Origin: Lachnospiraceae bacterium
Lineage (GTDB): Bacteria; Bacillota; Clostridia; Lachnospirales; Lachnospiraceae
NCBI GenBank assembly: GCA_014804645.1
Contig: JAAUZI010000013.1
Span: forward strand, 88,605-152,604
Length of the DNA stretch: 64,000 nucleotides
Reading direction: 5' to 3'
Below, in pieces: positions 1-64,000 of the stretch (positions are counted from its first letter, which is position 1; each line of letters opens with the position of its first letter). The notes under the pieces were generated by a model that worked only from the letters and a program-made list of their open reading frames with translations, made no database searches and was not told the origin of the DNA. Position numbers and translations under genes: made by a program.

Positions 1-339
1 TTTGGCACACCTATTGCGTACAACAATCACAAGCCTTTTGTGCTGATTCGGAAGAAGGGAAAGCTGCCCTGTGAGACAGTGGAGAGAAGTTATGATCTGG
101 AGTATGGTCAGGCCACGATCGAGATGCACAAGGACAGCATTAAGCCCGGTCAGAGGGTTTTGATTGTGGACGATCTGATTGCCACCGGCGGCACCACCGA
201 GGCCATGATAAAATTGATTGAGAGTCTGGGCGGAAAAGTGGTAGGCATTGTGGTGCTGATGGAGTTGGCTGGATTAAAGGGCCGGGAGCGCATTGCCGAC
301 TACAGGCTGGAGGCGGCCATCACCTATCCGGGAAAATAG
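1..339 (+). CDS. apt: adenine phosphoribosyltransferase, C-terminal part (cut by window start)
   Basis: Makes AMP from adenine and PRPP in purine salvage, in the cytoplasm. The reading frame is open from base 1 and ends at the TAG at 337-339, so only about the last 112 residues are present. The PRPP-binding signature VLIVDDLIATGGTT is intact, preceded by a KKGKLPCET segment and an LEYG segment typical of Apt. The gene order Apt then Rel is the usual one in Clostridia, which supports the call. The N-terminus and any promoter lie outside the window. A related type I phosphoribosyltransferase is the only real alternative. Confidence 0.93.
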   Translation, partial: FGTPIAYNNHKPFVLIRKKGKLPCETVERSYDLEYGQATIEMHKDSIKPGQRVLIVDDLIATGGTTEAMIKLIESLGGKVVGIVVLMELAGLKGRERIADYRLEAAITYPGK

Positions 340-340
340 A

Positions 341-376
341 GGATATGTACCTGGAATAGATACATACCTTATTTTT
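341..376 (+). terminator. weak hairpin with T-rich tail between apt and rel
   Basis: A short imperfect hairpin pairs GGATATGTA (341-349) with TACATACC (361-368) and is followed by CTTATTTTT-like sequence. It could be a weak or partial terminator after apt. The stem is AT-rich and has a bulge, so read-through into rel is likely. Confidence 0.3.
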
Positions 377-428
377 GCAGGCTATGGGGGGTCTGCACGG
401 TCAGGGGTTACAGAAAGGCAAGGACGTT

Positions 429-2735
429 ATGAAGGAAGAAAAAGATGTGATATTTGACGATGCCAGAGTCGGCAAAATGACAGAATTTACATCTCCTGAA
501 CAGCTGTATCAGGATCTGATTTCCTGCGTCAAAAAATACCATCCCAGCGATGATATTTCCATGATCGAGAAGGCATATAACATTGCCAGTGAGGCACATA
601 AGAATCAGTTACGCAAGTCAGGCGAGCCTTATATTATTCATCCGCTGAATGTGGCTATCATTCTGGCGGAGCTGGAGCTGGATAAGGAGACTATTGTGGC
701 GGGTATCCTCCATGATGTGGTGGAAGACACTATCATGACGGAGGAGGATCTGATTCAGGAGTTCGACGAGGATGTGGCGCTGCTGGTGGACGGTGTGACC
801 AAGCTGGAAAAACTGCCGCTGTCCCACACGGATGATCCCACGGACACCAAGCTGGAGATGCAGGCGGAGAACCTGCGGAAGATGTTTCTGGCCATGGCCA
901 AGGATATCCGTGTTATTATGATTAAGCTGGCAGACCGCCTGCACAATATGCGCACGTTGAAATACCAGAAACCGGAGAGCCAGATCCGCATTGCCAGGGA
1001 GACCAGAGAGATATATTCCCCCATTGCCCAGAGATTGGGCATTTCCAAAATCAAAATCGAGTTGGACGATCTATCCATGAAATATCTGGAGCCGGAGGTC
1101 TACTATGACCTGGTGGATAAAATCGCTGTGCGCAAGAGCGTCAGGGAAAAATATATCCAGAGCATTGTGGATGAGGTCAGAGGATATATAGAGACAGAGG
1201 GTATCCGTGCCCAGGTGGACGGTCGGATCAAGCATTTTTTCAGTATCTATAAGAAGATGAAGAATCAGAACAAAACCCTGGATCAGATATATGATCTGTT
1301 TGCCGTGCGGATTATTGTGGAGTCCCTGAAGGACTGCTATGCGGCTCTGGGTGTGATTCATGAGAAATACACGCCCATTCCGGGGCGGTTCAAGGACTAT
1401 ATTGCCATGCCCAAGGCCAACATGTACCAGTCCCTGCACACCACCTTGATCGGCAGCAACGGACAGCCCTTTGAGATCCAGATCCGCACCTTTGAGATGC
1501 ATAAGGCGGCGGAGTACGGCATTGCGGCCCACTGGAAGTATAAGGAAGCCTCCGATGGCAAGAAGGTGGAGGGCCAGGAGGAGGAAAAGCTGGTGTGGCT
1601 GCGGCAGATTCTGGAGTGGCAGCGGGATATGTCGGACAACCGGGAGTTCATGAATCTGCTGAAGAACGACCTGGACCTGTTCTCTGACAATGTGTACTGC
1701 TTTACCCCCACCGGGGAGGTCAAGAATCTGCCCGCTGGCTCTACCCCCATAGATTTTGCTTACAATATTCATTCCGCTGTGGGAAATAAGATGGTGGGCG
1801 CCAGGGTCAACGGCAAGCTGGTGACCATTGACTATGAAATCAAAAACGGCGACAGGATCGAGATCATTACCTCCCAGAACTCTAAGGGTCCCAGCCGGGA
1901 TTGGCTGAACGTGGTCAAGAGTACTCAGGCCAAGAATAAGATCAATCAGTGGTTCAAAAACGAGCTGAAGGAAGACAACATTGTCAAGGGCAAAGAGCTG
2001 CTGGCCGGTTACTGCAAGACCAAGGGCATAGGTATGTCCGATTTGATGAAGAATGTCTACATGGAGGCCATCATGCGCAAGTATGGGTTCCACGACTGGG
2101 ATTCCGTGCTGGCGGCCATTGGCCACGGCGCATTGAAAGAGGGCCAGATCATCAATAAGATGCAGGAGCTCTACGACAGAGACCACAAGAAGGAGATGAC
2201 CAACGAGGAGGTTCTGCAGACTATCGTGGAGAATGGCGCCATGATGATGCGTCCCGGAAACGGTCGCTCCAAGAGCGGTATTGTGGTAAAGGGGATCGCT
2301 GATCTGTCGGTGCGTTTCTCCAAGTGCTGTTCCCCGGTGCCGGGAGACGAGATCGTGGGCTTTGTGACTAGGGGAAGAGGAATCTCCATACACCGGACGG
2401 ACTGTGTGAATATACTGAGTCTGCCGGAACTGGAGAGGGACAGGATTATCGATGCGGAGTGGCAGACCGGCGAGGGAGACGGGAAGGAAGAGGGCAAGTA
2501 CACGGCGGAGATCCGTATTTTTGCCAACAATCGAAACGGCCTGCTGGCGGACATTTCCAAGGCGCTGACAGAGAAAAACATTGATATACTGTCCATGAAT
2601 ACCAAGATCAACAAGCAGGGGCTTGCGACTCTGCAGACGGCCTTTGAGATTTCGGGCAGAGAGGAACTGAACCGGATCATTGACAAGATCCGCAATATAG
2701 AGAGCGTTATAGATGTAGAAAGGACGACGGGGTGA
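429..2735 (+). CDS. relA: bifunctional (p)ppGpp synthetase/hydrolase Rel
   Basis: Makes and degrades the stringent-response alarmone (p)ppGpp. With the ATG at 429 the protein is 768 residues, normal for long Rel proteins of Firmicutes. An upstream in-frame TTG at 375 would add 18 unlikely residues; the ATG has an AAGGA-like site just upstream. Domains in order: HD hydrolase (H71, then HDVVEDT at about 95-101, RLHNMRT), synthetase (YQSLHTT near 333, then the FEIQIRT segment), TGS (from about 422), zinc-finger/helical region (KCCSPVPGDE near 632) and a C-terminal ACT domain (from about 693). Both catalytic halves look intact. The stop overlaps the next start (TGATG), so translation is coupled to the MBL gene. 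Confidence 0.97.
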   Translation: MKEEKDVIFDDARVGKMTEFTSPEQLYQDLISCVKKYHPSDDISMIEKAYNIASEAHKNQLRKSGEPYIIHPLNVAIILAELELDKETIVAGILHDVVEDTIMTEEDLIQEFDEDVALLVDGVTKLEKLPLSHTDDPTDTKLEMQAENLRKMFLAMAKDIRVIMIKLADRLHNMRTLKYQKPESQIRIARETREIYSPIAQRLGISKIKIELDDLSMKYLEPEVYYDLVDKIAVRKSVREKYIQSIVDEVRGYIETEGIRAQVDGRIKHFFSIYKKMKNQNKTLDQIYDLFAVRIIVESLKDCYAALGVIHEKYTPIPGRFKDYIAMPKANMYQSLHTTLIGSNGQPFEIQIRTFEMHKAAEYGIAAHWKYKEASDGKKVEGQEEEKLVWLRQILEWQRDMSDNREFMNLLKNDLDLFSDNVYCFTPTGEVKNLPAGSTPIDFAYNIHSAVGNKMVGARVNGKLVTIDYEIKNGDRIEIITSQNSKGPSRDWLNVVKSTQAKNKINQWFKNELKEDNIVKGKELLAGYCKTKGIGMSDLMKNVYMEAIMRKYGFHDWDSVLAAIGHGALKEGQIINKMQELYDRDHKKEMTNEEVLQTIVENGAMMMRPGNGRSKSGIVVKGIADLSVRFSKCCSPVPGDEIVGFVTRGRGISIHRTDCVNILSLPELERDRIIDAEWQTGEGDGKEEGKYTAEIRIFANNRNGLLADISKALTEKNIDILSMNTKINKQGLATLQTAFEISGREELNRIIDKIRNIESVIDVERTTG

Positions 2736-3367
2736 TGGCTGAGACAAAGATCGGAAGAATGGTGCTGGGTTCCTACCAGACCAACTGCTATTTTATCTAT
2801 CAGGAAGAAGCAAATAAGGCGATTGTGGTGGACCCGGCGGATCAGGGGGCTAAGATTTACGACGCTTTGCAGAGAAACGGCATCACTGTGGAGGCGATTC
2901 TGCTGACACATGGGCACTTCGACCATATCTGGGGGACTAAGGAGCTGCGGGAGGCCGCAGGGGTGAAACTCTACGCCCTGGACGCGGAGAAAGCCCTGTG
3001 TGAGGATTCCCACAACAATGTGTCAGATATGACGGGCAGGCCCTATACGGTGACGCCGGATGAGTATCTGAAGGACGGACAGGAGCTGACGCTGGCGGGC
3101 ATACATTTTCAGGTTATCGCTACGCCGGGGCATACCATTGGCAGTTGCTGCTATTATTTCCCTGAGGCGGGCTTTCTGGTCAGCGGGGACACCCTGTTCG
3201 CGGAGTCTGTGGGCAGGACGGATTTCCCCACCGGCAGCATGAGCAGCATTGTGCGATCTATCAAGGAGAAACTCTATGTGCTGCCTGGGGAGACCAAGGT
3301 GTATCCGGGCCACGGAGACAGCACCACTATTGAACATGAGATGCGGTATAACCCTTTTACGGCGTAA
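2735..3367 (+). CDS. MBL-fold metal hydrolase, glyoxalase II-like
   Basis: A 210-residue soluble metallo-beta-lactamase-fold hydrolase. The metal motif is THGHFDH with H59, H61, D63 and H64; further ligands are in ATPGHT, SGDTL and the final PGHG. Length and motif order fit the small glyoxalase II-like family usually found between rel and hemZ in Lachnospiraceae. The substrate cannot be told from sequence; hydroxyacylglutathione hydrolase is a generic guess, and many members act on other thioesters. The ATG at 2735 overlaps the rel stop by one base; a GTG at 2732 is also possible. Confidence 0.9.
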   Translation: MAETKIGRMVLGSYQTNCYFIYQEEANKAIVVDPADQGAKIYDALQRNGITVEAILLTHGHFDHIWGTKELREAAGVKLYALDAEKALCEDSHNNVSDMTGRPYTVTPDEYLKDGQELTLAGIHFQVIATPGHTIGSCCYYFPEAGFLVSGDTLFAESVGRTDFPTGSMSSIVRSIKEKLYVLPGETKVYPGHGDSTTIEHEMRYNPFTA

Positions 3368-3421
3368 GGTAAATGGAGGATATTGGGTGACGAGCGGTAG
3401 ACGAGAGTACAGGGAGGGACA

Positions 3422-4858
3422 ATGCTGGCAGTACGTCTGAATCGGGAAAATTATGAATATGACGTCCAGGCGCTGCTGAAGTCCTTTTATCCTGAGGAGC
3501 CGCTGCGGGTGATTACACCTGAGAGCAGGGAACAGGAAATTCGTGAGGGAGAGCGGGAGTGGAGCGTTTGGATAGAGGAACCCACAGCCAGGATGCAGCT
3601 GGCGGGAAGAGATATACAATGGCTGCATGAGGAAAAAGAGGGGGCCTTTAAGGACTGTTTCAAGCGCTTTTTTTATCGAAGTCTGGTGGATATCACAGGC
3701 AGGGAGCTGCCCTGGGGAAACCTGACGGGCATTCGCCCCACCAAGCTGGCCTATGCCATGCTGGAGGAGGGGATGCCGGACCGGAAAATTATGGAGGAGC
3801 TTAAGCGGACTCATTATGTGAGCCGGGAAAAGTGCGAGCTGAGTATTGAGATTGCCCGCCGGGAGCGGGAGCTTTTGTCGGGAATCCATTACCAGGGGGG
3901 CTACAGCCTGTACATAGGGATTCCTTTCTGTCCCAGTACCTGTCTGTACTGTTCCTTTACCTCCTATCCCATAGCGGCCTACCGGGAGAGGGTGGACCGC
4001 TACATAGACTGTGTGATACGGGAGATGGAGTATGTGGCCCAGTGCTGTAGGGACAAAATTCTGGACACCGTCTACATTGGCGGGGGAACCCCCACCACCT
4101 TGGAACCGGAGCAGCTGGACAGGTTGATCGGCAGCCTGAAGTCACTGTTTGACTTTTCCACAGTGCAGGAGTTCACGGTGGAGGCCGGACGGGCGGACAG
4201 CATCACCCGGGACAAGCTGGAGGCGCTGCGCCGCCACGGTGTCAGCCGGATATCCGTCAATCCCCAGACCATGAAACAGGAGACGCTGGATATCATCGGG
4301 CGCAAGGCCACTGTAGAGCAGGTGCTGGCGGCTTATCGGCTTGCCAGAGAGGTGGGCTTTGACAATATCAATATGGACCTGATTCTGGGACTGCCGGGGG
4401 AGAGCGAAAGCGATGTGCAGCGCACCATAGATCGGGTAGTGGAACTGGCCCCGGACAGTCTGACAGTGCATTCCCTTGCTATCAAGCGGGCCTCACGGCT
4501 GAATCAGTGGATACAGGAGCATGGGATAGAGACGCTGCGCAACACGGACGAGACTATGGAGATTGCGGCGGCGGGAGCCAAAGCTCTGAACATGCATCCC
4601 TACTACCTCTACCGGCAGAAGAATATGTCCGGAAATTTTGAGAATGTGGGCTATGCCAGAGAGGGCAAGTATGGTTTGTACAATATTCTGATTATGGAGG
4701 AGAAACAGACCATCGTGGCGCTGGGGGCAGGTTCGATTACAAAAAGGGTGTATTCCGACGGAAGGATCGAGCGCTGCGAGAATGTGAAGGAAGTCGCACA
4801 GTATATTGAGAGAATTGAGGAAATGATAGAAAGAAAACGTGTGTTATTAGAAGATTAA
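3422..4858 (+). CDS. hemZ: HemZ-type radical SAM protein (oxygen-independent coproporphyrinogen III dehydrogenase family)
   Basis: Radical SAM protein of 478 residues. The [4Fe-4S] motif is FCPSTCLYC with C170, C174 and C177, followed by the GGGTPT segment. An N-terminal stretch of about 160 residues before the radical SAM barrel distinguishes HemZ from HemN. HemZ proteins are annotated as anaerobic coproporphyrinogen III oxidases, but in organisms without a complete haem pathway the substrate is uncertain; no other haem gene is in this window. Strong AGGGAGGG site ahead of the ATG. It closes the apt-rel-MBL-hemZ run; an unrelated regulator follows. Confidence 0.93.
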   Translation: MLAVRLNRENYEYDVQALLKSFYPEEPLRVITPESREQEIREGEREWSVWIEEPTARMQLAGRDIQWLHEEKEGAFKDCFKRFFYRSLVDITGRELPWGNLTGIRPTKLAYAMLEEGMPDRKIMEELKRTHYVSREKCELSIEIARRERELLSGIHYQGGYSLYIGIPFCPSTCLYCSFTSYPIAAYRERVDRYIDCVIREMEYVAQCCRDKILDTVYIGGGTPTTLEPEQLDRLIGSLKSLFDFSTVQEFTVEAGRADSITRDKLEALRRHGVSRISVNPQTMKQETLDIIGRKATVEQVLAAYRLAREVGFDNINMDLILGLPGESESDVQRTIDRVVELAPDSLTVHSLAIKRASRLNQWIQEHGIETLRNTDETMEIAAAGAKALNMHPYYLYRQKNMSGNFENVGYAREGKYGLYNILIMEEKQTIVALGAGSITKRVYSDGRIERCENVKEVAQYIERIEEMIERKRVLLED

Positions 4859-4906
4859 TACGACGAAAATCAACGGCGGCTTGATGGTTAAACAACGAAT
4901 TGATAA

Positions 4907-4936
4907 TTGATTATTTAGAGGGCGCTTTGCTATACT
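4907..4936 (+). promoter_or_regulatory. sigma-A promoter of the HTH regulator
   Basis: TTGATT at 4907-4912 and TATACT at 4931-4936 are separated by 18 bp and lie 40 bp before the ATG at 4976. It marks the HTH gene as an independent unit within the hemZ-hisS interval. Confidence 0.5.
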
Positions 4937-4975
4937 GTAAACACACCGGTGAATACAAAATTGGAGGAAGACAGT

Positions 4976-6109
4976 ATGCAAATCAAACTTGGAGAAAAAA
5001 TCAAAGAGCTGCGTAAGCGTGACGGCAGAAAGCAGGAGGATCTTGCGGTGGCTCTCGGTGTTACCAATCAGGCAGTCTCCCGCTGGGAAGCAAACGGAGG
5101 ATACCCCGATATAGAAATGCTTCCGGCAATCGCAAATTATTTTCATATCACGATAGACGAGCTTTTCGGATATGATAACGACAGGCAGACAAAACTGCAG
5201 ACTTATTTGGATCGGGCAGACCAGATGAATAAATGCAGGGATGACAGTGTGCTGCGCGTTGAGTTTCTCCGAAATGCAATTGCGGAGTTTCCTGCGGAAT
5301 GGCAGCTTCAGTTCCGTCTTGCGGATGCCCTGATAGCAATGGGATCTCAAAAATATAAAGTACATGCAATAGCTAACGAAGAATGTGATGATATTCGGAA
5401 TGATATGGAGACTGCCTATAAGGAATGCTTGAAAGAAGCGATTTCTTTATATGAAGATGTTTTGAAAAAGGAAATCGACGATGACTACCGTGCAGCGGCG
5501 ATCAGCGCCCTTCTTTGGCTTTATCCATATATGGGAGATTTTGAAAATGCAGAAAGGACGGCACTTTCCCAATCGCCCGTAAGAATCAGCAGAGAGGTAC
5601 TTCTTACAAGCGCGGCAGAAGGCGAAAAAGGTGAGAAATACAGCGGAGAGGCAATACTTACCTTGATGCACCAATTATTCAGAGTGATAGAACTCCACCT
5701 TATGAAAAACCATCACTTGGCACATTCACAGACGGCGCTTGACACATCCCTCGCCGTCGCACGGTTATATGAAAGCATAATTGACGACGGAAACTTCGGA
5801 ATGCACCACAACGACATGTTCATGGTTTATTTGAGATGTTCTTCTGTGGCCATTCATCTGGATGATTCTGAATGTGCTATGAATTATTTAGAGATTGCTT
5901 TGAATCATCTCATTGAATTCAATAAAGTGATGAAAATGCCTCAAATGCCGCAGTTCACGGCACCGTTAGTTAGTAAAGCAAAGAGTTGCATGAGCGATAT
6001 TTTTACGCTGAGCCGAGAATCATTTGAGGACCATATGCAATCTCTCCCGGCAGAATGTGTGGATGCAATAAAAAACAATCCAAAGTACGCATCGATTTTT
6101 GTTCAGTAA
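4976..6109 (+). CDS. XRE-family HTH regulator with long helical C-terminal region
   Basis: 377 residues. The N-terminal 60 residues are a HTH_3 (Cro/CI) domain: LGEKIKELRKRDG, then DLAVALGVTNQAVSRWE as the recognition helices, then YPDIEMLPAIANYF. The rest is helical and TPR-like, without a recognisable enzyme motif. This layout is common in Firmicute regulators of nearby genes. The start is the ATG at 4976 behind GGAGGA rather than an upstream GTG. It has its own promoter, is more AT-rich than hemZ and hisS, and sits where those genes are often adjacent, so it was probably inserted. Its target is unknown; the palindrome at 6371-6560 is a nearby candidate site. Confidence 0.8.
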   Translation: MQIKLGEKIKELRKRDGRKQEDLAVALGVTNQAVSRWEANGGYPDIEMLPAIANYFHITIDELFGYDNDRQTKLQTYLDRADQMNKCRDDSVLRVEFLRNAIAEFPAEWQLQFRLADALIAMGSQKYKVHAIANEECDDIRNDMETAYKECLKEAISLYEDVLKKEIDDDYRAAAISALLWLYPYMGDFENAERTALSQSPVRISREVLLTSAAEGEKGEKYSGEAILTLMHQLFRVIELHLMKNHHLAHSQTALDTSLAVARLYESIIDDGNFGMHHNDMFMVYLRCSSVAIHLDDSECAMNYLEIALNHLIEFNKVMKMPQMPQFTAPLVSKAKSCMSDIFTLSRESFEDHMQSLPAECVDAIKNNPKYASIFVQ

Positions 6110-6370
6110 TTGGGCATCCAATATATTGTAAAAATCGACGATATGATTGAATGCAAAAAGGAACTTTTATGTGATTAAGTTACAAGGAATAAATAATTGT
6201 TGCAAAAATGGCGACAGAATAATAAAATAGGGTTAGGTAAGTATGCGTAACCCAACGCGATTAAAGAATCTACCCCAAACCGTCCTGTGTCCACGCTTTG
6301 GTGAATGTATAATTCATTGAAACAGAGGAAGAACGGAGACAGTTTATGTGATTTAGGGAAATGGAAGCGA
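6110..6370. other. non-coding interval upstream of the large palindrome
   Basis: No supported gene. It contains a small inverted repeat GGGTTA/TAACCC (about 6228-6252) and a TATAAT at 6308-6313 with no good -35 box. Overall AT-rich. Confidence 0.4.
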
Positions 6371-6560
6371 AGGAGAGGTCAAAAAGACCATGAAACCGGG
6401 GAGTCTGCACTTGTTATACTCACTAACGATTAGATTTTCCTTTCCGCACAGCGCATGTTGCCCGATTATGCGACATGTGCTGTGCGGGAATTGGAAAATC
6501 TTAACGTTAGTCAGTATAGTCTGCTCTCCGGATTTTCCTGTCCAAAGAATCAAAAAGAGC
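6371..6560. repeat. 190-bp imperfect palindrome in the hisS leader
   Basis: Two arms of about 90 bases (6371-6460 and 6469-6560) are imperfect reverse complements around the 8-base loop CCGATTAT. Best-matching blocks are CACTAACG with CGTTAGT, GATTTTCC with GGAAAATC, CCGCACAGC with GCTGTGCGG, and outer blocks ACCGGGGAG with CTCTCCGG and GTCAAAAAG with a looser partner. In RNA it would form one very long hairpin about 60 bases before hisS. It is not followed by a T run and has no T-box motif. It resembles a small non-autonomous inverted-repeat element (MITE-like) or a regulatory hairpin. Confidence 0.75.
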
Positions 6561-6621
6561 AATAGAGTTCACAAAGAATAATCTATTCGCTCGTGAGTAT
6601 AAAATAGAGGAGGCGAAAGTT

Positions 6622-7884
6622 ATGGCATTGAATAAAAAGCCGGTACACGGCATGAGGGATATTTTGCCGGAGGAGATGCAGATTCGAGATTATGTGCAGA
6701 GTGTGATTAAGGACACTTATCGCAAGTTTGGTTTTACGGCCATTGAGACGCCCTGCATGGAGAGCATCTCCAACCTGACCAGCAAGCAGGGCGGCGACAA
6801 TGAAAAGCTGATCTTTAAGGTGTTAAAGAGAGGAGAGAAACTGAATGTGGCCCAGGCCCTCACGGAGGAGGAAGTGGTGGATTTCGGTATGCGCTATGAC
6901 CTTACCGTGCCGCTGGTGCGGTACTATTCCAACAATTCCGCCAGTCTCCCTTCTCCCTTTAAGGCTTTGCAGATCGGCAGCGTGTGGCGTGCGGACAGGC
7001 CCCAGAAAGGGCGCTATCGCCAGTTCATGCAGTGCGATATTGATATTTTTGGTGAACCCAGCGATCTGGCGGAAATCGAGCTGATTCTGGCCACCACCAC
7101 CACTTTGGGAAAGCTGGGATTTGAAGGGTTTGAAATCCGTATCAACGACAGGCAGATCCTGAAGGCCATGGCGGCTTACAGCGGTTTTGCAGAGGATGCT
7201 TACGACAGTGTGTTTATCACCTTAGACAAGATGGACAAGATCGGCCAGAGTGGTGTGGAGGCAGAACTGCTGGAGAAGGGCTTTGAAAAGTCCTGCGTGG
7301 ACAAATACCTGGCGCTGTACCGGGAGTTGGAACAGCAGGAAAACGGTGTGGCTTATCTGGCCCAGACCCTGCAGGGAGTACTGGAACCGGCAGTGGCCCA
7401 GGGCCTGCAGGAGATTATCGACAGTGTCAGCGCCACCAAGGCGGCAGATTTTAAGATGGTGTTTGACGCCACGCTGGTGCGGGGAATGTCCTACTATACG
7501 GGAACCATTTTTGAGATATCCATGCCCCAGTTTGGCGCGGCCTGCGGCGGGGGCGGCAGATATGACAAGATGGTGGGTAAATTCACCGGGCAGGATGTTC
7601 CGGCCTGCGGCTTTTCCATCGGATTTGAGCGGATTATCATGCTGCTGATGGAAAATGGTTTCCAGGTGCCCCAACCGCCGAAGAAAGTGGCTTACCTGAT
7701 TGAGAAGGGCGTGGGCGGACAGGCTCTGTGTGATGTTATTGCCAAGGCTCAGGCGGCCCGGCAGGACGGCAGCCAGGTGTTGGTGGCTCGAATGAACAAG
7801 AACAAGAAGTTCCAGAAGGAGCAGCTGACGGCGGAAGGATATGAGGAGTTTGTGGAGTTCTACAAGGAAGGGCTGAAGAACTGA
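6622..7884 (+). CDS. hisS: histidyl-tRNA synthetase
   Basis: Class II aminoacyl-tRNA synthetase of 420 residues that charges tRNA-His. Motif 2 lies in the FRADRPQKGRYRQF-type segment, the histidine-specific segment is LVRGMSYYTG, and motif 3 is near ACGGGGRYDKM with GFSIGFERI. The C-terminal anticodon-binding domain follows (KKVAYLIEKG onward). Start ATG at 6622 behind AGAGGAGG. Length is normal. It precedes aspS, the usual clostridial order, though an ankyrin gene lies between. Its leader lacks a T-box. Confidence 0.96.
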   Translation: MALNKKPVHGMRDILPEEMQIRDYVQSVIKDTYRKFGFTAIETPCMESISNLTSKQGGDNEKLIFKVLKRGEKLNVAQALTEEEVVDFGMRYDLTVPLVRYYSNNSASLPSPFKALQIGSVWRADRPQKGRYRQFMQCDIDIFGEPSDLAEIELILATTTTLGKLGFEGFEIRINDRQILKAMAAYSGFAEDAYDSVFITLDKMDKIGQSGVEAELLEKGFEKSCVDKYLALYRELEQQENGVAYLAQTLQGVLEPAVAQGLQEIIDSVSATKAADFKMVFDATLVRGMSYYTGTIFEISMPQFGAACGGGGRYDKMVGKFTGQDVPACGFSIGFERIIMLLMENGFQVPQPPKKVAYLIEKGVGGQALCDVIAKAQAARQDGSQVLVARMNKNKKFQKEQLTAEGYEEFVEFYKEGLKN

Positions 7885-7904
7885 AAAAGGGAGAGGTATG
7901 TCAT

Positions 7905-8951
7905 ATGGCAGAAAAACAATTGCCTTATATAAAGATGGAAGAGTTCTTGAAAACCGGAAATATTGCGGAACTAAAGAGACTGTTTTCCCAATGTGAGCCA
8001 AATGCTGTAAACTACAGCGGCTCCAATGTTTTTGCGTTGTCGCCCATGTCCAGAGAATTTGCCCTTTGGGCAAAAGAACAGGGAGCCGATATCAATTTCA
8101 GGGATCGTAATGGAAAAACGCCTATTTTTGAAGTGATCAGAAGGGATGGCGATGTGTCACTTATGATAGAGCTGGGAGCGGATATAGAAGCCGTCAGTAA
8201 TGACGGACGTACACCGCTTCATGCCGCAGCGGCACGTGGGAGAAAAAAGCAGTGCAGGGCGCTGCTCAAGGCGGGTGCGAGGATTGATGCGCAGACGAAG
8301 GATTTTGGTGGTTTTGGTCACTTTACGCCCCTGGAAATAGTCCTTTTTGAACCGGATCTGAGCAGCACCAAAAAATATGATATGTGTAAGTTTCTGTTAG
8401 ACCACGGAGCCAGGATGACAGACCGCAGCCGCCGTTTTGTGTCCGCTTTTTCGGAGACCTTTCACCGGCACAATTCAGGGAAGAAACCTTCCAAATTTAT
8501 CCAGAACCAGGCGGAGGCATTGGAGCAGCTCTGCAGGCTGTTCGACGCCGAGATGCTTCAGGAAACCACGTTCCATGACGGAGTATCTCCGATCATCGTG
8601 ACAAATGTGGGAGGATTCAAAGACAATTTTGCGGAGCTCTGGAATTTTCTGGTCCCGCCCAGCGGCCGGGCCCAGACTGCCCAGGGAGAGGTTATCCGTA
8701 TCGCCGGCCGAATCAGGGACGAGCTTATGCGTAATGGTGGGATGAACTGGGATGAGGATTACCGGAAAATGCTTTATACCTTCCGGGAATACCTTCGCCT
8801 TACGGAGTGGGATGTCGATGAAATCATAGAAACGCTCAGGGACGGGGATGTACACGACGTAATGATTTTGCGGCTGTGTTACTGTGCATTACACTGGGTT
8901 GAAGACAATCCGGAGGTCAGACCATTGTTAGAAGCTGATTATAAAAGATAA
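7905..8951 (+). CDS. ankyrin-repeat protein
   Basis: 348 residues, no signal peptide or membrane segment. Residues about 40-150 contain ankyrin repeats: GADINFRDRNGKTPIFEVI, then GADIEAVSNDGRTPLHAAA, then GARIDAQTKDFGGFGHFTPL and a fourth weaker one ending LLDHGARM. The C-terminal half is helical and unrecognised. Ankyrin repeats bind proteins; no enzymatic motif is seen. It lies 20 bases after hisS and 64 before aspS, so it is probably co-transcribed with them. It is an unusual passenger between two synthetase genes. Confidence 0.8.
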   Translation: MAEKQLPYIKMEEFLKTGNIAELKRLFSQCEPNAVNYSGSNVFALSPMSREFALWAKEQGADINFRDRNGKTPIFEVIRRDGDVSLMIELGADIEAVSNDGRTPLHAAAARGRKKQCRALLKAGARIDAQTKDFGGFGHFTPLEIVLFEPDLSSTKKYDMCKFLLDHGARMTDRSRRFVSAFSETFHRHNSGKKPSKFIQNQAEALEQLCRLFDAEMLQETTFHDGVSPIIVTNVGGFKDNFAELWNFLVPPSGRAQTAQGEVIRIAGRIRDELMRNGGMNWDEDYRKMLYTFREYLRLTEWDVDEIIETLRDGDVHDVMILRLCYCALHWVEDNPEVRPLLEADYKR

Positions 8952-9015
8952 AAAATGAAAGAGAATTTGAACAATAAAATGACAGCCCTGCGGGGCGGAA
9001 ATCGAGGGATGTAGT

Positions 9016-10815
9016 ATGGCAGAATCAATGAAGGGACTTAAGAGGTCCTACAGATGCGGAGAACTGGGCCTTAGCAATGTGGGCGAGGAAGTCACCGTCA
9101 TGGGCTGGGTGCAGAAGCAGAGGAACAAGGGTGGTATTATCTTTGTGGACCTGCGGGACCGGGCGGGTATATTGCAGATCATCTTCGAGGAGAGCGACTG
9201 TGGTTCGGAGCATTTCGCAAAGGCGGAGAAACTTCGCAGTGAGTTTGTGATCGCTGTGGTGGGCAAGGTGGAGAAACGCAGCGGTGCTGTGAATGAGAAC
9301 CTTGCCACCGGTGAGATTGAGATCCGGGCCACCCAGGTGCGCATTCTGGCGGAGGCGGATACACCGCCGTTTCCCATTGAGGCAGACTCCAAGACCAAGG
9401 AGGAGCTGCGTCTGAAGTATCGTTATCTGGACCTGCGCAGACCGGACTTACAGCGCAATCTGATCCTGCGCAGCAAGATTGCCACCACCATCCGGGCGTT
9501 CTTAAGCCAGGAGGGTTTTCTGGAGATCGAAACGCCGATTTTGAACAAGTCCACGCCGGAGGGAGCAAGGGACTATCTGGTGCCCAGCCGTGTGCATCCG
9601 GGAACTTTCTATGCGCTGCCCCAGTCTCCCCAGATTTTCAAGCAGCTGCTGATGTGCTCCGGCTATGACAGGTATTTTCAGATCGCCAAGTGTTTCAGAG
9701 ACGAAGACCTGCGGGCTGACAGGCAGCCGGAGTTTACCCAGGTGGACCTGGAGATGTCCTTTGTGGATGTGGATGATGTGATCGACGCCACGGAGCGCAT
9801 GGTGGCGGAGGTGTGCAGGGAGGCCATCGGCCTGGAGGTACAATTGCCCATTAAACGTATGACCTGGGATGAGGCCATGAACCGCTACGGCTCGGACAAG
9901 CCGGACACCCGCTTTGGCATGGAGCTTACGGATGTGTCGGAGATCGTAAAGGGCTGTGGTTTTGGAGTGTTTACCGGAGCGCTTGAGGCGGGCGGCAGCG
10001 TCCGCGGTATCAATGTGAAAGGGCAGGCGGAGATGCCCCGCAAGAAGATCGACGCGCTGGTGGAGTTTGCCAAGGGCTACGGGGCCAAGGGACTGGCCTA
10101 TCTGTCTGTGATGCCGGACGGCAGCTATAAGTCCTCCTTTGCCAAGTTTATGAGCCAGGAGGAGTTGGAGAGTCTGGTAAAAGCCATGGCGGGGGAGCCG
10201 GGAGATCTGCTGCTCTTTGCGGCGGACCGTTTGAAGATCGTGTGGGCTGTGCTGGGTGCGCTGCGCTGCGAGGTAGCCAGGCAGTTGGATATGGTTGACA
10301 ATGATAAGTTTAATTTCCTGTGGATCACGGAGTTTCCGCAGTTTGAGTGGAGCGATGAGGAAGAGCGCTTTGTGGCTATGCATCATCCATTCACCATGCC
10401 CATGGAGGAGGATCTGGAGCGGCTGGAGTCCGATCCCGGCAGTGTCAGGGCCAAGGCTTATGACATTGTGTTAAACGGTGTGGAGCTGGGCGGCGGCAGT
10501 GTCCGTATCTTCCAGAGCGATGTGCAGGAGCGTATGTTCAGGGCGCTGGGCTTTACCGACGAGAAGGCCCATGAGCAGTTTGGCTTTCTGCTGGACGCCT
10601 TCAAGTACGGCGTACCCCCTCATGCCGGGCTGGCTATCGGACTGGACCGCTTTGTGATGCTGCTGGTGAAAGCGGAGAACATCCGGGAAGTGATCGCTTT
10701 CCCCAAGGTGAAAGACGCCTCCTGCCTGATGTCCGAGGCACCGAATGTGGTGGACGAGAAACAGCTGGAGGAGCTGTGTCTGGCGGTGAAACTGCCGGAG
10801 CAGGATGCCCTCTAA
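9016..10815 (+). CDS. aspS: aspartyl-tRNA synthetase, bacterial type
   Basis: Class II synthetase of 599 residues. N-terminal OB-fold anticodon-binding domain (VMGWVQKQRNKGG, LRDRAGILQIIF), catalytic core with the SPQIFKQLLM segment and motif 2 FRDEDLRADRQPEFTQVD, then a GAD insertion domain, and motif 3 GLAIGLDRFVMLL. The GAD insertion identifies the bacterial AspRS type. Whether it is discriminating or also charges tRNA-Asn cannot be settled here. A strong terminator follows directly. Confidence 0.97.
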   Translation: MAESMKGLKRSYRCGELGLSNVGEEVTVMGWVQKQRNKGGIIFVDLRDRAGILQIIFEESDCGSEHFAKAEKLRSEFVIAVVGKVEKRSGAVNENLATGEIEIRATQVRILAEADTPPFPIEADSKTKEELRLKYRYLDLRRPDLQRNLILRSKIATTIRAFLSQEGFLEIETPILNKSTPEGARDYLVPSRVHPGTFYALPQSPQIFKQLLMCSGYDRYFQIAKCFRDEDLRADRQPEFTQVDLEMSFVDVDDVIDATERMVAEVCREAIGLEVQLPIKRMTWDEAMNRYGSDKPDTRFGMELTDVSEIVKGCGFGVFTGALEAGGSVRGINVKGQAEMPRKKIDALVEFAKGYGAKGLAYLSVMPDGSYKSSFAKFMSQEELESLVKAMAGEPGDLLLFAADRLKIVWAVLGALRCEVARQLDMVDNDKFNFLWITEFPQFEWSDEEERFVAMHHPFTMPMEEDLERLESDPGSVRAKAYDIVLNGVELGGGSVRIFQSDVQERMFRALGFTDEKAHEQFGFLLDAFKYGVPPHAGLAIGLDRFVMLLVKAENIREVIAFPKVKDASCLMSEAPNVVDEKQLEELCLAVKLPEQDAL

Positions 10816-10831
10816 TTAAGAATATTTTGTG

Positions 10832-10867
10832 AAAAAAAGGAGTTGCATGGTTTGCAACTCCTTTTTT
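10832..10867 (+). terminator. strong intrinsic terminator after aspS
   Basis: AAAAAAAGGAGTTGCA (10832-10847) pairs with TGCAACTCCTTTTTT (10853-10867) around a short loop, ending in the T run. It closes the hisS-aspS transcription unit. Confidence 0.93.
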
Positions 10868-10987
10868 AATACATATAGACCAAATGCCTGCCCCATTCAT
10901 GGGGATGTAATCGTGAAGGGCATGGACAGGAGAGTTGAGTGTCAAAGGAAAACCAAGTAATAGTTGGATTCTATCAAATATGCCTGC

Positions 10988-11022
10988 CTTGTATTCAAGC
11001 TGCCATTGGGATACAATACAAG
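10988..11022 (+). promoter_or_regulatory. promoter with an inverted repeat spanning -35 and -10
   Basis: CTTGTATT (10988-10995) and AATACAAG (11015-11022) are perfect 8-bp inverted arms. The left arm contains a -35-like TTGTAT (10990-10995) and the right arm overlaps TACAAT (11012-11017), spaced 16 bp. A dimeric repressor bound here would block polymerase, which fits autoregulation by the HTH protein encoded just downstream. Confidence 0.5.
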
Positions 11023-11051
11023 TAATCATTGAGACGGGAGGAATCTACAAA

Positions 11052-12074
11052 ATGAACGATCATTTGATTGGTATACAGATTTCCAAATTTCGGAAAGCGG
11101 CGGGACTGACGCAGGAGGAATTGGGAGAAGTGGTAGGAATCAGTGGTCAGGCAGTAAGTCGTTGGGAGTGTGGAGGTGCGCCAGACATAACGTTACTGCC
11201 GACCATAGCTGATAAATTAGGGGTTACGATCGATGCTCTCTTTGGACGGGAGGGGAGTGAGCGGGCAGATGTGGAAGATGTGGTAGGAGGCTGGCTGTGT
11301 TCCTTTCCTAAAAAGGAGCGGTTAAGCCGATTTTGTCGTTTGGTTTGGGCGTCTGTCAAATATTTTCTTGACGATGGACTTGGCATACCGGAGATGGGAT
11401 ATCTGGAAACGTGTCATCCTGACATGGGTGATGGTTTCAATCGGTTAATGCTCAGTCAGCTCAGGACAGTAGGCGGTATCCTGCTGGACGTTCATGCGGA
11501 GGATTTGTCGTTTGTCACTCTCTGGCCGGAACCGAAAGATGGATATGCTGCATGGCTTGCGCCAAAGAATGAATATCGCCGTCTGTTTGAGCTTCTGTCC
11601 AGGCAGGGCTGTCTGGAACTGCTGGAATATCTCCATTGCCGGAAACGTGGTTACTTTGTAGCTGAGGCAGCGGCAAAGCAATTGGAAATGCCCTGCAAAG
11701 AAGTGGAAGAATTATTAAAAGCGCTAGAGGAACGGCAGATTCTGCGATCTATGGAATTAGAATTGGAAAGTGGAGAAGTAAGAGCTTACGAACTTGCCGA
11801 ACCAGCGGCGTTTATACCATTTCTTTATATTGCCAGATGTTTTATGCAGACCGGAATGAATTATATATGTGTCGGGAACTATGATACACCGCTGTTACAG
11901 AAGGAAAAATGGCAAGAACAGTACAGTTCCCAGAATACCGTGCAGACTGGAACAAATTATATTTATTTTGGAAATTATGATAATTCCTGTTTGCCGGATG
12001 ATGTTTTTGGGAAAAGAGGCAGAGAGATGGAGAGAGAAAATGAGGAAGAGGGAAATAGACAGAAAAACGGATAA
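11052..12074 (+). CDS. XRE-family HTH regulator with winged-helix-like C-terminus
   Basis: 340 residues from the ATG at 11052, which follows GGGAGG; upstream in-frame codons are not coding-like. The N-terminus is a HTH_3 domain (IGIQISKFRKAAGLTQEELGE, GISGQAVSRWE). Residues about 190-260 look like a small DNA-binding or sensing module (GYFVAEAAAKQLEMPCKEVEELLKALEE). The tail contains two similar segments, GMNYICVGNYD and GTNYIYFGNYD, about 30 residues apart. The end of the gene overlaps the ABC gene by 35 bases, so it probably regulates that exporter. Confidence 0.82.
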   Translation: MNDHLIGIQISKFRKAAGLTQEELGEVVGISGQAVSRWECGGAPDITLLPTIADKLGVTIDALFGREGSERADVEDVVGGWLCSFPKKERLSRFCRLVWASVKYFLDDGLGIPEMGYLETCHPDMGDGFNRLMLSQLRTVGGILLDVHAEDLSFVTLWPEPKDGYAAWLAPKNEYRRLFELLSRQGCLELLEYLHCRKRGYFVAEAAAKQLEMPCKEVEELLKALEERQILRSMELELESGEVRAYELAEPAAFIPFLYIARCFMQTGMNYICVGNYDTPLLQKEKWQEQYSSQNTVQTGTNYIYFGNYDNSCLPDDVFGKRGREMERENEEEGNRQKNG

Positions 12075-13710
12075 ATCGCTCAATATGGTCTATTATTTAA
12101 AGAAATGTTGGAGAGAAAACACGGTGTTGCTCTTTTTTTTAGTGATATTGTGTGGTCTTCAAGTAGGAGCAAACTTGTTGATGATGCAGTCGTTTCAAGG
12201 CATTATTGACCGGAATATGCGTCAATTTATGGTCTGGACGCTGATTCTTGTGGTCGTCTGGTTTATTATCTATGGACTAACTGCCGTGGAAAGATTATTT
12301 CAGTGTCGTGTAATCCGTGACATGAACAATGCCATGCGTCATGATATAGCGGAGATACTGCTGAAAAAGAGTTATCGGAGCTTTCATGATCAATCTGTTG
12401 GAGAATACTTATCTCAATTTACGAATGATATTAGCCAGATAGAGAATCTGGCTTGGAATCCTTTTTTTGACTTTATTCGTTCGGCGGTTACAGTAGTGTT
12501 TAGTATTGTTGCGCTGCTTACGCTTCACTGGTCACTGTTAGTGGCATCAGTTGTGACAACAGTTATTATGCTGTCTGTTCCAAAACTTTTTCATCAAAAG
12601 ATGGAACGTTTGGGTACAGTCTGTACTCAGAAACAGTCGACAGCAGTGAGCCAACTAAAGGAACTGCTGGCCGGTTATAATGTTCTCCGCTTTTTTGGTC
12701 AGGAACGACGATTCATCCAAGCCGCACAACAGGCCAGTGAACAGATAGAAAATCCAAAATTCCGGTTAGCTTATGTGAAGGGATTTGTCAGCGCGGGAAT
12801 GGGATGTGTCAACATTGTCTGTCAGATGCTGCATGTTTTGTTGATTGGTGTATTGTCTGTCAGAGGAATTATTTTACAGGGGGCTCTTACAGGCGGGGGT
12901 AATCTGTGTGGAAATATCTCAGCCGGATTGGATAACATGACACAGAATGTGTTGTCTATGTCTTCTGCAAAACCATATTTTGAAAAGATTTCTGCACATA
13001 TAGAAACTAAAGCGGAAGTGATTGCCGGAATTGCAGATGAAACTATGCAGAATGGAATTACGATGGAGAATGTGAGTTTTTGCTATGATAAAAAGACTGT
13101 TCTAAAAGGATTTAACGCCCATTTTGAAAAGGGTGGAAAGTATGCGTTAATCGGTCCTTCCGGCTGTGGAAAATCCACGTTGCTTAAGCTTATGCTGGGA
13201 TGTCTGCCGGAGTATAGGGGTTCCATACGTTTGGATAATCGGGAAATTAGGGACTGCGGAACAGAATGGTTATGGCATCAGATATGTTATATTGAGCAGG
13301 ATGTATTTTTGTTTAACACCACAATAAGGGACAACATTACTCTGGGAGAGAAATTTACGAGTGAGCAGATATGTAAGGCATTGCAGGATAGTGCTCTAAA
13401 AAATGATCTGTTGTCCATGCCTGGCGGTCTGGAAACGATTGTAGGTGAAAATGGCGGCAATCTTTCTGGTGGTCAGAAACAACGGGTGGCGATAGCACGA
13501 GCCTTACTCCACAATCGTTCCATTCTTTTGGTAGATGAAGGTACCAGCGCATTGGATCAGGAAAATGCAGCTGTAATAGAAAAGAATCTGCTGTCCAAAC
13601 CTGAACTGACATTGATTCTGGTTAGCCACCATCTTTCCTCAGAATCGAAAAAGCAGTTTACACAAGTGTTTACGTTGCCTAGAGTTTCTTCAAGATCAAG
13701 TCTTGCGTAA
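12040..13710 (+). CDS. ABC exporter half-transporter (membrane plus ATPase domains fused)
   Basis: 556 residues from the ATG at 12040, preceded by GGAGAG and overlapping the regulator gene. A six-helix type I exporter membrane domain (residues about 25-310) is followed by an ATPase with Walker A GPSGCGKST, signature LSGGQKQR, Walker B ILLVDEGTSALD (a Gly where Pro is usual) and H-loop SHH. Exports an unknown substrate from the cytoplasm, probably as a homodimer since no partner is adjacent. Coupling to the HTH gene suggests substrate- or stress-induced expression. Confidence 0.9.
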   Translation: MRKREIDRKTDKSLNMVYYLKKCWRENTVLLFFLVILCGLQVGANLLMMQSFQGIIDRNMRQFMVWTLILVVVWFIIYGLTAVERLFQCRVIRDMNNAMRHDIAEILLKKSYRSFHDQSVGEYLSQFTNDISQIENLAWNPFFDFIRSAVTVVFSIVALLTLHWSLLVASVVTTVIMLSVPKLFHQKMERLGTVCTQKQSTAVSQLKELLAGYNVLRFFGQERRFIQAAQQASEQIENPKFRLAYVKGFVSAGMGCVNIVCQMLHVLLIGVLSVRGIILQGALTGGGNLCGNISAGLDNMTQNVLSMSSAKPYFEKISAHIETKAEVIAGIADETMQNGITMENVSFCYDKKTVLKGFNAHFEKGGKYALIGPSGCGKSTLLKLMLGCLPEYRGSIRLDNREIRDCGTEWLWHQICYIEQDVFLFNTTIRDNITLGEKFTSEQICKALQDSALKNDLLSMPGGLETIVGENGGNLSGGQKQRVAIARALLHNRSILLVDEGTSALDQENAAVIEKNLLSKPELTLILVSHHLSSESKKQFTQVFTLPRVSSRSSLA

Positions 13711-13721
13711 TCAATTAGTTT

Positions 13722-13750
13722 ACCAATTTTCGTATGTTTTGTGCTATAAT
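13722..13750 (+). promoter_or_regulatory. extended -10 promoter ahead of the methyltransferase
   Basis: TGCTATAAT at 13742-13750 is an extended -10 element; the -35 region is weak. The 29 bases ending here closely match those ending at 22700 ahead of the TIR gene, with a shared TATGTTTTGTG core. The leader to the methyltransferase start is about 155 bases. Confidence 0.6.
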
Positions 13751-13905
13751 ATTTTAGATGATTTTTAATGGCAGCACATATTAATCCATTTGGAGGAAGG
13801 ATTCTTATTCGGAAAAGGTATTGGTAAAGCTGAGAAAAATCGCGAAGACATTAGGGGCAGAAATTAATGAATAGCAATATGTGAATTGTTTTTGGGGGTA
13901 TTGAT

Positions 13906-14700
13906 ATGAAGAATTATGTTATCGAAAGTTATGAAAATTACCGCGAGGAAGACAGATTGTCCACTAATAATGCGCGAAGAATTGAATTTCTGACTACGGT
14001 AAAAGTCTTGGATGAGTTAATAAACGGAAAGAAAACCATTCTCGACTGTGCGGCAGGAACGGGAATTTACTCTTTTTACTTTGCGGATAAAGGACATGTG
14101 GTTACTGCAACAGATATCACGCCAAGACATATAGAAGTCATGCGAGGCATTCTAAAAAATAAGCCATACAAAATGGAGACAGCGGTTCTTGATGCAACCG
14201 ATATGAATATTTTTGAAGATGAGAGTTTCGATATTGTGTTAAATATGGGGCCATTTTATCATTTGGTCAATGCGTGTGACAGGGAAAAATGTATGAAGGA
14301 ATCTCTTAGGGTGTTGAAAAAAGGCGGTCTCCTTGTTACGGCTTACATTCCAAGATACTATGTTTTCCAATATGTGGCTATGCAGAATAAGGACTTTTTG
14401 GATGCGAAGCTTGCCCGGCAGATTATTCAGACGGGCGAGCTGCATCATGATGATGAAAAATGCTTTTGGACGGATACATATTATTCTACATGTGAAGAAA
14501 TGGAGCAATTGTACAAACGACATCATCTCACTGTGATTGAGCATTTTGCTCAAGATGGAGTAACTCCACATTTTTCAGAAAAAGTAGATCAGTGGAATGA
14601 TGAGGAGTTTAAGATATGGTGTGATTATCACTATAGCATATGCAGGGAAAAATCTTTACTTGGAGCAAGTAATCATGTAATCATTGTAGGAGAAAAATAG
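13906..14700 (+). CDS. class I SAM-dependent methyltransferase
   Basis: 264 residues. The SAM-binding motif I is ILDCAAGTGIYSFYFADKG, motif II ends with VVTATDITPRH, and later LDATDM and FDIVLNMGPFYHL fit a Methyltransf_11/25 Rossmann fold. The substrate is unknown; the family methylates small molecules as well as proteins. ATG at 13906. No signal peptide. It precedes a set of small, partly damaged genes, and the region is AT-rich, suggesting accessory DNA. Confidence 0.88.
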   Translation: MKNYVIESYENYREEDRLSTNNARRIEFLTTVKVLDELINGKKTILDCAAGTGIYSFYFADKGHVVTATDITPRHIEVMRGILKNKPYKMETAVLDATDMNIFEDESFDIVLNMGPFYHLVNACDREKCMKESLRVLKKGGLLVTAYIPRYYVFQYVAMQNKDFLDAKLARQIIQTGELHHDDEKCFWTDTYYSTCEEMEQLYKRHHLTVIEHFAQDGVTPHFSEKVDQWNDEEFKIWCDYHYSICREKSLLGASNHVIIVGEK

Positions 14701-14742
14701 ATTAAAATAACAATGATAAATTGCATAACAGGAGGACACATA

Positions 14743-15241
14743 ATGAGCGATATAATAGAATTTGCCAACAGAGAAGAATTTCGGTGGACCGAAAACAATC
14801 AAAGCAGGAGAGGCGCTTGAAGAAGCGCTCTGCTTTGGATGGATTGACGGACAGATGCAAAGTATTGACGATAAAACTTATAAGAAATATTTTTCTATGC
14901 GCAGAGAGAACAGCAAGTGGTCAGAGAAAAATAAGGCGTTGGTCAAAAGCCTTGAAGAACGGGGACTTATGACTGATTTTGGCAGAAAGAAAATTGAGGA
15001 AGCACAAAAAAACGGTCAGTGGGACGCTCCAAAATCTATGGCGATTACAGAGGAACACATTGCTCAGCTTTCCGCACTGCTGGAAGAATATGAGCCTGCC
15101 TACACAAATTTTCAAGGCATGTCCTTATCGGTAAAGAAAACCTATACGCGGGCATATTTTGACGCAAAGACAGATGCCGGACGAGAAAAGAGAATTGCTT
15201 GGATGGTGGATAGACTCAATAAAAATCTAAAGCCCATGTGA
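14743..15241 (+). pseudogene. YdeI/OmpD-associated-like gene with internal deletion and frameshift
   Basis: The ATG at 14743 (behind GGAGGA) opens MSDIIEFANREEF, a typical start of this family, but the frame then leaves the homologous sequence and stops near 14820. The homologous body continues in the next frame from about 14780 (FGGPKTIKAGEALEE, ALCFGWIDGQMQSIDD, YFSMRRENSKWSEKNKALV) to the stop at 15241. The roughly 20-30 residues usually linking these parts are missing. A deletion of a length not divisible by three explains both. The family has been linked to bacteriocin protection, but this copy is probably not functional unless translated from an internal codon. Confidence 0.7.
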
Positions 15242-15256
15242 CTGTTTTCAGAAAAT

Positions 15257-15517
15257 TTGGGAGATAAAATAAATGAAGAAAGTATTAGCTATTATTTAAG
15301 TGAACTTTCCTTGGAGGAGCTAAAAGAATATTATCTACAATTTGCGGAAAGTGAATGGGAATGTGTGGTTGAACATCAGGTAGATGCCGATGTAAAAATC
15401 ATAGAACACGGAGTGTTGACATTTAAAACAGACATAGAGGGAGAGAATTACTATATTGTTTATACGTGGGGGCATGGCAACGCCTTTTTTGGCGAATTTG
15501 ATATAAGGGGTCACTGA
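15257..15517 (+). CDS. small acidic hypothetical protein
   Basis: Up to 86 residues, but the only start in frame is a TTG at 15257 without a strong ribosome site, so it may be a fragment. It is soluble and acidic, with a regular SELSLEELKEYYLQF helix followed by beta-rich sequence ending YTWGHGNAFFGEFDIRGH. I do not recognise the family. It lies 15 bases after the broken YdeI-like gene. Confidence 0.4.
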   Translation: MGDKINEESISYYLSELSLEELKEYYLQFAESEWECVVEHQVDADVKIIEHGVLTFKTDIEGENYYIVYTWGHGNAFFGEFDIRGH

Positions 15518-15816
15518 TACAGGTCCCAATTTATAAGGAGCAGAGCTTTATGGGCAAACTTTCTGTCGGGTTTTGACAGTTTTCCAGAAGATTTCCGCAA
15601 AAGATTAGGATTTCTCTTTTCATTTAGCAGGTGTTTGGGGTAAAATGAGACATAAGGATTCTTTATATTTTGAAAGTTGTGGAAAATCAATGTTATCAAA
15701 TAGTATCTATGGGAATCAAATTGCGGAAATCCTTGAGATCAATAAAAGGAGATTGTATTTTAAAGAAATGCATATTATAATTGGGATAGGGTTAGAAAAC
15801 AAAATGGGAGGTGCAT
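15518..15816. other. short interval with a possible coding remnant
   Basis: About 300 bases without a supported gene. One + frame at about 15540-15643 reads ALWANFLSGFDSFPEDF and then RKRLGF before a stop at 15644-15646; this resembles the C-terminal tail of AbrB/MazE-type antitoxins, but the evidence is weak. The remainder is AT-rich. Confidence 0.25.
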
Positions 15817-16056
15817 ATGAGTACATTAGAATATACAGTTTCGATGCTTGAGGCAATGCCCGAGGAGAAACTAAAGGAAGTTCAGAGTTATATTCAGTAT
15901 ATCGCTTTTCGAGATGCTGGAAACGTGTTGACAGAAATGCTCACTGAGGAGGAAATTGTAGAACAGCTTACAAAATCCATGGAAAAAAGCGACATGGGTG
16001 CGACAACGGCGGCAAGTGTGGTCTCGCAAAAAATGAGGGAAAAGTATGCGGTTTAG
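15817..16056 (+). CDS. antitoxin of a RelB-like toxin-antitoxin pair
   Basis: 79 residues from the ATG at 15817, which follows GGGAGG (an in-frame GTG at 15811 lies inside that site). The protein is mostly helical and acidic (SMLEAMPEEKLKEVQSYIQYI, LTEEEIVEQLTKSMEKSD), like RelB/DUF2281-type antitoxins. It overlaps the downstream toxin by 11 bases, the standard layout in which antitoxin is made first. The antitoxin family assignment rests mainly on context. Confidence 0.75.
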   Translation: MSTLEYTVSMLEAMPEEKLKEVQSYIQYIAFRDAGNVLTEMLTEEEIVEQLTKSMEKSDMGATTAASVVSQKMREKYAV

Positions 16057-16360
16057 TGTGGAAGTGTCCGATCTGGCAAGTGAACAGTATGATAAGTTCT
16101 TGGCATATATTTATCTTGTATTGAAAAATCCGCAAGCTGTTGACAATTTGATGAAAGACTTCGACAATACTATAGATATATTGTCAGAGCAGCCAGAACA
16201 TTTTGGATATTGCCAAAGCCAACGCTTGAGGAAGTTAGGATTTCGTAAAATCCATCTAAGAAAGCATAGGTATTTATTGGTGTATAGAGTGAGATATGAC
16301 AAAGTAATAGTAGAAGGTATGTACCATGAACTACAGGATTATGAAAATGCGATAGAATAG
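16046..16360 (+). CDS. RelE/ParE-family toxin
   Basis: 104 residues, basic. The fold signature of RelE/ParE is visible: an N-terminal beta strand and helix (VEVSDLASEQYDKFLAYI), then QPEHFGYCQSQRLRKLGFRKIHL and the terminal strands YLLVYRVRYDKVIVEGMYH. A ParE-like toxin would inhibit gyrase and a RelE-like one would cut mRNA; sequence alone does not decide. Starts inside the antitoxin gene and is followed by a terminator, so the two form one operon. Confidence 0.85.
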   Translation: MRFSVEVSDLASEQYDKFLAYIYLVLKNPQAVDNLMKDFDNTIDILSEQPEHFGYCQSQRLRKLGFRKIHLRKHRYLLVYRVRYDKVIVEGMYHELQDYENAIE

Positions 16361-16399
16361 AAAACCATAAAATCAGCAATAGCCAATGTAGTATTGAGA

Positions 16400-16432
16400 G
16401 CGGGATATCAAGTAGAAGGTATCCCGCTTTTT
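16400..16432 (+). terminator. intrinsic terminator of the toxin-antitoxin operon
   Basis: GCGGGATA (16400-16407) pairs with TATCCCGC (16420-16427), followed by TTTTT. Confidence 0.85.
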
Positions 16433-16792
16433 ACCACGAGTGGGATGAAAGTTTTTCTGTAAATGGCTATTAACAACAGGTTTTCTATGATGGCAAGAGA
16501 AAAGAAAGATGAAAGAGTATGACATTGCATCTGCTCTGGATATCCGGCAGTCTGCCAGTTCAAGCCGAGAATATAGAAGTGAGAGGCGACCTCCTATGTG
16601 CATTCCTGCACTGTCTTTAAACAGAGATTTACCGTTTTGATTTCTCTGTTACCCAGCGAAAGATACAGATGCTCTAGACACACCACCGCCCTGCGATTAC
16701 TTTATCCTCAGAGGCACATAGCATGACAATTCTATTGTCGATTTTTGTCATTATTTATCGATTTCTGTCTATGTATTTCCCTAAAGTTATAT
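16433..16792. other. non-coding interval before the C39-like gene
   Basis: About 360 bases without a supported gene. It contains a small perfect hairpin, GACAAT/ATTGTC with a TCT loop (16725-16739), followed by GATTTTT. No mobile element ends were seen. Confidence 0.4.
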
Positions 16793-16840
16793 TGGCAAGG
16801 CGTTGGATTTTATATATAATAGTGTATAATACTATATAAT
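16793..16840 (+). promoter_or_regulatory. overlapping promoters with three TATAAT boxes 10 bp apart
   Basis: Perfect TATAAT hexamers start at 16815, 16825 and 16835. TTGGCA (16793-16798) pairs with the first and TTGGAT (16803-16808) with the second, each with a 16-bp spacer. They lie about 130 bases before the C39-like gene, implying a leader. Confidence 0.6.
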
Positions 16841-16968
16841 TTTGTAAAAAGTCACTCACATGATAGCTAGGAGGCGATTCCATTGTTTTCCCACAATTAA
16901 TTTCACATTTTTTGAACACGCATTTTCTATCAAATAACGTTGACAAGAATATTGGAGGTTACTATAAA

Positions 16969-17808
16969 ATGAAAAGAAAGATTATGTTCAGATTACTTGC
17001 GGGTATAACAGCATTTGTGATGGCATTGGGGCTGGGCAGTATTTCAATTAAAGCTGAAGACATCACGCAAACGGACGAGTTCCTTGCAATAATAGAAGAG
17101 AGAAGGGACGAATATTTTAACGATTCAGTACATATGTGGGAAGCCGAAGAGAAGGGGATCAGTATCGAGGAACTGTTGTATCAGGATGCTCTGGCAGCAT
17201 ATCCCATGCGTGTTCGGATCAATCAGGACGCAGAACGAAATGTGGGGATCAGCTTGCTGGATGTGGGAAACAATGGACAATGCCTTTCTACGAATGTAAA
17301 ATTGATTCAACAGACTACGGATAAAAATTGCGGTCCTACGGCAGCTTTGCAGGTTTTATATGGCATGAGCAGACAGGGAGCTGTTTCCGGTACTACCGAT
17401 GCGGAAAAAATCAATACATTGATGGGAGATTGTAAAACAGACAGCTCTGGAACATATGTCGGCAATTTAGTAAGCTGCCTGAATAAGTATTCGATTAACG
17501 CAAGTTATCGGTGTACAGAGGGCCGCACAATGACCCAGGCCCAAGTCCAGGAAAAGTTGGAAACCAGCCTGTGCTACAATATTGCCCCGATTCTTCATGC
17601 CAAAACGCAATATCTTCCCTATTATGGTGGTCATTCATCCGGACATTATATAGCCGTGAGTGAGGTAGATAGAACAACAGGAAAAGTGCGGCTGAGTGAT
17701 TGTAATTGGAGTAACAAGTATTTTGGAGTTCATGTGGAAAGCATTGAAAAAGTATATCAGTCAATCGCTGCGGAATCCGACCGGTATCTTATTTATATGT
17801 CTTATTGA
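16969..17808 (+). CDS. secreted C39-like papain-fold peptidase
   Basis: 279 residues from the ATG at 16969 behind GGAGG. Residues 1-30 are a signal peptide (KRK, a hydrophobic core, then SIKAED). The catalytic region is peptidase C39-like: Q115 and C121 in QTTDKNCGPTAALQVLYG, H226 in GGHSSGHYIAV, and D244/N246 in RLSDCNWSN. Such proteins outside the cell cleave peptides or act as inactive binding domains; no ABC partner is fused, so it is not a bacteriocin transporter. A lipoprotein gene follows 40 bases later and is probably co-transcribed. Confidence 0.82.
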   Translation: MKRKIMFRLLAGITAFVMALGLGSISIKAEDITQTDEFLAIIEERRDEYFNDSVHMWEAEEKGISIEELLYQDALAAYPMRVRINQDAERNVGISLLDVGNNGQCLSTNVKLIQQTTDKNCGPTAALQVLYGMSRQGAVSGTTDAEKINTLMGDCKTDSSGTYVGNLVSCLNKYSINASYRCTEGRTMTQAQVQEKLETSLCYNIAPILHAKTQYLPYYGGHSSGHYIAVSEVDRTTGKVRLSDCNWSNKYFGVHVESIEKVYQSIAAESDRYLIYMSY

Positions 17809-17848
17809 TGCAGTATAACGAATCATTCATTTGGAGGATAAAGAAACT

Positions 17849-19063
17849 ATGTTCAAAAAAGTAGGACTGTTGTTCCTTATCTTCCTGCTCTGCGGGCTGT
17901 CCGGCTGCGGCCGGGCGGCAACCGCGCAGAATCAGGAGGAGCATCGGATAACAGATATCTCTTCCATAGAGGCGGAAACCCTTTCCATGGCAGGAAATAT
18001 ACAGGAGATAGGAACCCTCAAGGGAGACGAATTTATCTTGGCGGATGCGGATGTCTTTGCAAGGCATGTGGAGAATGTCGGCCCGGGGAATCATACCGAG
18101 CTTGAGTTGGTCATCCGAAATGCGGACTCTGCTTTTTATCAAATTGTATATGCTGAAGATATGGCGCAGTATTCGTATCGCAATCAGATATATATGCGGC
18201 CTCTTGGAAAGGATGAGGATACACTGCTTTACGATACCTCCGACGCATACTGGCTCAACGAGATATGCGCGAATGATACATATTTGTACTGGGTGGAGTA
18301 TGTGTCATCTACAACGTCTGATGGCATAGAAAATTATATCAAAGTCATGCAATGTCGGCTGGACAATGGAGATATCAGCTGTATTGCGGAGAGAAAATCC
18401 TCAGAATATTATGAAATATGCCTGGCAGTGTCAGACCGTTTTTTGACCTGGTATGACATCCACATGCACGACACGGCGGTGGAATTGGTGGTTTTCGACA
18501 TTGAAAAGCAGGAATTTCAGGAACGAACCGATACAGATGACGATATACAGGGCCTGGCGGTAACGCTCTACAATCCCTATGTCGTGTTGAAGACCACAGA
18601 AAACTGCATTACTTATTTTATGCAGGACGATCAGGAACAGCTCTATATCCGGCGCGAAGATCTGCATACGGGGGCGACAGACACTTTCCTGCTGGGTAAG
18701 ACCAAACCATACTACAAGATTGCTGCGTGTTATTCTGACAGCCGGTATATAGGATGGTATACCGACTATGGGGATAGGGGCGACTACTATTTTTACGATA
18801 CTGTCTCCGAAAAGCTGTACCTCTGGAATGTCAAAAAGGACGACATGTATGTCTTCTCCAATTTCTTCTGTAGGGGAAAATTGTATTTCAACAATACCAA
18901 TGACCACAATGTCTACGTCTGGGATCTGTCCACCGGTCAGGTGTACCGCCAGAGTTTCGGCGAGGATGCCTATTGGATCAGATCATACGGAGATAATCTG
19001 CTCTATCTTGGGACCAGTTCCATGGATACTAAAGGGTACTGTTCCCTATATAGTGGCGATTAG
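17849..19063 (+). CDS. lipoprotein with beta-propeller-like body
   Basis: 404 residues from the ATG at 17849 (site GGAGG at 17833). The signal peptide ends in the lipobox LSGC with C20 as the lipidated residue. The body is beta-rich with repeated blade-like motifs (LYWVEYVSS, YIGWYTDYGD, LYLWNVKKD, VYVWDLSTGQ, LLYLGTSS), as in DUF5050-type propellers that sit outside the membrane. No enzymatic residues are evident. It follows the C39-like peptidase; its stop overlaps the stop of the convergent diguanylate cyclase by 4 bases. Confidence 0.75.
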   Translation: MFKKVGLLFLIFLLCGLSGCGRAATAQNQEEHRITDISSIEAETLSMAGNIQEIGTLKGDEFILADADVFARHVENVGPGNHTELELVIRNADSAFYQIVYAEDMAQYSYRNQIYMRPLGKDEDTLLYDTSDAYWLNEICANDTYLYWVEYVSSTTSDGIENYIKVMQCRLDNGDISCIAERKSSEYYEICLAVSDRFLTWYDIHMHDTAVELVVFDIEKQEFQERTDTDDDIQGLAVTLYNPYVVLKTTENCITYFMQDDQEQLYIRREDLHTGATDTFLLGKTKPYYKIAACYSDSRYIGWYTDYGDRGDYYFYDTVSEKLYLWNVKKDDMYVFSNFFCRGKLYFNNTNDHNVYVWDLSTGQVYRQSFGEDAYWIRSYGDNLLYLGTSSMDTKGYCSLYSGD

Positions 19064-20427
19064 TTGGCGGGAGTTCGGCGCCCGAACAGGGCGTCCCTCT
19101 CCGATGAGCGTCGCCTGTCCACACCATATTTCTTATAGTATGCGGCTTTATCCCTGTACATTCTCTCCTCTGCCTCTGCAATCAGCCCTTCCACACCGTT
19201 GAGACTGTCCTTCTCCCATATACCTCCGATTGCCATATGAACGGATTTGTCCTGCAAATCCTTCTTAAGCTGCTCAATTCCCTGCCACAATGCTGCCTCT
19301 CCGATCTCTGCACAGATCGCTAACAGTTCATCGCCGCCGATACGGAACAAACCGTATTCTCCAAAGCTCTTTTTCAGGCATTCACAGGCATCGGTGAGCA
19401 GCTTGTCACCTGCGGCATGTCCCTTTTGGTCGTTGATCTGCTTAAGTCCCGTCACATCACAATAGACGATTCCCAGGCTCTGCCCATCCTGCAGCTTGCC
19501 AATGCATTCGCTCATGGCGTGACGGTTCCCGATTTGAGTAAGCTGGTCACAATAACTCATCTCCTTTAATTTTAGGATGAGATTGCGCTGTTTCAGAGAA
19601 GAAATGATAAAATGCGCCATGATCTGGAGCATGTCGGAGGCATAGTCCAGCGCTTTCTCAGGAGGATTGTCTATTCCATAAAAACCGATCATCTCCCCCT
19701 CATTGTACAGGGGTACCACTACCAGCGAGCGGATATTCTGCCGTTTCAGATTTTCATACTGCAGCGGGTCGCTCTCCCGGATATCCTCTAACTCTTTTAT
19801 TACGATATGTCTGCCGATTTGGAAATTCCGATACCAGTTGGCACATATTTCTGCCGGAAGGTTTTGTAAATTGTCTTTTTCCGGTGTGACGCCGACTGCT
19901 ACCCACTCATATGTGTTGTCATCACAACCTTTCTCATTCCGCTCAAAGATATATGTGCGTTCACCGCACAGTGCCTTCCCCATATACTCCAACAGAACAT
20001 CCAGTGTCTGCGAGGGCGTCTCCTGTTGCAGGGCAATACGAAATCCTTCATTGATTTTTGCCTCTAAGTTCACCATACTGTCCCGCTGTTCCTGCTTGCA
20101 GGCATCAACGGAAATTTCCATGCGATATCTCTTTCCATCCTCTTCTATCAGGGTATCTTTGATAATTTTCTGCTGTTCAAGAATGGGATTGTAATGCTGC
20201 CATTCCCTGAAATATCCCGGTCTTAGTTCGTGATTGTTACACATTGAGCAGGGGGTGGGGCAGTGCCGAAGAACCTCATGGCATTTTTTCCCAATAATTT
20301 CATTCAGAGAGTGAAAACCATACGTCCGAAGAGCTTTTTTGTTCATGTAAATCAAGTCATAGTTATCCATGTCCGAGACATATACGAGCTCATCTAACGT
20401 ATCAAAGAACTCCCATATTTTGTGCAT
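19060..20427 (-). CDS. diguanylate cyclase with PAS and GAF sensor domains
   Basis: 455 residues from the ATG at 20427 (a GTG one codon upstream is possible; AGGAGG precedes). Order: PAS domain (about 1-115) with the cysteine-rich segment CHEVLRHCPTPCSMC seen in many clostridial PAS proteins, GAF domain (about 125-280), and GGDEF domain (about 290-440). The active-site motif is RIGGDEL, with Leu in place of the usual Phe, which is tolerated in many cyclases; substrate-binding residues of GNRHAM and the VTGLKQIND segment are present. It should make c-di-GMP in response to a ligand or redox signal. No membrane segment. Confidence 0.88.
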   Translation of the reverse strand: MHKIWEFFDTLDELVYVSDMDNYDLIYMNKKALRTYGFHSLNEIIGKKCHEVLRHCPTPCSMCNNHELRPGYFREWQHYNPILEQQKIIKDTLIEEDGKRYRMEISVDACKQEQRDSMVNLEAKINEGFRIALQQETPSQTLDVLLEYMGKALCGERTYIFERNEKGCDDNTYEWVAVGVTPEKDNLQNLPAEICANWYRNFQIGRHIVIKELEDIRESDPLQYENLKRQNIRSLVVVPLYNEGEMIGFYGIDNPPEKALDYASDMLQIMAHFIISSLKQRNLILKLKEMSYCDQLTQIGNRHAMSECIGKLQDGQSLGIVYCDVTGLKQINDQKGHAAGDKLLTDACECLKKSFGEYGLFRIGGDELLAICAEIGEAALWQGIEQLKKDLQDKSVHMAIGGIWEKDSLNGVEGLIAEAEERMYRDKAAYYKKYGVDRRRSSERDALFGRRTPAN

Positions 20428-20611
20428 CACGTAGTCCTCCTATTCTATATGTAAAAAAGATATTTATATTTATATCACATTTCTTTGTATCAGTTTGATT
20501 TTTGCGCGAATGGTAATTATATGGTGTGAATTGCAAATGGCCATACATTTACATTTGAATGATAAAATGTTAGAATAGCAGTAAGCCAGAAGAAACAGGA
20601 AGGAGCGACCC

Positions 20612-21880
20612 TTGGTGGTACAGATTCTATCATTCATACATAATATAACCACTATGCTGTTCGGCATCTATATCTCCGCTTTCTTTTTAGGAGTAAAAAG
20701 GAACCGGAAAAATATCCTTACACTGTTTCTGCTGTTTTCATGCGTAGGAATTGTATATATTATCAATATTCTGTTGTTGGGAATGGCTGTTACCGACCGA
20801 CTCTATGCAATCATCATACATCTGCCGCTGATTTTGTTTTTGATCCTGTATTATAAATATTCTGTTATTTCATCCTGTATCTCTGTGCTATCCGCCTATC
20901 TTTGCTGCCAGTTAAGCAACTGGATCGGATTATTGGCATTGGCCATTACAGGTGAGCAGTGGTGCTATTACGCTTTACGAATCCTGACCACATTTATTTC
21001 CTTCTTTTTGCTGTGCAAATTTGTATGCCGCACCACGGAAACCATCTTTGCAAGGGGGACACGGGAGCTTTATATTATAGGCTTTCTGCCCACAGTATAT
21101 TATATTTTTGACTATTCCTTCACCAAACTTTCCGACCTGCTTTATTCCAACAACAAAATACTGGTTGAATTTATGGGGTTTGTCTTTTGCATCGCCTACT
21201 TTGCCTTTCTGTTCGTCTACTTTCAAGAATATGTAAAAAAACAGGAGATCAAGCAGTACAATGACCTGATGAAAATGCAGCTCCTATCCATCGAAAAGGA
21301 GGTTGAGCAGGTAAAAAGCAGCAAGCAAAAGCTCTCCATATTAAGGCATGACATGCGTCACCATTTAAATGTCATCCTGACCCAGCTTCGAAACGATAAC
21401 ATAAAGAAGGCAATAGACTATATTGAGGAAATCGGCAATATCTATGATGACACTATGATTACAGCCTACAGCTTAAACGAAATGGTCAATTCCGTAATTT
21501 CTATTTACCATACACGCTTTGATGATAGGAAAATTACGCTCAACTATGATATCTCCGTAGGGGAAACACTCCCTTGTTCGGATACTGCGATATGTGCTAT
21601 TTTATCCAACGCTCTGGAAAATGCCATGCATGCGTTAGAAGAAATGAACACAGAAAAAAAGTGGGTAAACCTCACTATTTCCGAAAAGGGAAACCACCTT
21701 TTGCTCCAAATTGAAAATCCGATGGCGCAGATTCCAAGAATTGTCAATGGCATTCCAACATCCGATAAAAAAGGACATGGCGTCGGCGTTAAAAGCATCA
21801 TATACTATGTAGAACAATTAAACGGGCAATATCATTTTTCTTTTACTGACCACGCTTTCATTTTGAGAATCATTATTTAG
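20612..21880 (+). CDS. GHKL sensor histidine kinase of the LytS/AgrC type
   Basis: About 422 residues. No ATG is near the start: AGGAG at 20600 points to TTG at 20612 or GTG at 20615. The N-terminal 200 residues hold six hydrophobic segments (for example ILTLFLLFSCVGIVYIINIL). A coiled linker leads to the phosphoacceptor helix ILRHDMRHHLNVIL with H246, then a GHKL ATPase with ILSNALENAMHA (N box) and KKGHGVGVKSI (G box). This is the AgrC/ComD-like layout that senses peptides or cell-wall signals. No AgrB/AgrD-like gene is nearby. The response regulator follows 10 bases later. Confidence 0.9.
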   Translation: MVVQILSFIHNITTMLFGIYISAFFLGVKRNRKNILTLFLLFSCVGIVYIINILLLGMAVTDRLYAIIIHLPLILFLILYYKYSVISSCISVLSAYLCCQLSNWIGLLALAITGEQWCYYALRILTTFISFFLLCKFVCRTTETIFARGTRELYIIGFLPTVYYIFDYSFTKLSDLLYSNNKILVEFMGFVFCIAYFAFLFVYFQEYVKKQEIKQYNDLMKMQLLSIEKEVEQVKSSKQKLSILRHDMRHHLNVILTQLRNDNIKKAIDYIEEIGNIYDDTMITAYSLNEMVNSVISIYHTRFDDRKITLNYDISVGETLPCSDTAICAILSNALENAMHALEEMNTEKKWVNLTISEKGNHLLLQIENPMAQIPRIVNGIPTSDKKGHGVGVKSIIYYVEQLNGQYHFSFTDHAFILRIII

Positions 21881-21890
21881 AGGTGACACC

Positions 21891-22598
21891 ATGAAAATAG
21901 CTATTTGTGATGATGAAATGCATTTTATAGATGACCTTTGTCCCCTGTTAGAGCAGTGGGCAAAGGAACGAGGAATTAAGCTTACGCTCTACCGTTTTAC
22001 GAATGGAGACGACCTGATTGCCGCCCATCAGAGCAAATGCATGGACTTGATCTTTTTGGACATAATCATGCCGCTTTTAAGTGGCATAGATGCTGCCAGA
22101 GAGTTTCGGAATACGAATCAAAATGTACCGATTGTTTTCCTTACGTCATCCAAGGAGTTCGCTGTCGATTCCTATGAGGTAAAGGCCCTTAATTATCTCA
22201 TAAAGCCTGTGGACCAGGCTAAATTATTTCTCACTCTGGATGATTTCCTGAAAACTTTCTGTCTGCCTAAAGCCTTTTTTACTGCAAAAACCGCCGATGG
22301 TTTTTGCCGGATTGCGATTGCCGAAGTTGATTATCTGGAGGCGCAGAACAAGCAGGTTCTTGTCCACTTATCAGATGACAGGACAATCGTGATCCGTGAG
22401 CTGTTCTCAAAATGCGCGGAAGTTTTTTCGCCGGAAAATGGATTCTGCTGCTGTCACCGCAGCTATATTGTGAATCTAAGCAATGTAGAGCAATTCTCAA
22501 AGACAGAGGTTACCACTATCTACAACGCCGTCATACCGATATCCCGAAACAACTATGCGGCATTTAAGGAAACCTACTTTAACCATATGTTTGAGTAA
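21891..22598 (+). CDS. LytTR-family response regulator
   Basis: 235 residues: an N-terminal receiver domain (acidic pocket CDDE at 6-9, phosphorylated D57 in LIFLDIIMP, T in FLTSS, K in LIKPV) and a C-terminal LytTR DNA-binding domain (FCRIAIAEVDYLEAQNKQ, FCCCHRSYIVNL). It is the partner of the kinase immediately upstream. LytTR regulators bind paired direct repeats; no clear pair was found in the flanks, so the target may lie elsewhere. Confidence 0.92.
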   Translation: MKIAICDDEMHFIDDLCPLLEQWAKERGIKLTLYRFTNGDDLIAAHQSKCMDLIFLDIIMPLLSGIDAAREFRNTNQNVPIVFLTSSKEFAVDSYEVKALNYLIKPVDQAKLFLTLDDFLKTFCLPKAFFTAKTADGFCRIAIAEVDYLEAQNKQVLVHLSDDRTIVIRELFSKCAEVFSPENGFCCCHRSYIVNLSNVEQFSKTEVTTIYNAVIPISRNNYAAFKETYFNHMFE

Positions 22599-22671
22599 TA
22601 TATATGTATGGCCCTAATTCCAAAGTGTTCAACCCTCTTTCTTAATTATTTGAAAACATTTCAATCTGTTT

Positions 22672-22700
22672 CCCAATTCCCATATGTTTTGTGTTATAAT
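22672..22700 (+). promoter_or_regulatory. extended -10 promoter of the TIR gene
   Basis: TGTTATAAT at 22692-22700 is an extended -10 box 53 bases before the TIR start. The preceding 20 bases, including TATGTTTTGTG, match the promoter at 13722-13750 closely. The -35 region is weak. Confidence 0.6.
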
Positions 22701-22753
22701 GAGCAAAAAATAATAGATAAATAATTGATTTGGAACATAGGAGTGCCCTTGTA

Positions 22754-25700
22754 ATGAAATATGATGCATTTATCAGTTACCGCCATACCGAGCCGGATAT
22801 GTACATAGCCAAAAAGGTTCATAAGGGGCTGGAAACCTTAAAGGTGCCCAGAGGCGTGACCCAAAAGTCGGGAAAAAAGAAAATAGAGCGTGTGTTCCGA
22901 GATCAGGAGGAGCTGCCCATTGGGAGCGACCTGGGGGACAATATTACAACGGCTCTGGAGGAGTCGGAGTATCTGATTGTCGTCTGTTCGCCTAGAACGC
23001 CAAAGTCTACTTGGGTGCAAAAGGAGATCGACACGTTTATCAGTCTCCATGGCAGGGAGCATATTCTTGCTATCTTAGTGGAGGGTGAGCCGCAGGATGC
23101 CTTTCCGGAGAAACTACAGGTGGACGAGGAGGGGAACCCCGTGGAACCGCTGGCGGCGGATGTGAGAGGCGCGTCCAAACGGGAAATGAATCGTAAGCTG
23201 AGGACGGAACTGATTCGTCTGGCAGCGCCGCTCCTTCATTGCAGCTATGATGATCTGCGGCAGCGCCACAGGGAGCGCCGTATGAAGAAAGTGATGTTCG
23301 CGGCATCCATGATGGCGGTGGCGGGGGTGTTGTTCGGAGCCTACAGTGCCTACAACACGGCTATGATTCGGGAGAACTACAGGCAGAAACAGGTCAACCA
23401 GTCCAAATATCTGGCATCTACGGCCTTAAGCCTTCTGGAGGAGGGGGACAGGCAGACGGCCGCATTGGTGGCCCTGGAGGCGCTGCCCACCCCTCAGGAG
23501 GACAGACCTTATGTGGCCAGCGCACAATATGCCCTGAGCGCGGCGCTATGCTGCTATGATATGGGAAATGCCATAGGCATGGACAGGAGTCTCAAGCACG
23601 ATCTGCCGGTGCAGGAGTTTGCCTTTGATGATACGGGGGAGGGAATTCTGTCCATTGATCAGGGGGGAACAATCTATGTGTGGAATGTGGAGGACGGTGC
23701 ACTTCTGGCAAAGCTTGCGCCGCAGTTGAATGACAGCGGTTATGTTGTCTCTCCAATTTGCAGCATAGTGTATGGGGAACATATTCTTATCTGTGACAAA
23801 AAGGGGATACGGAGCGTTACTTTTACAGGTGATACGGAGTGGCGAGTAGAAACAGAGACTTTCCCTGTGTATTGTGAGATGGATGCGGAGGCAGGTATAA
23901 TCGCCTGTAACTCTTGCAGTGTTGTTGACTTTTATGACATTGCCACGGGAAAAAAGCTGGCAAGTATGGAGAGCGGACAGGAGAACACTTACGGTGGCAC
24001 TTATGCCTTTAGCGATGACAAAACAAAGTTCGCCGTGTCTTACAGTAATGGGGAGGACATAGGCGGTGTCACGGTGTATGACTTTGTCGAGAGTACATGG
24101 AATGACTATGAGGTGGAGGCTTCCTATGTGTCCGAGGTTGGCTTTTGCGCGGACGGGGGATTGATTGCGGTCAGCATCCATAGACCCGACTATCAGAAGA
24201 ACTCCATTGGGGACACGGATACGGGTTATGTGGAAAAAATTGACCGTGAGAGCGGCGAGCGGATTTGGATGCAGGAATTTGAGTATCAGGTTCTGGGGAT
24301 GGATACTGCCAGTGCAATATTGCACTGCAGAAATTATCGAGATGAGGAGACAGGAGTTCTCTACGATCAAGTGCTGCTGTCCATAGATCAGAGCGCATAC
24401 ACGTGGGACGCCGCCACGGGAGAGTTGGTGGCTCAGGTAAAGGTCACAGGGGGGATCAATGCCTTTATAGTGGCAAAAAATTCCTGCTATGGATATCTGG
24501 CGGAGAGTAACGGAACGGTCGACATCGCAGATATGAACAGAGGCATCAATTATACTACTCTGGGGATTGAAACAGGCAAGAATGTGTTGGGCATGAGCAT
24601 TAAGAATGGTGTGTTGGTGGTGAGGGCTTATGCGTCTCCTGTGCTTACCGTGATGAAATACCATGAGGGCTATGGCAGAAAAGCAATTCTGTCCGCTGAT
24701 AATATTGTGCAGGATGTAGTTTATTCTCCGGAGGAGACCTATTATGCAGTTAGAATTTCGGAGCTATCGCAGCAGGAGACGATCTGTTTTTACCGTACGG
24801 AGGATGATTCTCTTGTGGGTGAGTGGACCTGCGAGGAGGAAGAAGGATATCATGCGGCCTCGGGATTTCTGGATGAAACGCAATTTGTCTACATTGACAC
24901 AAAGGGCGTGATTACTTTTTATGACGTGGAAACAGCCCAAACGGAGCAAATGAAGATAGATAGGGATGGAACATTATCCTTTGAGTGTGACTGGAAAGGG
25001 TCAATGGCGCTCCTGTATGACATGAGGAACTATTATGTAGTGGATTTGCAGCAGAGGAAACAATTGTACTCCGGTAATGCGGGAGAATATATCTATTGCG
25101 GTATTCTTTCGGGGGACGGCGGCAGAATGTACTGCAATTTAAAGGATAGCGGGCTGTGCATGGTCGACCTGTCCTCCGGCAGTGTGGAGCCTTTTGATAT
25201 GGACGGCGGTCGATTAGTGCAGGGAGTGGAGGCGCAAAGTGCGATGGCGTTAAGTTCTGACGGCAGACTGCTGGCTGCGGCCTGCGTGGACGGCAATCTA
25301 CGTGTCCTCGATGTGGAAAAGCGGAAGGTGACAGTTTTAGTTCCTTTTGCCAGCGCAAACAGCAGATTTATCCAATTCTCGGAGGATGGAAACAGTGTGA
25401 TGATGCAGGGGGACGACTACTATTTCAGGGTCTATGATCTGCAAAGGCGGTGCTTTTCTCATATTGCTGCGGTGCAGTACTACAGGATTAAGCGGGCAAT
25501 CGCGGACAAAGAATCGGGGACTATAAGTCTGGTGACCACGACGAATATGGTTATTTTGGACGGAGAGAGTTATGAGAGAATGGCGCAGGTGGACAAAGGG
25601 CTTGCCTATCTGCCCAAGCAGGGTGCGGTATTTTGCAGAAATTATAGCACATTATATCGTTTCCCGTATATGACGCTGAATATGCTCTTGGATGAGGCAC

Positions 25701-25762
25701 GGGCGCAGTTTGGTGATGTGGAGCTTACGCAGCTTGAGCGGACGCAGTATAATGTAGATTAG
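22754..25762 (+). CDS. TIR-domain membrane protein with C-terminal WD40-like beta-propellers
   Basis: 1002 residues from the ATG at 22754 behind AGGAG. Residues 1-140 are a TIR domain: YDAFISYRH, the FRDQEELPIGSDLG loop, YLIVVCSPRTPKS and STWVQKEI, whose Glu matches the catalytic Glu of TIR NADases. A membrane helix (about 178-200, following RERRMKK) comes next, then a helical linker with KYLASTALSLLEEGDRQTAALVALEAL, then about 700 residues of propeller blades (IYVWNVEDG, YTWDAATGEL, RVLDVEKRK). Positive residues before the helix suggest that TIR is inside and the propeller outside. Function is unproven; NADase signalling is an inference. It is 13 bases ahead of a DHH phosphoesterase. Confidence 0.85.
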   Translation: MKYDAFISYRHTEPDMYIAKKVHKGLETLKVPRGVTQKSGKKKIERVFRDQEELPIGSDLGDNITTALEESEYLIVVCSPRTPKSTWVQKEIDTFISLHGREHILAILVEGEPQDAFPEKLQVDEEGNPVEPLAADVRGASKREMNRKLRTELIRLAAPLLHCSYDDLRQRHRERRMKKVMFAASMMAVAGVLFGAYSAYNTAMIRENYRQKQVNQSKYLASTALSLLEEGDRQTAALVALEALPTPQEDRPYVASAQYALSAALCCYDMGNAIGMDRSLKHDLPVQEFAFDDTGEGILSIDQGGTIYVWNVEDGALLAKLAPQLNDSGYVVSPICSIVYGEHILICDKKGIRSVTFTGDTEWRVETETFPVYCEMDAEAGIIACNSCSVVDFYDIATGKKLASMESGQENTYGGTYAFSDDKTKFAVSYSNGEDIGGVTVYDFVESTWNDYEVEASYVSEVGFCADGGLIAVSIHRPDYQKNSIGDTDTGYVEKIDRESGERIWMQEFEYQVLGMDTASAILHCRNYRDEETGVLYDQVLLSIDQSAYTWDAATGELVAQVKVTGGINAFIVAKNSCYGYLAESNGTVDIADMNRGINYTTLGIETGKNVLGMSIKNGVLVVRAYASPVLTVMKYHEGYGRKAILSADNIVQDVVYSPEETYYAVRISELSQQETICFYRTEDDSLVGEWTCEEEEGYHAASGFLDETQFVYIDTKGVITFYDVETAQTEQMKIDRDGTLSFECDWKGSMALLYDMRNYYVVDLQQRKQLYSGNAGEYIYCGILSGDGGRMYCNLKDSGLCMVDLSSGSVEPFDMDGGRLVQGVEAQSAMALSSDGRLLAAACVDGNLRVLDVEKRKVTVLVPFASANSRFIQFSEDGNSVMMQGDDYYFRVYDLQRRCFSHIAAVQYYRIKRAIADKESGTISLVTTTNMVILDGESYERMAQVDKGLAYLPKQGAVFCRNYSTLYRFPYMTLNMLLDEARAQFGDVELTQLERTQYNVD

Positions 25763-25775
25763 GGGAGGAGTTGAA

Positions 25776-27284
25776 ATGAGACTGAGTGAACTTTTATCTT
25801 ATGATTCGATTGTGGTACAGTGCCACGACAATCCGGATGCGGATGCCCTTGCCAGCGGCTATGGGGTATACACCTATTTGAAAGAGCAGGGAAAGGATGT
25901 GCGCTTTGTCTATGGAGGGCGTTATCAGATTCAAAAGAGTAATCTGGTATTGATGGTATCCGAATTGCAGATTCCCGTTGAGCATGTGGATGCCTTGGCG
26001 GCACCGGAGCTTTTGGTCACGGTGGACTGTCAGTATGGCGAGGGAAATGTGACAAGGTTTGAGGCGGGCACGGTTGCCGTCATCGACCATCATCAGGTCA
26101 GCGGTACGCTGCCCCCGCTCAATGAAGTTCGGAGTAATCTGGGTGCATGTGCCACCGTGGTAAGGGAGCTGCTGAAACTGGAGGGTGTGGATATCAATGA
26201 CAATAAAGGTCTGGCCACAGCGCTCTATTATGGGCTTTTGACGGACACTAACAATTTTACAGAGATTTCTCATCCGCTGGATAAGGACCTGCGGGATGAC
26301 GCGGCTTTTGACAGAAGTCTGATCGTCCATTTCCGCAACGCGAATCTGTCCCTGCGCGAGTTGGAAATTGCCGGGGCGGCGCTGATGAATTACCGCTATC
26401 ATGAAGAGTATCGCTATGCAGTGGCCATGGCGGAGCCCTGTGACCCGAATATTCTGGGCATGATTAGTGATCTGATGCTGGAGGTGGACACCGTGGATAC
26501 CTGTCTGGTATATAGCGTGCTGCCCTTTGGCGTCAAGATTTCTGTGAGGAGCTGTGTGAAGGAGGTAAAGGCAAGCGAGCTGGCGGAGTTTATCACGGAT
26601 GGCATCGGATCGGGCGGCGGGCATCTGGAGAAGGCAGGCGGCTTTATCCAAACGGAACTGCTCGAAAAAGAGGCAAATCGTCTCGGCAAAGAGATAGGCG
26701 GAGGCGTTGAAGACTTTTTGCTCTGGCGCATGGACAGCTATTTTGACAATATCCAGATTATCCATGCAAAGGATTACAGCGTAGATATTTCCGGGATGGC
26801 GGTATACAAAAAGAAGAAAATTCCTCTGGGTTTTGTGGAGGCGGAGCAGGTGTTTCCCATCGGCACCAGGGTTTGCATTCGCACGCTTGAGGGGGATCTG
26901 GATGTGCAGATCAATAAGGATTTATATATAATGATCGGGATTCAGGGAGAAGTGTATCCCAACGACAGAGCCAAATTTGAGCGCAGCTATAACAGGATTG
27001 ACGCTCCTTACGTTTTCACGGGAGAGTACGCGCCTGTTGTCAAGGATGTGCTGGAGGGGAAAAACGTATCACTGATTCCCTATGCAAAGACCTGTGTTCC
27101 CAGTGGCGAGGTACAAATCTATGCAGCGCAGCTGGATCACTGTGTGAAGGTTTTCACTGCATGGGACGAGGAGAAATACATGCTGGGAAAAGTGGGAGAC
27201 TATCTGGCGGTGCGCACGGATGACCTGCACGATATCTATATTATAGAGAACAGTATTTTCCATAAGACCTATGAAAAAATGTGA
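25776..27284 (+). CDS. DHH-family phosphoesterase with extra C-terminal domain
   Basis: 502 residues. DHH domain with CHDNPDADA (H17, D18, D21, D23) and the name motif IDHH (D104-H106); DHHA1 domain with the GSGGGHLEKAGG segment near 278. These are NrnA/GdpP-type metal sites that cleave short oligonucleotides, pAp or cyclic dinucleotides. Residues about 330-502 are an added module ending VGDYLAVRTDDLHDIYII, not found in short NrnA proteins. No membrane helix. Strong GGGGAGG site; 13 bases after the TIR gene, so the two are almost certainly one operon. The substrate is unknown. Confidence 0.87.
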   Translation: MRLSELLSYDSIVVQCHDNPDADALASGYGVYTYLKEQGKDVRFVYGGRYQIQKSNLVLMVSELQIPVEHVDALAAPELLVTVDCQYGEGNVTRFEAGTVAVIDHHQVSGTLPPLNEVRSNLGACATVVRELLKLEGVDINDNKGLATALYYGLLTDTNNFTEISHPLDKDLRDDAAFDRSLIVHFRNANLSLRELEIAGAALMNYRYHEEYRYAVAMAEPCDPNILGMISDLMLEVDTVDTCLVYSVLPFGVKISVRSCVKEVKASELAEFITDGIGSGGGHLEKAGGFIQTELLEKEANRLGKEIGGGVEDFLLWRMDSYFDNIQIIHAKDYSVDISGMAVYKKKKIPLGFVEAEQVFPIGTRVCIRTLEGDLDVQINKDLYIMIGIQGEVYPNDRAKFERSYNRIDAPYVFTGEYAPVVKDVLEGKNVSLIPYAKTCVPSGEVQIYAAQLDHCVKVFTAWDEEKYMLGKVGDYLAVRTDDLHDIYIIENSIFHKTYEKM

Positions 27285-27310
27285 GGCGGGAAGAGAAAGT
27301 AGGGATTTAT

Positions 27311-27796
27311 ATGATAGTTCGAGCCTATGAAAAAAAGGATTTGAAATCCATGATTGATATATGGAATGAAGTTGTGGAAGAAGGTATTGCTTTCCCTCAA
27401 GAAGAATTACTAGACAATATAACAGGGGCTGATTTTTTTGCATCTCAAACTTATGTAGGTGTTGCAGAAGACGAAAATAACCATGTTATATGCGGACTTT
27501 ATATACTTCATCCTAACAATATTGGTCGGTGTGGACATATTTGCAATACAAGCTATGCCGTTAGTTCTGAATATAGAGGTCAGCATATTGGCGAACAGCT
27601 TGTTCTTGACAGTCTTTGTCAAGCGAAAAAGCACACATTCGCAATATTGCAGTTCAATGCAGTGGTCGAAAGCAATATCCATGCAAGACACTTATATGAA
27701 AGGCTTGGATTTGTTCAGTTGGGAACTATTCCAAATGGTTTCAAAATGAAAGATGGGCATTATGAAAATATTTGCCCTTATTATCGTGAGTTATAA
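27311..27796 (+). CDS. GNAT-family N-acetyltransferase
   Basis: 161 residues from the ATG at 27311. Acetyl-CoA motif A is SSEYRGQHIGEQLV (Q/RxxGxG/A form), followed by VVESNIHARHLYERLGF, the usual motif B. Starts with RAYEKKDLKSMIDIWNEVV, like phosphinothricin/L-amino-acid acetyltransferases. The substrate is unknown. Notably more AT-rich than the DHH gene before it. Confidence 0.87.
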   Translation: MIVRAYEKKDLKSMIDIWNEVVEEGIAFPQEELLDNITGADFFASQTYVGVAEDENNHVICGLYILHPNNIGRCGHICNTSYAVSSEYRGQHIGEQLVLDSLCQAKKHTFAILQFNAVVESNIHARHLYERLGFVQLGTIPNGFKMKDGHYENICPYYREL

Positions 27797-27841
27797 CTTC
27801 CAGTTTTTCTCAGTCTATAGAGGATGGAGGACAAATGTCCT

Positions 27842-28747
27842 ATGAATGACAAAGATGCAATTAAAATTTTTGAAAACAGCACAAAAAAGAGTGTTGTTCA
27901 AATAGAACGTTGCAGTGTTGGTATTGCGAACTATGTTTTTATTGTCTCCACTGCAAGCGAAAAGTATATTCTTAGATGCAGTAAAGATGAGGATGCCTAT
28001 AAAGATACCGTTTATTGGCTTAAAAAGCTGTCTGTATGTGACATTTCGATACCTATTGTCTTATCGGAAGGAAAATATAAAGACTATTCATATTTGATTC
28101 TTTCATATATCCGTGGGGACGATATTGGAAATGTCTATTATAAATTAAAAGACAGCGAGAAAAAGCAAATCGCCAAAGAAGTAGTTGAGATACAACAAAA
28201 GATTTCAAGGATTGATATCCAGGCGGATGCGGAGTGGACATGGAGCTGCGTTGTTGACGAAATGCTGAATCGTGCAGAGGAGAGAATAGAAAGTAAACAT
28301 TATTTTGATATCAACAAAATATATACCATTAAAAAATTACAACAAGAAATACAGGGATATTTGGATAAGGTTCCACCAACACCGTATCTGGATGATATTA
28401 GTACAAAAAACTTATTGATTTATGAGGGTAAATTATCTGGGATAATAGATATTGATTGGATGGGTTTGGGTGATATGCTTACCTTTGTTGCAATGACGAA
28501 GGTTGCATTGCTCAATATGGATTTGGATACCAAATATATTGATTATTTATTGGAAGAGATTCATCCAAGCACGATAGAGTACAAAGCATTTGTATTCTAC
28601 TGCTTGATGTTTTGTGTGGATTTCATGGGGGAAAGGGGTATGCAATTTCTTGACAAAACGATTCCGGTAAATGAAAGTATAATCAAGAGATTGAATGATA
28701 TCTTTGACATTCTTATGGAAGAATGGAACAAGTGCGGTGAACAATAA
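27842..28747 (+). CDS. aminoglycoside phosphotransferase-like kinase
   Basis: 301 residues from the ATG at 27842 (GGAGG at 27826); an in-frame ATG at 27824 overlaps that site. Kinase-like APH fold: N-lobe strand ending KYILRCS (nucleotide-binding Lys region), hinge YLILSYIRGDD, catalytic loop YLDDISTKN with D185 and N190, and metal-binding D205 in IIDIDW. The first residue of the catalytic loop is Leu183 where APH enzymes usually have His. Could phosphorylate a sugar, amino alcohol or antibiotic; the substrate is not predictable. Genes just downstream suggest a resistance or scavenging island. Confidence 0.82.
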   Translation: MNDKDAIKIFENSTKKSVVQIERCSVGIANYVFIVSTASEKYILRCSKDEDAYKDTVYWLKKLSVCDISIPIVLSEGKYKDYSYLILSYIRGDDIGNVYYKLKDSEKKQIAKEVVEIQQKISRIDIQADAEWTWSCVVDEMLNRAEERIESKHYFDINKIYTIKKLQQEIQGYLDKVPPTPYLDDISTKNLLIYEGKLSGIIDIDWMGLGDMLTFVAMTKVALLNMDLDTKYIDYLLEEIHPSTIEYKAFVFYCLMFCVDFMGERGMQFLDKTIPVNESIIKRLNDIFDILMEEWNKCGEQ

Positions 28748-28793
28748 ATTGAGTTTGCTCAGATGGAAAATCGGAATTTGTGGAGGCCTTGAT

Positions 28794-29423
28794 ATGTTAC
28801 CAACGATTGAAGAAGCAGAAAGAGAATTAGAACTAGCAGGCGAATTAAATCCTGGTCCATGGATAAAACATTCTATCAATGTCGGAATTGCGGCAAGAAA
28901 TATAGCCTATAAGATGCCAAAGCTTGATGAGAATAAGGCATATATTATAGGTTTATTACATGATATTGGTCGTAGGGTAGGAATTGTAAATATTCCTAAA
29001 CATGTTTATGAGGGCTACAAGTATTCATTGGATAAAGGGTGGGATGAAGTGGCAAAAATTTGCATGACACATTCATATCCTCTTATGAAAGATGAGTTTA
29101 ATTACGAACCCGCCACAGAAGAAGAAAGGGCGATAAAGGAATACATACTACAATGTGAAGAAGATGATTATGACAAGCTGATTCAGATATGTGATGCGTT
29201 GGCAACGGATTATGGATTTGTCATTTTGGAAAAAAGATTTGTTGATGTAACTCGTAGATACGGCATTATGGAAACATATATCAAAGGATGGGATATTACA
29301 TTTAAAAACAAAGAATACTTTGAAAAGATAATGGGATGTTCAATCTATGATGTGTTGCCTGATATAGGAAGAACAACATTGCTGTGTCCGCCCCCTTGGA
29401 AACCTCCTGTTAAAAGCAAGTAG
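28794..29423 (+). CDS. HD-domain phosphohydrolase
   Basis: 209 residues from the ATG at 28794 behind TGGAGG. HD motif: H in NPGPWIKHSINVG, HD in YIIGLLHDIGRRVG, and a further D in IQICDALATDYG. This is a small stand-alone metal-dependent phosphohydrolase; likely acts on a nucleotide, but the substrate is unknown. Ends with a proline-rich tail, CPPPWKPP. It is 46 bases after the kinase-like gene and may be in the same operon. Confidence 0.87.
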   Translation: MLPTIEEAERELELAGELNPGPWIKHSINVGIAARNIAYKMPKLDENKAYIIGLLHDIGRRVGIVNIPKHVYEGYKYSLDKGWDEVAKICMTHSYPLMKDEFNYEPATEEERAIKEYILQCEEDDYDKLIQICDALATDYGFVILEKRFVDVTRRYGIMETYIKGWDITFKNKEYFEKIMGCSIYDVLPDIGRTTLLCPPPWKPPVKSK

Positions 29424-29761
29424 ATGCACAAATCTTCAGTTTATTTGTAGAGGAGAACATTTGATGAATTCAAAGAATTTAAGATTGAGAGATTTAAGTT
29501 TTAGGTTACGGTCACAGATAAAAAGATTAATCAAAAAGTAGGTGTACTAAGATTATAAGGGAAAATGAATGGAGCGATAAAGCTGCATGTGCCAAATGGC
29601 ATATTTTTTACACTACACTTTATGGTTATTAGCTCCTTATACCCTTTTCGTAGTTGTGTACCTGCCGTAAATAGGTTATTGTTGAACAGACAAATTTGGA
29701 CATAATATCATAATAGTTTCGCAGTTAGAACACAGACAATCATGCAGTGGGAGCAGATGCG
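29424..29761. other. non-coding interval
   Basis: About 340 AT-rich bases with no supported gene, terminator or clear promoter. Several short frames open, but none has a start with a ribosome site. Confidence 0.4.
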
Positions 29762-30136
29762 ATGAACATGTTTGATAAACAATCTCTGATTCAGCGTCTT
29801 AAAGAACTTCCTTTCCCTGAAAAGGAATATTGGGTAGTTGCCGGCGGAGCTATGGTTTTACATGGGTTTCGACCACAAACGCGAGATATTGATTTGGGAT
29901 GCAGCACACTTCTGGCAGATCAATTGGAACAGCAAGGGTATTCTGTTATGCGCTGTGACGATGGAACCAGAAAAATCGTATATTCTGAAGATATTGAAAT
30001 CTTTGAAAACTGGATTGAAGGTACAGTAGAGATAATTAGCGGCGTCCCTGTTGTGTGTATAGACGGACTTATACAGATGAAAAAGAAACTTGGCAGGGAA
30101 AAAGATTTAGAGGATATTGCATTAATGAAAAAGTGA
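29762..30136 (+). CDS. small nucleotidyltransferase-like protein
   Basis: 124 residues from the ATG at 29762 behind GGGAGCAG. The N-terminal half carries the GG...DxD signature of the nucleotidyltransferase superfamily: VVAGGAMVLHGFRPQTRDIDLG, then IEIFENWIEG and a C-terminal helix KKKLGREKDLEDIALM. Similar to small DUF6036/AbiEii-like proteins. Some are antitoxin- or toxin-like, others enzymes; no partner gene with the matching overlap is present. Confidence 0.72.
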   Translation: MNMFDKQSLIQRLKELPFPEKEYWVVAGGAMVLHGFRPQTRDIDLGCSTLLADQLEQQGYSVMRCDDGTRKIVYSEDIEIFENWIEGTVEIISGVPVVCIDGLIQMKKKLGREKDLEDIALMKK

Positions 30137-30251
30137 GAAAACCAGCTGGATTCAATGATTTTCTTAACTGCTAACAGGTTGGATAATGATTTGTTTTGAT
30201 GAGTTGATATAGGTTATAATACTGATCGATATGATTTAAAAAAGGGATAGG

Positions 30252-30650
30252 ATGATGTTTAAAAACAAAAAGTTTAAGGCAATATTCATAGCAGAGGCGG
30301 TTATGCCTTGGGTAGTTGCTGTTTTGGGTGGAATTGCCTCTAGTTTTTATTCCTCTGCGGGAAAGTATTTTAGAGAAGGACTTGATGAAGAGTACAGGAG
30401 AGCTGAAGAACTTCTCAACATCTTTTATAACTGTTCTATGTGGTACGGAATAGGGCTAAGTGTTGTTTTTTCAATAGTTGGATTAATTTCTTTCGTGATT
30501 ATGCTTGTTCATTTGTTTGGAGCAAAGAAGGAACAGAAATATAGTGTAGAAAGACCATTAATCATCTTCCTCTGGAGTGGACTATGTGTTTTGGGAACAT
30601 TCGTCTTGATGTTTTTGGTTCTATGTTTCACATACGCACAAGGTATATAA
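30252..30650 (+). CDS. small membrane protein of unknown function
   Basis: 132 residues. Three hydrophobic segments: AVMPWVVAVLGGIASSFY, SMWYGIGLSVVFSIVGLISFVIMLVHLF (two stretches) and FLWSGLCVLGTFVLMFLVLCF. No signature motif. I do not recognise the family. Preceded by GGGATAGG close to the ATG. It stands alone between a nucleotidyltransferase-like gene and an acetyltransferase. Confidence 0.65.
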   Translation: MMFKNKKFKAIFIAEAVMPWVVAVLGGIASSFYSSAGKYFREGLDEEYRRAEELLNIFYNCSMWYGIGLSVVFSIVGLISFVIMLVHLFGAKKEQKYSVERPLIIFLWSGLCVLGTFVLMFLVLCFTYAQGI

Positions 30651-30767
30651 ATGCTGGATGCTTGTAACTTTAGTAGTGGCAGTGAAGTGATGTGCAAAAC
30701 AATAAAGTCCAGTTTATTTTGTAAGTTGAGCAAAACGGGAAACAGAAGTCTGGAGGGCAGAGGTATT

Positions 30768-31202
30768 ATGCATATACAATTGGTTGAAAAATTGGAGTGG
30801 CTTCTCACAGAAGATGCATTCAATATTTATCAGCAGTGTATGTACACGCATACCTATGAAACTTATAGAAATAAAGTCAATGACTATATTAGCGACAAGA
30901 ATACAAAAATTTACATATGCCGTGTTGAAGATAATATAGCTGGAATAATCGTTTTGACGCTGACTGGTGACGAGAGTGCTGAATTGATGGGCATAGCTGT
31001 TCACAGTGGTTTTCGAAAACAAGGAATTGGCAGCTTTTTGGTCAGAGAATCGGCAAATAAAATGTGTATTCATTGGATCACGGCAGAAACGGATGACGAT
31101 GCGGTGGGCTTTTATGAAAAGATGGGTTTTGACATATCAAGAGAAGTAAAATATTATGGCGGTAAAGGCGTTGTCCGCTATCACTGTTCGCTGGATTTGT
31201 AA
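30768..31202 (+). CDS. GNAT-family N-acetyltransferase
   Basis: 144 residues from the ATG at 30768 behind GGAGGG; upstream in-frame sequence is not coding-like. Acetyl-CoA motif IAVHSGFRKQGIGSFLV and the later ETDDDAVGFYEKMGF. Substrate unknown. AT-rich. Confidence 0.85.
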   Translation: MHIQLVEKLEWLLTEDAFNIYQQCMYTHTYETYRNKVNDYISDKNTKIYICRVEDNIAGIIVLTLTGDESAELMGIAVHSGFRKQGIGSFLVRESANKMCIHWITAETDDDAVGFYEKMGFDISREVKYYGGKGVVRYHCSLDL

Positions 31203-31234
31203 ACAGGGGTCTGGCGACAAAGGATGTGAAACGT

Positions 31235-31720
31235 ATGGGAGAAATGATAACATTAGATGTGTTGAACAGAGAAAACCAGGGAGAGGCTCTGGGCATTGAC
31301 CGGGAGGATATCAGTCTGGATTTTGTGGATTCGGTGGAAGATATCATTGAACTGACAAAGTACGGCGAGGAGCACGGATGCATAGGCCACACCTATCTGA
31401 TTAGATATGAGGGCAGGTGTGTGGGTATCATCTTGATGGGGGAGGGAATCCCCTGGGAGGTGGACCCGCCCCAGATTGCGGGCAGACCGTTTTACAGAAT
31501 TATGGGATTCATTATTGACAGAGCATACCGCCGCCGGGGAATCGGCTCCTATGTGCTTGAGGAGGTAATTGGGCGGATATATCGGGAGTTTGGCCCCAGA
31601 CCTATTGTGATCGGATGCCAGGAGGACAACGCCGCGGCTATGAAAATGTATCAAAAACACGGTTTTGTCAATACTTTTGCCATGGATGAAGACGACTATT
31701 TTTTGATAAGGGAAGGGTGA
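31235..31720 (+). CDS. GNAT-family N-acetyltransferase
   Basis: About 161 residues; the start could be GTG at 31226 or ATG at 31235 or 31244. Motif A is IDRAYRRRGIGSYVL and motif B is QEDNAAAMKMYQKHGF. It has the GxGEGIPW-like beta hairpin of diamine and aminoglycoside acetyltransferases, but the substrate is not certain. GC-richer than the preceding accessory genes. The EamA gene begins 4 bases after the stop. Confidence 0.85.
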   Translation: MGEMITLDVLNRENQGEALGIDREDISLDFVDSVEDIIELTKYGEEHGCIGHTYLIRYEGRCVGIILMGEGIPWEVDPPQIAGRPFYRIMGFIIDRAYRRRGIGSYVLEEVIGRIYREFGPRPIVIGCQEDNAAAMKMYQKHGFVNTFAMDEDDYFLIREG

Positions 31721-31724
31721 TTTT

Positions 31725-32138
31725 ATGTGGCTGGTATTTGCGATTTTATCGTCCATATTTGCGGCTCTGACTTCTATACTGGCAAAGGTGGGTATCGATG
31801 GGGTAAATTCCAATCTTGCTACGGCCATCCGCACAGCGGTGGTATTGCTTATGTCCTGGGGTATGGTCTTTTTGACCAACGCCCACACAGGAATCGGGGA
31901 AATCAGCAAGAGAAGCTGGCTGTTTTTAATTCTGTCCGGTTTGGCCACAGGGGCATCCTGGCTGTGCTACTACAGGGCGTTGCAGCTGGGGGAGGCGTCC
32001 AAGGTGGTGCCTATCGACAAGCTGAGCGTAGTAATCACGCTGGTGCTGGCCTTTGTATTTTTGCATGAGAAGTTTAGTGTAAAGTCTTTTTTGGGCTGTG
32101 TCCTGATCGGCGCGGGCACTCTGTTGATGGTATTGTGA
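31725..32138 (+). CDS. half-size EamA-family transporter
   Basis: 137 residues with one EamA domain and five hydrophobic helices (starting WLVFAILSSIFAALTSI, ending GCVLIGAGTLLMVL); the conserved segment SGLATGASWLCYYRALQLG is clear. Full-length DMT transporters have two such domains, so this one would work as a dimer, as small multidrug-resistance proteins do. It is translationally close to the upstream acetyltransferase. Confidence 0.85.
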   Translation: MWLVFAILSSIFAALTSILAKVGIDGVNSNLATAIRTAVVLLMSWGMVFLTNAHTGIGEISKRSWLFLILSGLATGASWLCYYRALQLGEASKVVPIDKLSVVITLVLAFVFLHEKFSVKSFLGCVLIGAGTLLMVL

Positions 32139-32182
32139 GGAGAAAAGTTTGAAACTAACGTTTCAAATACTGATTAACGCAG

Positions 32183-32204
32183 TATCGCAAGCGTGCTTGC
32201 GATA
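32183..32204. repeat. perfect short palindrome
   Basis: TATCGCAAGC (32183-32192) and GCTTGCGATA (32195-32204) are exact inverted copies around GT. No T run follows. It lies just before the ribosome site of the next acetyltransferase and could affect translation or be an operator. Confidence 0.5.
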
Positions 32205-32223
32205 TGCAGGAAAGAGGAAAATT

Positions 32224-32670
32224 ATGATTATCAGAAAAGCAAAGGCATCGGATGCCGATGACTTGAAAGAACTGTATTTTCATTTTCTGACAAAGTATCC
32301 GCCCGTGGAGGAGCAGGATATGGCGCTGTGGGGAGAAATGTTAGACCGATTTGAAAAAGATGATAATATGTATATTCTGGTGGCGGAGGAGGATGGCAGG
32401 GTAGTCTCTACGGTTCAGATGGCAATTATTGAAAGTCTGACACACAATGTCAGAGGTTTTGCTGTTGTGGAAAATGTCGTCACGCACAGCGATTACCGAA
32501 ACAGGGGATATGCCTCGGCTCTGCTCCAAAAGGCCAGCGAGATTGCCAGGGAGCACAGATGCTATAAGATTTCGCTGGAGACAGGTTCCAACAGGGAGAG
32601 CACGTTGAACTTTTATAGGAACAATGGCTTTGTAATTGATGAGAAACATTCCTGTTTGAAACGGCTGTAG
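32224..32670 (+). CDS. GNAT-family N-acetyltransferase
   Basis: 148 residues from the ATG at 32224 behind GAGGAAA. Begins MIIRKAKASDADDLKELYF; motif A is HSDYRNRGYASALLQKA, motif B STLNFYRNNGF. A conventional small-molecule or protein acetyltransferase; the substrate is unknown. Confidence 0.87.
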   Translation: MIIRKAKASDADDLKELYFHFLTKYPPVEEQDMALWGEMLDRFEKDDNMYILVAEEDGRVVSTVQMAIIESLTHNVRGFAVVENVVTHSDYRNRGYASALLQKASEIAREHRCYKISLETGSNRESTLNFYRNNGFVIDEKHSCLKRL

Positions 32671-32704
32671 AGGTGCGGCCCGTGACATGCACAGAGAGGT
32701 AAAC

Positions 32705-33433
32705 ATGATTCAAGTGTATCTGCTTGAGGTGGGGGAACTTCGCCGCCGGATGGAAAAAATTGCATCTACAGGGGAAAATCTGGATGCCGTAGTCCTGCCG
32801 GGCTGGGACAAGCTGGCGGATTGGCAGCAGGAAAAGGTATCCCGCTGTGCCCAGCCCGGCGCGAGGGCGCTGTGCATGGGAGGACAGCTGCTGCTGCAAT
32901 ATGGGGCCTACAGGATGTCTGTCTGTGAGAAACCGGCCATGGGAAAAGAGGGTAACGGTATCAGGTGGCAACAGCTGGACTGCTCTCAATTATTGGAGGG
33001 TATTGTTTCTCCGCTGCCATTGCAGGTAGCTTATGCCTCCAAAGGAAAGCCCTATATTCGGCATGTGCCCTGGCATTACAATCTGTCTCATTCCGGAGAT
33101 TATGCGGCGCTGGCAATCAGCGATGCTCCTGTGGGTATTGATATCCAGCAGAAGAGAGCTTATAAGGACTCTCTGGTAAAACGCTTTTTTTCGGAGGCAG
33201 AGGCAGCCGCCTATGAGAGTCTGTTTTCCACAGATGCTCAAGAGCACAATACTGTCAGGGAGACCTTTTTTTACACCCTCTGGTGCCGCAAGGAGGCATA
33301 CGGAAAGCTGTTGGGAACAGGCTTGACAGAGGATGTGCTTGAGCGTAATATGTTAGAGGATATGGGCGTACACCTGTATGAATATGAAAATTTACCCGGT
33401 TATTGCGTCTGTGTGTGCAGCGAGGAAGGATAA
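32705..33433 (+). CDS. Sfp-type 4'-phosphopantetheinyl transferase
   Basis: 242 residues from the ATG at 32705 behind AGAGAGG. Transfers phosphopantetheine from CoA to carrier proteins. The family signatures are NLSHSGDYAALAI, VGIDIQ (the magnesium-binding GxDxE-like motif, with Gln in the last position) and FYTLWCRKEAYGKLLGTGL (WxxKEA). The size fits the Sfp class that serves peptide or polyketide synthases. No such synthase is in the window, so the target carrier is elsewhere. Eight bases before the ABC exporter gene, suggesting a shared transcript. Confidence 0.87.
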   Translation: MIQVYLLEVGELRRRMEKIASTGENLDAVVLPGWDKLADWQQEKVSRCAQPGARALCMGGQLLLQYGAYRMSVCEKPAMGKEGNGIRWQQLDCSQLLEGIVSPLPLQVAYASKGKPYIRHVPWHYNLSHSGDYAALAISDAPVGIDIQQKRAYKDSLVKRFFSEAEAAAYESLFSTDAQEHNTVRETFFYTLWCRKEAYGKLLGTGLTEDVLERNMLEDMGVHLYEYENLPGYCVCVCSEEG

Positions 33434-33440
33434 GCCTGAG

Positions 33441-35201
33441 ATGAAAAAGTTGTTTGTATATTTAAAAGATTATAAAAAAGAATCCATATTGGCCCCGCTT
33501 TTTAAGCTGTTGGAGGCCTTTTTTGAGCTGTTTGTGCCATTGGTCATGGCCAGCATTATCGACAAAGGTATCAGCAATTCGGACATGGGTCATATCGTCA
33601 GAATGGGGCTGTGTCTGCTGACTCTGGCGGTGGTGGGACTTGCCAGCTCGGTGACGGCACAGTTTTTTGCGGCGAAGGCGGCGGTGGGCTTTTCCACCAA
33701 GCTGCGCCAGGCAGTGTTTGAGCATATTCAGGGATTGAATTTTACCAATATAGACAAGGCGGGAACCTCCACGCTGATCACCCGCATGACCAGCGACATA
33801 GGCCAGGTGCAGTCCGGGGTGAATATGGTGCTGCGGCTGTTCCTGCGCTCCCCGATCATTGTGTTCGGCGCCATGATTATGGCTTTTACCATTGATGTGA
33901 AGAGCGCGCTGATCTTCGTGGTGGCGATTCCGCTGCTGGCGTTGGTGGTGTTCGGCGTGATGATGATTACCATGCCCATGTACAAAAAGGTGCAGAGCGC
34001 CTTGGATCGGGTGCTGGGTATCACCAGGGAAAATCTCACCGGTGTGCGGGTGATCCGTGCGTTTCACCAGGAGGAAGTGGAGGAAAAGCGGTTCCGGGAG
34101 CAGAATAGTACCCTGTCCCATCTGCAGACAGCGGTGGCAAGGATCAGTGCCATTATGAATCCTGTGACCTATGTGATTGTCAACGGTGCGATTATTGCCC
34201 TGATCTATACCGGAGCCATACAGGTTAATATCGGCAATCTGACGCAGGGCGAGGTAGTGGCTATTATCAACTATATGTCCCAGATTCTGGTGGAGTTGGT
34301 AAAGCTTGCCAATCTGATTGTCACCATCACCAAGGCCCTGGCCTGTGCAGACCGCGTGGCGGGTGTGCTGGAAATTCCCACGGGGGAGGCGGCAGAGGCC
34401 GGGCAAGGGACTTTGGCAGCTTGGGTTGCCCCTCAGGACGAGGTCAAAACCGACAAAGAGGCAGTTCCTTATCTGGAGTTTGACCACGTTTCTCTGACTT
34501 ATCAGGGGGCGGGAGACAAGACTCTGCAGGACATGCATTTTCAAGTGGAGAGAGGGCAGACTATTGGTATTATCGGTGGCACCGGCTCCGGTAAATCTTC
34601 GCTGGTAAACCTGATTCCCGGTTTCTACCCCGCGACGGAGGGCGCTATCCGCTTAGAGGGGCGCGATATCCGCACCATACCGGCGGAGCAGCTGCGCAGC
34701 CGCATTGGTGTGGTTCCTCAGAAGGCAGTGCTTTTCAAGGGAACTATCCGCAGCAATCTGCAGTGGGGAAAGCCTGACGCCACAGACCAGGAGCTGTGGC
34801 AGGCCATTGACACCGCCCAGGCAAGGGAGGTGGTGGAGGGCAAGGAGGGTCAGCTGGACGCCGAGATTGCCCAGAACGGAAAGAACCTCTCCGGTGGTCA
34901 GCGACAGCGTTTGACTATTGCCAGGGCGCTGGTCAGAAAGCCGGAGATTCTGATATTGGACGACAGCGCCTCCGCTCTGGACTATGCCACGGACGCCAAA
35001 CTCAGACAGGCGCTCAAGGAGGTGGAGAAGGACACTACCACCTTTATCGTGTCCCAGCGGGCGTCCACTATCCGCCATGCGGACCAGATCATCGTGCTGG
35101 ACGACGGCATGATCGCCGGTATGGGCACCCATGAGGAATTGCTGGAGAGTTGTGAGGTTTATCAGGAGATCTATTACTCACAGTTTGAGAAAGAGGCCTA
35201 A
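33441..35201 (+). CDS. ABC exporter half-transporter with Asp in place of Walker B Glu
   Basis: 586 residues from the ATG at 33441. The type I exporter membrane domain covers about 10-310 (six helices), followed by an ATPase with Walker A GGTGSGKSS, signature LSGGQRQR and Walker B LILDDSASALD. In most exporters the residue after LLLD is Glu; here it is Asp, a feature common in one subunit of heterodimeric exporters such as BmrC. No partner half-transporter is adjacent: a phosphopantetheinyl transferase precedes it and a MerR regulator follows. Substrate unknown, probably multidrug. Confidence 0.9.
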   Translation: MKKLFVYLKDYKKESILAPLFKLLEAFFELFVPLVMASIIDKGISNSDMGHIVRMGLCLLTLAVVGLASSVTAQFFAAKAAVGFSTKLRQAVFEHIQGLNFTNIDKAGTSTLITRMTSDIGQVQSGVNMVLRLFLRSPIIVFGAMIMAFTIDVKSALIFVVAIPLLALVVFGVMMITMPMYKKVQSALDRVLGITRENLTGVRVIRAFHQEEVEEKRFREQNSTLSHLQTAVARISAIMNPVTYVIVNGAIIALIYTGAIQVNIGNLTQGEVVAIINYMSQILVELVKLANLIVTITKALACADRVAGVLEIPTGEAAEAGQGTLAAWVAPQDEVKTDKEAVPYLEFDHVSLTYQGAGDKTLQDMHFQVERGQTIGIIGGTGSGKSSLVNLIPGFYPATEGAIRLEGRDIRTIPAEQLRSRIGVVPQKAVLFKGTIRSNLQWGKPDATDQELWQAIDTAQAREVVEGKEGQLDAEIAQNGKNLSGGQRQRLTIARALVRKPEILILDDSASALDYATDAKLRQALKEVEKDTTTFIVSQRASTIRHADQIIVLDDGMIAGMGTHEELLESCEVYQEIYYSQFEKEA

Positions 35202-35226
35202 AGTAGGAATGCTTGAGGATGTCACT

Positions 35227-35976
35227 ATGTCAAACGAGGACAACAAGAACGATTCATCCTACAGGATCGGCGAGCTTTCAAGGCTCACGGGAGTGAAAGC
35301 GGGAACCATCAGGTTCTATGAAAAGTGTGGTTTTGTAGGACCAGTGGAGCGGACTTCCAACAATTACCGGCTCTATCGCAGACGGCATATCTATCAGATT
35401 CGAGTCTGTAGGCTGGTGTTTGGCGGATTTGTAAATCGGCGGCTGCGCAGGGAGAGCCGGAAGGTTCTGGACGCCTGTGCCAGATGGGATATAGAGGCTT
35501 ATGGGGAAGCGGCAGTCAATTATCAGAGGGCCGTGGAGGAAGATATTGACAGCACTCGAAAAGCCGTATCAATCTGTGTAGATCAGATGGGTCAGGAGGC
35601 AGAAAAGGACAGCCACTACTCTAAAAAGCAGGCTGCCGCCATGGTAGGCGTGACCCAGGAGTCCATTCGCAACTGGGAGCGCAATGGTCTGCTGGGGCAG
35701 TACAGGCCATATCAAAAGAGGATTTACAGCCAGGCGCTTTTGAACCGCATGTATGTGATACGGCTGCTTTTGGATACGGGATACAGTATGATGGCGATCA
35801 AAGGTTTTATGCAGGAATGGGATGTCGGCCAGCCCAAAGATGCGGTGCGGCTGTTGCTGAGTCCGCAGGAGAGCGAGGAACTGCGCTATCGCTCGGATCG
35901 CTATCTGGAAGCCTTACTGCATTTGCGTGAGAAAGCCAGACAGTTGTGTGAACTGAAAATAGAGATGGAAATTTAA
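35227..35976 (+). CDS. MerR-family regulator with two HTH_MerR domains
   Basis: 249 residues from the ATG at 35227 (GAGGA eight bases upstream); an ATG at 35209 is less likely. First MerR domain about 15-85: YRIGELSRLTGVKAGTIRFYE, then SNNYRLYRR. Second MerR-like HTH about 140-205: YSKKQAAAMVGVTQESIRNWE, then KRIYSQALLNRMYVIRLLL. A C-terminal coil follows. Two HTHs in one chain is unusual for MerR. It probably controls the ABC/ABC/UvrA2 cassette that starts 70 bases downstream, and may also follow from the ABC gene upstream in one transcript. Confidence 0.85.
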   Translation: MSNEDNKNDSSYRIGELSRLTGVKAGTIRFYEKCGFVGPVERTSNNYRLYRRRHIYQIRVCRLVFGGFVNRRLRRESRKVLDACARWDIEAYGEAAVNYQRAVEEDIDSTRKAVSICVDQMGQEAEKDSHYSKKQAAAMVGVTQESIRNWERNGLLGQYRPYQKRIYSQALLNRMYVIRLLLDTGYSMMAIKGFMQEWDVGQPKDAVRLLLSPQESEELRYRSDRYLEALLHLREKARQLCELKIEMEI

Positions 35977-35987
35977 AACCTTCTATC

Positions 35988-36018
35988 TGTACACCACCTT
36001 TTTTCTTTGTGCTATGAT
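35988..36018 (+). promoter_or_regulatory. candidate MerR-controlled promoter with 19-bp spacer
   Basis: TGTACA (35988-35993) and TATGAT (36013-36018, with an extended TGC) are separated by 19 bp, the over-long spacer typical of MerR targets. ACCACCTTT (35992-36000) and AAAGGTGGT (36033-36041) form an inverted repeat that would pair with the ribosome site in the RNA. The -35 match is only 4 of 6. Confidence 0.45.
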
Positions 36019-36046
36019 TGGCAAAAAGAGAGAAAGGTGGTTTTTT

Positions 36047-37882
36047 ATGCGGTTTATGAAAAATACTGTTTTCAAGAATTATAGATTTATGTTAAAGACA
36101 ATTTGCAAGGCTTCCGCATCACGGGTATGGCTGAATATATTTTTTACGGTTGTAAACGATCTGTTTTCAATATTCTACAATGTGCTCTTTTTTGCATATT
36201 TTATGGATGCGGTGGAAAAAGGGAAAAGTATCGCTGCAATCAGTAAGGTATTAATTGTTTTCATTTTGATCAACATTGTATTTGAAATATCGAATTCCTA
36301 TTATAGACAGGCGTATATTCCCAAAAATGATGTTAAGCTTTCGCTGTTTTTTAAGAACATGATATATAAGAAAATCATGACAATTGACATAGAATGCTTT
36401 GATAACCCGGAATATTACGATAATGTAACTTTTGCGTTGAATGATTTATTTAACAGAGTGAACAGTATCTTAAATAATATAGTTCAGTTCATTTCCCATT
36501 CATGCTGTGTTATTGTGCTGATCGGATATTTTGCGCAGATTGATTTTGCCATTGTATTGATATCTCTTATCTCTGTATTGACAGGATTGTTTTTTGAACC
36601 CGTTATTAATAAGTACAGATATCGCTATACGAATGAGAGCCTCAAATATCAACGAAAATATGATTATGTGAAAAGAATTTCCATTCAGGCAGAATGCGCC
36701 GGGGAGTTAAGAACCACGAATGTGAAAAACGTTCTGAATAAAATGCTTGATGATGCATTTAGGGGACTAAAGGCGTTGCTTAAAAAGTATTACAGAAAAA
36801 TAACAGTGCTTGACAGCGTTCAAGTCTTTTTCGGATTTGGAATTGTATCCTGTGTTACAACGCTCATCTCGATACATAGAATAGTCGTTGATAAAACGGT
36901 AACAATTGCAGTGTTCCTGCCCCTGATGGGGGCGATAGCGCAGTTTACCTGGAGAGCGTCTTCGGTGATAAGCTGTTTTACCGGTATTTTGAATGACAAT
37001 ATCTACTTAAATAAATTCAATGAATTCTACCGGTATGAATCAAAGGTTGTATCACGTAAGGAGGAAATGGTGGCTGTATCTTTCAGCGGAATTAAGATAG
37101 AGCATCTATATTTCAAATACAGTGAAAGTGATAATTATACCTTGAAAGATATATGCATGGAAATCCGGCCGAAACAAAAGATTGCATTGGTTGGGTATAA
37201 TGGAGCGGGAAAATCGACACTGATCAATCTGATTTTGCGTCTGTACGATCCAGATCAGGGCAGCATCACTTATAATGATAAGAATATTTGTGATTACAAT
37301 GTAAAGAACTATCGCAGCAAATATGGGATTGTTTTTCAGGACATAAATGTGTATGCAGCAACCATCGGCCAAAATATTGCGATGGATACGAAGGTTTATT
37401 CGGATGAAGAAATGCAAAATGTTATGAGTTCACTTCGTCTGAAAGAAAAGATAAACAGTTATGAAGGTGGGTTTAGCACCAAACTGACCCATGAATTATC
37501 TGATTCAGGTGAGATGCTTTCTATTGGTCAGTGCCAGTGTTTGGCACTTGCAAGAATCTTTATCGACCCGGAGAAGCAGCTCTACATTTTGGACGAGCCT
37601 ACCAGCGCACTTGATCCTATTGCGGAAGAAGAAATTTTTGAGACGATTAACAGTTATTTGGCAGATAAGACAGTTATATATATCTCTCATAGATTTTCGG
37701 CATCTAAAATAGCTGACAAAATTTATTTCATGGAGAAGGGACAAATTGTCGAGCAGGGGACGCATGATGAGTTGATTCTTCAAAGCGGAAAATATGCATA
37801 TATGTTCAATTTGCAGGCGAAATACTATAGAGACGAGACAGAAACTGCATTGAATGAGGCGGGCAAATGGGGGTTATCATGA
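36047..37882 (+). CDS. ABC half-exporter, first subunit of a heterodimer
   Basis: 611 residues from the ATG at 36047 behind AAAGGTGG. N-terminal membrane domain (about 20-330) and an ATPase with Walker A GYNGAGKST, Walker B YILDEPTSALD and H-loop ISHRFS. The signature is LSIGQCQCLALAR, in which the second Gly of LSGGQ is Ile, so the composite site it contributes to is degenerate. That, and the coupled second half-transporter, argue for a heterodimer. AT-rich relative to the MerR gene. The substrate is unknown; related exporters sit in antibiotic and peptide resistance loci. Confidence 0.88.
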   Translation: MRFMKNTVFKNYRFMLKTICKASASRVWLNIFFTVVNDLFSIFYNVLFFAYFMDAVEKGKSIAAISKVLIVFILINIVFEISNSYYRQAYIPKNDVKLSLFFKNMIYKKIMTIDIECFDNPEYYDNVTFALNDLFNRVNSILNNIVQFISHSCCVIVLIGYFAQIDFAIVLISLISVLTGLFFEPVINKYRYRYTNESLKYQRKYDYVKRISIQAECAGELRTTNVKNVLNKMLDDAFRGLKALLKKYYRKITVLDSVQVFFGFGIVSCVTTLISIHRIVVDKTVTIAVFLPLMGAIAQFTWRASSVISCFTGILNDNIYLNKFNEFYRYESKVVSRKEEMVAVSFSGIKIEHLYFKYSESDNYTLKDICMEIRPKQKIALVGYNGAGKSTLINLILRLYDPDQGSITYNDKNICDYNVKNYRSKYGIVFQDINVYAATIGQNIAMDTKVYSDEEMQNVMSSLRLKEKINSYEGGFSTKLTHELSDSGEMLSIGQCQCLALARIFIDPEKQLYILDEPTSALDPIAEEEIFETINSYLADKTVIYISHRFSASKIADKIYFMEKGQIVEQGTHDELILQSGKYAYMFNLQAKYYRDETETALNEAGKWGLS

Positions 37883-39690
37883 AAAAAGTAATACATAATA
37901 ATTTGTATATGTTGAAAATATTTTTTAGAGCAGTTCCGTTGTATTCTGTAGGCTTGACATTGCTGATTGTGGCCAGGAGCGTATTGTTCAATACCGTGGG
38001 AAATGTTCTGTTCATACAGTATATTGTTAAGTCGGTAGAATTTGCTATTGTTCATCCTGAGGAAACACAGAAAACTTTGACGAAGTTGATTGTTGTGGCG
38101 TGTGTATATTATGGGCTGGTACTTCTGTTTAATACCGTCATCGAGGGAATATTTCATAATAGTTTGACGAAAAACGCAGAGATCAAGATCAATCATATTT
38201 TTTCAAAAATGATGTTTGAGAAGTCCAGTTCGATCGATCTTGGCTGCTATGACGACCAGAAGTATTATAATGATCTGGTTGCTGCCAACAATGAATCCAA
38301 TAACAGGGCTTGGAACACTTACAGGAATTTTGTCAATTTGATTGAAAACTTATCGGTATTGCTCTCGTTGTTTTATATTATCAGTTCTTTGGATTTTGTT
38401 GTTTTTGTTCTGGCGGTTGTGATTAACGTTCTCTCCTTTTTGTATCAGATTAAGCTTAATAAAATTAACGGTGAAATTTATGACAAAACGATGCCCTATA
38501 ATAAAGAAATCGACTACGCAAATCGTATGTTTTTCTTAAAGCAAAATGCTAAGGATATTAAGATGACAAATATTGGCAGTGTTTTGTTTGATAAATTGAC
38601 CTCTTCTTCAAAAAAGCTCAGTGATATCAATGCTGCTTACGGAGCAAAAAAGACTTTTGTATGCACCGGCGATAATCTGATGAAGAAAATCCTTGGAGAC
38701 TTCGTGACTCTATTTTATCTTGCCTACATGGTACTTGTGAAATGCGCATATACCTTTGATGTGATGACTGCTTTGTGGAACGCTTACGGTACAATAAAAG
38801 GGAACATGAATAATTTCGTTAATTCGATAAAGGAGTTACATAACAACAGCATTTACATTGATAAGTTCATTCACTTCATGGAAATTGAAAACAGCATTGT
38901 ATTGGATAAGGGCTTGAAAAGCAATGCCGATACACCGATCACGATTGAGTTTGTGGATGTGTCTTTCTCCTATGACGGAGAACACAAAATTTTAGACGAA
39001 TTGAATTTAAAAATCAAAGCGAATGAAAAAGTGGCAATTGTTGGTAATAATGGTGCCGGAAAGAGTACGCTTGTTAAGCTTTTGCTGAGACTGTATGATC
39101 CTGACAATGGCAAAATTCTGGTAAATGGAATGGATATTCGGGACTATGATGTGGAGTTTTATCGAAAGAACATATGCAGTATATTGGTTCAAAACTTCCA
39201 GCTGTTTGCGTTAACGCTGTATGAGAACGTCAAAATGGATATTGTTGACAAAAAAGCGGAAGGTGCTAGCTTGGATAAGGCGCTTAATATGGTCGGGCTA
39301 AGCGATGTGGTAGAGCGCCTGCCTGATAAGGGGGACAGCAATTATTCAAGAGAATTCGATAGCGATGGTGTGGTATTCTCAGGGGGACAAAAACAAAAAC
39401 TGGCACTGGCAAGAGTGTTGTTAAGTGATAAAAGAATGGTGATTCTGGATGAGCCATCGAGTGCGTTGGACCCTAAAGCCGAGAGTGAATTTAATGAACT
39501 TGTGTTCAATATGCTGCCAGAGAGGACTATTGTTATCATTTCTCATAGGTTGTCGACAACTAAAATGGCGGATAGGATCATTCTGATTCAAAATGGAAGG
39601 GTGGCTGAAGATGGTTCGCATAACGAGTTAATGGAAAACAATGGCATATACGCTAAAATGTTTGAGACGCAGTCCAGGAGGTACAGATAA
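37879..39690 (+). CDS. ABC half-exporter, second subunit of a heterodimer
   Basis: 603 residues. The ATG at 37879 overlaps the previous stop (ATGA), so the two are translated together. Membrane domain about 10-330; ATPase with Walker A GNNGAGKST, canonical signature FSGGQKQKLALAR, Walker B VILDEPSSALD and H-loop ISHRLS. It provides the intact signature that its partner lacks. Its own stop overlaps the start of the UvrA2-like gene (TAATG), so the three proteins are likely to be made in matched amounts. Confidence 0.9.
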   Translation: MKKVIHNNLYMLKIFFRAVPLYSVGLTLLIVARSVLFNTVGNVLFIQYIVKSVEFAIVHPEETQKTLTKLIVVACVYYGLVLLFNTVIEGIFHNSLTKNAEIKINHIFSKMMFEKSSSIDLGCYDDQKYYNDLVAANNESNNRAWNTYRNFVNLIENLSVLLSLFYIISSLDFVVFVLAVVINVLSFLYQIKLNKINGEIYDKTMPYNKEIDYANRMFFLKQNAKDIKMTNIGSVLFDKLTSSSKKLSDINAAYGAKKTFVCTGDNLMKKILGDFVTLFYLAYMVLVKCAYTFDVMTALWNAYGTIKGNMNNFVNSIKELHNNSIYIDKFIHFMEIENSIVLDKGLKSNADTPITIEFVDVSFSYDGEHKILDELNLKIKANEKVAIVGNNGAGKSTLVKLLLRLYDPDNGKILVNGMDIRDYDVEFYRKNICSILVQNFQLFALTLYENVKMDIVDKKAEGASLDKALNMVGLSDVVERLPDKGDSNYSREFDSDGVVFSGGQKQKLALARVLLSDKRMVILDEPSSALDPKAESEFNELVFNMLPERTIVIISHRLSTTKMADRIILIQNGRVAEDGSHNELMENNGIYAKMFETQSRRYR

Positions 39691-42218
39691 TGGGTGAAAG
39701 TTTGCAGAAATATATAACTATTAAAGGCGCAAAAGAAAATAATTTAAAAAATATCAGTTTGAAGATTCCCCGAAATAAGATTACTGCAGTGGTTGGAGTT
39801 TCGGGGTCGGGTAAGTCCTCTCTTATAATAGATATATTGCAGAAAGAAAGCATGCGGCAGCTTTTTGATACGATGGGGGGATGCCAGGTGAAAAAACCTT
39901 TAGTAGACAGCATTGAAGGATTGTCCCCGGTAATATATATAGACCAACACATCACGAACCGGAATCCCAGGTCCACCGTTGGGACGGCAACAGATATTCT
40001 TAAGGCGATCAGGCTGTTGTTTGCTCAGGTAGGAGTTCGTGAATGCGGCCATTGCGGAAACACAATCCATCCATTGATTTCAGAGTATGAGAACGATTTT
40101 GACTGGTCTGATGACGTGGATAATCCGTCCGAGATTTTAAGAGATAAATGTTCTGTCTGTGGACATGAGATCAGAAAATTCCGGATGTCCGATTTTTCAT
40201 ATAATACCCCTAACGGCGCATGCCCGAAATGTCATGGCATCGGCCAGATATATAGCGTCAATAGAAGCGTTACGATTGATGAAGAGCTGTCGATTTATGA
40301 CGGGGCTTTCAAGAGCTGGGGGAAAAATGAGATCAAGGTTTATGTTCCCATAGTTCTTGCGGCAAGCAAATACTATGGATTCGAGTTTGATCCGAATGAA
40401 AAAATAAAGAATCTGTCACCGGAAACAAAAGCGTTTCTCTATTACGGTAATAGAGATCTACGTTTTACGAAATATTTCCCCAATGTGAAAAGTCCGAACG
40501 AAAAGAAATATTTGTTTATGGGATTCATAAACGACATGGAAAGCACATATGAGAAATTATTGGACAATGAGGGCTGGACAGAGCGTTTTGGCAGGTTTAT
40601 GACTCGGGTCGAGTGCTCAGAATGCAATGGCAGCAGGATGTCAAAAGACCTTGAAATGGTGAAGGTTAATGGTCTGTCAATTAATCAATTGATGCTATAT
40701 TCACTGGGGGAAATACGAAGTTGGATATTGGGGTACAAAGAATATAGTGAAAATCGTATTGAGTATAAGCTTGTCGGAGAAGTTGTAGAATTGATCATAG
40801 GAAGGCTGAACGAACTGATTGGATTAGGGTTGGGGTATTTATCGTTATCGAGATCCATTATTTCTCTTTCGTTTGGTGAACATCAGCGACTGCGTGTGGC
40901 GAATATTTTAGGCTCCAATTTAACGGAAATGATTTACATATTTGATGAGCCGACCATAGGATTGCATCCTGCTGACAATGATATGATTATTAATGCCATT
41001 AACGTACTTAAGAATAAAGGCAACACGATCATTATCATAGAGCATGACGTGGACTTGATCAGAAAAACAGATTATATTGTGGAAATCGGTCCGGCAGCAG
41101 GCACTGACGGCGGACAATTGCTGTTTGCCGGAACTATGGACGAATTCTCAAAGTCAGAAAATTCCATAATGAAAAACTATTTACTGAAGAAGTACGATCC
41201 CTCGAAAGAAATAGATTGTACGCAAGGTGACTGCATAAAAATAAGAAATGCCCGGAAACACAATCTTAAAAGTATCAGTGTCAATATTGCATTAAATAAA
41301 TTAAATGTGATTACAGGCGTTTCCGGAAGCGGAAAATCATCTTTGATTTTTGATGTACTCGTAGAGGCGCTTGAAAACTACTATAAGAAGGGCATTAAGG
41401 ACGAAAATATTGAAGGGTATGAGAAGAATGATAATGTCATTTGTATGTCTCAGAAGCCAATAAGTAAGGGAGCAAGATCTAATATAGCAACATATACGGA
41501 TATCTACACAGATATTCGAAAGCTATTTGAAAAACAGCCGAAAGCCAAAATATTAGGATTGGATAAGAAAGATTTCTCGTTTAACGTCAGAGGCGGACGG
41601 TGTGAACACTGTGAAGGACAGGGAACGGTTGAACTAAACATGGTATTAATGCCGACTATGGAAGTCCAGTGTCCGGTATGTAAAGGGAAACGTTTTAATA
41701 AAAATGTCCTGGAAGTTAAATATACGGACAAGAGTATCACGGATATCTTAAACACCACTTGTGATGACGCATTGCCTTTATTTCGCGATGTGCCCGGTAT
41801 ATACAGGGTTCTGAAAGCAATGAGTGATATCGGATTGGGCTATTTGACGATCGGACATCAATTAAATCAATTGTCCGGAGGAGAATGCCAGAGAATCAGA
41901 CTTGTCAGGGAGCTTTCCCAAAATAAAAAGGGTAAGAATCTGTATGTGTTTGACGAACCTACTACGGGTTTGCATCCGAGAGATATAGAGAAATTAGTCT
42001 TGATTATGAAGAGGCTGCGGCAAAACGGTCATACATTGGTTGTGATAGAGCATAACCTTGATCTTATGCTTGAGGCTGACCACATAATTGATTTAGGGAC
42101 CGGCGGAGGAGCTGAAGGCGGCAGGCTGGTTTACCAGGGAAGTGTTGGCGGCTTGTTGATGAGACCGGAGTCGCGTACAGGCAGTTGCATCAAGGAGTAT
42201 ATTTCGCAGAACAGGTAG
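39690..42218 (+). CDS. UvrA2-like ATPase (class II UvrA, resistance type)
   Basis: 842 residues with two ABC modules: Walker A GVSGSGKSS near 31-39 and again near 545, ABC signatures LSFGEHQRL and LSGGECQRI, and Walker B IYIFDEPTIGLHP and LYVFDEPTTGLHP. Zinc ligands include CGHCG, CSVCG, CPKCHG and CEHCEG/CPVCKG. It is about 100 residues shorter than canonical UvrA, consistent with loss of the UvrB-binding domain, as in UvrA2 and DrrC proteins that protect against DNA-binding drugs. It is translationally coupled to two ABC exporters, a drug-resistance layout. Confidence 0.9.
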   Translation: MGESLQKYITIKGAKENNLKNISLKIPRNKITAVVGVSGSGKSSLIIDILQKESMRQLFDTMGGCQVKKPLVDSIEGLSPVIYIDQHITNRNPRSTVGTATDILKAIRLLFAQVGVRECGHCGNTIHPLISEYENDFDWSDDVDNPSEILRDKCSVCGHEIRKFRMSDFSYNTPNGACPKCHGIGQIYSVNRSVTIDEELSIYDGAFKSWGKNEIKVYVPIVLAASKYYGFEFDPNEKIKNLSPETKAFLYYGNRDLRFTKYFPNVKSPNEKKYLFMGFINDMESTYEKLLDNEGWTERFGRFMTRVECSECNGSRMSKDLEMVKVNGLSINQLMLYSLGEIRSWILGYKEYSENRIEYKLVGEVVELIIGRLNELIGLGLGYLSLSRSIISLSFGEHQRLRVANILGSNLTEMIYIFDEPTIGLHPADNDMIINAINVLKNKGNTIIIIEHDVDLIRKTDYIVEIGPAAGTDGGQLLFAGTMDEFSKSENSIMKNYLLKKYDPSKEIDCTQGDCIKIRNARKHNLKSISVNIALNKLNVITGVSGSGKSSLIFDVLVEALENYYKKGIKDENIEGYEKNDNVICMSQKPISKGARSNIATYTDIYTDIRKLFEKQPKAKILGLDKKDFSFNVRGGRCEHCEGQGTVELNMVLMPTMEVQCPVCKGKRFNKNVLEVKYTDKSITDILNTTCDDALPLFRDVPGIYRVLKAMSDIGLGYLTIGHQLNQLSGGECQRIRLVRELSQNKKGKNLYVFDEPTTGLHPRDIEKLVLIMKRLRQNGHTLVVIEHNLDLMLEADHIIDLGTGGGAEGGRLVYQGSVGGLLMRPESRTGSCIKEYISQNR

Positions 42219-42237
42219 GGGTTTTAATGTCGATATA

Positions 42238-42266
42238 CTGACTTTTTCAATTATCTGTGATAAAAT
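42238..42266 (+). promoter_or_regulatory. promoter of the papain-like membrane protein gene
   Basis: CTGACT (42238-42243), 17-bp spacer, TAAAAT (42261-42266) with an extended TGA. It lies 44 bases before the ATG at 42310. Confidence 0.5.
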
Positions 42267-42309
42267 GAGTACAATGTCATGCATAAAGAATTTCGGAGGA
42301 GCGACAATA

Positions 42310-43392
42310 ATGGCGCAAGGGAAACAGCTATTGCGGTTGAAAATTGCTGTCGGCATGACGGCGGCAATCATAACCGGCACTGCAATGGGAGCGCTGACGG
42401 CGTTTGTGTGTACTATTTTGGCGGGAAGTCTGCTGCTCGGAGTGGGGATTGCCCTGGGTGCGGCTGCCGCGACTGCCGGGATGGTATCCGTGGGAGCCAT
42501 TGCAGTTCATGACGCGAGGAATGGGAAGGAGACGGCGAAGGGAGACTATATTCGCCGGGCAGCGCTCTCTGCGGTGACGATCCGTACAATATCAGAGCCG
42601 CTATTGTTTGGGGCAAAACAGCTTACTGATAAGCTGGCTCATAAGGAGAGGGAGACAGGGAAAGCTTTTCTCCGAAGATATGAGTTGGCGACGGTCTGCT
42701 GCTGGGGAATGACACACATTCCTAATCGATGGATGATTAATATTGTAAAGCTGTGCGCCATTGCCAAGGTCTCCGAGGAACAAATTGAAAAAAATGCGGT
42801 TATTAACGGAGAAAAGCTGGGGAAACCGCAGGGCTATATAGCGGGGCGCTATATAGAAAATCAGGCTGAATGGGCGGAGATTCGATATGGCTCATCTACA
42901 ATGGCCTTCTCCGGATGTGAAATCATGGCGGTCTATAACGCATTGCTTGCTTTGGGAAAAGAGATGACGCCGCGGGATATGGTGGAACTGATCAGCGCCT
43001 TCGAGAGAATGGGAGCGGTGCTGCGAGGGAAGTGGGGAAGCTCCTACTATGCGGTCTATAATTATTTTGTGGAGCATGGGTTTGAAACGACTTTTGCCTG
43101 CTCCCGGAATATGAAACGCATAAATGAGATAGGGGAGTGCTGCGATACGGTTGTCCTCACTGCCTACAATAATCAATACGATATTCGCAGCATGATACAT
43201 ACCATAAGCGTTACCAAAGATGAAAACGGCCATTATACGATGCACAATGCGTATAAAAAGAACAGAGCCGGGAAGTATGCCGCATACGGCGGGGATATGC
43301 AGATTGAATCTTTACAGGAGGTTATAAATCTCATGTCTCCCAACGGGCTGGCATCGCCTATATGCGTTATCGGAATAAGCAATCCTGAATAG
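42310..43392 (+). CDS. membrane-anchored papain-like protein of unknown function
   Basis: 360 residues from the ATG at 42310, behind GGAGGAG. Residues about 10-65 hold two glycine/alanine-rich hydrophobic helices (VGMTAAIITGTAMGALTAF and an LLLGVGIALGAAAATAGMV segment). The C-terminal half has a Cys in FSGCEIMAVYNALLALG and later His in SMIHTISV and TMHNAY, the order seen in C39/BtrH-like papain folds. I do not recognise a named family. It lies upstream of the peptide/ABC locus in the same orientation, but separated from it by a distinct strong promoter; a role as the maturation or immunity factor of the peptide is a guess. Confidence 0.7.
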   Translation: MAQGKQLLRLKIAVGMTAAIITGTAMGALTAFVCTILAGSLLLGVGIALGAAAATAGMVSVGAIAVHDARNGKETAKGDYIRRAALSAVTIRTISEPLLFGAKQLTDKLAHKERETGKAFLRRYELATVCCWGMTHIPNRWMINIVKLCAIAKVSEEQIEKNAVINGEKLGKPQGYIAGRYIENQAEWAEIRYGSSTMAFSGCEIMAVYNALLALGKEMTPRDMVELISAFERMGAVLRGKWGSSYYAVYNYFVEHGFETTFACSRNMKRINEIGECCDTVVLTAYNNQYDIRSMIHTISVTKDENGHYTMHNAYKKNRAGKYAAYGGDMQIESLQEVINLMSPNGLASPICVIGISNPE

Positions 43393-43435
43393 TAGGAAAG
43401 CAAATTTTATATTAAGATTTTTAGTTAAAAAGTAG

Positions 43436-43464
43436 TTGACAGATGTCGGAAAAGCGTATATAGT
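43436..43464 (+). promoter_or_regulatory. near-consensus sigma-A promoter of the 26-residue peptide gene
   Basis: A perfect TTGACA (43436-43441), a 17-bp spacer and TATAGT (43459-43464). This is the best sigma-A match found in the window. It lies about 43 bases upstream of the peptide ATG and implies high expression. Confidence 0.85.
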
Positions 43465-43506
43465 ACTAACTGTAGCAAAAAAATTGAAGGAAAGGAGGCA
43501 ATCAAC

Positions 43507-43587
43507 ATGTCAAACAGATTTAATAGTGTAAAGAGAATGAATCATGATATAAATGGTATTGTCTCCCGAGGGTATGCTGCGCCGTAG
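43507..43587 (+). CDS. 26-residue peptide gene upstream of the ABC locus
   Basis: ATG at 43507, TAG at 43585-43587. A perfect AAGGAGG (43492-43498) sits 8 bases before the ATG and the best promoter of the window precedes it. The peptide starts MSNRFNSVKRMNHDINGIVS and ends RGYAAP; it is basic, has no Cys, no signal peptide and no hydrophobic helix. Strong expression signals on such a short frame argue that it is real. It might be a leader peptide for attenuation, or a precursor exported by the ABC proteins that follow. I recognise no peptide family. Confidence 0.65.
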   Translation: MSNRFNSVKRMNHDINGIVSRGYAAP

Positions 43588-43625
43588 TGCGGATTTGATT
43601 GGGCAGTGTATATATATAGATGAAC

Positions 43626-43661
43626 GAAGGGCATGACATACATTTGTAGGTTATGCCTTTT
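43626..43661 (+). terminator. hairpin with short T run between peptide gene and exporter
   Basis: GGCATGAC (43630-43637) pairs with GTTATGCC (43650-43657), extended inside by TAC/GTA and outside by AA/TT pairs, and followed by TTTTC. A partial terminator here would give much peptide mRNA and less exporter mRNA, as in many bacteriocin operons. Alternatively it is a regulated attenuator. Confidence 0.55.
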
Positions 43662-43742
43662 CTGTGTCTGAAAATATATTCGGGAGAGGATGTTTTACAT
43701 CCATTATTGAATAATGCAGCGATATGCAGAAATGAGGAAGAA

Positions 43743-46058
43743 ATGAATTTACCGGGAAGTTTTACGAATGTCATACGGAAGTATGGCATCGACAAAAAGG
43801 ATGTAATATTTGCCGCCACGGGAGATTTGGATGAGGAGCAGCGGTTTGCAGACTCCATCGTGGCGCTGACAAAGGAAAAGCTGATCGTTGCCAGATACCC
43901 CTATAGAGAAAAGCAGGAATATAGGCTGGGCGGCTATAACAGCTGGTCCATGGAGCAGGAGAAAAGCATGGAGGAGCCGGCGGTAATGCTGTTCGAGCTG
44001 TCCAAGATGGAGAAACTGGAGGTGATCCGTCAGGTCAGCACGGGTATTCTGATGGGACGCATTGACGGCGTGGACAGATATCTGTGTCAGTTCTCCAACA
44101 CCAGGATGGAAGCCTTTATGCGGATCGGCCGACTGCTGGAGAAAATGAAAAAGGAAGAGGAGATCACCCAGGAGGATCTGGACGTGAAACGGGGAAAGGA
44201 ATGCTGCCCCAAATGCGGTATGATCTACCCGGATCAGGAGCGCAAGGTCTGTCCCAAATGTATGGATAAAGGGTCTATCCTGCTAAGGGTGGTGTCCTAC
44301 TTCAAGCCATACAAGTTCAGACTGATGGTTATCATGTTCTGCTATTTGGCTACGGCAGGATTGAATCTGGTGTGGCCCTATCTCAGCGGCACAGTGCTGT
44401 ATGACAAGGTTTTGGAGCGGGATGAGGAATTTCTGGCTATGCTGCACCTGCCCACGGGCCGTTTTGTGCTGGCGCTGGGGATTCTGGTGGTGGTCATGAT
44501 CGGCACCAAGATACTGCTGCAGGGGCTGGGCATTCTGCAGGGTGCTTTGACGGCCCATATTGCCCCGGAAGTGGTTGCAAAGTTAAAAAGCCAGGTATTT
44601 GACTCCATGGGAAAGCTGTCCATCAGCTTTTTCACCAGAAGGCAGACCGGAGGTCTGATGACCCGTGTGTCCGATGATGCGGAGGAGATTTCCAGCTTTT
44701 TTATTGATGGTATCCCCTACTTTTTTATCAATGTAGGCACGATTATCGCCACTTGTATCATTATGTTTATTCTCAATCCTCTGCTGGCAATGGCCTCCGT
44801 GGTGCTGATGCCCATTCTGTTCTTCATCAGCTATCTGCTGATGCCCAGATTGTGGCACTATTTCGGTAAGCGTCATCGGGCCAACCGAAGGCTCAACAGT
44901 CAGATGAATGAGAATTTTACCGGAGCCAGAGTGGTCAAGGCATTCGGACAGGAAGAGCAGGAAATGTCCCGTTTCACAAAAAACAACGCCAAGGTGCGGG
45001 ATGCAGAGTTGGATGTATCCAGATATGACTGCAAATTTTCCGCTTTGTATATCTTTGTGGAAGATATGCTTACCTTTCTGGTATGGGCAGTGGGCGGAGC
45101 GCTGATTATCAGTGGCTCCAATATGGAGCTGGGCCTGCTGATTACCTTCAGCGGCTATGTGGGACAGTTGAAGGGGCCTCTGGAATTTATGTCCAGAATC
45201 ATTCGCTGGTATACCAATGCCATGAACTCGGCACAGAGGCTATTTGAGATTATTGACGCGGTGCCGGAGGTGAGGGAAGCGGCCAATCCTGTGCGGCCCC
45301 AACAGCTGCGGGGAGAGATTACGCTGGAGCATGTGACCTTTGGATATGAGCCGAATAAGCCTATTTTGAAAGATGTGAGTTTTCATGTGGAGGCCGGGGA
45401 GGTGCTGGGAATTGTGGGCCGCTCCGGGGCCGGAAAATCCACGCTAGTGAATCTGATCTCCCGCCTGTATGACACAGAGGAGGGACAGGTGCTGGTGGAT
45501 GGCGTCAATGTAAAGCAATACGGCTTTGCGGAACTGCGCAAGAATGTGTCCATGGTATCCCAGGAGACCTATATTTTCATGGGCACGGTGGCGGAGAATA
45601 TCGCCTATGCCAGGCCGGATGCAACCAGAGAGGAGATTATAAAGGCGGCGGTGCAGGCCAGCGCCCATGACTTTATCTGTAAGATGCCCCAGGGCTATGA
45701 TACGATTCTGGGTTCTTCCAACAGGTCGCTTTCCGGGGGAGAGAAACAGAGGATTTCCATTGCCAGAGCCATTCTGGCAGACCCCAAGATCCTGATTCTG
45801 GATGAGGCTACTTCGGCGGTGGATACAGAGACGGAGCTGGCAATTCAGAAATCTCTTGAACAGCTGGAAAAGGGAAGGACTGTTCTGTCCATTGCCCACC
45901 GGCTGTCCACATTGCGCAATGCCACGCACTTGATTGTGTTGGATGACGGCCGGGTGACGGAGTCGGGGACCCACGAGGAGTTGATGGCTTTGAAGGGGAC
46001 ATTTTATAAGCTGAGTGAATTGCAGACTAAGGCTTTGGCGATGCGCGGCTTGGAATAA
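43743..46058 (+). CDS. ABC exporter with N-terminal soluble domain and zinc ribbon
   Basis: 771 residues from the ATG at 43743 behind GAGGAAG. Residues 1-150 are a soluble beta-rich domain (IVALTKEKLIVARYPY, VMLFELSKMEKLEVI, PH-like). A zinc ribbon follows with C155, C158, C170 and C173. The exporter membrane domain spans about 185-500. The ATPase has Walker A GRSGAGKST, signature LSGGEKQRIS, Walker B ILILDEATSAVD and H-loop AHRLS. The same domain order recurs in the gene at 47475. Similar proteins sit beside DUF1854 proteins elsewhere. Substrate unknown. Confidence 0.9.
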   Translation: MNLPGSFTNVIRKYGIDKKDVIFAATGDLDEEQRFADSIVALTKEKLIVARYPYREKQEYRLGGYNSWSMEQEKSMEEPAVMLFELSKMEKLEVIRQVSTGILMGRIDGVDRYLCQFSNTRMEAFMRIGRLLEKMKKEEEITQEDLDVKRGKECCPKCGMIYPDQERKVCPKCMDKGSILLRVVSYFKPYKFRLMVIMFCYLATAGLNLVWPYLSGTVLYDKVLERDEEFLAMLHLPTGRFVLALGILVVVMIGTKILLQGLGILQGALTAHIAPEVVAKLKSQVFDSMGKLSISFFTRRQTGGLMTRVSDDAEEISSFFIDGIPYFFINVGTIIATCIIMFILNPLLAMASVVLMPILFFISYLLMPRLWHYFGKRHRANRRLNSQMNENFTGARVVKAFGQEEQEMSRFTKNNAKVRDAELDVSRYDCKFSALYIFVEDMLTFLVWAVGGALIISGSNMELGLLITFSGYVGQLKGPLEFMSRIIRWYTNAMNSAQRLFEIIDAVPEVREAANPVRPQQLRGEITLEHVTFGYEPNKPILKDVSFHVEAGEVLGIVGRSGAGKSTLVNLISRLYDTEEGQVLVDGVNVKQYGFAELRKNVSMVSQETYIFMGTVAENIAYARPDATREEIIKAAVQASAHDFICKMPQGYDTILGSSNRSLSGGEKQRISIARAILADPKILILDEATSAVDTETELAIQKSLEQLEKGRTVLSIAHRLSTLRNATHLIVLDDGRVTESGTHEELMALKGTFYKLSELQTKALAMRGLE

Positions 46059-46060
46059 GC

Positions 46061-46141
46061 GAACTTCTAAGTCGGCTAAGTACGCCGACTAAGAAGTTCA
46101 AGCTAATTCCTGAAGAATATCCCCTTTGGGGGATATTCTTC
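46061..46141. repeat. two consecutive perfect or near-perfect hairpins
   Basis: First stem: 46061-46076 with 46084-46099 (16 bp, one mismatch, 7-base loop; arms start GAACTTCT and end AGAAGTTC). Second stem: GAAGAATATCCCC (46112-46124) with GGGGATATTCTTC (46129-46141), 13 bp perfect with a 4-base loop. Neither has a T run. They could stabilise the upstream mRNA end or be processing sites within the operon. Confidence 0.75.
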
Positions 46142-46226
46142 ATGGGATAAGGATCGAACTGAGCTGAGAAAAGTTGAGCCTTGGCTTGTATGTGATTGAT
46201 GTAATCAAGAAAGGAAAATTTAGATT

Positions 46227-46808
46227 ATGGAAGACAATAGAGAAAATGTTTTGCCGGATTTATTGGATTTGCAGGAGTTTGATGAGGAGGCTCTGAAAAA
46301 GGAGTCGGAGGAAGTGCTGCAGATGCGTATGCTGACGGCGGAGAACGCGGTCTTTACCCGCACGGAGGGAGGATTTCTGGCACTGGAGTTCGGGGAAAAG
46401 AAATACGACCGGGTGGGTGTGTACCTGACCTTTCCCCTGACGAATCCTCAGGAGTATATCTCCATTCGGGAGGCGGATGAGAAGGCTAAGGAGATCGGCA
46501 TGATCCGCTCGCTGAAGGATATGCCGAAGGATGTGCAGGACATGATACAGGAGCAGGTGCGTCTGCGCTATTTCATGCCTGTGATCCGCAAGGTTATGGA
46601 GGTCAAGGACGAGTACGGCTATGCCTACTGGCATGTGCAGACGGACTTTGGCAGCTGTCGTTTCACCACCCACATGGGAGGCGATGCCGTGGTGGCTCTG
46701 GGCGAGGCTCGCTACCAGATCACCGACATCGACGGCAACCGCTACGAGCTGCCCGACTTGTATGCTCTGACAGTGATGGAGCGCAAGAAACTGGATTTGT
46801 TTATTTAA
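46227..46808 (+). CDS. DUF1854-family protein
   Basis: 193 residues, soluble and acidic. Conserved-looking segments: YDRVGVYLTFPLTNPQEYIS, EIGMIRSLKDMPKD, and GYAYWHVQTDFGSCRFTTHM. I associate this with DUF1854, a small domain that elsewhere accompanies ABC transporters, including ones next to cyanophycin genes; no cyanophycin synthetase is in this window. Position between two ABC exporters suggests an accessory or regulatory subunit. AGAAAGGAAA site ahead of the ATG. Confidence 0.78.
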   Translation: MEDNRENVLPDLLDLQEFDEEALKKESEEVLQMRMLTAENAVFTRTEGGFLALEFGEKKYDRVGVYLTFPLTNPQEYISIREADEKAKEIGMIRSLKDMPKDVQDMIQEQVRLRYFMPVIRKVMEVKDEYGYAYWHVQTDFGSCRFTTHMGGDAVVALGEARYQITDIDGNRYELPDLYALTVMERKKLDLFI

Positions 46809-46825
46809 TTTATGGAGGGAACGGA

Positions 46826-47461
46826 ATGAGGAGATTCGCAGTTATGCTATATCCTGACTTTTCCTTGCAGGAGATAACTTGCCTTACATCTGCATTGACA
46901 GTATGGTTTGGTGAGGAGATTGACTTTATTGCAAGTGAAAGCAAAGAATATCGGAGTGAAGATGGATTACGGATTTTACCGACAAAATCAACAGCCGATG
47001 CAAAGATAACGGATTATGACTGTGTAATTCTACCGGGAACAATTAATCCGCTCCCTGCGTTGTTTGATGAAAAATTGATTGAGTTTCTAAAAAATGGGAT
47101 CAATTCCGATGTTGTTTTTGCAGCTATATCTTCAGCTCCAATATTGTTATCCAAGGCAGGAATTCTTAACGGTAAAAAGTTTACCTCCGGCTATTTTATG
47201 CAAATGGCGGATACATTCCAATTTGTTGAAAAGGATAACTTTGTACACAAAGCAGTGGTAGAGGACGGGAATGTAATTACTGGGATAGGAATGTTTTTTA
47301 GAGAATTCGCGGAGACCGTATTAAAGAGATTTGATTATGACATTGGCAAAAACTTTATGCGTTACGCCCCGGAAGAATTCTCGGAAGATGAATTGACATT
47401 CTATTGGTCTGAGGATGAATATCAAGAATTTTTAGAAGAGCTAAAAGAGTATTCTATGTAA
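46826..47461 (+). CDS. DJ-1/PfpI-family protein lacking the usual cysteine
   Basis: 211 residues. DJ-1/PfpI flavodoxin-like fold: FAVMLYPDFSLQEI at the N-terminus, CVILPG at 66-71, and the nucleophile-elbow segment FAAISSAPILLSKAGIL. The position usually held by the reactive Cys (AICxxP) is Ser102. The protein may therefore bind rather than catalyse. It is AT-richer than the ABC and DUF1854 genes on either side and sits between them with good ribosome sites (GGAGGGAAC before, AAGGAG after), so it looks like an insertion that kept the operon intact. Confidence 0.85.
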   Translation: MRRFAVMLYPDFSLQEITCLTSALTVWFGEEIDFIASESKEYRSEDGLRILPTKSTADAKITDYDCVILPGTINPLPALFDEKLIEFLKNGINSDVVFAAISSAPILLSKAGILNGKKFTSGYFMQMADTFQFVEKDNFVHKAVVEDGNVITGIGMFFREFAETVLKRFDYDIGKNFMRYAPEEFSEDELTFYWSEDEYQEFLEELKEYSM

Positions 47462-47474
47462 GGAGCAATAATTC

Positions 47475-49709
47475 ATGAAACTATTATACACACTAAAGGA
47501 GTCCCAGCAGCAGGCATTGTCCCTCCGTGACGGCGAAACCATCTGGTACTGCGTTCCTGTGGATCTGGCCTTTGACAACGGGGCGCACAGTTCTCAGACC
47601 AGCTACACGGATCAGACGTGGATCGTTGTCACTGAGGATCGGTTGATAACTCTTCGGGGGGATGAGAAAACCTCCGAGCATCTGCTGGCAGACTGTGAAA
47701 AAATCAAATGTGAACATCAGGTGGGCTGTGGTATAGTGACCGTATTTCCCAAGGAAGGCCTGCCGGAATGTATAGCTCGTTTCTCCATGCGCCATATTAT
47801 TCGGGTGGCCTACGCTGTCCGGGGCGCCCAGACTCTGGTTCAGGCCAGGCAAGAAAATCAAAACCTCAAGATGGTCAGCCGGGTGGAGAGCCGGGAATAC
47901 GAGAAATATTGCGAGAAATGCGGCCGCGCCCTGCCGGGAACCAGCAAGTGCATGTATTGTGACGGCAAATCTGATTTACTGAAAAAATTTATGGCCCTGT
48001 GCGGAGAGTTCACCGGCAATCTGGTGGTGATCTCCCTACTGTTGGTGCTGCTGGCGGGAATCAACATGTTTAACCCCATGGTGCAACGGTATTTTATTGA
48101 CAATTCACTGACGGATGGTCAAGGCACTATGACAGACTTATGGCTTTTCATTGGTCTGACATTTGTATTGACGGTGGGCGGCATGGTTTGCTGGATTTAT
48201 CGCTACTGGCTTTGTGTCAAGCTGGGGGCTTCCCTGAGCATGAGTCTGCGTTCCAAGCTGTACTACAAGATACAGGTGCTGTCCTTGTCCTTTATCAACA
48301 ACCGTAAGCCCGGCGAACTAATGAACCGGGTGTCCAGAGACTCCAATCAGATCCGTGTGTTTATGCAGGATGTGTTCGGAGATATGTTCTCCACGCTGGT
48401 TACGATGATTGTATCTCTGGTTATGATGCTGATAATCAGTTGGAAGATGACCCTGCTGTCTCTGGTCTTTGTGGCGGCGGTGGTGGTATTTATTCGGATA
48501 TTCTGGCATCACATCCACACGATATTCCACAAGCAGTGGCTGCGGGCAGATGACCTCAGCAGCAATCTGCAGGATATTCTCTCTGGTATGCGTATTGTCA
48601 AATCCTTCGGAAAGGAGGAGCGGGAGAGCGCTCGATTTACGGAGAAGACAAGGGCTTTTGCTGCCATACAGAAAAAGAATGAAACTTTCTGGGCTGTATT
48701 CTTTCCCATAATGACTTTTCTGCTGGGGGTAGGCACCTATATTGCCATCTATTTCGGCGGTATACAGGTGCTGGACGGCAGCATGTCCGTGGGACAACTG
48801 GTGCAGTTTGTGACATATAGCGGCTATCTGTTCGGTCCCTTGAGCTGGATGACCCATCTGCCCAGAGAGGTGATGCAGATGCTGACCAGCTTAAATCGTA
48901 TCTACGACGTGCTGGATGAGGAGCCGATGCTGGCGGATAAGCCGGAGAGCAAGGCATTTCCCATACAGGGCGCATTCACCTTTGAGGATGTTTCCTTTGG
49001 ATATCAGACCTATGAGCCGGTACTGGAGCATATCTCTTTTGCCGTAAATCCGGGGGAGATGATCGGTCTGGTGGGAGCTTCCGGCACTGGTAAATCCACG
49101 CTGATCAATCTGATCATGCGCCTCTATGACGTGGATCAGGGGCGGATTACTCTGGATGGCTGTGATCTGCGAGATATACAGATGGAAAGTCTGCACTCCC
49201 AGATCGGTGTAGTATTGCAGGAGACATTCCTGTTTTCAGGCACTATTTTGGCTAATATCCGATTTGCCAAGCAGGATGCCACCCTGGAGGAGGTCATCAT
49301 GGCGGCCAGAGCGGCCAATGCCCATGATTTTATCTGCAAGACCCCGGACGGCTATAACACCTATGTGGGCGAACATGGCTACAATCTGTCCGGCGGCGAG
49401 AGACAGCGTATTGCTATTGCCAGGGCGATTTTGAATAATCCCCGGATACTGATTCTGGATGAGGCCACCTCGGCGTTGGATACGGAAAGCGAGTTTTTGA
49501 TACAACAGGCGCTGAATCGTCTGGTAAAGGGGAGAACCACCTTCGCCATTGCCCACCGCCTGTCAACGCTGCGGGATGCGGATCGTCTGGTAGTTATTGA
49601 CAAGCACGGCGTGGCCGAGATCGGCACACATAATGAACTGTTGGAAAAGCAGGGAATATACTATGGGCTGGTAAACGCACAGTTGCGGATGAGCAGTGGA
49701 GAGAAATAA
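47475..49709 (+). CDS. ABC exporter with N-terminal soluble domain and zinc ribbon (second copy)
   Basis: 744 residues. Soluble N-terminal domain (about 1-135, WIVVTEDRLITLRGDEKT resembling VALTKEKLIV of the first exporter), zinc ribbon with C146, C149, C159 and C162, membrane domain about 175-485, and ATPase with Walker A GASGTGKST, signature LSGGERQRIA, Walker B ILILDEATSALD, H-loop AHRLS. Both ATPases of the pair are canonical, so the two exporters may act as a symmetric heterodimer or as separate homodimers. A terminator follows. Confidence 0.92.
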   Translation: MKLLYTLKESQQQALSLRDGETIWYCVPVDLAFDNGAHSSQTSYTDQTWIVVTEDRLITLRGDEKTSEHLLADCEKIKCEHQVGCGIVTVFPKEGLPECIARFSMRHIIRVAYAVRGAQTLVQARQENQNLKMVSRVESREYEKYCEKCGRALPGTSKCMYCDGKSDLLKKFMALCGEFTGNLVVISLLLVLLAGINMFNPMVQRYFIDNSLTDGQGTMTDLWLFIGLTFVLTVGGMVCWIYRYWLCVKLGASLSMSLRSKLYYKIQVLSLSFINNRKPGELMNRVSRDSNQIRVFMQDVFGDMFSTLVTMIVSLVMMLIISWKMTLLSLVFVAAVVVFIRIFWHHIHTIFHKQWLRADDLSSNLQDILSGMRIVKSFGKEERESARFTEKTRAFAAIQKKNETFWAVFFPIMTFLLGVGTYIAIYFGGIQVLDGSMSVGQLVQFVTYSGYLFGPLSWMTHLPREVMQMLTSLNRIYDVLDEEPMLADKPESKAFPIQGAFTFEDVSFGYQTYEPVLEHISFAVNPGEMIGLVGASGTGKSTLINLIMRLYDVDQGRITLDGCDLRDIQMESLHSQIGVVLQETFLFSGTILANIRFAKQDATLEEVIMAARAANAHDFICKTPDGYNTYVGEHGYNLSGGERQRIAIARAILNNPRILILDEATSALDTESEFLIQQALNRLVKGRTTFAIAHRLSTLRDADRLVVIDKHGVAEIGTHNELLEKQGIYYGLVNAQLRMSSGEK

Positions 49710-49725
49710 TATGTAAAGCAATATG

Positions 49726-49755
49726 CCGGGCAGCTATCAGCAGTGCCCGGTGTTT
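49726..49755 (+). terminator. hairpin after the second zinc-ribbon exporter
   Basis: CCGGGCA (49726-49732) pairs with TGCCCGG (49744-49750), followed by TGTTTG. The T run is poor, so this may be a moderate terminator. A further inverted repeat, ATGTCAAAA (49772-49780) with TTTTGACAT (49804-49812), lies between the convergent genes. Confidence 0.6.
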
Positions 49756-49855
49756 GCGATGCACGGTGCAAATGTCAAAATCCCTTCCGTTTGCTGACCT
49801 TGTTTTTGACATGATATCCTAAGTGGCAGTTTGCACGGTCAGGAAGTAATTATGC

Positions 49856-50953
49856 TTATGCGGTTCTCATCTCCAATGCTTCCACTCTTTTGGATAGATC
49901 CTCATACATTTCTAACAGCAGGCTCACATTGCTGTCCTCAAGCTTAGTGATTCTATAGTATTGATTCAGCTCATCGACATTCTGCTGCAGTTTCTGGATC
50001 TGTCTTTCCAAAATGTTTCTTGTTCTCTCTAATTCATCTAAAATAAGGCTCTCTGACTTTCTCAGCTTTTTGTCGAGTTTGGCCTCCATCTTAGCCAGGT
50101 TCTTGTCGGCTCGTGCCTCTATTTTGGCCAGATTCTCAGCGGCTCGTGCCTCTATTTGGGCAAAATTCTCAGCGGCCCGTGCCTCTATTTGGGCAAAATT
50201 CTCAGCGGCCTGTGCCTCCATTTTGGCAAAATTCTCAGCGGCCTGTGCCTCCATTTTTGCTAGATTTTCGTCGGCTTTTTCCAGCATGTCGGAGCGATTC
50301 TGTGCACATTCAGCCTTTAATGCGGCCAGGCTCTCAGCGGCCCGCTCCTCCATCTTAGCCTGATTCTCAGCGGCTCGTGCCTCTATTTGGGCAAAATTCT
50401 CAGCGACCCGCTCCTCCACCTTGGCCAGGTTCTCAGCGGCCCGTGCCTCCATTTTGGCTAGATTTTCATCGGCTTTTTCCAGCATGTCAGAGCGATTCTG
50501 TGCACATTCAGCCTTTAATGCGGCCAGGTTCTCAGCGGCCCGCTCCTCCATCTTAGCCAGATTCTCAGCGGCTCGCTCCTCTACCTTGGCCAGATTCTCA
50601 GCAGCTCGTGCCTCTATTTTGGCAAAATTCTCATCGGCTCGCGCCTCTATTTTGGCAAAATTCTCAGCGGCCCGTGCCTCCATTTTGGCTAGATTTTCGT
50701 CGGCTTTTTCCAGCATGTCGGAGCGATTCTGCGCACATTCGGCCTTTAATGCGGCCAGGCTCTCAGCGGCCCGCTCCTCCATCTTAGCCTGATTCTCAGC
50801 GGCCCGTGCCTCTATTTTGGCAAAATTCTCAGCAGCCCTGACCTCCATAGCTGCCAAATTCCGCGCATTTTCAGCCTTCATCTCAGCCAAATTTCTTGCG
50901 GATATGGATTCCATCATTTCTTTAATAACGTCAAAATCTTTCTGTTCAAGCAT
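49856..50953 (-). CDS. 11-residue-repeat (hendecad) helical protein
   Basis: 365 residues from the ATG at 50953 behind GGGGAGG. Residues about 20-295 are tandem 11-residue units of the form AAENxAKxEAR. An 11-mer variant ALKAECAQNRS plus DMLEKADENLA recurs three times, with Lys at 70, 147 and 213, that is 7 and 6 units apart. The last 70 residues are a normal heptad coiled coil (LDELERTRNILERQIQKLQQNVDELNQ). No signal peptide or membrane helix. Hendecads form long helices in coiled coils, LEA-like or lipid-surface proteins. It may be a filament, a scaffold or a surface-associated helix; I do not know the function. Confidence 0.85.
   Translation of the reverse strand: MLEQKDFDVIKEMMESISARNLAEMKAENARNLAAMEVRAAENFAKIEARAAENQAKMEERAAESLAALKAECAQNRSDMLEKADENLAKMEARAAENFAKIEARADENFAKIEARAAENLAKVEERAAENLAKMEERAAENLAALKAECAQNRSDMLEKADENLAKMEARAAENLAKVEERVAENFAQIEARAAENQAKMEERAAESLAALKAECAQNRSDMLEKADENLAKMEAQAAENFAKMEAQAAENFAQIEARAAENFAQIEARAAENLAKIEARADKNLAKMEAKLDKKLRKSESLILDELERTRNILERQIQKLQQNVDELNQYYRITKLEDSNVSLLLEMYEDLSKRVEALEMRTA
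50066..50896 (-). repeat. 33-bp tandem repeats within the hendecad gene
   Basis: About 25 imperfect 33-bp units encode the 11-residue repeats, with longer higher-order copies of 231 and 198 bp marked by the ALKAEC-type variant. Copy number is likely to vary by slippage or recombination, always in frame because the unit is a multiple of three. Confidence 0.9.
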
Positions 50954-51183
50954 AAATATAACCTCCCCTAGTATGGAATGCTCCTGCCTGTCAATATAGA
51001 TACATTTGAGTTACTGGCAGAAACTGCCCGAACTGTAAAGAATACAAGATTCATAGATAACTCGTAAATGAATCGTACTACAGATTACAGAATGTGTCAA
51101 TCGTTTTTTAAAAGTGTATTTATCAACGAATACACGATATATATAATCCCCAAAATAATCAAGAAATTTCTTTTGTTCCCTGT

Positions 51184-51206
51184 TATAATAAACTCACACT
51201 GCAGTG
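51184..51206 (+). promoter_or_regulatory. extended -10 and palindrome before the AraC/BtrH gene
   Basis: TGTTATAAT (51181-51189) is an extended -10 box. CACTGCAGTG (51197-51206), a perfect 10-bp palindrome, lies just downstream near the expected transcription start, where a bound regulator would interfere. Confidence 0.5.
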
Positions 51207-51222
51207 AGAGAGGAAATTATCA

Positions 51223-52686
51223 ATGAGCTATTCAACCATAACAAGAGCCATGGCCAACTATGTGGAGTGCCATGCGTCGGACACCCGGCTCGACTTAAAG
51301 GAGATGGGCAGGAAATTTGGTTTTTCAGAAAACTATATCCGAGAACTTTTTTCGGCCCAGGTGGGAATATCCGTTATGCAATATTATAAAAGGCGCAGGA
51401 TCATTCTGTCCGCCGCGCAGCTCCTGCACACGGATAAAAAGATACTGGATATAGCTCTGGAGCGGGGCTTTGGCTCTCATGAGGCCTATACCCGGGCTTT
51501 TGTCAAGGTCATGGGCATGTCCCCCAGCGCTTTTCGCAGCGCCAGGCCCATTTTGGGTAAAGCGCAGCTCGGACCCGGAGTGTATGGTTTGGATTTGCTG
51601 GAGGGAAAAGAGAAAAGGAGTGATGTAAGCGATATGAAACAGGACAGACAGGAGAGCATCTTATTATATGACATTCAACAGGTGAAATACGGCAGCTACG
51701 GCAGCGCCACACCCTTTCCAATCTGCATCAAGGCGGTGTCGGAGTATCTGGGAGACGATGTGTCCTATCCGTATATCATGGCAGCTACGGGAGCGGCGTT
51801 TCGACTGGTGTGGAACACGCAGTGCTGGGATTTGAGCAACGTGGACATCTACCATGCTTTCACGGAGTCCGACGCCGTGTATGGGCTGGGAGCCAAAGCG
51901 CTGGGCAGGGAGTTCTCCTTTTTAGGCAGGGGGGAGAATACCACCAAGGAAGAGTTCCAGACATTTATCAAAGAGCATTTAGCAGAAGGGTATCCCTGTA
52001 TTGCACTGGGGATCATCGGGCCGCCGGAACCCTGTATTGTAGCCGGATACGGGGAGGATGGGGAGACCCTGATGGGTTGGAATTTCTTTCAGGAGGACCC
52101 GGAGTACGCAGGTAATGTTACCACTGCGGAGAACGGCTATTTCATCAGCAGGAATTGGTGGGAGAATACGGACACTCAGGCGGTGATGTGTATGGGTCCC
52201 ATAAACGCCGAGGAGATGACGCCTCAGGAGATTCTGAGGCAGGCGGTAAAGGCCCTGGAGGGCCGGATGGAGCATTCTTATGCCAAGGGAATACTGGCAT
52301 ATGACGCGTGGCATAAAATGCTGCTGGAGGAGAGCCATTTCGCAAGTACGGTATATGACAGTCTGTTTTCTAAGCTGCTGGTGCAGAATGACGCTACCCA
52401 GTGCCTGATGGACGGCAGAAGCCAGGGAGCAAAATACCTGTTGGAGTTGGCGGCAAAACAGATGGCGGGGGACAATGCCAAGCTGGAGCTGGCGGCCAGG
52501 TATTTTCAGAAGGTCAGCGCCTACGCGGAGGAGATGAGCGGATTGATCGGAGATTGGTCAGATATGGAGGCCATGCTCCAGCATTTGGCGGACAGGAATG
52601 TGCGGGAGCAGCTGGCGCAGTTGATTCTTCACGCTAAGGAGGAGGACGAGGCGGCGCTGCAGTGCCTCAAGGAATATTTGCAGTAG
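51223..52686 (+). CDS. AraC-family HTH fused to a BtrH-like domain
   Basis: 487 residues. Residues 1-110 are an AraC HTH: LDLKEMGRKFGFSENYIRELFS and LDIALERGFGSHEAYTRAFVKVMGMSPSAF. Residues about 145-330 resemble the N-terminal domain of butirosin protein H (papain/C39-like): YGSYGSATPFPICIKAVSEYLG, GYPCIALGIIGPPEPCIVAGYG and WNFFQ. The remaining 150 residues are helical. It may sense a ligand through the BtrH-like part. No biosynthetic genes are adjacent. Confidence 0.83.
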   Translation: MSYSTITRAMANYVECHASDTRLDLKEMGRKFGFSENYIRELFSAQVGISVMQYYKRRRIILSAAQLLHTDKKILDIALERGFGSHEAYTRAFVKVMGMSPSAFRSARPILGKAQLGPGVYGLDLLEGKEKRSDVSDMKQDRQESILLYDIQQVKYGSYGSATPFPICIKAVSEYLGDDVSYPYIMAATGAAFRLVWNTQCWDLSNVDIYHAFTESDAVYGLGAKALGREFSFLGRGENTTKEEFQTFIKEHLAEGYPCIALGIIGPPEPCIVAGYGEDGETLMGWNFFQEDPEYAGNVTTAENGYFISRNWWENTDTQAVMCMGPINAEEMTPQEILRQAVKALEGRMEHSYAKGILAYDAWHKMLLEESHFASTVYDSLFSKLLVQNDATQCLMDGRSQGAKYLLELAAKQMAGDNAKLELAARYFQKVSAYAEEMSGLIGDWSDMEAMLQHLADRNVREQLAQLILHAKEEDEAALQCLKEYLQ

Positions 52687-52690
52687 AAAG

Positions 52691-52731
52691 AGAGACGGAC
52701 TGCTCGGCAACGGGCAGTCCGTTGTGTCTCT
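52691..52731 (+). terminator. hairpin terminator after the AraC/BtrH gene
   Basis: ACGGACTGC (52695-52703) pairs with GCAGTCCGT (52714-52722); AGAGAC (52691-52696) and GTCTCT (52726-52731) can form an outer stem. The T run is short. Confidence 0.65.
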
Positions 52732-52748
52732 TAAACGGAAAAAAGTGT

Positions 52749-52795
52749 CACTTACCATAAGTGCTATTGCCCATTAAAATATATGCTGTTACAAT
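52749..52795 (+). promoter_or_regulatory. promoter and inverted repeat of the LytTR operon
   Basis: TTGCCC (52767-52772), 17-bp spacer, TACAAT (52790-52795) with an extended TGT. Immediately upstream of the -35 lies CACTTA-CCA-TAAGTG (52749-52763), a perfect inverted repeat and a plausible operator for the LytTR protein encoded next. Confidence 0.6.
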
Positions 52796-52827
52796 GTGAT
52801 ATATCTGCTGACGGGAGGGAGAGTTAC

Positions 52828-53265
52828 ATGAAATATACCATAGAGCATATCTCTCAGGGAGAGAATGAAGTGATTCTGCGCTGCGGCAGTCCGTCGGCAG
52901 AGATGGAACAGCTGATACGTTTTTTGGAGTTTCAAAACCGTAAGCTGATCGGCAATAAGGATGGTATACAGACGATTCTGGAACCGTCGGAGATTCTGTA
53001 TCTGGAGAGTATGGAGGGTAAAACCTTCGCTTACACAGAGACCAGTGTGCTGCAGTTGGAATACTCTCTGGCCCAGCTGGAACAGCTGCTGGGGACTGTC
53101 AATTTCTTTCGGTGCAGTAAGTCCATGATTCTGAATATTGACAAGGTCCGGGAACTGAGGAGCAGGGCCTCCAATCGGATAGACGCCACCATGTGCAACG
53201 GAGAGCATATCATGATTTCACGCACCTATGCGTCGGATTTTCGAAGAAGGCTACGGGGTGAATAG
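52828..53265 (+). CDS. LytTR DNA-binding protein without receiver domain
   Basis: 145 residues from the ATG at 52828 behind GGGAGGG. A C-terminal LytTR domain (TILEPSEILYLESMEGKTFAYTE, FFRCSKSMILNIDKV) follows a short N-terminal part, with no phosphorylation domain. Paired with the DUF3021 membrane gene 12 bases later, this is a common Firmicute two-gene unit in which the membrane protein controls the LytTR protein. Likely regulates the ABC-2 transporter genes downstream. Confidence 0.9.
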   Translation: MKYTIEHISQGENEVILRCGSPSAEMEQLIRFLEFQNRKLIGNKDGIQTILEPSEILYLESMEGKTFAYTETSVLQLEYSLAQLEQLLGTVNFFRCSKSMILNIDKVRELRSRASNRIDATMCNGEHIMISRTYASDFRRRLRGE

Positions 53266-53277
53266 GGGGAGGACAAT

Positions 53278-53784
53278 ATGGGTAAAAAAGGAACGGACAA
53301 GGGAAGGCCGGATGAAAAAAATATGTCGCTGCTGGAACGTTATCTGATGGTGGAGATCGCCATAGAGTTTAAAGCATGCATTTATTTCTTTTGCATTCTC
53401 TTCTTTTACTCCATGTACCGGCTGCTGTGCGGAAGCATGGAGGCCAATATCCTGCACATGGGAGAAATGATCTTTTTAACCTATGGGATGGGGTATTTCC
53501 AGCGGTATGTACTGGAGAATTTCGACGAGGGAGAACGGATTGGAGTCAGGGAGATCGGCTATCTGCTGCTCTGCGCCGGCGTCTACACGGCAGTTTCCTA
53601 TCTGGGGGGCTGGTTTGACAGGAGTATTCCGGTGACAGTTTTCTATGCTCTCTTTATGGTGCTGGCATATGTCTGCGGATTTCTGGTCTACAAGATAAAG
53701 AGAATATTGGACGCCAAGCAGTTAAATGAGGACTTGCGGGCATTTCAGGAGAGGGGAAAAAATGAAAAAGGTTGTAGAGATTGA
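53278..53784 (+). CDS. DUF3021-type membrane protein
   Basis: 168 residues with four hydrophobic helices (ACIYFFCILFFYSMY, MIFLTYGMGYF, YLLLCAGVYTAVSYLG, VTVFYALFMVLAYVCGFLVY). Typical partner and inhibitor of the LytTR protein encoded just upstream. The gene's end overlaps the ATPase gene by 23 bases. Confidence 0.85.
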   Translation: MGKKGTDKGRPDEKNMSLLERYLMVEIAIEFKACIYFFCILFFYSMYRLLCGSMEANILHMGEMIFLTYGMGYFQRYVLENFDEGERIGVREIGYLLLCAGVYTAVSYLGGWFDRSIPVTVFYALFMVLAYVCGFLVYKIKRILDAKQLNEDLRAFQERGKNEKGCRD

Positions 53785-54586
53785 CCATATGACCAAAAAT
53801 TACGGGAAACACAGAGGTGTGACGGATTTGAGCCTGACTGTGGAGCAGGGGGAAATATTCGGATTCCTGGGTCCCAACGGCGCGGGAAAATCCACCACCA
53901 TCCGGGCAATGCTGGGATTTATAGGCTTTGACAGCGGGCAAATCCGGCTGTTTGGGCAGGATGTCCGACGCCACCGGGAGGAGATATTGGCTCAGGTAGG
54001 GTATATGCCCTCGGAGGCAATGTTCTATCCCAACATGAGAGTCAGGGAGGTCATTCATTTGGCAGCCCAGGTGCGGGGCATGGACTGCGGCGAGGAGGCG
54101 GAAATGCTCTGCCAGCGTCTGCAGGTGGACACGGAAAAAAGAATCCGTGAGCTGTCTCTGGGAAACCGCAAAAAAGTGAGCATTGTCTGCGCCATGCAGC
54201 ATAAGCCCGGCCTGTTTGTGTTTGATGAGCCTACCAGCGGTCTGGACCCCCTGATGCAGACGGTATTTTTCAGGTTAATCAGGGAGTATGTGGACCGGGG
54301 CGCCACCTGTATGCTGTCCACTCATGTGCTGCCGGAGGTAAAACGTTATTGTGACCGGGTGGCCATCATGAAGGAGGGGCGGCTGCAATGCGTGGAGACA
54401 GTGGCGGCGCTGACCAGGGCCAAGGCAAAGAGAATCAAGTGGGTGCGGGACGGCCTGCAGGAGGAATTTCTGTATGAGAGAGACCTAAACGAGCTGTACC
54501 GGGAACTGGAGGGGCATGACATCACAGAATTGCTGATTGAGGAGCCGTCTCTGGAGGAGGCTTTCATAGAATATTACAGGGCGTAA
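53762..54586 (+). CDS. ABC transporter ATP-binding protein (ABC-2 type)
   Basis: 274 residues from the ATG at 53762 behind GGAGAGGGG. Walker A GPNGAGKST, signature LSLGNRKKV, Walker B LFVFDEPTSGLDP and H-loop STHVL. The LSLGN signature is a usual variant in this class. The C-terminal part has the DrrA-like extension. Pairs with the permease that follows and is under likely LytTR/DUF3021 control. Confidence 0.92.
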   Translation: MKKVVEIDHMTKNYGKHRGVTDLSLTVEQGEIFGFLGPNGAGKSTTIRAMLGFIGFDSGQIRLFGQDVRRHREEILAQVGYMPSEAMFYPNMRVREVIHLAAQVRGMDCGEEAEMLCQRLQVDTEKRIRELSLGNRKKVSIVCAMQHKPGLFVFDEPTSGLDPLMQTVFFRLIREYVDRGATCMLSTHVLPEVKRYCDRVAIMKEGRLQCVETVAALTRAKAKRIKWVRDGLQEEFLYERDLNELYRELEGHDITELLIEEPSLEEAFIEYYRA

Positions 54587-54607
54587 AGACAGGATATGGA
54601 GGGTACT

Positions 54608-55396
54608 ATGCGTCATATATACAGACATGAAATGAGACAATATTGGAAAACTCTGCTCTTGTGGTCGATCTGCGTGGGCGGCATGGGGATGGCCTGCATT
54701 CTTTTATATTCCGGTATGCAGGAGGAGATGGCGGGCATGGCGGAGAGTTTCGCCGCCATGGGTGCTTTCTCGGCGGCCTTTGGCATGGATCATCTGAGTA
54801 TTGCAACCCTGAAAGGCTTTTACGCCTCGGAGGTGGGAACCATCCACGAACTGGGCGGCGCCATGTTTGCCGCCGTGGTCAGCATGACCATGCTCTCCAA
54901 GGAGGAGGATGGGCATACCAGCGAGTTTTTGTTTTCCCTGCCCATAGCCAGGGGGAAGGTGGTCTGGACAAAATGGTGCGTTGTCTGCACCAATCTGCTG
55001 CTTTTTCATGTGCTCTGTGTGGGATTTTACGGACTGGGATTTCTGTTGCTGGGGGAGGGTATCCCCGGAAAAGAACTGTTGCTGTATCATGTCATGCAAC
55101 TGCTATTGGGGCTGGAAATGGCCGGAATATGTTTTGCCGTCTCCGCCTTTTTCAGGCAGAACAGGCTGGGGGTGGGCTTGGGACTGGTGCTGCTTTTCTA
55201 TGCCTATGACCTGGTGAGCAGGGTGGCACCGGAGATGGAAAAACTGTCAATCCTAAGTCCTTTTTCCTACGCCAATGCATCCAAGATTTTGGGAACCGGG
55301 GAGATAGCTGCCGGAGGCGCCTTATTGGGTGTGGGGGCGCTGGTTCTGGCGCTGGGGACCGCTTATGTGAAATACACGGGAAAGGACCAGATGTAG
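54608..55396 (+). CDS. ABC-2 family permease
   Basis: 262 residues from the ATG at 54608 (GGAGGG four bases upstream) or the ATG at 54596. Six hydrophobic helices, including LLLWSICVGGMGMACILLY, LLLFHVLCVGFYGLGFLLLG and AGGALLGVGALVLALGTAYV. Residues EEDGHTSEFLFSLPIARGKVVWTKW form the cytoplasmic loop typical of ABC-2 permeases. Substrate unknown; such units export drugs, lipids or peptides. Confidence 0.88.
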   Translation: MRHIYRHEMRQYWKTLLLWSICVGGMGMACILLYSGMQEEMAGMAESFAAMGAFSAAFGMDHLSIATLKGFYASEVGTIHELGGAMFAAVVSMTMLSKEEDGHTSEFLFSLPIARGKVVWTKWCVVCTNLLLFHVLCVGFYGLGFLLLGEGIPGKELLLYHVMQLLLGLEMAGICFAVSAFFRQNRLGVGLGLVLLFYAYDLVSRVAPEMEKLSILSPFSYANASKILGTGEIAAGGALLGVGALVLALGTAYVKYTGKDQM

Positions 55397-55942
55397 GCTT
55401 GAAGGCTTTTTGTATCTGCTGGCCGTGCCATTTTTTAGGTTGTTTTTAGTAATTTACTTAGTTCCTGCATAAACTTTTCCGATGCTTTCGGGAATACTTG
55501 ATATTTTTTCCATATATTCACAATCTTCTTTTTAATATGTATTTGCTTTTTTGGCTCCTTTCCACTATACTTGAACCAAATAGCTTTCAGACCCTTAACA
55601 ACAATTTTTGGCGTAAAATGGCAAACCTTTGATGCTAGTTCTGGGTTATATATGGGGCATATGCAAGAAAATTATCTCCCCATGCCCCGCTTATAATAAA
55701 AAAGGGGATCTTGCAGGAGATTTTTTCTGTATATGCCCTGTCACCGGGAAAAAGAGCATATTTTCCTGGCTATGTGGGGCACTGGGAAAGAATTTTTTTG
55801 TATATGCCCTACACAGTTTCGTGAGCAGCAAAATTATAGTAAACGACATAACAAATTTCTGTTTAAACGAAATTTCTAATGTCGTTAACTATATATAGAT
55901 TACACGTTTGGGTTCCGGTTTATCCGGGTTAGGGGGAAACGC
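55397..55942. other. structured intergenic region with several GGGGCAT/ATGCCCC-type repeats
   Basis: About 545 bases. GGGGCAT at 55654-55660 can pair with ATGCCCC at 55682-55688, with ATATGCCC at 55731-55738 or with the copy ending at 55809, giving mutually exclusive hairpins. A 21-base unit at 55719-55739 recurs at 55790-55810 with two differences. An open + frame at 55629-55898 has no ribosome site and looks accidental. Confidence 0.6.
55435..55671 (-). pseudogene. possible gene remnant
   Basis: On the minus strand 78 codons are open and read like protein near the end (KASEKFMQELSKLLKTT, with lysine-rich sequence before it), but there is no start codon with a ribosome site. It may be a decayed gene end. 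It is not recognised and could be chance. Confidence 0.2.
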
Positions 55943-56530
55943 ATGAAAAAATTGACTTGTATGGTACTGCTTTTTTCAGTGCTATTTACGGTGACAGCCT
56001 GTGGAGACAGCAGAGAGGAACAAAATTCTGATAAGGAATTGGAAATCATTGGAGGATTATCGGAGGAGGTAAAGGAGCCGGAGACAGAAACAGGAACAGC
56101 AGTAAACAGCGAAGTACAGACAGAGATTCAGCCGGCAGAAACTGCAGGGGAAAATGCGCAGCAGGAGGAGACAGAGATGAAAATGAAGGTTCAAGTTGGA
56201 GATACCATTTTTACAGCGACACTGGCGGAGAATTCTTCCGTGGATGCATTGAAGGAATTGATGGCGGACGGTTCGCTTACTTTGAATATGAGTGATTATG
56301 CCAATATGGAAAAGGGTGCGGATCTGGGGACTACACTGCCACAGAATAATGAACAGATGAACACGCAGGCAGGTGATATTATTTTGTATCAGGGCAGGAC
56401 GTTCGTCATCTACTATGATACAAATTCCTGGAGCCTGACCCCCATCGCAAAAATCGACAATGTGGATGCGAAAGAATTGAAAGAGGCTCTGGGAACCGGT
56501 GATGTCACGGTGACCTTATCCATTGAGTAA
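55943..56530 (+). CDS. lipoprotein with cyclophilin-like domain
   Basis: 195 residues. Signal peptide with lipobox VTAC, C20 lipidated. A low-complexity Glu/Thr-rich linker (about 25-80) leads to a cyclophilin-like domain of about 110 residues: VGDTIFTATLAENSSVDALKELM, LTLNMSDYANMEKGADLG, GDIILYQGRTFVIYYDTNSWSLT. Such domains are often not prolyl isomerases. It should be anchored to the outer face of the membrane. Single-gene unit. Confidence 0.85.
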   Translation: MKKLTCMVLLFSVLFTVTACGDSREEQNSDKELEIIGGLSEEVKEPETETGTAVNSEVQTEIQPAETAGENAQQEETEMKMKVQVGDTIFTATLAENSSVDALKELMADGSLTLNMSDYANMEKGADLGTTLPQNNEQMNTQAGDIILYQGRTFVIYYDTNSWSLTPIAKIDNVDAKELKEALGTGDVTVTLSIE

Positions 56531-56684
56531 GGGAATTGGGTGAAGAATATGAATAGTTCAGTATTGAACGGAAGTATCCATATAAATTAAGTGATTTGTG
56601 GGAATTGGGAAAAGGTTAAAATAAGCCGATATATAAATAAATGAAATCTTTTGAAAAATCAAAGATATCGAGAGGAGAGAATGT

Positions 56685-57818
56685 ATGATTTACAGAAAAT
56701 TTCAGGATCTTCAGTTATCTGGTCTGGGGCTTGGCATGATGCGCCTGCCCGTGCTGGATGGCAATGACGGGGCAGTGGATGAGGCTGCGGCAGCAGAATT
56801 GATCGACTATGCTTACAAGAACGGGATCAATTATTTTGATACGGCCTGGGGTTACCATGACGGCAATTCGGAGTTGGTTGCGGGAAAGTATCTCTCCAGA
56901 TATCCGCGGGAGAGCTATTACCTTGCCAGCAAGTTTCCGGGCTATGATCTTTCCAACATGGACAAGGTGGAAGAGATTTTTGAAAAACAGCTTGAAAAAT
57001 GCCAGACTCAGTATTTTGATTTCTATCTGTTCCACAATGTATATGAAGGCAATATTGACGCATACCTTGACCCACAATATGGGATTTTTGAGTATCTGAT
57101 GAAACAGAAGGAGAATGGCCGCATCCGGCATCTTGGTTTTTCGGCGCACGGCAGCGCGGAAGTGATTCAGCGTTTTCTGGATGCCTATGGACGGCATATG
57201 GAATTCTGTCAGCTGCAGCTCAACTATATGGACTGGCATTTTCAGAAGGCACAGGAGAAGGCGGCTATTTTACAGGAAACGGGTATCCCAATCTGGGTCA
57301 TGGAGCCTTTGCGGGGTGGAAAGCTGGCAAAGGCCTCCGGTGAATTGGCTGCGGCAATGCAGTCCATGCGTCCGGGGGAGACGGTTCCCGGCTGGGCGTT
57401 TCGTTTCCTGCAGAGCATTCCCGGTGTGACTATGGTGTTGTCCGGTATGTCCAATATGGAGCAGTTAAAAGCCAATATTGCTACCTATGAGACAGATGAG
57501 CCGTTGAGCAGGGAAGAATTTGACGCTTTGGTGAAGAGTGCAGATGAGGAAACCAGAAAAGGGGGACTTCCCTGCACGGCCTGCCATTATTGCACCAGCC
57601 ACTGCCCGAAGAAACTTCCCATTCCGGAACTGATCGCATTATACAATGAACATAAGCTTACTGGCGGCGGCTTTATCGCTCCCATGGCAGTGGGCAGTAT
57701 GCCCCAGGAAAAGCGGCCTGCCAGCTGTGTTGGATGCAGGGGCTGTGAGCAGGTTTGCCCGCAGCAGATTAAGATATCTGAGATGATGAAGGAATTTACT
57801 TCCATGATCGGAATGTAG
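56685..57818 (+). CDS. aldo/keto reductase with C-terminal [4Fe-4S] domain
   Basis: 377 residues. AKR barrel with D in NYFDTAWGYHDGNSE, the catalytic Tyr in that segment (GYH), Lys in YLASKF and His in LGFSAHG. The C-terminal ferredoxin-like part contains CTACHYCTSHCPKKLPIPE and CVGCRGCEQVCPQQI, two four-cysteine clusters. Reduces or oxidises an unknown carbonyl, drawing electrons through the clusters. Start ATG at 56685 after AGAGGAGA. 15 bases before a second AKR. Confidence 0.9.
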   Translation: MIYRKFQDLQLSGLGLGMMRLPVLDGNDGAVDEAAAAELIDYAYKNGINYFDTAWGYHDGNSELVAGKYLSRYPRESYYLASKFPGYDLSNMDKVEEIFEKQLEKCQTQYFDFYLFHNVYEGNIDAYLDPQYGIFEYLMKQKENGRIRHLGFSAHGSAEVIQRFLDAYGRHMEFCQLQLNYMDWHFQKAQEKAAILQETGIPIWVMEPLRGGKLAKASGELAAAMQSMRPGETVPGWAFRFLQSIPGVTMVLSGMSNMEQLKANIATYETDEPLSREEFDALVKSADEETRKGGLPCTACHYCTSHCPKKLPIPELIALYNEHKLTGGGFIAPMAVGSMPQEKRPASCVGCRGCEQVCPQQIKISEMMKEFTSMIGM

Positions 57819-57833
57819 GGGAGACATAAAAAG

Positions 57834-58928
57834 ATGGAGTACAGGATCAATCAGAAAACCGGTGACAGAATCAGTGCTTTGGGTTTTGGAACTGCCTACA
57901 TTGCCGAGGCGGGTGAAAGGGATGCTGTTGCAGCGATACAAAGAGCTTACGCGGGCGGTATCAATTATTATGATCTTGCTACAGCGGAGGGCAGGACTTT
58001 TCCCTATTTTGGAACTGCCCTGGGTGCGGTGAGAAAAAATGTATTTTACCAGATTCACTTCGGGGCGGATTATGTTTCGGGAACCTATGGCTGGAGTACA
58101 GATGGCGAAACAATCCGGCGCAGTATTGAGTGGCAGCTTGCCCAGCTTAAAACAGATTATATTGATTATGGGTTCATCCACTGCATTGATGAATTGTCTG
58201 ACTGGCAGGAATACCAGCGAAATGGCGCTTTTGACTATCTGATGCGGATGAAGGAGCAGGGAGTTGTAAAACATATCGGTCTGTCCTCCCATACTCCGTC
58301 AACGATTCAGAGGGTATTGGATGAAGTACCTGTGGATATGCTTATGTTTTCTGTGAATCCGGGTTATGACTATCAAAAGGGCGATTATGCAAAAGGGTCT
58401 GTGGATGAACGATCTGCCGTCTATCGCCGCTGTGAGACAGAGGGGATCGGCATATCTGTGATGAAACCATTTTCCGGCGGCCAGTTGCTGGATGCGGCTA
58501 TCTCGCCCTTTGGAAAAGCGTTGACCCAGTATCAGTGCATTCAATATGCGTTAGACAGACCGGGCGTGCTGACCGTGCTGCCGGGAATGTCCAGTGTGGC
58601 GCAGGTGGAGCATTTATTGGGATTTTTCGGAGCGGCGGAAACGGAAAAGGATTATTCCGCGATCGGCTCTTTCAGCCCTGCGGAAGCTGTTGGCAAGTGT
58701 GTTTACTGTAATCACTGCAAACCCTGTCCCATGGGAATTGATATTGGAATTATCAATAAATACTATGATCTTGCCAGAAATGGAGATCCCATGGCGGCAG
58801 AGCATTACCGGAATCTGGAGATCCGGGCGGATGCCTGTGTGCGGTGCGGCCATTGCGAATCCCGCTGTCCCTTCCATGTAAAGCAGGAAAACAGGATGAA
58901 AGAGATTGCCACTTATTTTGGTGAATAA
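57834..58928 (+). CDS. aldo/keto reductase-like protein with [4Fe-4S] domain and altered active site
   Basis: 364 residues, same layout as the gene before it: AKR barrel then CVYCNHCKPCPMGIDI and CVRCGHCESRCPFHV. The usual catalytic set is altered. The Asp is in INYYDLATAEGRT, but the Tyr is replaced within AEG, and the Lys position in VFYQIHFGADY is His. The His in IGLSSHTP is kept. It may have a different chemistry or be a partner subunit of the upstream enzyme. It is almost certainly co-transcribed. Confidence 0.85.
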   Translation: MEYRINQKTGDRISALGFGTAYIAEAGERDAVAAIQRAYAGGINYYDLATAEGRTFPYFGTALGAVRKNVFYQIHFGADYVSGTYGWSTDGETIRRSIEWQLAQLKTDYIDYGFIHCIDELSDWQEYQRNGAFDYLMRMKEQGVVKHIGLSSHTPSTIQRVLDEVPVDMLMFSVNPGYDYQKGDYAKGSVDERSAVYRRCETEGIGISVMKPFSGGQLLDAAISPFGKALTQYQCIQYALDRPGVLTVLPGMSSVAQVEHLLGFFGAAETEKDYSAIGSFSPAEAVGKCVYCNHCKPCPMGIDIGIINKYYDLARNGDPMAAEHYRNLEIRADACVRCGHCESRCPFHVKQENRMKEIATYFGE

Positions 58929-58961
58929 TGCTTCGACAGCATAAAAATACCAAAATGGCTA

Positions 58962-58990
58962 TTGCTTATTGCCGAAGAAACCGATATAAT
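58962..58990 (+). promoter_or_regulatory. promoter of the FliD-like gene
   Basis: TTGCTT (58962-58967), 17-bp spacer, TATAAT (58985-58990) fits sigma-A. The overlapping CCGATAT (58981-58987) is the -10 core of flagellar sigma-D promoters, but no TAAA -35 is at the right distance. Confidence 0.5.
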
Positions 58991-59045
58991 AAGCATAACA
59001 GGAAGTTTTTCTAAATAAGGTCAAGGATGACAGGAGGGTAAGATT

Positions 59046-60254
59046 ATGGGAATCGGTATCAATGTACCTAACACGACAACAGATTATTCATCTCTTTTCT
59101 CTAGTTTGGGTTCAAGTTCTACTGGCAACTGGCTGGCGGACTATGCATCCATCAAGAATGGAAGCTATGGCAAGCTGATGAAGGCTTACTATGCAGAGAG
59201 TAAAGCGCAGAGTTCAGGTACAACGGCGACTGGCAAGAGCAGCAATTCAAGCAATGTTCTCGAGAAAATTCTGGAGGAGAAGAAGAATCCGAAGGTTTCC
59301 AAAGAGGCGCAGAAGGCAAATTCGGAGTTGACAGCAGGACTTTCGACCCTGAAGACTTCTGTTTCGGCGTTGCAGAGTGACAAAACTTTTACAGACACCG
59401 CGAATGGCCAGAGCGCAGCAGACAAAGTAACCTCTGCGTTAAAGGCGTATGTGTCGGATTACAATGCTGTTGTGACTGCGGCAAAGGATTCCACGCTGAC
59501 CAACAAGACGGCATATGTGGCAAATATGATGAGCAGCACGGCTGCCAATGCTGATAAGCTTGCGGAAATTGGCATCACAGTCAGATCAAACGGGACGCTG
59601 ATGTATGATGAGTCCAAGCTGAATGCAGAAGGCATCGCTAAAGTGCAGGAACTGTTCTCTCCAAAAAATATCACGAGCTATGGTTCTACGATTACGTCGC
59701 GCCTTCAGTTTGCAGGTGCTACGACCAGCACAAGTGCTACAGACAGTGCGGACACAAGCAGCACGACAGGTTCCAGCGCGGCCGCTCTCAAGACAGACAG
59801 TAAAGCGCTTGCATCCGATACATTATATGAAATGTTAAAGGATAAGGATGGCAACGATACAGGCAAATATGATATTGACAAGATTCTTGGCACGGCAAAG
59901 AGTTTTGTGAAAAATTACAACGCTATGTTTGACGCTGCCGAGCCCAGCTCCAATTCCGGTGTATTGGCGAATTTGTCCTATATCAGGGAGAAGACGGCGC
60001 ACAATGCGGACGCGCTTAAGCAGTTTGGAATCAGCGTGAACGAGAAGGGCAGACTGTCGATTGACGAGGATAAATTTAAGAACTCAGATATGTCCAGTGT
60101 GCAGAATTTCTTCAAGGATTACGGTTCTTCTGTTGCCACCAACGCATCCCTCGTAGACTATTACATGACTACGCAGGCGAATGCTACCAATGGCTATACA
60201 GCTGACGGAACATACAATGTGCAGGGAAGTGCTCGCTACGCTGACATCGTGTAA
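59046..60254 (+). CDS. FliD-like protein, possibly flagellum-associated
   Basis: 402 residues from the ATG at 59046 behind CAGGAGGG. Ser/Thr-rich, without cysteine or a signal peptide. Two copies of a FliD C-terminal motif: LAEIGITVRSNGTLMYDESKL near 180 and LKQFGISVNEKGRLSIDEDKF near 325, each followed by a segment ending VQxxF. It resembles flagellar cap proteins but is short and has no neighbouring flagellar gene. A related surface or secretion protein is possible. Confidence 0.6.
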   Translation: MGIGINVPNTTTDYSSLFSSLGSSSTGNWLADYASIKNGSYGKLMKAYYAESKAQSSGTTATGKSSNSSNVLEKILEEKKNPKVSKEAQKANSELTAGLSTLKTSVSALQSDKTFTDTANGQSAADKVTSALKAYVSDYNAVVTAAKDSTLTNKTAYVANMMSSTAANADKLAEIGITVRSNGTLMYDESKLNAEGIAKVQELFSPKNITSYGSTITSRLQFAGATTSTSATDSADTSSTTGSSAAALKTDSKALASDTLYEMLKDKDGNDTGKYDIDKILGTAKSFVKNYNAMFDAAEPSSNSGVLANLSYIREKTAHNADALKQFGISVNEKGRLSIDEDKFKNSDMSSVQNFFKDYGSSVATNASLVDYYMTTQANATNGYTADGTYNVQGSARYADIV

Positions 60255-60283
60255 TCTGTATAAGGAAAGATAGGAATATGCAG

Positions 60284-60330
60284 GATGCGAATCAACCAGA
60301 GTTTGAACTGGGGGATTCGCATCTTTTTTT
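60284..60330 (+). terminator. strong intrinsic terminator after the FliD-like gene
   Basis: GATGCGAATC (60284-60293) pairs exactly with GATTCGCATC (60314-60323), followed by seven T. Confidence 0.95.
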
Positions 60331-60446
60331 GTTTTCAGCGGACGGTGGGCAGTAGGGGGTTGAACAATCCGGATAGACTTGCGCATGCGGCTGTGATAAA
60401 ATACAATACAGAAAGTAGAAAGAAGAATGCAAGAGGGCGTATTGCC

Positions 60447-61175
60447 ATGAATAGAAAAGGGATACTGATGGTCTGTGTTATAGCCATATTTGTCTGTACG
60501 ATTTTGCCGACTATATATCATAAATATCTCAAAAATCATAATATCGTGGTTTTAAGCCAGATCACGCAGGGAGATTTTACGTCTCTAGAGGGATTGGAGG
60601 AGGAGCAGCTTAAAGATCTTAATTGGCTGTATGAACGCCACCGGGATATGGATAGAATGCAATGGATTTATGCTGACGTCAATGATGATGGGGTGAAAGA
60701 GCTGATCTGGCAGGAAAAGGATTGCGTGGCAGATAGCCAGGCCCATAGGATAACAGCAATCTTTGCAGTGACCCAGGAGGGCGGCAGGCGAGTCCTGTGG
60801 GACGTGAATGATATGAGCGAATTCTATTTTTGCGACAATGATAAAATCATTTACACGAATGCATATCAGGGCCTGTACGACTATGAATATTATGGGGTCT
60901 GTGAATATGATAGGGACTGGGAACATACGGTAGAGAAATTTTATGAAATATATAATATATGTGATCTGACGGAGTATGATGCAATGAATTTGCAGTCACA
61001 ATTTGACTGGATAGAGGATGCAGGCGGAACGGGCTGTGTGGAGGGGGTGTATTATATAGTCGGAACACAGGCGGAAGATGGGAACTGTACGAGAGTGCTG
61101 CTGGAAAAGGAAGAATGGCTGGAACAATTCGAGAGCGACATCAGGACTTTTATTCCGAGACTTGCAAATTTGTAA
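60447..61175 (+). CDS. membrane-anchored hypothetical protein
   Basis: 242 residues from the ATG at 60447 behind AGAGGG. Residues 5-25 are a signal anchor (ILMVCVIAIFVCTILPTIY). The rest is probably extracellular, acidic and Tyr-rich, with YADVNDDGVKELIWQ, a phrase typical of EF-hand-like or FG-GAP calcium loops in secreted proteins, and DNDKIIYTNAYQGLYDYEYYG. I do not recognise the family. Single-gene unit after a terminator. Confidence 0.75.
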   Translation: MNRKGILMVCVIAIFVCTILPTIYHKYLKNHNIVVLSQITQGDFTSLEGLEEEQLKDLNWLYERHRDMDRMQWIYADVNDDGVKELIWQEKDCVADSQAHRITAIFAVTQEGGRRVLWDVNDMSEFYFCDNDKIIYTNAYQGLYDYEYYGVCEYDRDWEHTVEKFYEIYNICDLTEYDAMNLQSQFDWIEDAGGTGCVEGVYYIVGTQAEDGNCTRVLLEKEEWLEQFESDIRTFIPRLANL

Positions 61176-61233
61176 AGGGCCTGAAATACTGTTTTATGGA
61201 ATCAAAATTGGGAAATGGCGGAGGTAGATTAAA

Positions 61234-61566
61234 GTGGCTATTACAGTGAATATCTATTATAGCGGTGTGAATGGAAATGCAAAAAAGTTTGCTGAAGAAA
61301 TGGTTGCAAGTGGTGTTGTGGGTGACATACGCGCAGAAGACGGAAATCTTAGATATGAGTATTTTTTCCCAATGAATGACAGGGAAACGGTTCTTTTAAT
61401 TGATAGCTGGAAGGACCAGCGGTCAATCGATGCGCACCATGCGTCACCTATGATGGCAAGGATTATAGAACTCCGGGAAAAGTATGATTTGCATATGAAA
61501 ATAGAGCGATATATGTCTGATGAAACCGGTGTTCCTGAAACGGACAAAGCATTTGTAAGGGAATAG
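61234..61566 (+). CDS. ABM-superfamily monooxygenase-like protein
   Basis: 110 residues starting at the GTG at 61234 (GGAGGTAG upstream). Ferredoxin-like fold of antibiotic biosynthesis monooxygenase/putative quinol monooxygenase: YEYFFPMNDRETVLLIDSWKDQRSIDAHHASPMMARI. Such proteins detoxify quinones or help to degrade haem; the exact role is not clear. Confidence 0.82.
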   Translation: MAITVNIYYSGVNGNAKKFAEEMVASGVVGDIRAEDGNLRYEYFFPMNDRETVLLIDSWKDQRSIDAHHASPMMARIIELREKYDLHMKIERYMSDETGVPETDKAFVRE

Positions 61567-61703
61567 CGCTTATGGAGGGCTGAAAGTGGAGATTGCGCCG
61601 CCTGTGAGGAGATTGGCATAATCGAACCAGGAAAAAATAATGGAATTGTGTGTATGTCTATGTTACAATGAAACCGAAATGCTTTGACTAGGGGAGGGGA
61701 CGT

Positions 61704-62114
61704 ATGAAAAATAGAGCAAAGAATAACAATATGAAGAAAAATAAGGTCTCTGTGACGAATACGCCGGAGGGATGGTTTTATATGTCTGACACAGATATGA
61801 CGGCGGCAGCAATCAAGAAGGCCCTGGCCGACACAGCCTATGCGGTGGAGTATTGGGAGGACGCCCAGGTGCTGGAGATTGTTCTGGGGGAGCACAGCTC
61901 CATGGATGTGGAGGTCATGGAACCTCACCTGGGAGAAGAGGAGGGCGATGCCTTTTTGGAGAAACACAAGGTGCAGTTTCTCTGCTATGTCACATTCCCG
62001 ACGGAGGCCTATGAGGCGGCAAAGTCTGTGATGGAGCATATCTGTGGCGGGATCGGCGGATTTTTCTGCGGGGATACAGAGGATTTTACGCCGATGATCG
62101 GAGTATCGGTGTGA
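61704..62114 (+). CDS. hypothetical protein
   Basis: 136 residues, soluble. Basic, Asn/Lys-rich N-terminus, then an acidic domain (VLEIVLGEHSSMDVEVMEPHLGEEEGDAF, FLCYVTFPTEAYEAA). No catalytic motif. I do not recognise it. ATG at 61704 behind AGGGGAGG. Confidence 0.7.
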   Translation: MKNRAKNNNMKKNKVSVTNTPEGWFYMSDTDMTAAAIKKALADTAYAVEYWEDAQVLEIVLGEHSSMDVEVMEPHLGEEEGDAFLEKHKVQFLCYVTFPTEAYEAAKSVMEHICGGIGGFFCGDTEDFTPMIGVSV

Positions 62115-62160
62115 CTTTCACAATGTGCTGTAAATTAAGACGAGCAAAGGAGCGATAAGA

Positions 62161-62556
62161 ATGACAAGACTGGAAGAGGCAAGAGAATTTTTTAAGGCGG
62201 ATACATTTGCCACGCAGACCACGGGGATCGTGATTGAGGAAGTGGGGGACGGGTATTCCCGTTGCAGCCTGGAGACGGAGGAAAAACATATGGCGGCCCA
62301 TCATCATGTGATGGGGGGAGCGCTGTTTACCATGGCTGATTTTGCGTTTGCCGTGGCCTCCAATCCCCCCGGACAAATGACCGTGACCGCCACCAGCAAT
62401 ATCAGCTTTATCAGTATGCCCAAGGACGCCAGGCTGGTGGCGGAGTGCAGGCAGATCAAGGACGGCAGACGGGCCTGCTACTATGAGACCCGGATAACGG
62501 ACGGGCTGGGCAATCTGGTGGCGGTGGTGACGGCCATGGGAATGCACATGAGCTGA
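62161..62556 (+). CDS. PaaI-family hot-dog thioesterase
   Basis: 131 residues. The hot-dog fold signature is HHHVMGGALFTMADFAFAVASN followed by TVTATSNISFISMP. Hydrolyses acyl-CoA thioesters, probably phenylacetyl-CoA-like or short acyl-CoA. Good ribosome site AGGAGCG. 24 bases before the MBL gene, so possibly the same operon. Confidence 0.9.
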   Translation: MTRLEEAREFFKADTFATQTTGIVIEEVGDGYSRCSLETEEKHMAAHHHVMGGALFTMADFAFAVASNPPGQMTVTATSNISFISMPKDARLVAECRQIKDGRRACYYETRITDGLGNLVAVVTAMGMHMS

Positions 62557-62580
62557 GAGCCGCAGGGAGGAAAATGACAT

Positions 62581-63387
62581 ATGATTATAAAGGTTTTGGT
62601 AGAAAATACGGCCATATCCACAGAATATGGAAGTGTGCATGGCCTGTGTCTGTATGTGGAGACGGCAGAGCATAAGATTTTGTTTGACCTGGGACCGGAT
62701 AAACTCTTCTTGGAAAACGCGGAGAAACTGGGAGTAAAGATCGACGAGATCGACACGGTGGTTATCTCCCACGGCCATGTTGACCACGGCGGAGCGTTGG
62801 GCCTGTTCTTGCAGCAGAATCACCACGCCAAGGTGTATCTTCACAAGAAAGCCTTTGACAGGCATTTTACCAAGATGCTGGGTTTGTACATAGGTATAGG
62901 GCTGGACGATTCTCTGGCCACCCACGAGCAGATTGTCCTCACGGAGGGCAATCTGAAATTGGACGAGGAGCTGACGATCATCACGGATGTGAGAGAGCGG
63001 GAGCTGTATCCTCAGTCCAATCGCAATCTGTATACAGTGGAAAACGGGAAAAAGATTCGGGACGATTTTTCGCATGAGCAGAGTCTGTTGATCTGCGAAG
63101 GGAAACACAAGGTGCTGCTGGCAGGCTGCGCCCACTGTGGCATTGTCAACATCTTAAGCAAGGCAAACCGTGACCTAGGAGAATGCGTGACCCATGTGAT
63201 CGGCGGATTTCATATCTGGAAGGACAAATCCCCGGAGCTGGTGCGTGAAATCGCACGGCGGCTCAAGGGCTGTGATACCCGGTATTATACCTGTCACTGT
63301 ACGGGGCAGAAAAATTATGTGCTGTTGCGGGAAGAACTGAAAGAGCAGATCCAGTATGTACCCGTGGGCACCGTATTGGAAATATAG
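62581..63387 (+). CDS. MBL-fold hydrolase of the RFA-P-synthase-like type
   Basis: 268 residues. Metal motif SHGHVDHGG with H64, H66, D68, H69; later GCAHCGIVNIL and CHCTG. Sequence features match the family annotated as 7,8-dihydropterin-6-methyl-4-(beta-D-ribofuranosyl)aminobenzene-5'-phosphate synthase, but that activity is known only in methanogens, so the function here is unknown. Confidence 0.87.
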   Translation: MIIKVLVENTAISTEYGSVHGLCLYVETAEHKILFDLGPDKLFLENAEKLGVKIDEIDTVVISHGHVDHGGALGLFLQQNHHAKVYLHKKAFDRHFTKMLGLYIGIGLDDSLATHEQIVLTEGNLKLDEELTIITDVRERELYPQSNRNLYTVENGKKIRDDFSHEQSLLICEGKHKVLLAGCAHCGIVNILSKANRDLGECVTHVIGGFHIWKDKSPELVREIARRLKGCDTRYYTCHCTGQKNYVLLREELKEQIQYVPVGTVLEI

Positions 63388-63395
63388 GTGATCAT

Positions 63396-63722
63396 ATGTA
63401 TCTTGAAGGCCAAAAAGTCAGAACAGATCATTTTTATAAGGTTGGCTACTGCCCGGATTTGGACAAGTATTTACTGGTAATAACCGTCCCCTATGCGATC
63501 TATTACGATCAATATTACACAATAAGCCGGGCAGAGTACTCGCTATGGGAGTCCGACGTGGAAAAACTGGATTTGCTGGCGAAGGAATGCAGGAATAACA
63601 ATATACACAGTAAACGATTCTTATATTCGGATCGGTCGGATGAAAATACAGAGGAGCAGCATGATTTCTCACGGGGTGAAATCGCGCGAAAAAGATATAA
63701 TCCGGATTTTCAACGGATATAG
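63396..63722 (+). CDS. small hypothetical protein
   Basis: 108 residues, soluble, Tyr-rich in the first half (DKYLLVITVPYAIYYDQYYTIS), then charged. Begins 9 bases after the MBL stop and ends 17 bases before the next gene; likely part of the same transcript. No family recognised. Confidence 0.65.
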   Translation: MYLEGQKVRTDHFYKVGYCPDLDKYLLVITVPYAIYYDQYYTISRAEYSLWESDVEKLDLLAKECRNNNIHSKRFLYSDRSDENTEEQHDFSRGEIARKRYNPDFQRI

Positions 63723-63739
63723 ATTGGAGAGGAGCAGCA

Positions 63740-64000
63740 ATGAAACTGGTTTTTATTATAGGCAGCGGCGCCGTGGGAAAGATGACGGTGGGCCAGGAGT
63801 TGATGAAAAGAACGGGATTGAGATTGTTTCACAACCATATGATGATCGAGCCGGTGCTCGAGATATTCGGCGGATGGCGTGGGGATGTGGTGAGCAAGCT
63901 GCGCAGAGTCATATTGGAAGAATTTGTGAACAGCGATCAAGAGGGCATGATATTTACTTTTATGTGGGCCTTTGATATGCCGTCGGACCGGGAGTATCTG
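63740..64000 (+). CDS. P-loop kinase-like protein, N-terminal part (cut by window end)
   Basis: 87 residues are visible from the ATG at 63740 behind GGAGAGGAG. The N-terminus is FIIGSGAVGKMTVGQELMKRTGLRLFHNH, a P-loop GSGAVGK(M/S)T of the small nucleotide/shikimate kinase type. Sequence remains open at base 64000. Substrate unknown. Confidence 0.8.
   Translation, partial: MKLVFIIGSGAVGKMTVGQELMKRTGLRLFHNHMMIEPVLEIFGGWRGDVVSKLRRVILEEFVNSDQEGMIFTFMWAFDMPSDREYL

Follow-up and report, generated by a model that had tools for sequence, protein, structure and literature searches.

The window, the whole 64,000-nucleotide stretch of Lachnospiraceae DNA analyzed here, carries on its plus strand a run of four genes headed by ABC1, a half-exporter of 771 amino acids (positions 43743 to 46058), followed by a DUF1854 protein (46227 to 46808, Pfam PF08909), a DJ-1/PfpI family protein (46826 to 47461, Pfam PF01965), and a second half-exporter of 744 amino acids, ABC2 (47475 to 49709). 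Both half-exporters match the Pfam families ABC_membrane and ABC_tran, and both have a CxxC-type stretch ahead of the membrane part (CPKCG..CPKC in ABC1, CEKCG..CMYC in ABC2) that looks zinc-ribbon-like by eye. An assignment to the cyanophycin-associated ABC/DUF1854 system was considered and rejected: against the models of that system (NF052233 and NF052234), the ABC proteins scored 561.5 and 515.8, below the NCBI curated cut-off of 880, the DUF1854 protein scored 79.2, below its cut-off of 150, and no cyanophycin synthetase in the window's genome scored over the cut-off.

Ahead of ABC1, on the plus strand, lies a block that begins with a promoter-like site, TTGACA-N17-TATAGT (43436 to 43464). 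As a preliminary description of this DNA had correctly read, a Shine-Dalgarno (SD) sequence, AAGGAGG (43492 to 43498), stands 8 nt before an ATG at 43507, and the frame that starts there ends after 26 codons with TAG (43585 to 43587), giving an open reading frame (ORF; 43507 to 43587) for a peptide without Cys. The same description ranked the promoter as the best in the window, which holds in that its score of 11/12 is the highest found, although three other plus strand sites (16792, 16940, and 31129) equal it. Among the window's 12 (A)AGGAGG-N5-10-ATG sites, the longest A-run belongs to the leader's AAAGGAGG. The leader SD, strand 1 (GGAGGCAAT, 43494 to 43502), is complementary to an anti-SD within the leader ORF, strand 2 (ATTGTCTCC, 43558 to 43566), with a pairing energy of −12.6 kcal/mol; the conserved stretch of this anti-SD region is TTGTCTCCCG (43559 to 43568). 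Downstream, RNAfold places a middle hairpin, P2, that contains the leader stop codon (43572 to 43611), and a terminator-like hairpin (43629 to 43657, −12.6 kcal/mol alone) is followed by TTTTCT. The tails of some hairpins, including this one, are only moderately T-rich. Beyond the hairpin, strand 5 (TCGGGAGAG, 43680 to 43688) is again complementary to strand 2.

ABC1 homologues at E values of 1e-100 or less were present in 75 of 99 relatives, and the nearest named records with the exporter gene are Lachnospiraceae, several of them entered as Acetatifactor. Genomes were searched with the pattern AAGGAGGCA-N44-74-TGYCTCCCG, and the reversed pattern served as control. Within the genus the pattern matched 42 of 138 genomes, once in each, and the control matched none. 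Two matches (L032 and L073) were dropped as chance, being without start codon and promoter, which left 40 leaders; the full block of promoter, strong SD, ATG, short ORF, anti-SD, and terminator-like hairpin is thus present in 40 of the 138 genomes. An 11/12 promoter starting with TTGACA was found in 38 of these leaders, and the ATG lies 7 to 10 nt past the SD in all 40. The ORF ends 20 to 31 nt beyond the start of the anti-SD in 37 leaders and 67 nt beyond it in two, while one meets the contig end. A hairpin ahead of T residues was recorded by script in 39 of 40; for the exception, L065, the wrong hairpin was chosen and a terminator is visible. An ABC1 homologue follows in 39 leaders, and the contig of the 40th ends.

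Beyond the genus, seven of 397 genomes of the family matched, the window's own included, against one match for the reversed pattern. Three of the six other matches (L074 to L076) have promoter, leader ORF, and exporter start; L077 to L079, where the script found no leader, were left out. Among named records, 77 of 80 loci were examined (L091, L153, and L155 were omitted, as the match stops short of the gene start), and 54 of the 77 have a leader: 49 plus L102, L103, L121, L127, and L130, which were added on further inspection. At L101, promoter, SD, ORF, and hairpin are present and the anti-SD is absent, and the upstream DNA of L081 is too short. The other 21 have the exporter gene without a recognised leader, one of them (L146) offering just 487 nt of upstream sequence; two leaderless loci, L139 and L159, carry a promoter-like site of 10/12 or 11/12 a short way 5′ of the exporter. 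Two leaders have a tRNA-Leu gene with anticodon aag immediately on their 5′ side (L008:907-990 and L009:947-1032); as no leader promoter was found in L009, its leader is possibly transcribed from the tRNA promoter. Together, these comparisons demonstrate a recurring arrangement of promoter-like site, SD, open ORF, SD:anti-SD complementarity, and terminator-like hairpin in a constant place before the exporter.

The SD:anti-SD helix (P1) was examined in 58 leaders whose SD and anti-SD had been gathered without using pairing; 57 have a CTCC core. In 56 of these 57, the three variable SD:anti-SD positions pair, in the combinations GCA:TGT (38 leaders), GCA:TGC (11), ACA:TGT (5), and GTA:TAC (2). 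The clearest two-sided change of the helix is that of L145 and L147, both with a 12/12 promoter, where GGAGGTA:TACCTCC replaces GGAGGCA:TGYCTCC. In alignment A1, 97.4% of P1 cells pair, compared with 36 to 60% in slid versions; the P1 covariation score on this alignment was not above that of shuffles, and five of eight pairs are invariant. At equilibrium, 36 of 38 leaders are predicted to form P1 with at least 5 of its 7 core pairs. The anatomy of an anti-antiterminator helix that a ribosome on the leader could disrupt is thus present, as judged by pairing in 56 of 57 leaders.

The leader ORF was compared across 57 distinct leaders (L009 and L062 were excluded because a promoter of 10/12 was not found, L062 lying near a contig end). 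An open frame in related loci had been anticipated and was seen in all 57, where 13.9 were expected by shuffling. Across these leaders no stop interrupts the ORF frame, whereas the other two frames contain 117 and 73 stops and are stop-free in only 2 and 15 leaders. This bears on the possibility that the block is a riboswitch-like structured leader that senses a small molecule or a protein, with ORF translation irrelevant. Such a leader would accord with the conservation of the SD:anti-SD helix, the middle hairpin, and the terminator, yet it leaves the frame that is always open, beside others in which stops are common, without a role; an Rfam search of the window gave no match at gathering score, and near the leader the single match at E values up to 5 was at chance level. 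We regard a riboswitch-like leader as quite improbable.

The open frame is not matched by conservation of the peptide. A bias towards synonymous change, which the preliminary description had predicted, does exist, but it is weak: pN/pS was 0.74 over 11 independent pairs, with changes at 58.3 of 419.8 nonsynonymous and 18.7 of 99.2 synonymous sites. The RGYAAP end, expected to be conserved, is absent from all 56 other leaders, the nearest being RGYAPL and RGYAVL. The anti-SD strand TTGYCTCCCG is kept in its nucleotides yet is read in three frames (in 42, 8, and 7 of the 57 leaders), so that the frame floats over it. By these comparisons, amino acid change in the leader peptide is hardly restrained. 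A short frame with strong expression signals, adjoining exporters, had suggested that the peptide might be the substrate of the exporters or a signal; the weak constraint, the floating frame, the variable end, and the loci that have exporters with no peptide all speak against both roles, and we give such a function very little credence. A bacteriocin or signalling-peptide precursor was likewise rejected, as the peptide sequence is not seen to be conserved by selection. Since the content of the peptide is nearly free, the act of translation itself is likely to be the signal, and leader translation as such, rather than the peptide sequence, is likely what is sensed.

Codon content offers a further reading, an attenuator that responds to arginine starvation. 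Of the codons for Arg, Lys, Leu, and Thr at positions 2 to 8, AGA was counted most often (43 uses); cyanophycin is a polymer of Arg and Asp, and the exporter and DUF1854 genes show similarity to families associated with it. In the leaders, however, Arg does not cluster and is not invariant, and the scores for those families fall under their cut-offs in a genome with no synthetase over the cut-off; arginine sensing is accordingly a very doubtful account of the leader. Positions 2 to 8 are also enriched in Arg/Lys-X-Arg/Lys, a type of motif at which ribosomes are described to arrest with ketolides and, less strictly, with macrolides (PMC8298421). It occurs in 26 of 57 leaders (20 of 39 when counted by peptide cluster), while two nucleotide shuffles averaged 8.8 and 10.6 and neither reached 26 in 500 trials; a control that shuffled residues 2 to 8 among themselves gave 16.9 leaders, so the excess over this control is smaller. 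The window's own peptide has no such motif in residues 2 to 8; the arrest motif is thus a hint about the family and not about the window locus.

An intrinsic terminator is present, as a predicted hairpin, between the leader ORF and the exporter gene. By the script's choice of hairpin (a second one in L102), 25 to 49 nt separate the hairpin's end from the exporter ATG in 12 of the 57 leaders; a further promoter would hardly fit there, so that exporter mRNA would arise by read-through. The same measurement weighs on the idea that the block is a separate small gene, encoding a peptide or a small RNA of ~190 nt, linked to the exporters by place only, whose C-rich anti-SD might target other SD sites in trans. 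Its own promoter-like site and terminator-like hairpin, and the conserved nucleotides of the anti-SD strand, would suit such a gene. A mere neighbour would not be expected to precede the same exporter gene in virtually every leader of the genus or to leave the exporter almost no space for a promoter past the hairpin, and the single pattern match per genome also counts against it; we consider a separate small gene unlikely.

How the terminator might be prevented from forming was addressed by folding. At equilibrium no antiterminator appeared, and the terminator formed with or without P1; an equilibrium antiterminator was therefore rejected, and one emerged solely when partial transcripts were folded. 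In these, the RNA ended after the 5′ arm of the hairpin, and the first codons were masked to mimic a parked ribosome. Pairing between the anti-SD and the terminator arm, at 5 or more expected pairs, was then predicted in 17 of 56 leaders, compared with 1 of 56 when the SD was free. The window gave 4.4 pairs masked and 0.03 with the SD free, under the cut of 5; its GTATTGTCTCCCG is common to 14 of the 17 leaders with a predicted antiterminator. Most leaders outside the window's clade lacked it in partial-transcript folding, and the strongest pairing partner 5′ of the terminator arm did not stand out from shuffles (mean z of +0.16 over 57 leaders). A shuffle test at 15 loci gave weak results, with p of 0.05 or less in 2 when the anti-SD was shuffled and in 6 when the arm was.

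Taken together, we propose that the 26-codon frame is probably the sensor ORF of a ribosome-mediated transcription attenuator for the ABC-DUF1854 exporter operon. The suggestion in the preliminary description that the frame is a leader controlling downstream expression is thereby supported, on the strength of the conserved leader anatomy before the exporter. In the absence of stress, ribosomes would finish the leader and leave, and the SD would pair with the anti-SD near the ORF end as an anti-antiterminator. With the SD so paired, the hairpin at 43629 to 43657 would form, and transcription would stop after ~190 nt. A ribosome stalled at the first codons, with a ribosome-targeting antibiotic as the most plausible cause, would cover the SD; the anti-SD, set free, could pair with the 5′ arm of the terminator and let RNA polymerase pass. 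In the read-through RNA, the anti-SD may pair with the strand at 43680 to 43688, leaving the leader SD open. The exporters would then be silent unless ribosomes are slowed while translating the leader, and the peptide would be a by-product.

The post-terminator strand was evaluated in the same 57 leaders. A CGGGAG-like motif lies 3′ of the terminator in 41 of them, a count made without a background rate. The flank of strand 5 fits the flank of its own anti-SD, with 61 contiguous pairs compared with 42.4 in permuted sets (0/5000), and the fit persisted when each distinct flank was counted once (27 rows; 39 pairs compared with 23.6, 0/5000). A looser count of the flank gave p = 0.0046, or 0.021 for distinct-flank rows. 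The energy of the strand 5:anti-SD duplex beat shuffles at p of 0.05 or less in 27 of 57 leaders, including the window (−19.1 kcal/mol, p = 0.005). When the whole read-through RNA was folded, strand 5 outcompeted the SD for the anti-SD in 34 of 57 leaders, and the two were about even in the window (3.6 and 3.5 pairs). Strand 5 as an opener of the exporter start was rejected as inconsistent across the leaders: opening rose by more than 0.1 in 12 of 57 and fell in 7, the window being among the latter (0.56 to 0.36). We conclude that a partner of the anti-SD beyond the terminator, with matching flanks, is conserved across loci, and it is a candidate element of the leader.

With a covariance model of the leader, hits at E values of 0.01 or less came from 11 of 295 genomes searched in the order, the window's genome included. 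In six of the ten other hits (L161 to L163 and L167 to L169), a similar leader and hairpin precede a tandem pair of half-exporters ~30% identical to ABC1; L164, L165, L166, and L170 were set aside, as they are not leader-like before exporter pairs. The exporter pair of L171 (the L167 locus) matches BmrC and BmrD (YheI and YheH) among many chains, with eukaryotic ABCB-type exporters scoring higher. A set of 34 BmrCD-like loci was assembled, 6 by the covariance model and 28 by protein search (L194, a duplicate of L174, and L206, which starts inside the gene, were left out), and leaders were picked without using pairing. A leader was found in 11 of the 34 (4 of 6 from the model and 7 of 28 from the protein search), and in 5 of these 11 a helix between the SD and a partner close to the end of the ORF reached p of 0.05 or less, although for one of the 5, L176, a stretch other than the anti-SD-like one forms the longest helix. 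As far as these alignments and foldings reach, BmrCD-like exporters of other genera are also preceded by leaders of this kind.

A broader version of the attenuator proposal, which we put forward as a tentative possibility, is that one anti-SD acts as a three-way switch in a family-wide exporter alarm of Lachnospiraceae, pairing with the SD (off), with the terminator arm (on), or with the post-terminator strand, which would lock the read-through RNA with an open leader. Ribosome stalling would then be coupled directly to exporter expression with no regulatory protein, and the device would be common to unrelated exporter families. If the attenuator reading is true, it would explain the regulation of the little-studied DUF1854-associated exporters in gut Lachnospiraceae, which would respond to translation inhibitors, and an SD:anti-SD leader with a terminator would be a signature for finding stress-induced exporters in commensals. 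It would also mean that a strongly signalled small ORF before exporters is not necessarily a bacteriocin.

Searches of the literature, mostly of papers outside subscription, found no paper naming DUF1854 and, in titles and abstracts, no description of a Lachnospiraceae leader-peptide attenuator like this one. Known systems resemble it in part. The bmrB leader of bmrCD in Bacillus subtilis, induced by erythromycin, lincomycin, and chloramphenicol, also has a leader ORF, with anti-antiterminator, antiterminator, and terminator all predicted, ahead of a heterodimeric multidrug ABC exporter; its ORF, however, has 53 codons and encloses the terminator, whereas that of the window has 26 and the terminator lies past the stop, and the window's anti-antiterminator uses the leader's own SD as one strand (PMC4191407). 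The cplR leader of Clostridioides difficile, induced by ribosome-targeting drugs, likewise has an upstream ORF (uORF) within a 5′ hairpin, an anti-SD element, and a terminator ahead of the main gene, but its uORF is three codons long (Met-Arg-Ile), the regulated gene encodes an ABC-F ribosome protection factor, and the main SD is inside the terminator (PMC10201436). The vmlR leader of B. subtilis also has a uORF within its anti-antiterminator, a pause hairpin in the middle, a terminator, and one further pairing formed on read-through only; it differs in its three-codon uORF, whose SD is outside the hairpin, and in that the read-through pairing opens the main SD of vmlR (PMC9226507), an effect that strand 5 did not consistently have. 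The patAB attenuator of Streptococcus pneumoniae is also terminator-based and ahead of an ABC exporter pair, and the accessible part of its description mentions no leader ORF (PMC4319486). In one survey, 205 genes for ABC transporters were counted among the candidates for attenuation (PMC2965389). The block would thus be a known type of regulation in a place where it has not been described, its anatomy being well supported and the proposed signal plausible on comparative grounds.

Other genes surround the locus. A UvrA-like protein of 842 amino acids (39690 to 42218) is encoded just 5′ of the leader block, right after two ABC half-exporter genes (36014 to 37882 and 37867 to 39690), and the gene adjoining the leader promoter on its 5′ side (42310 to 43392) encodes a 360-amino-acid protein without a Pfam or NCBIfam match. 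Past ABC2, the minus strand (49856 to 50953) encodes a protein of 365 amino acids that consists mostly of 33-base (11-residue) repeats.
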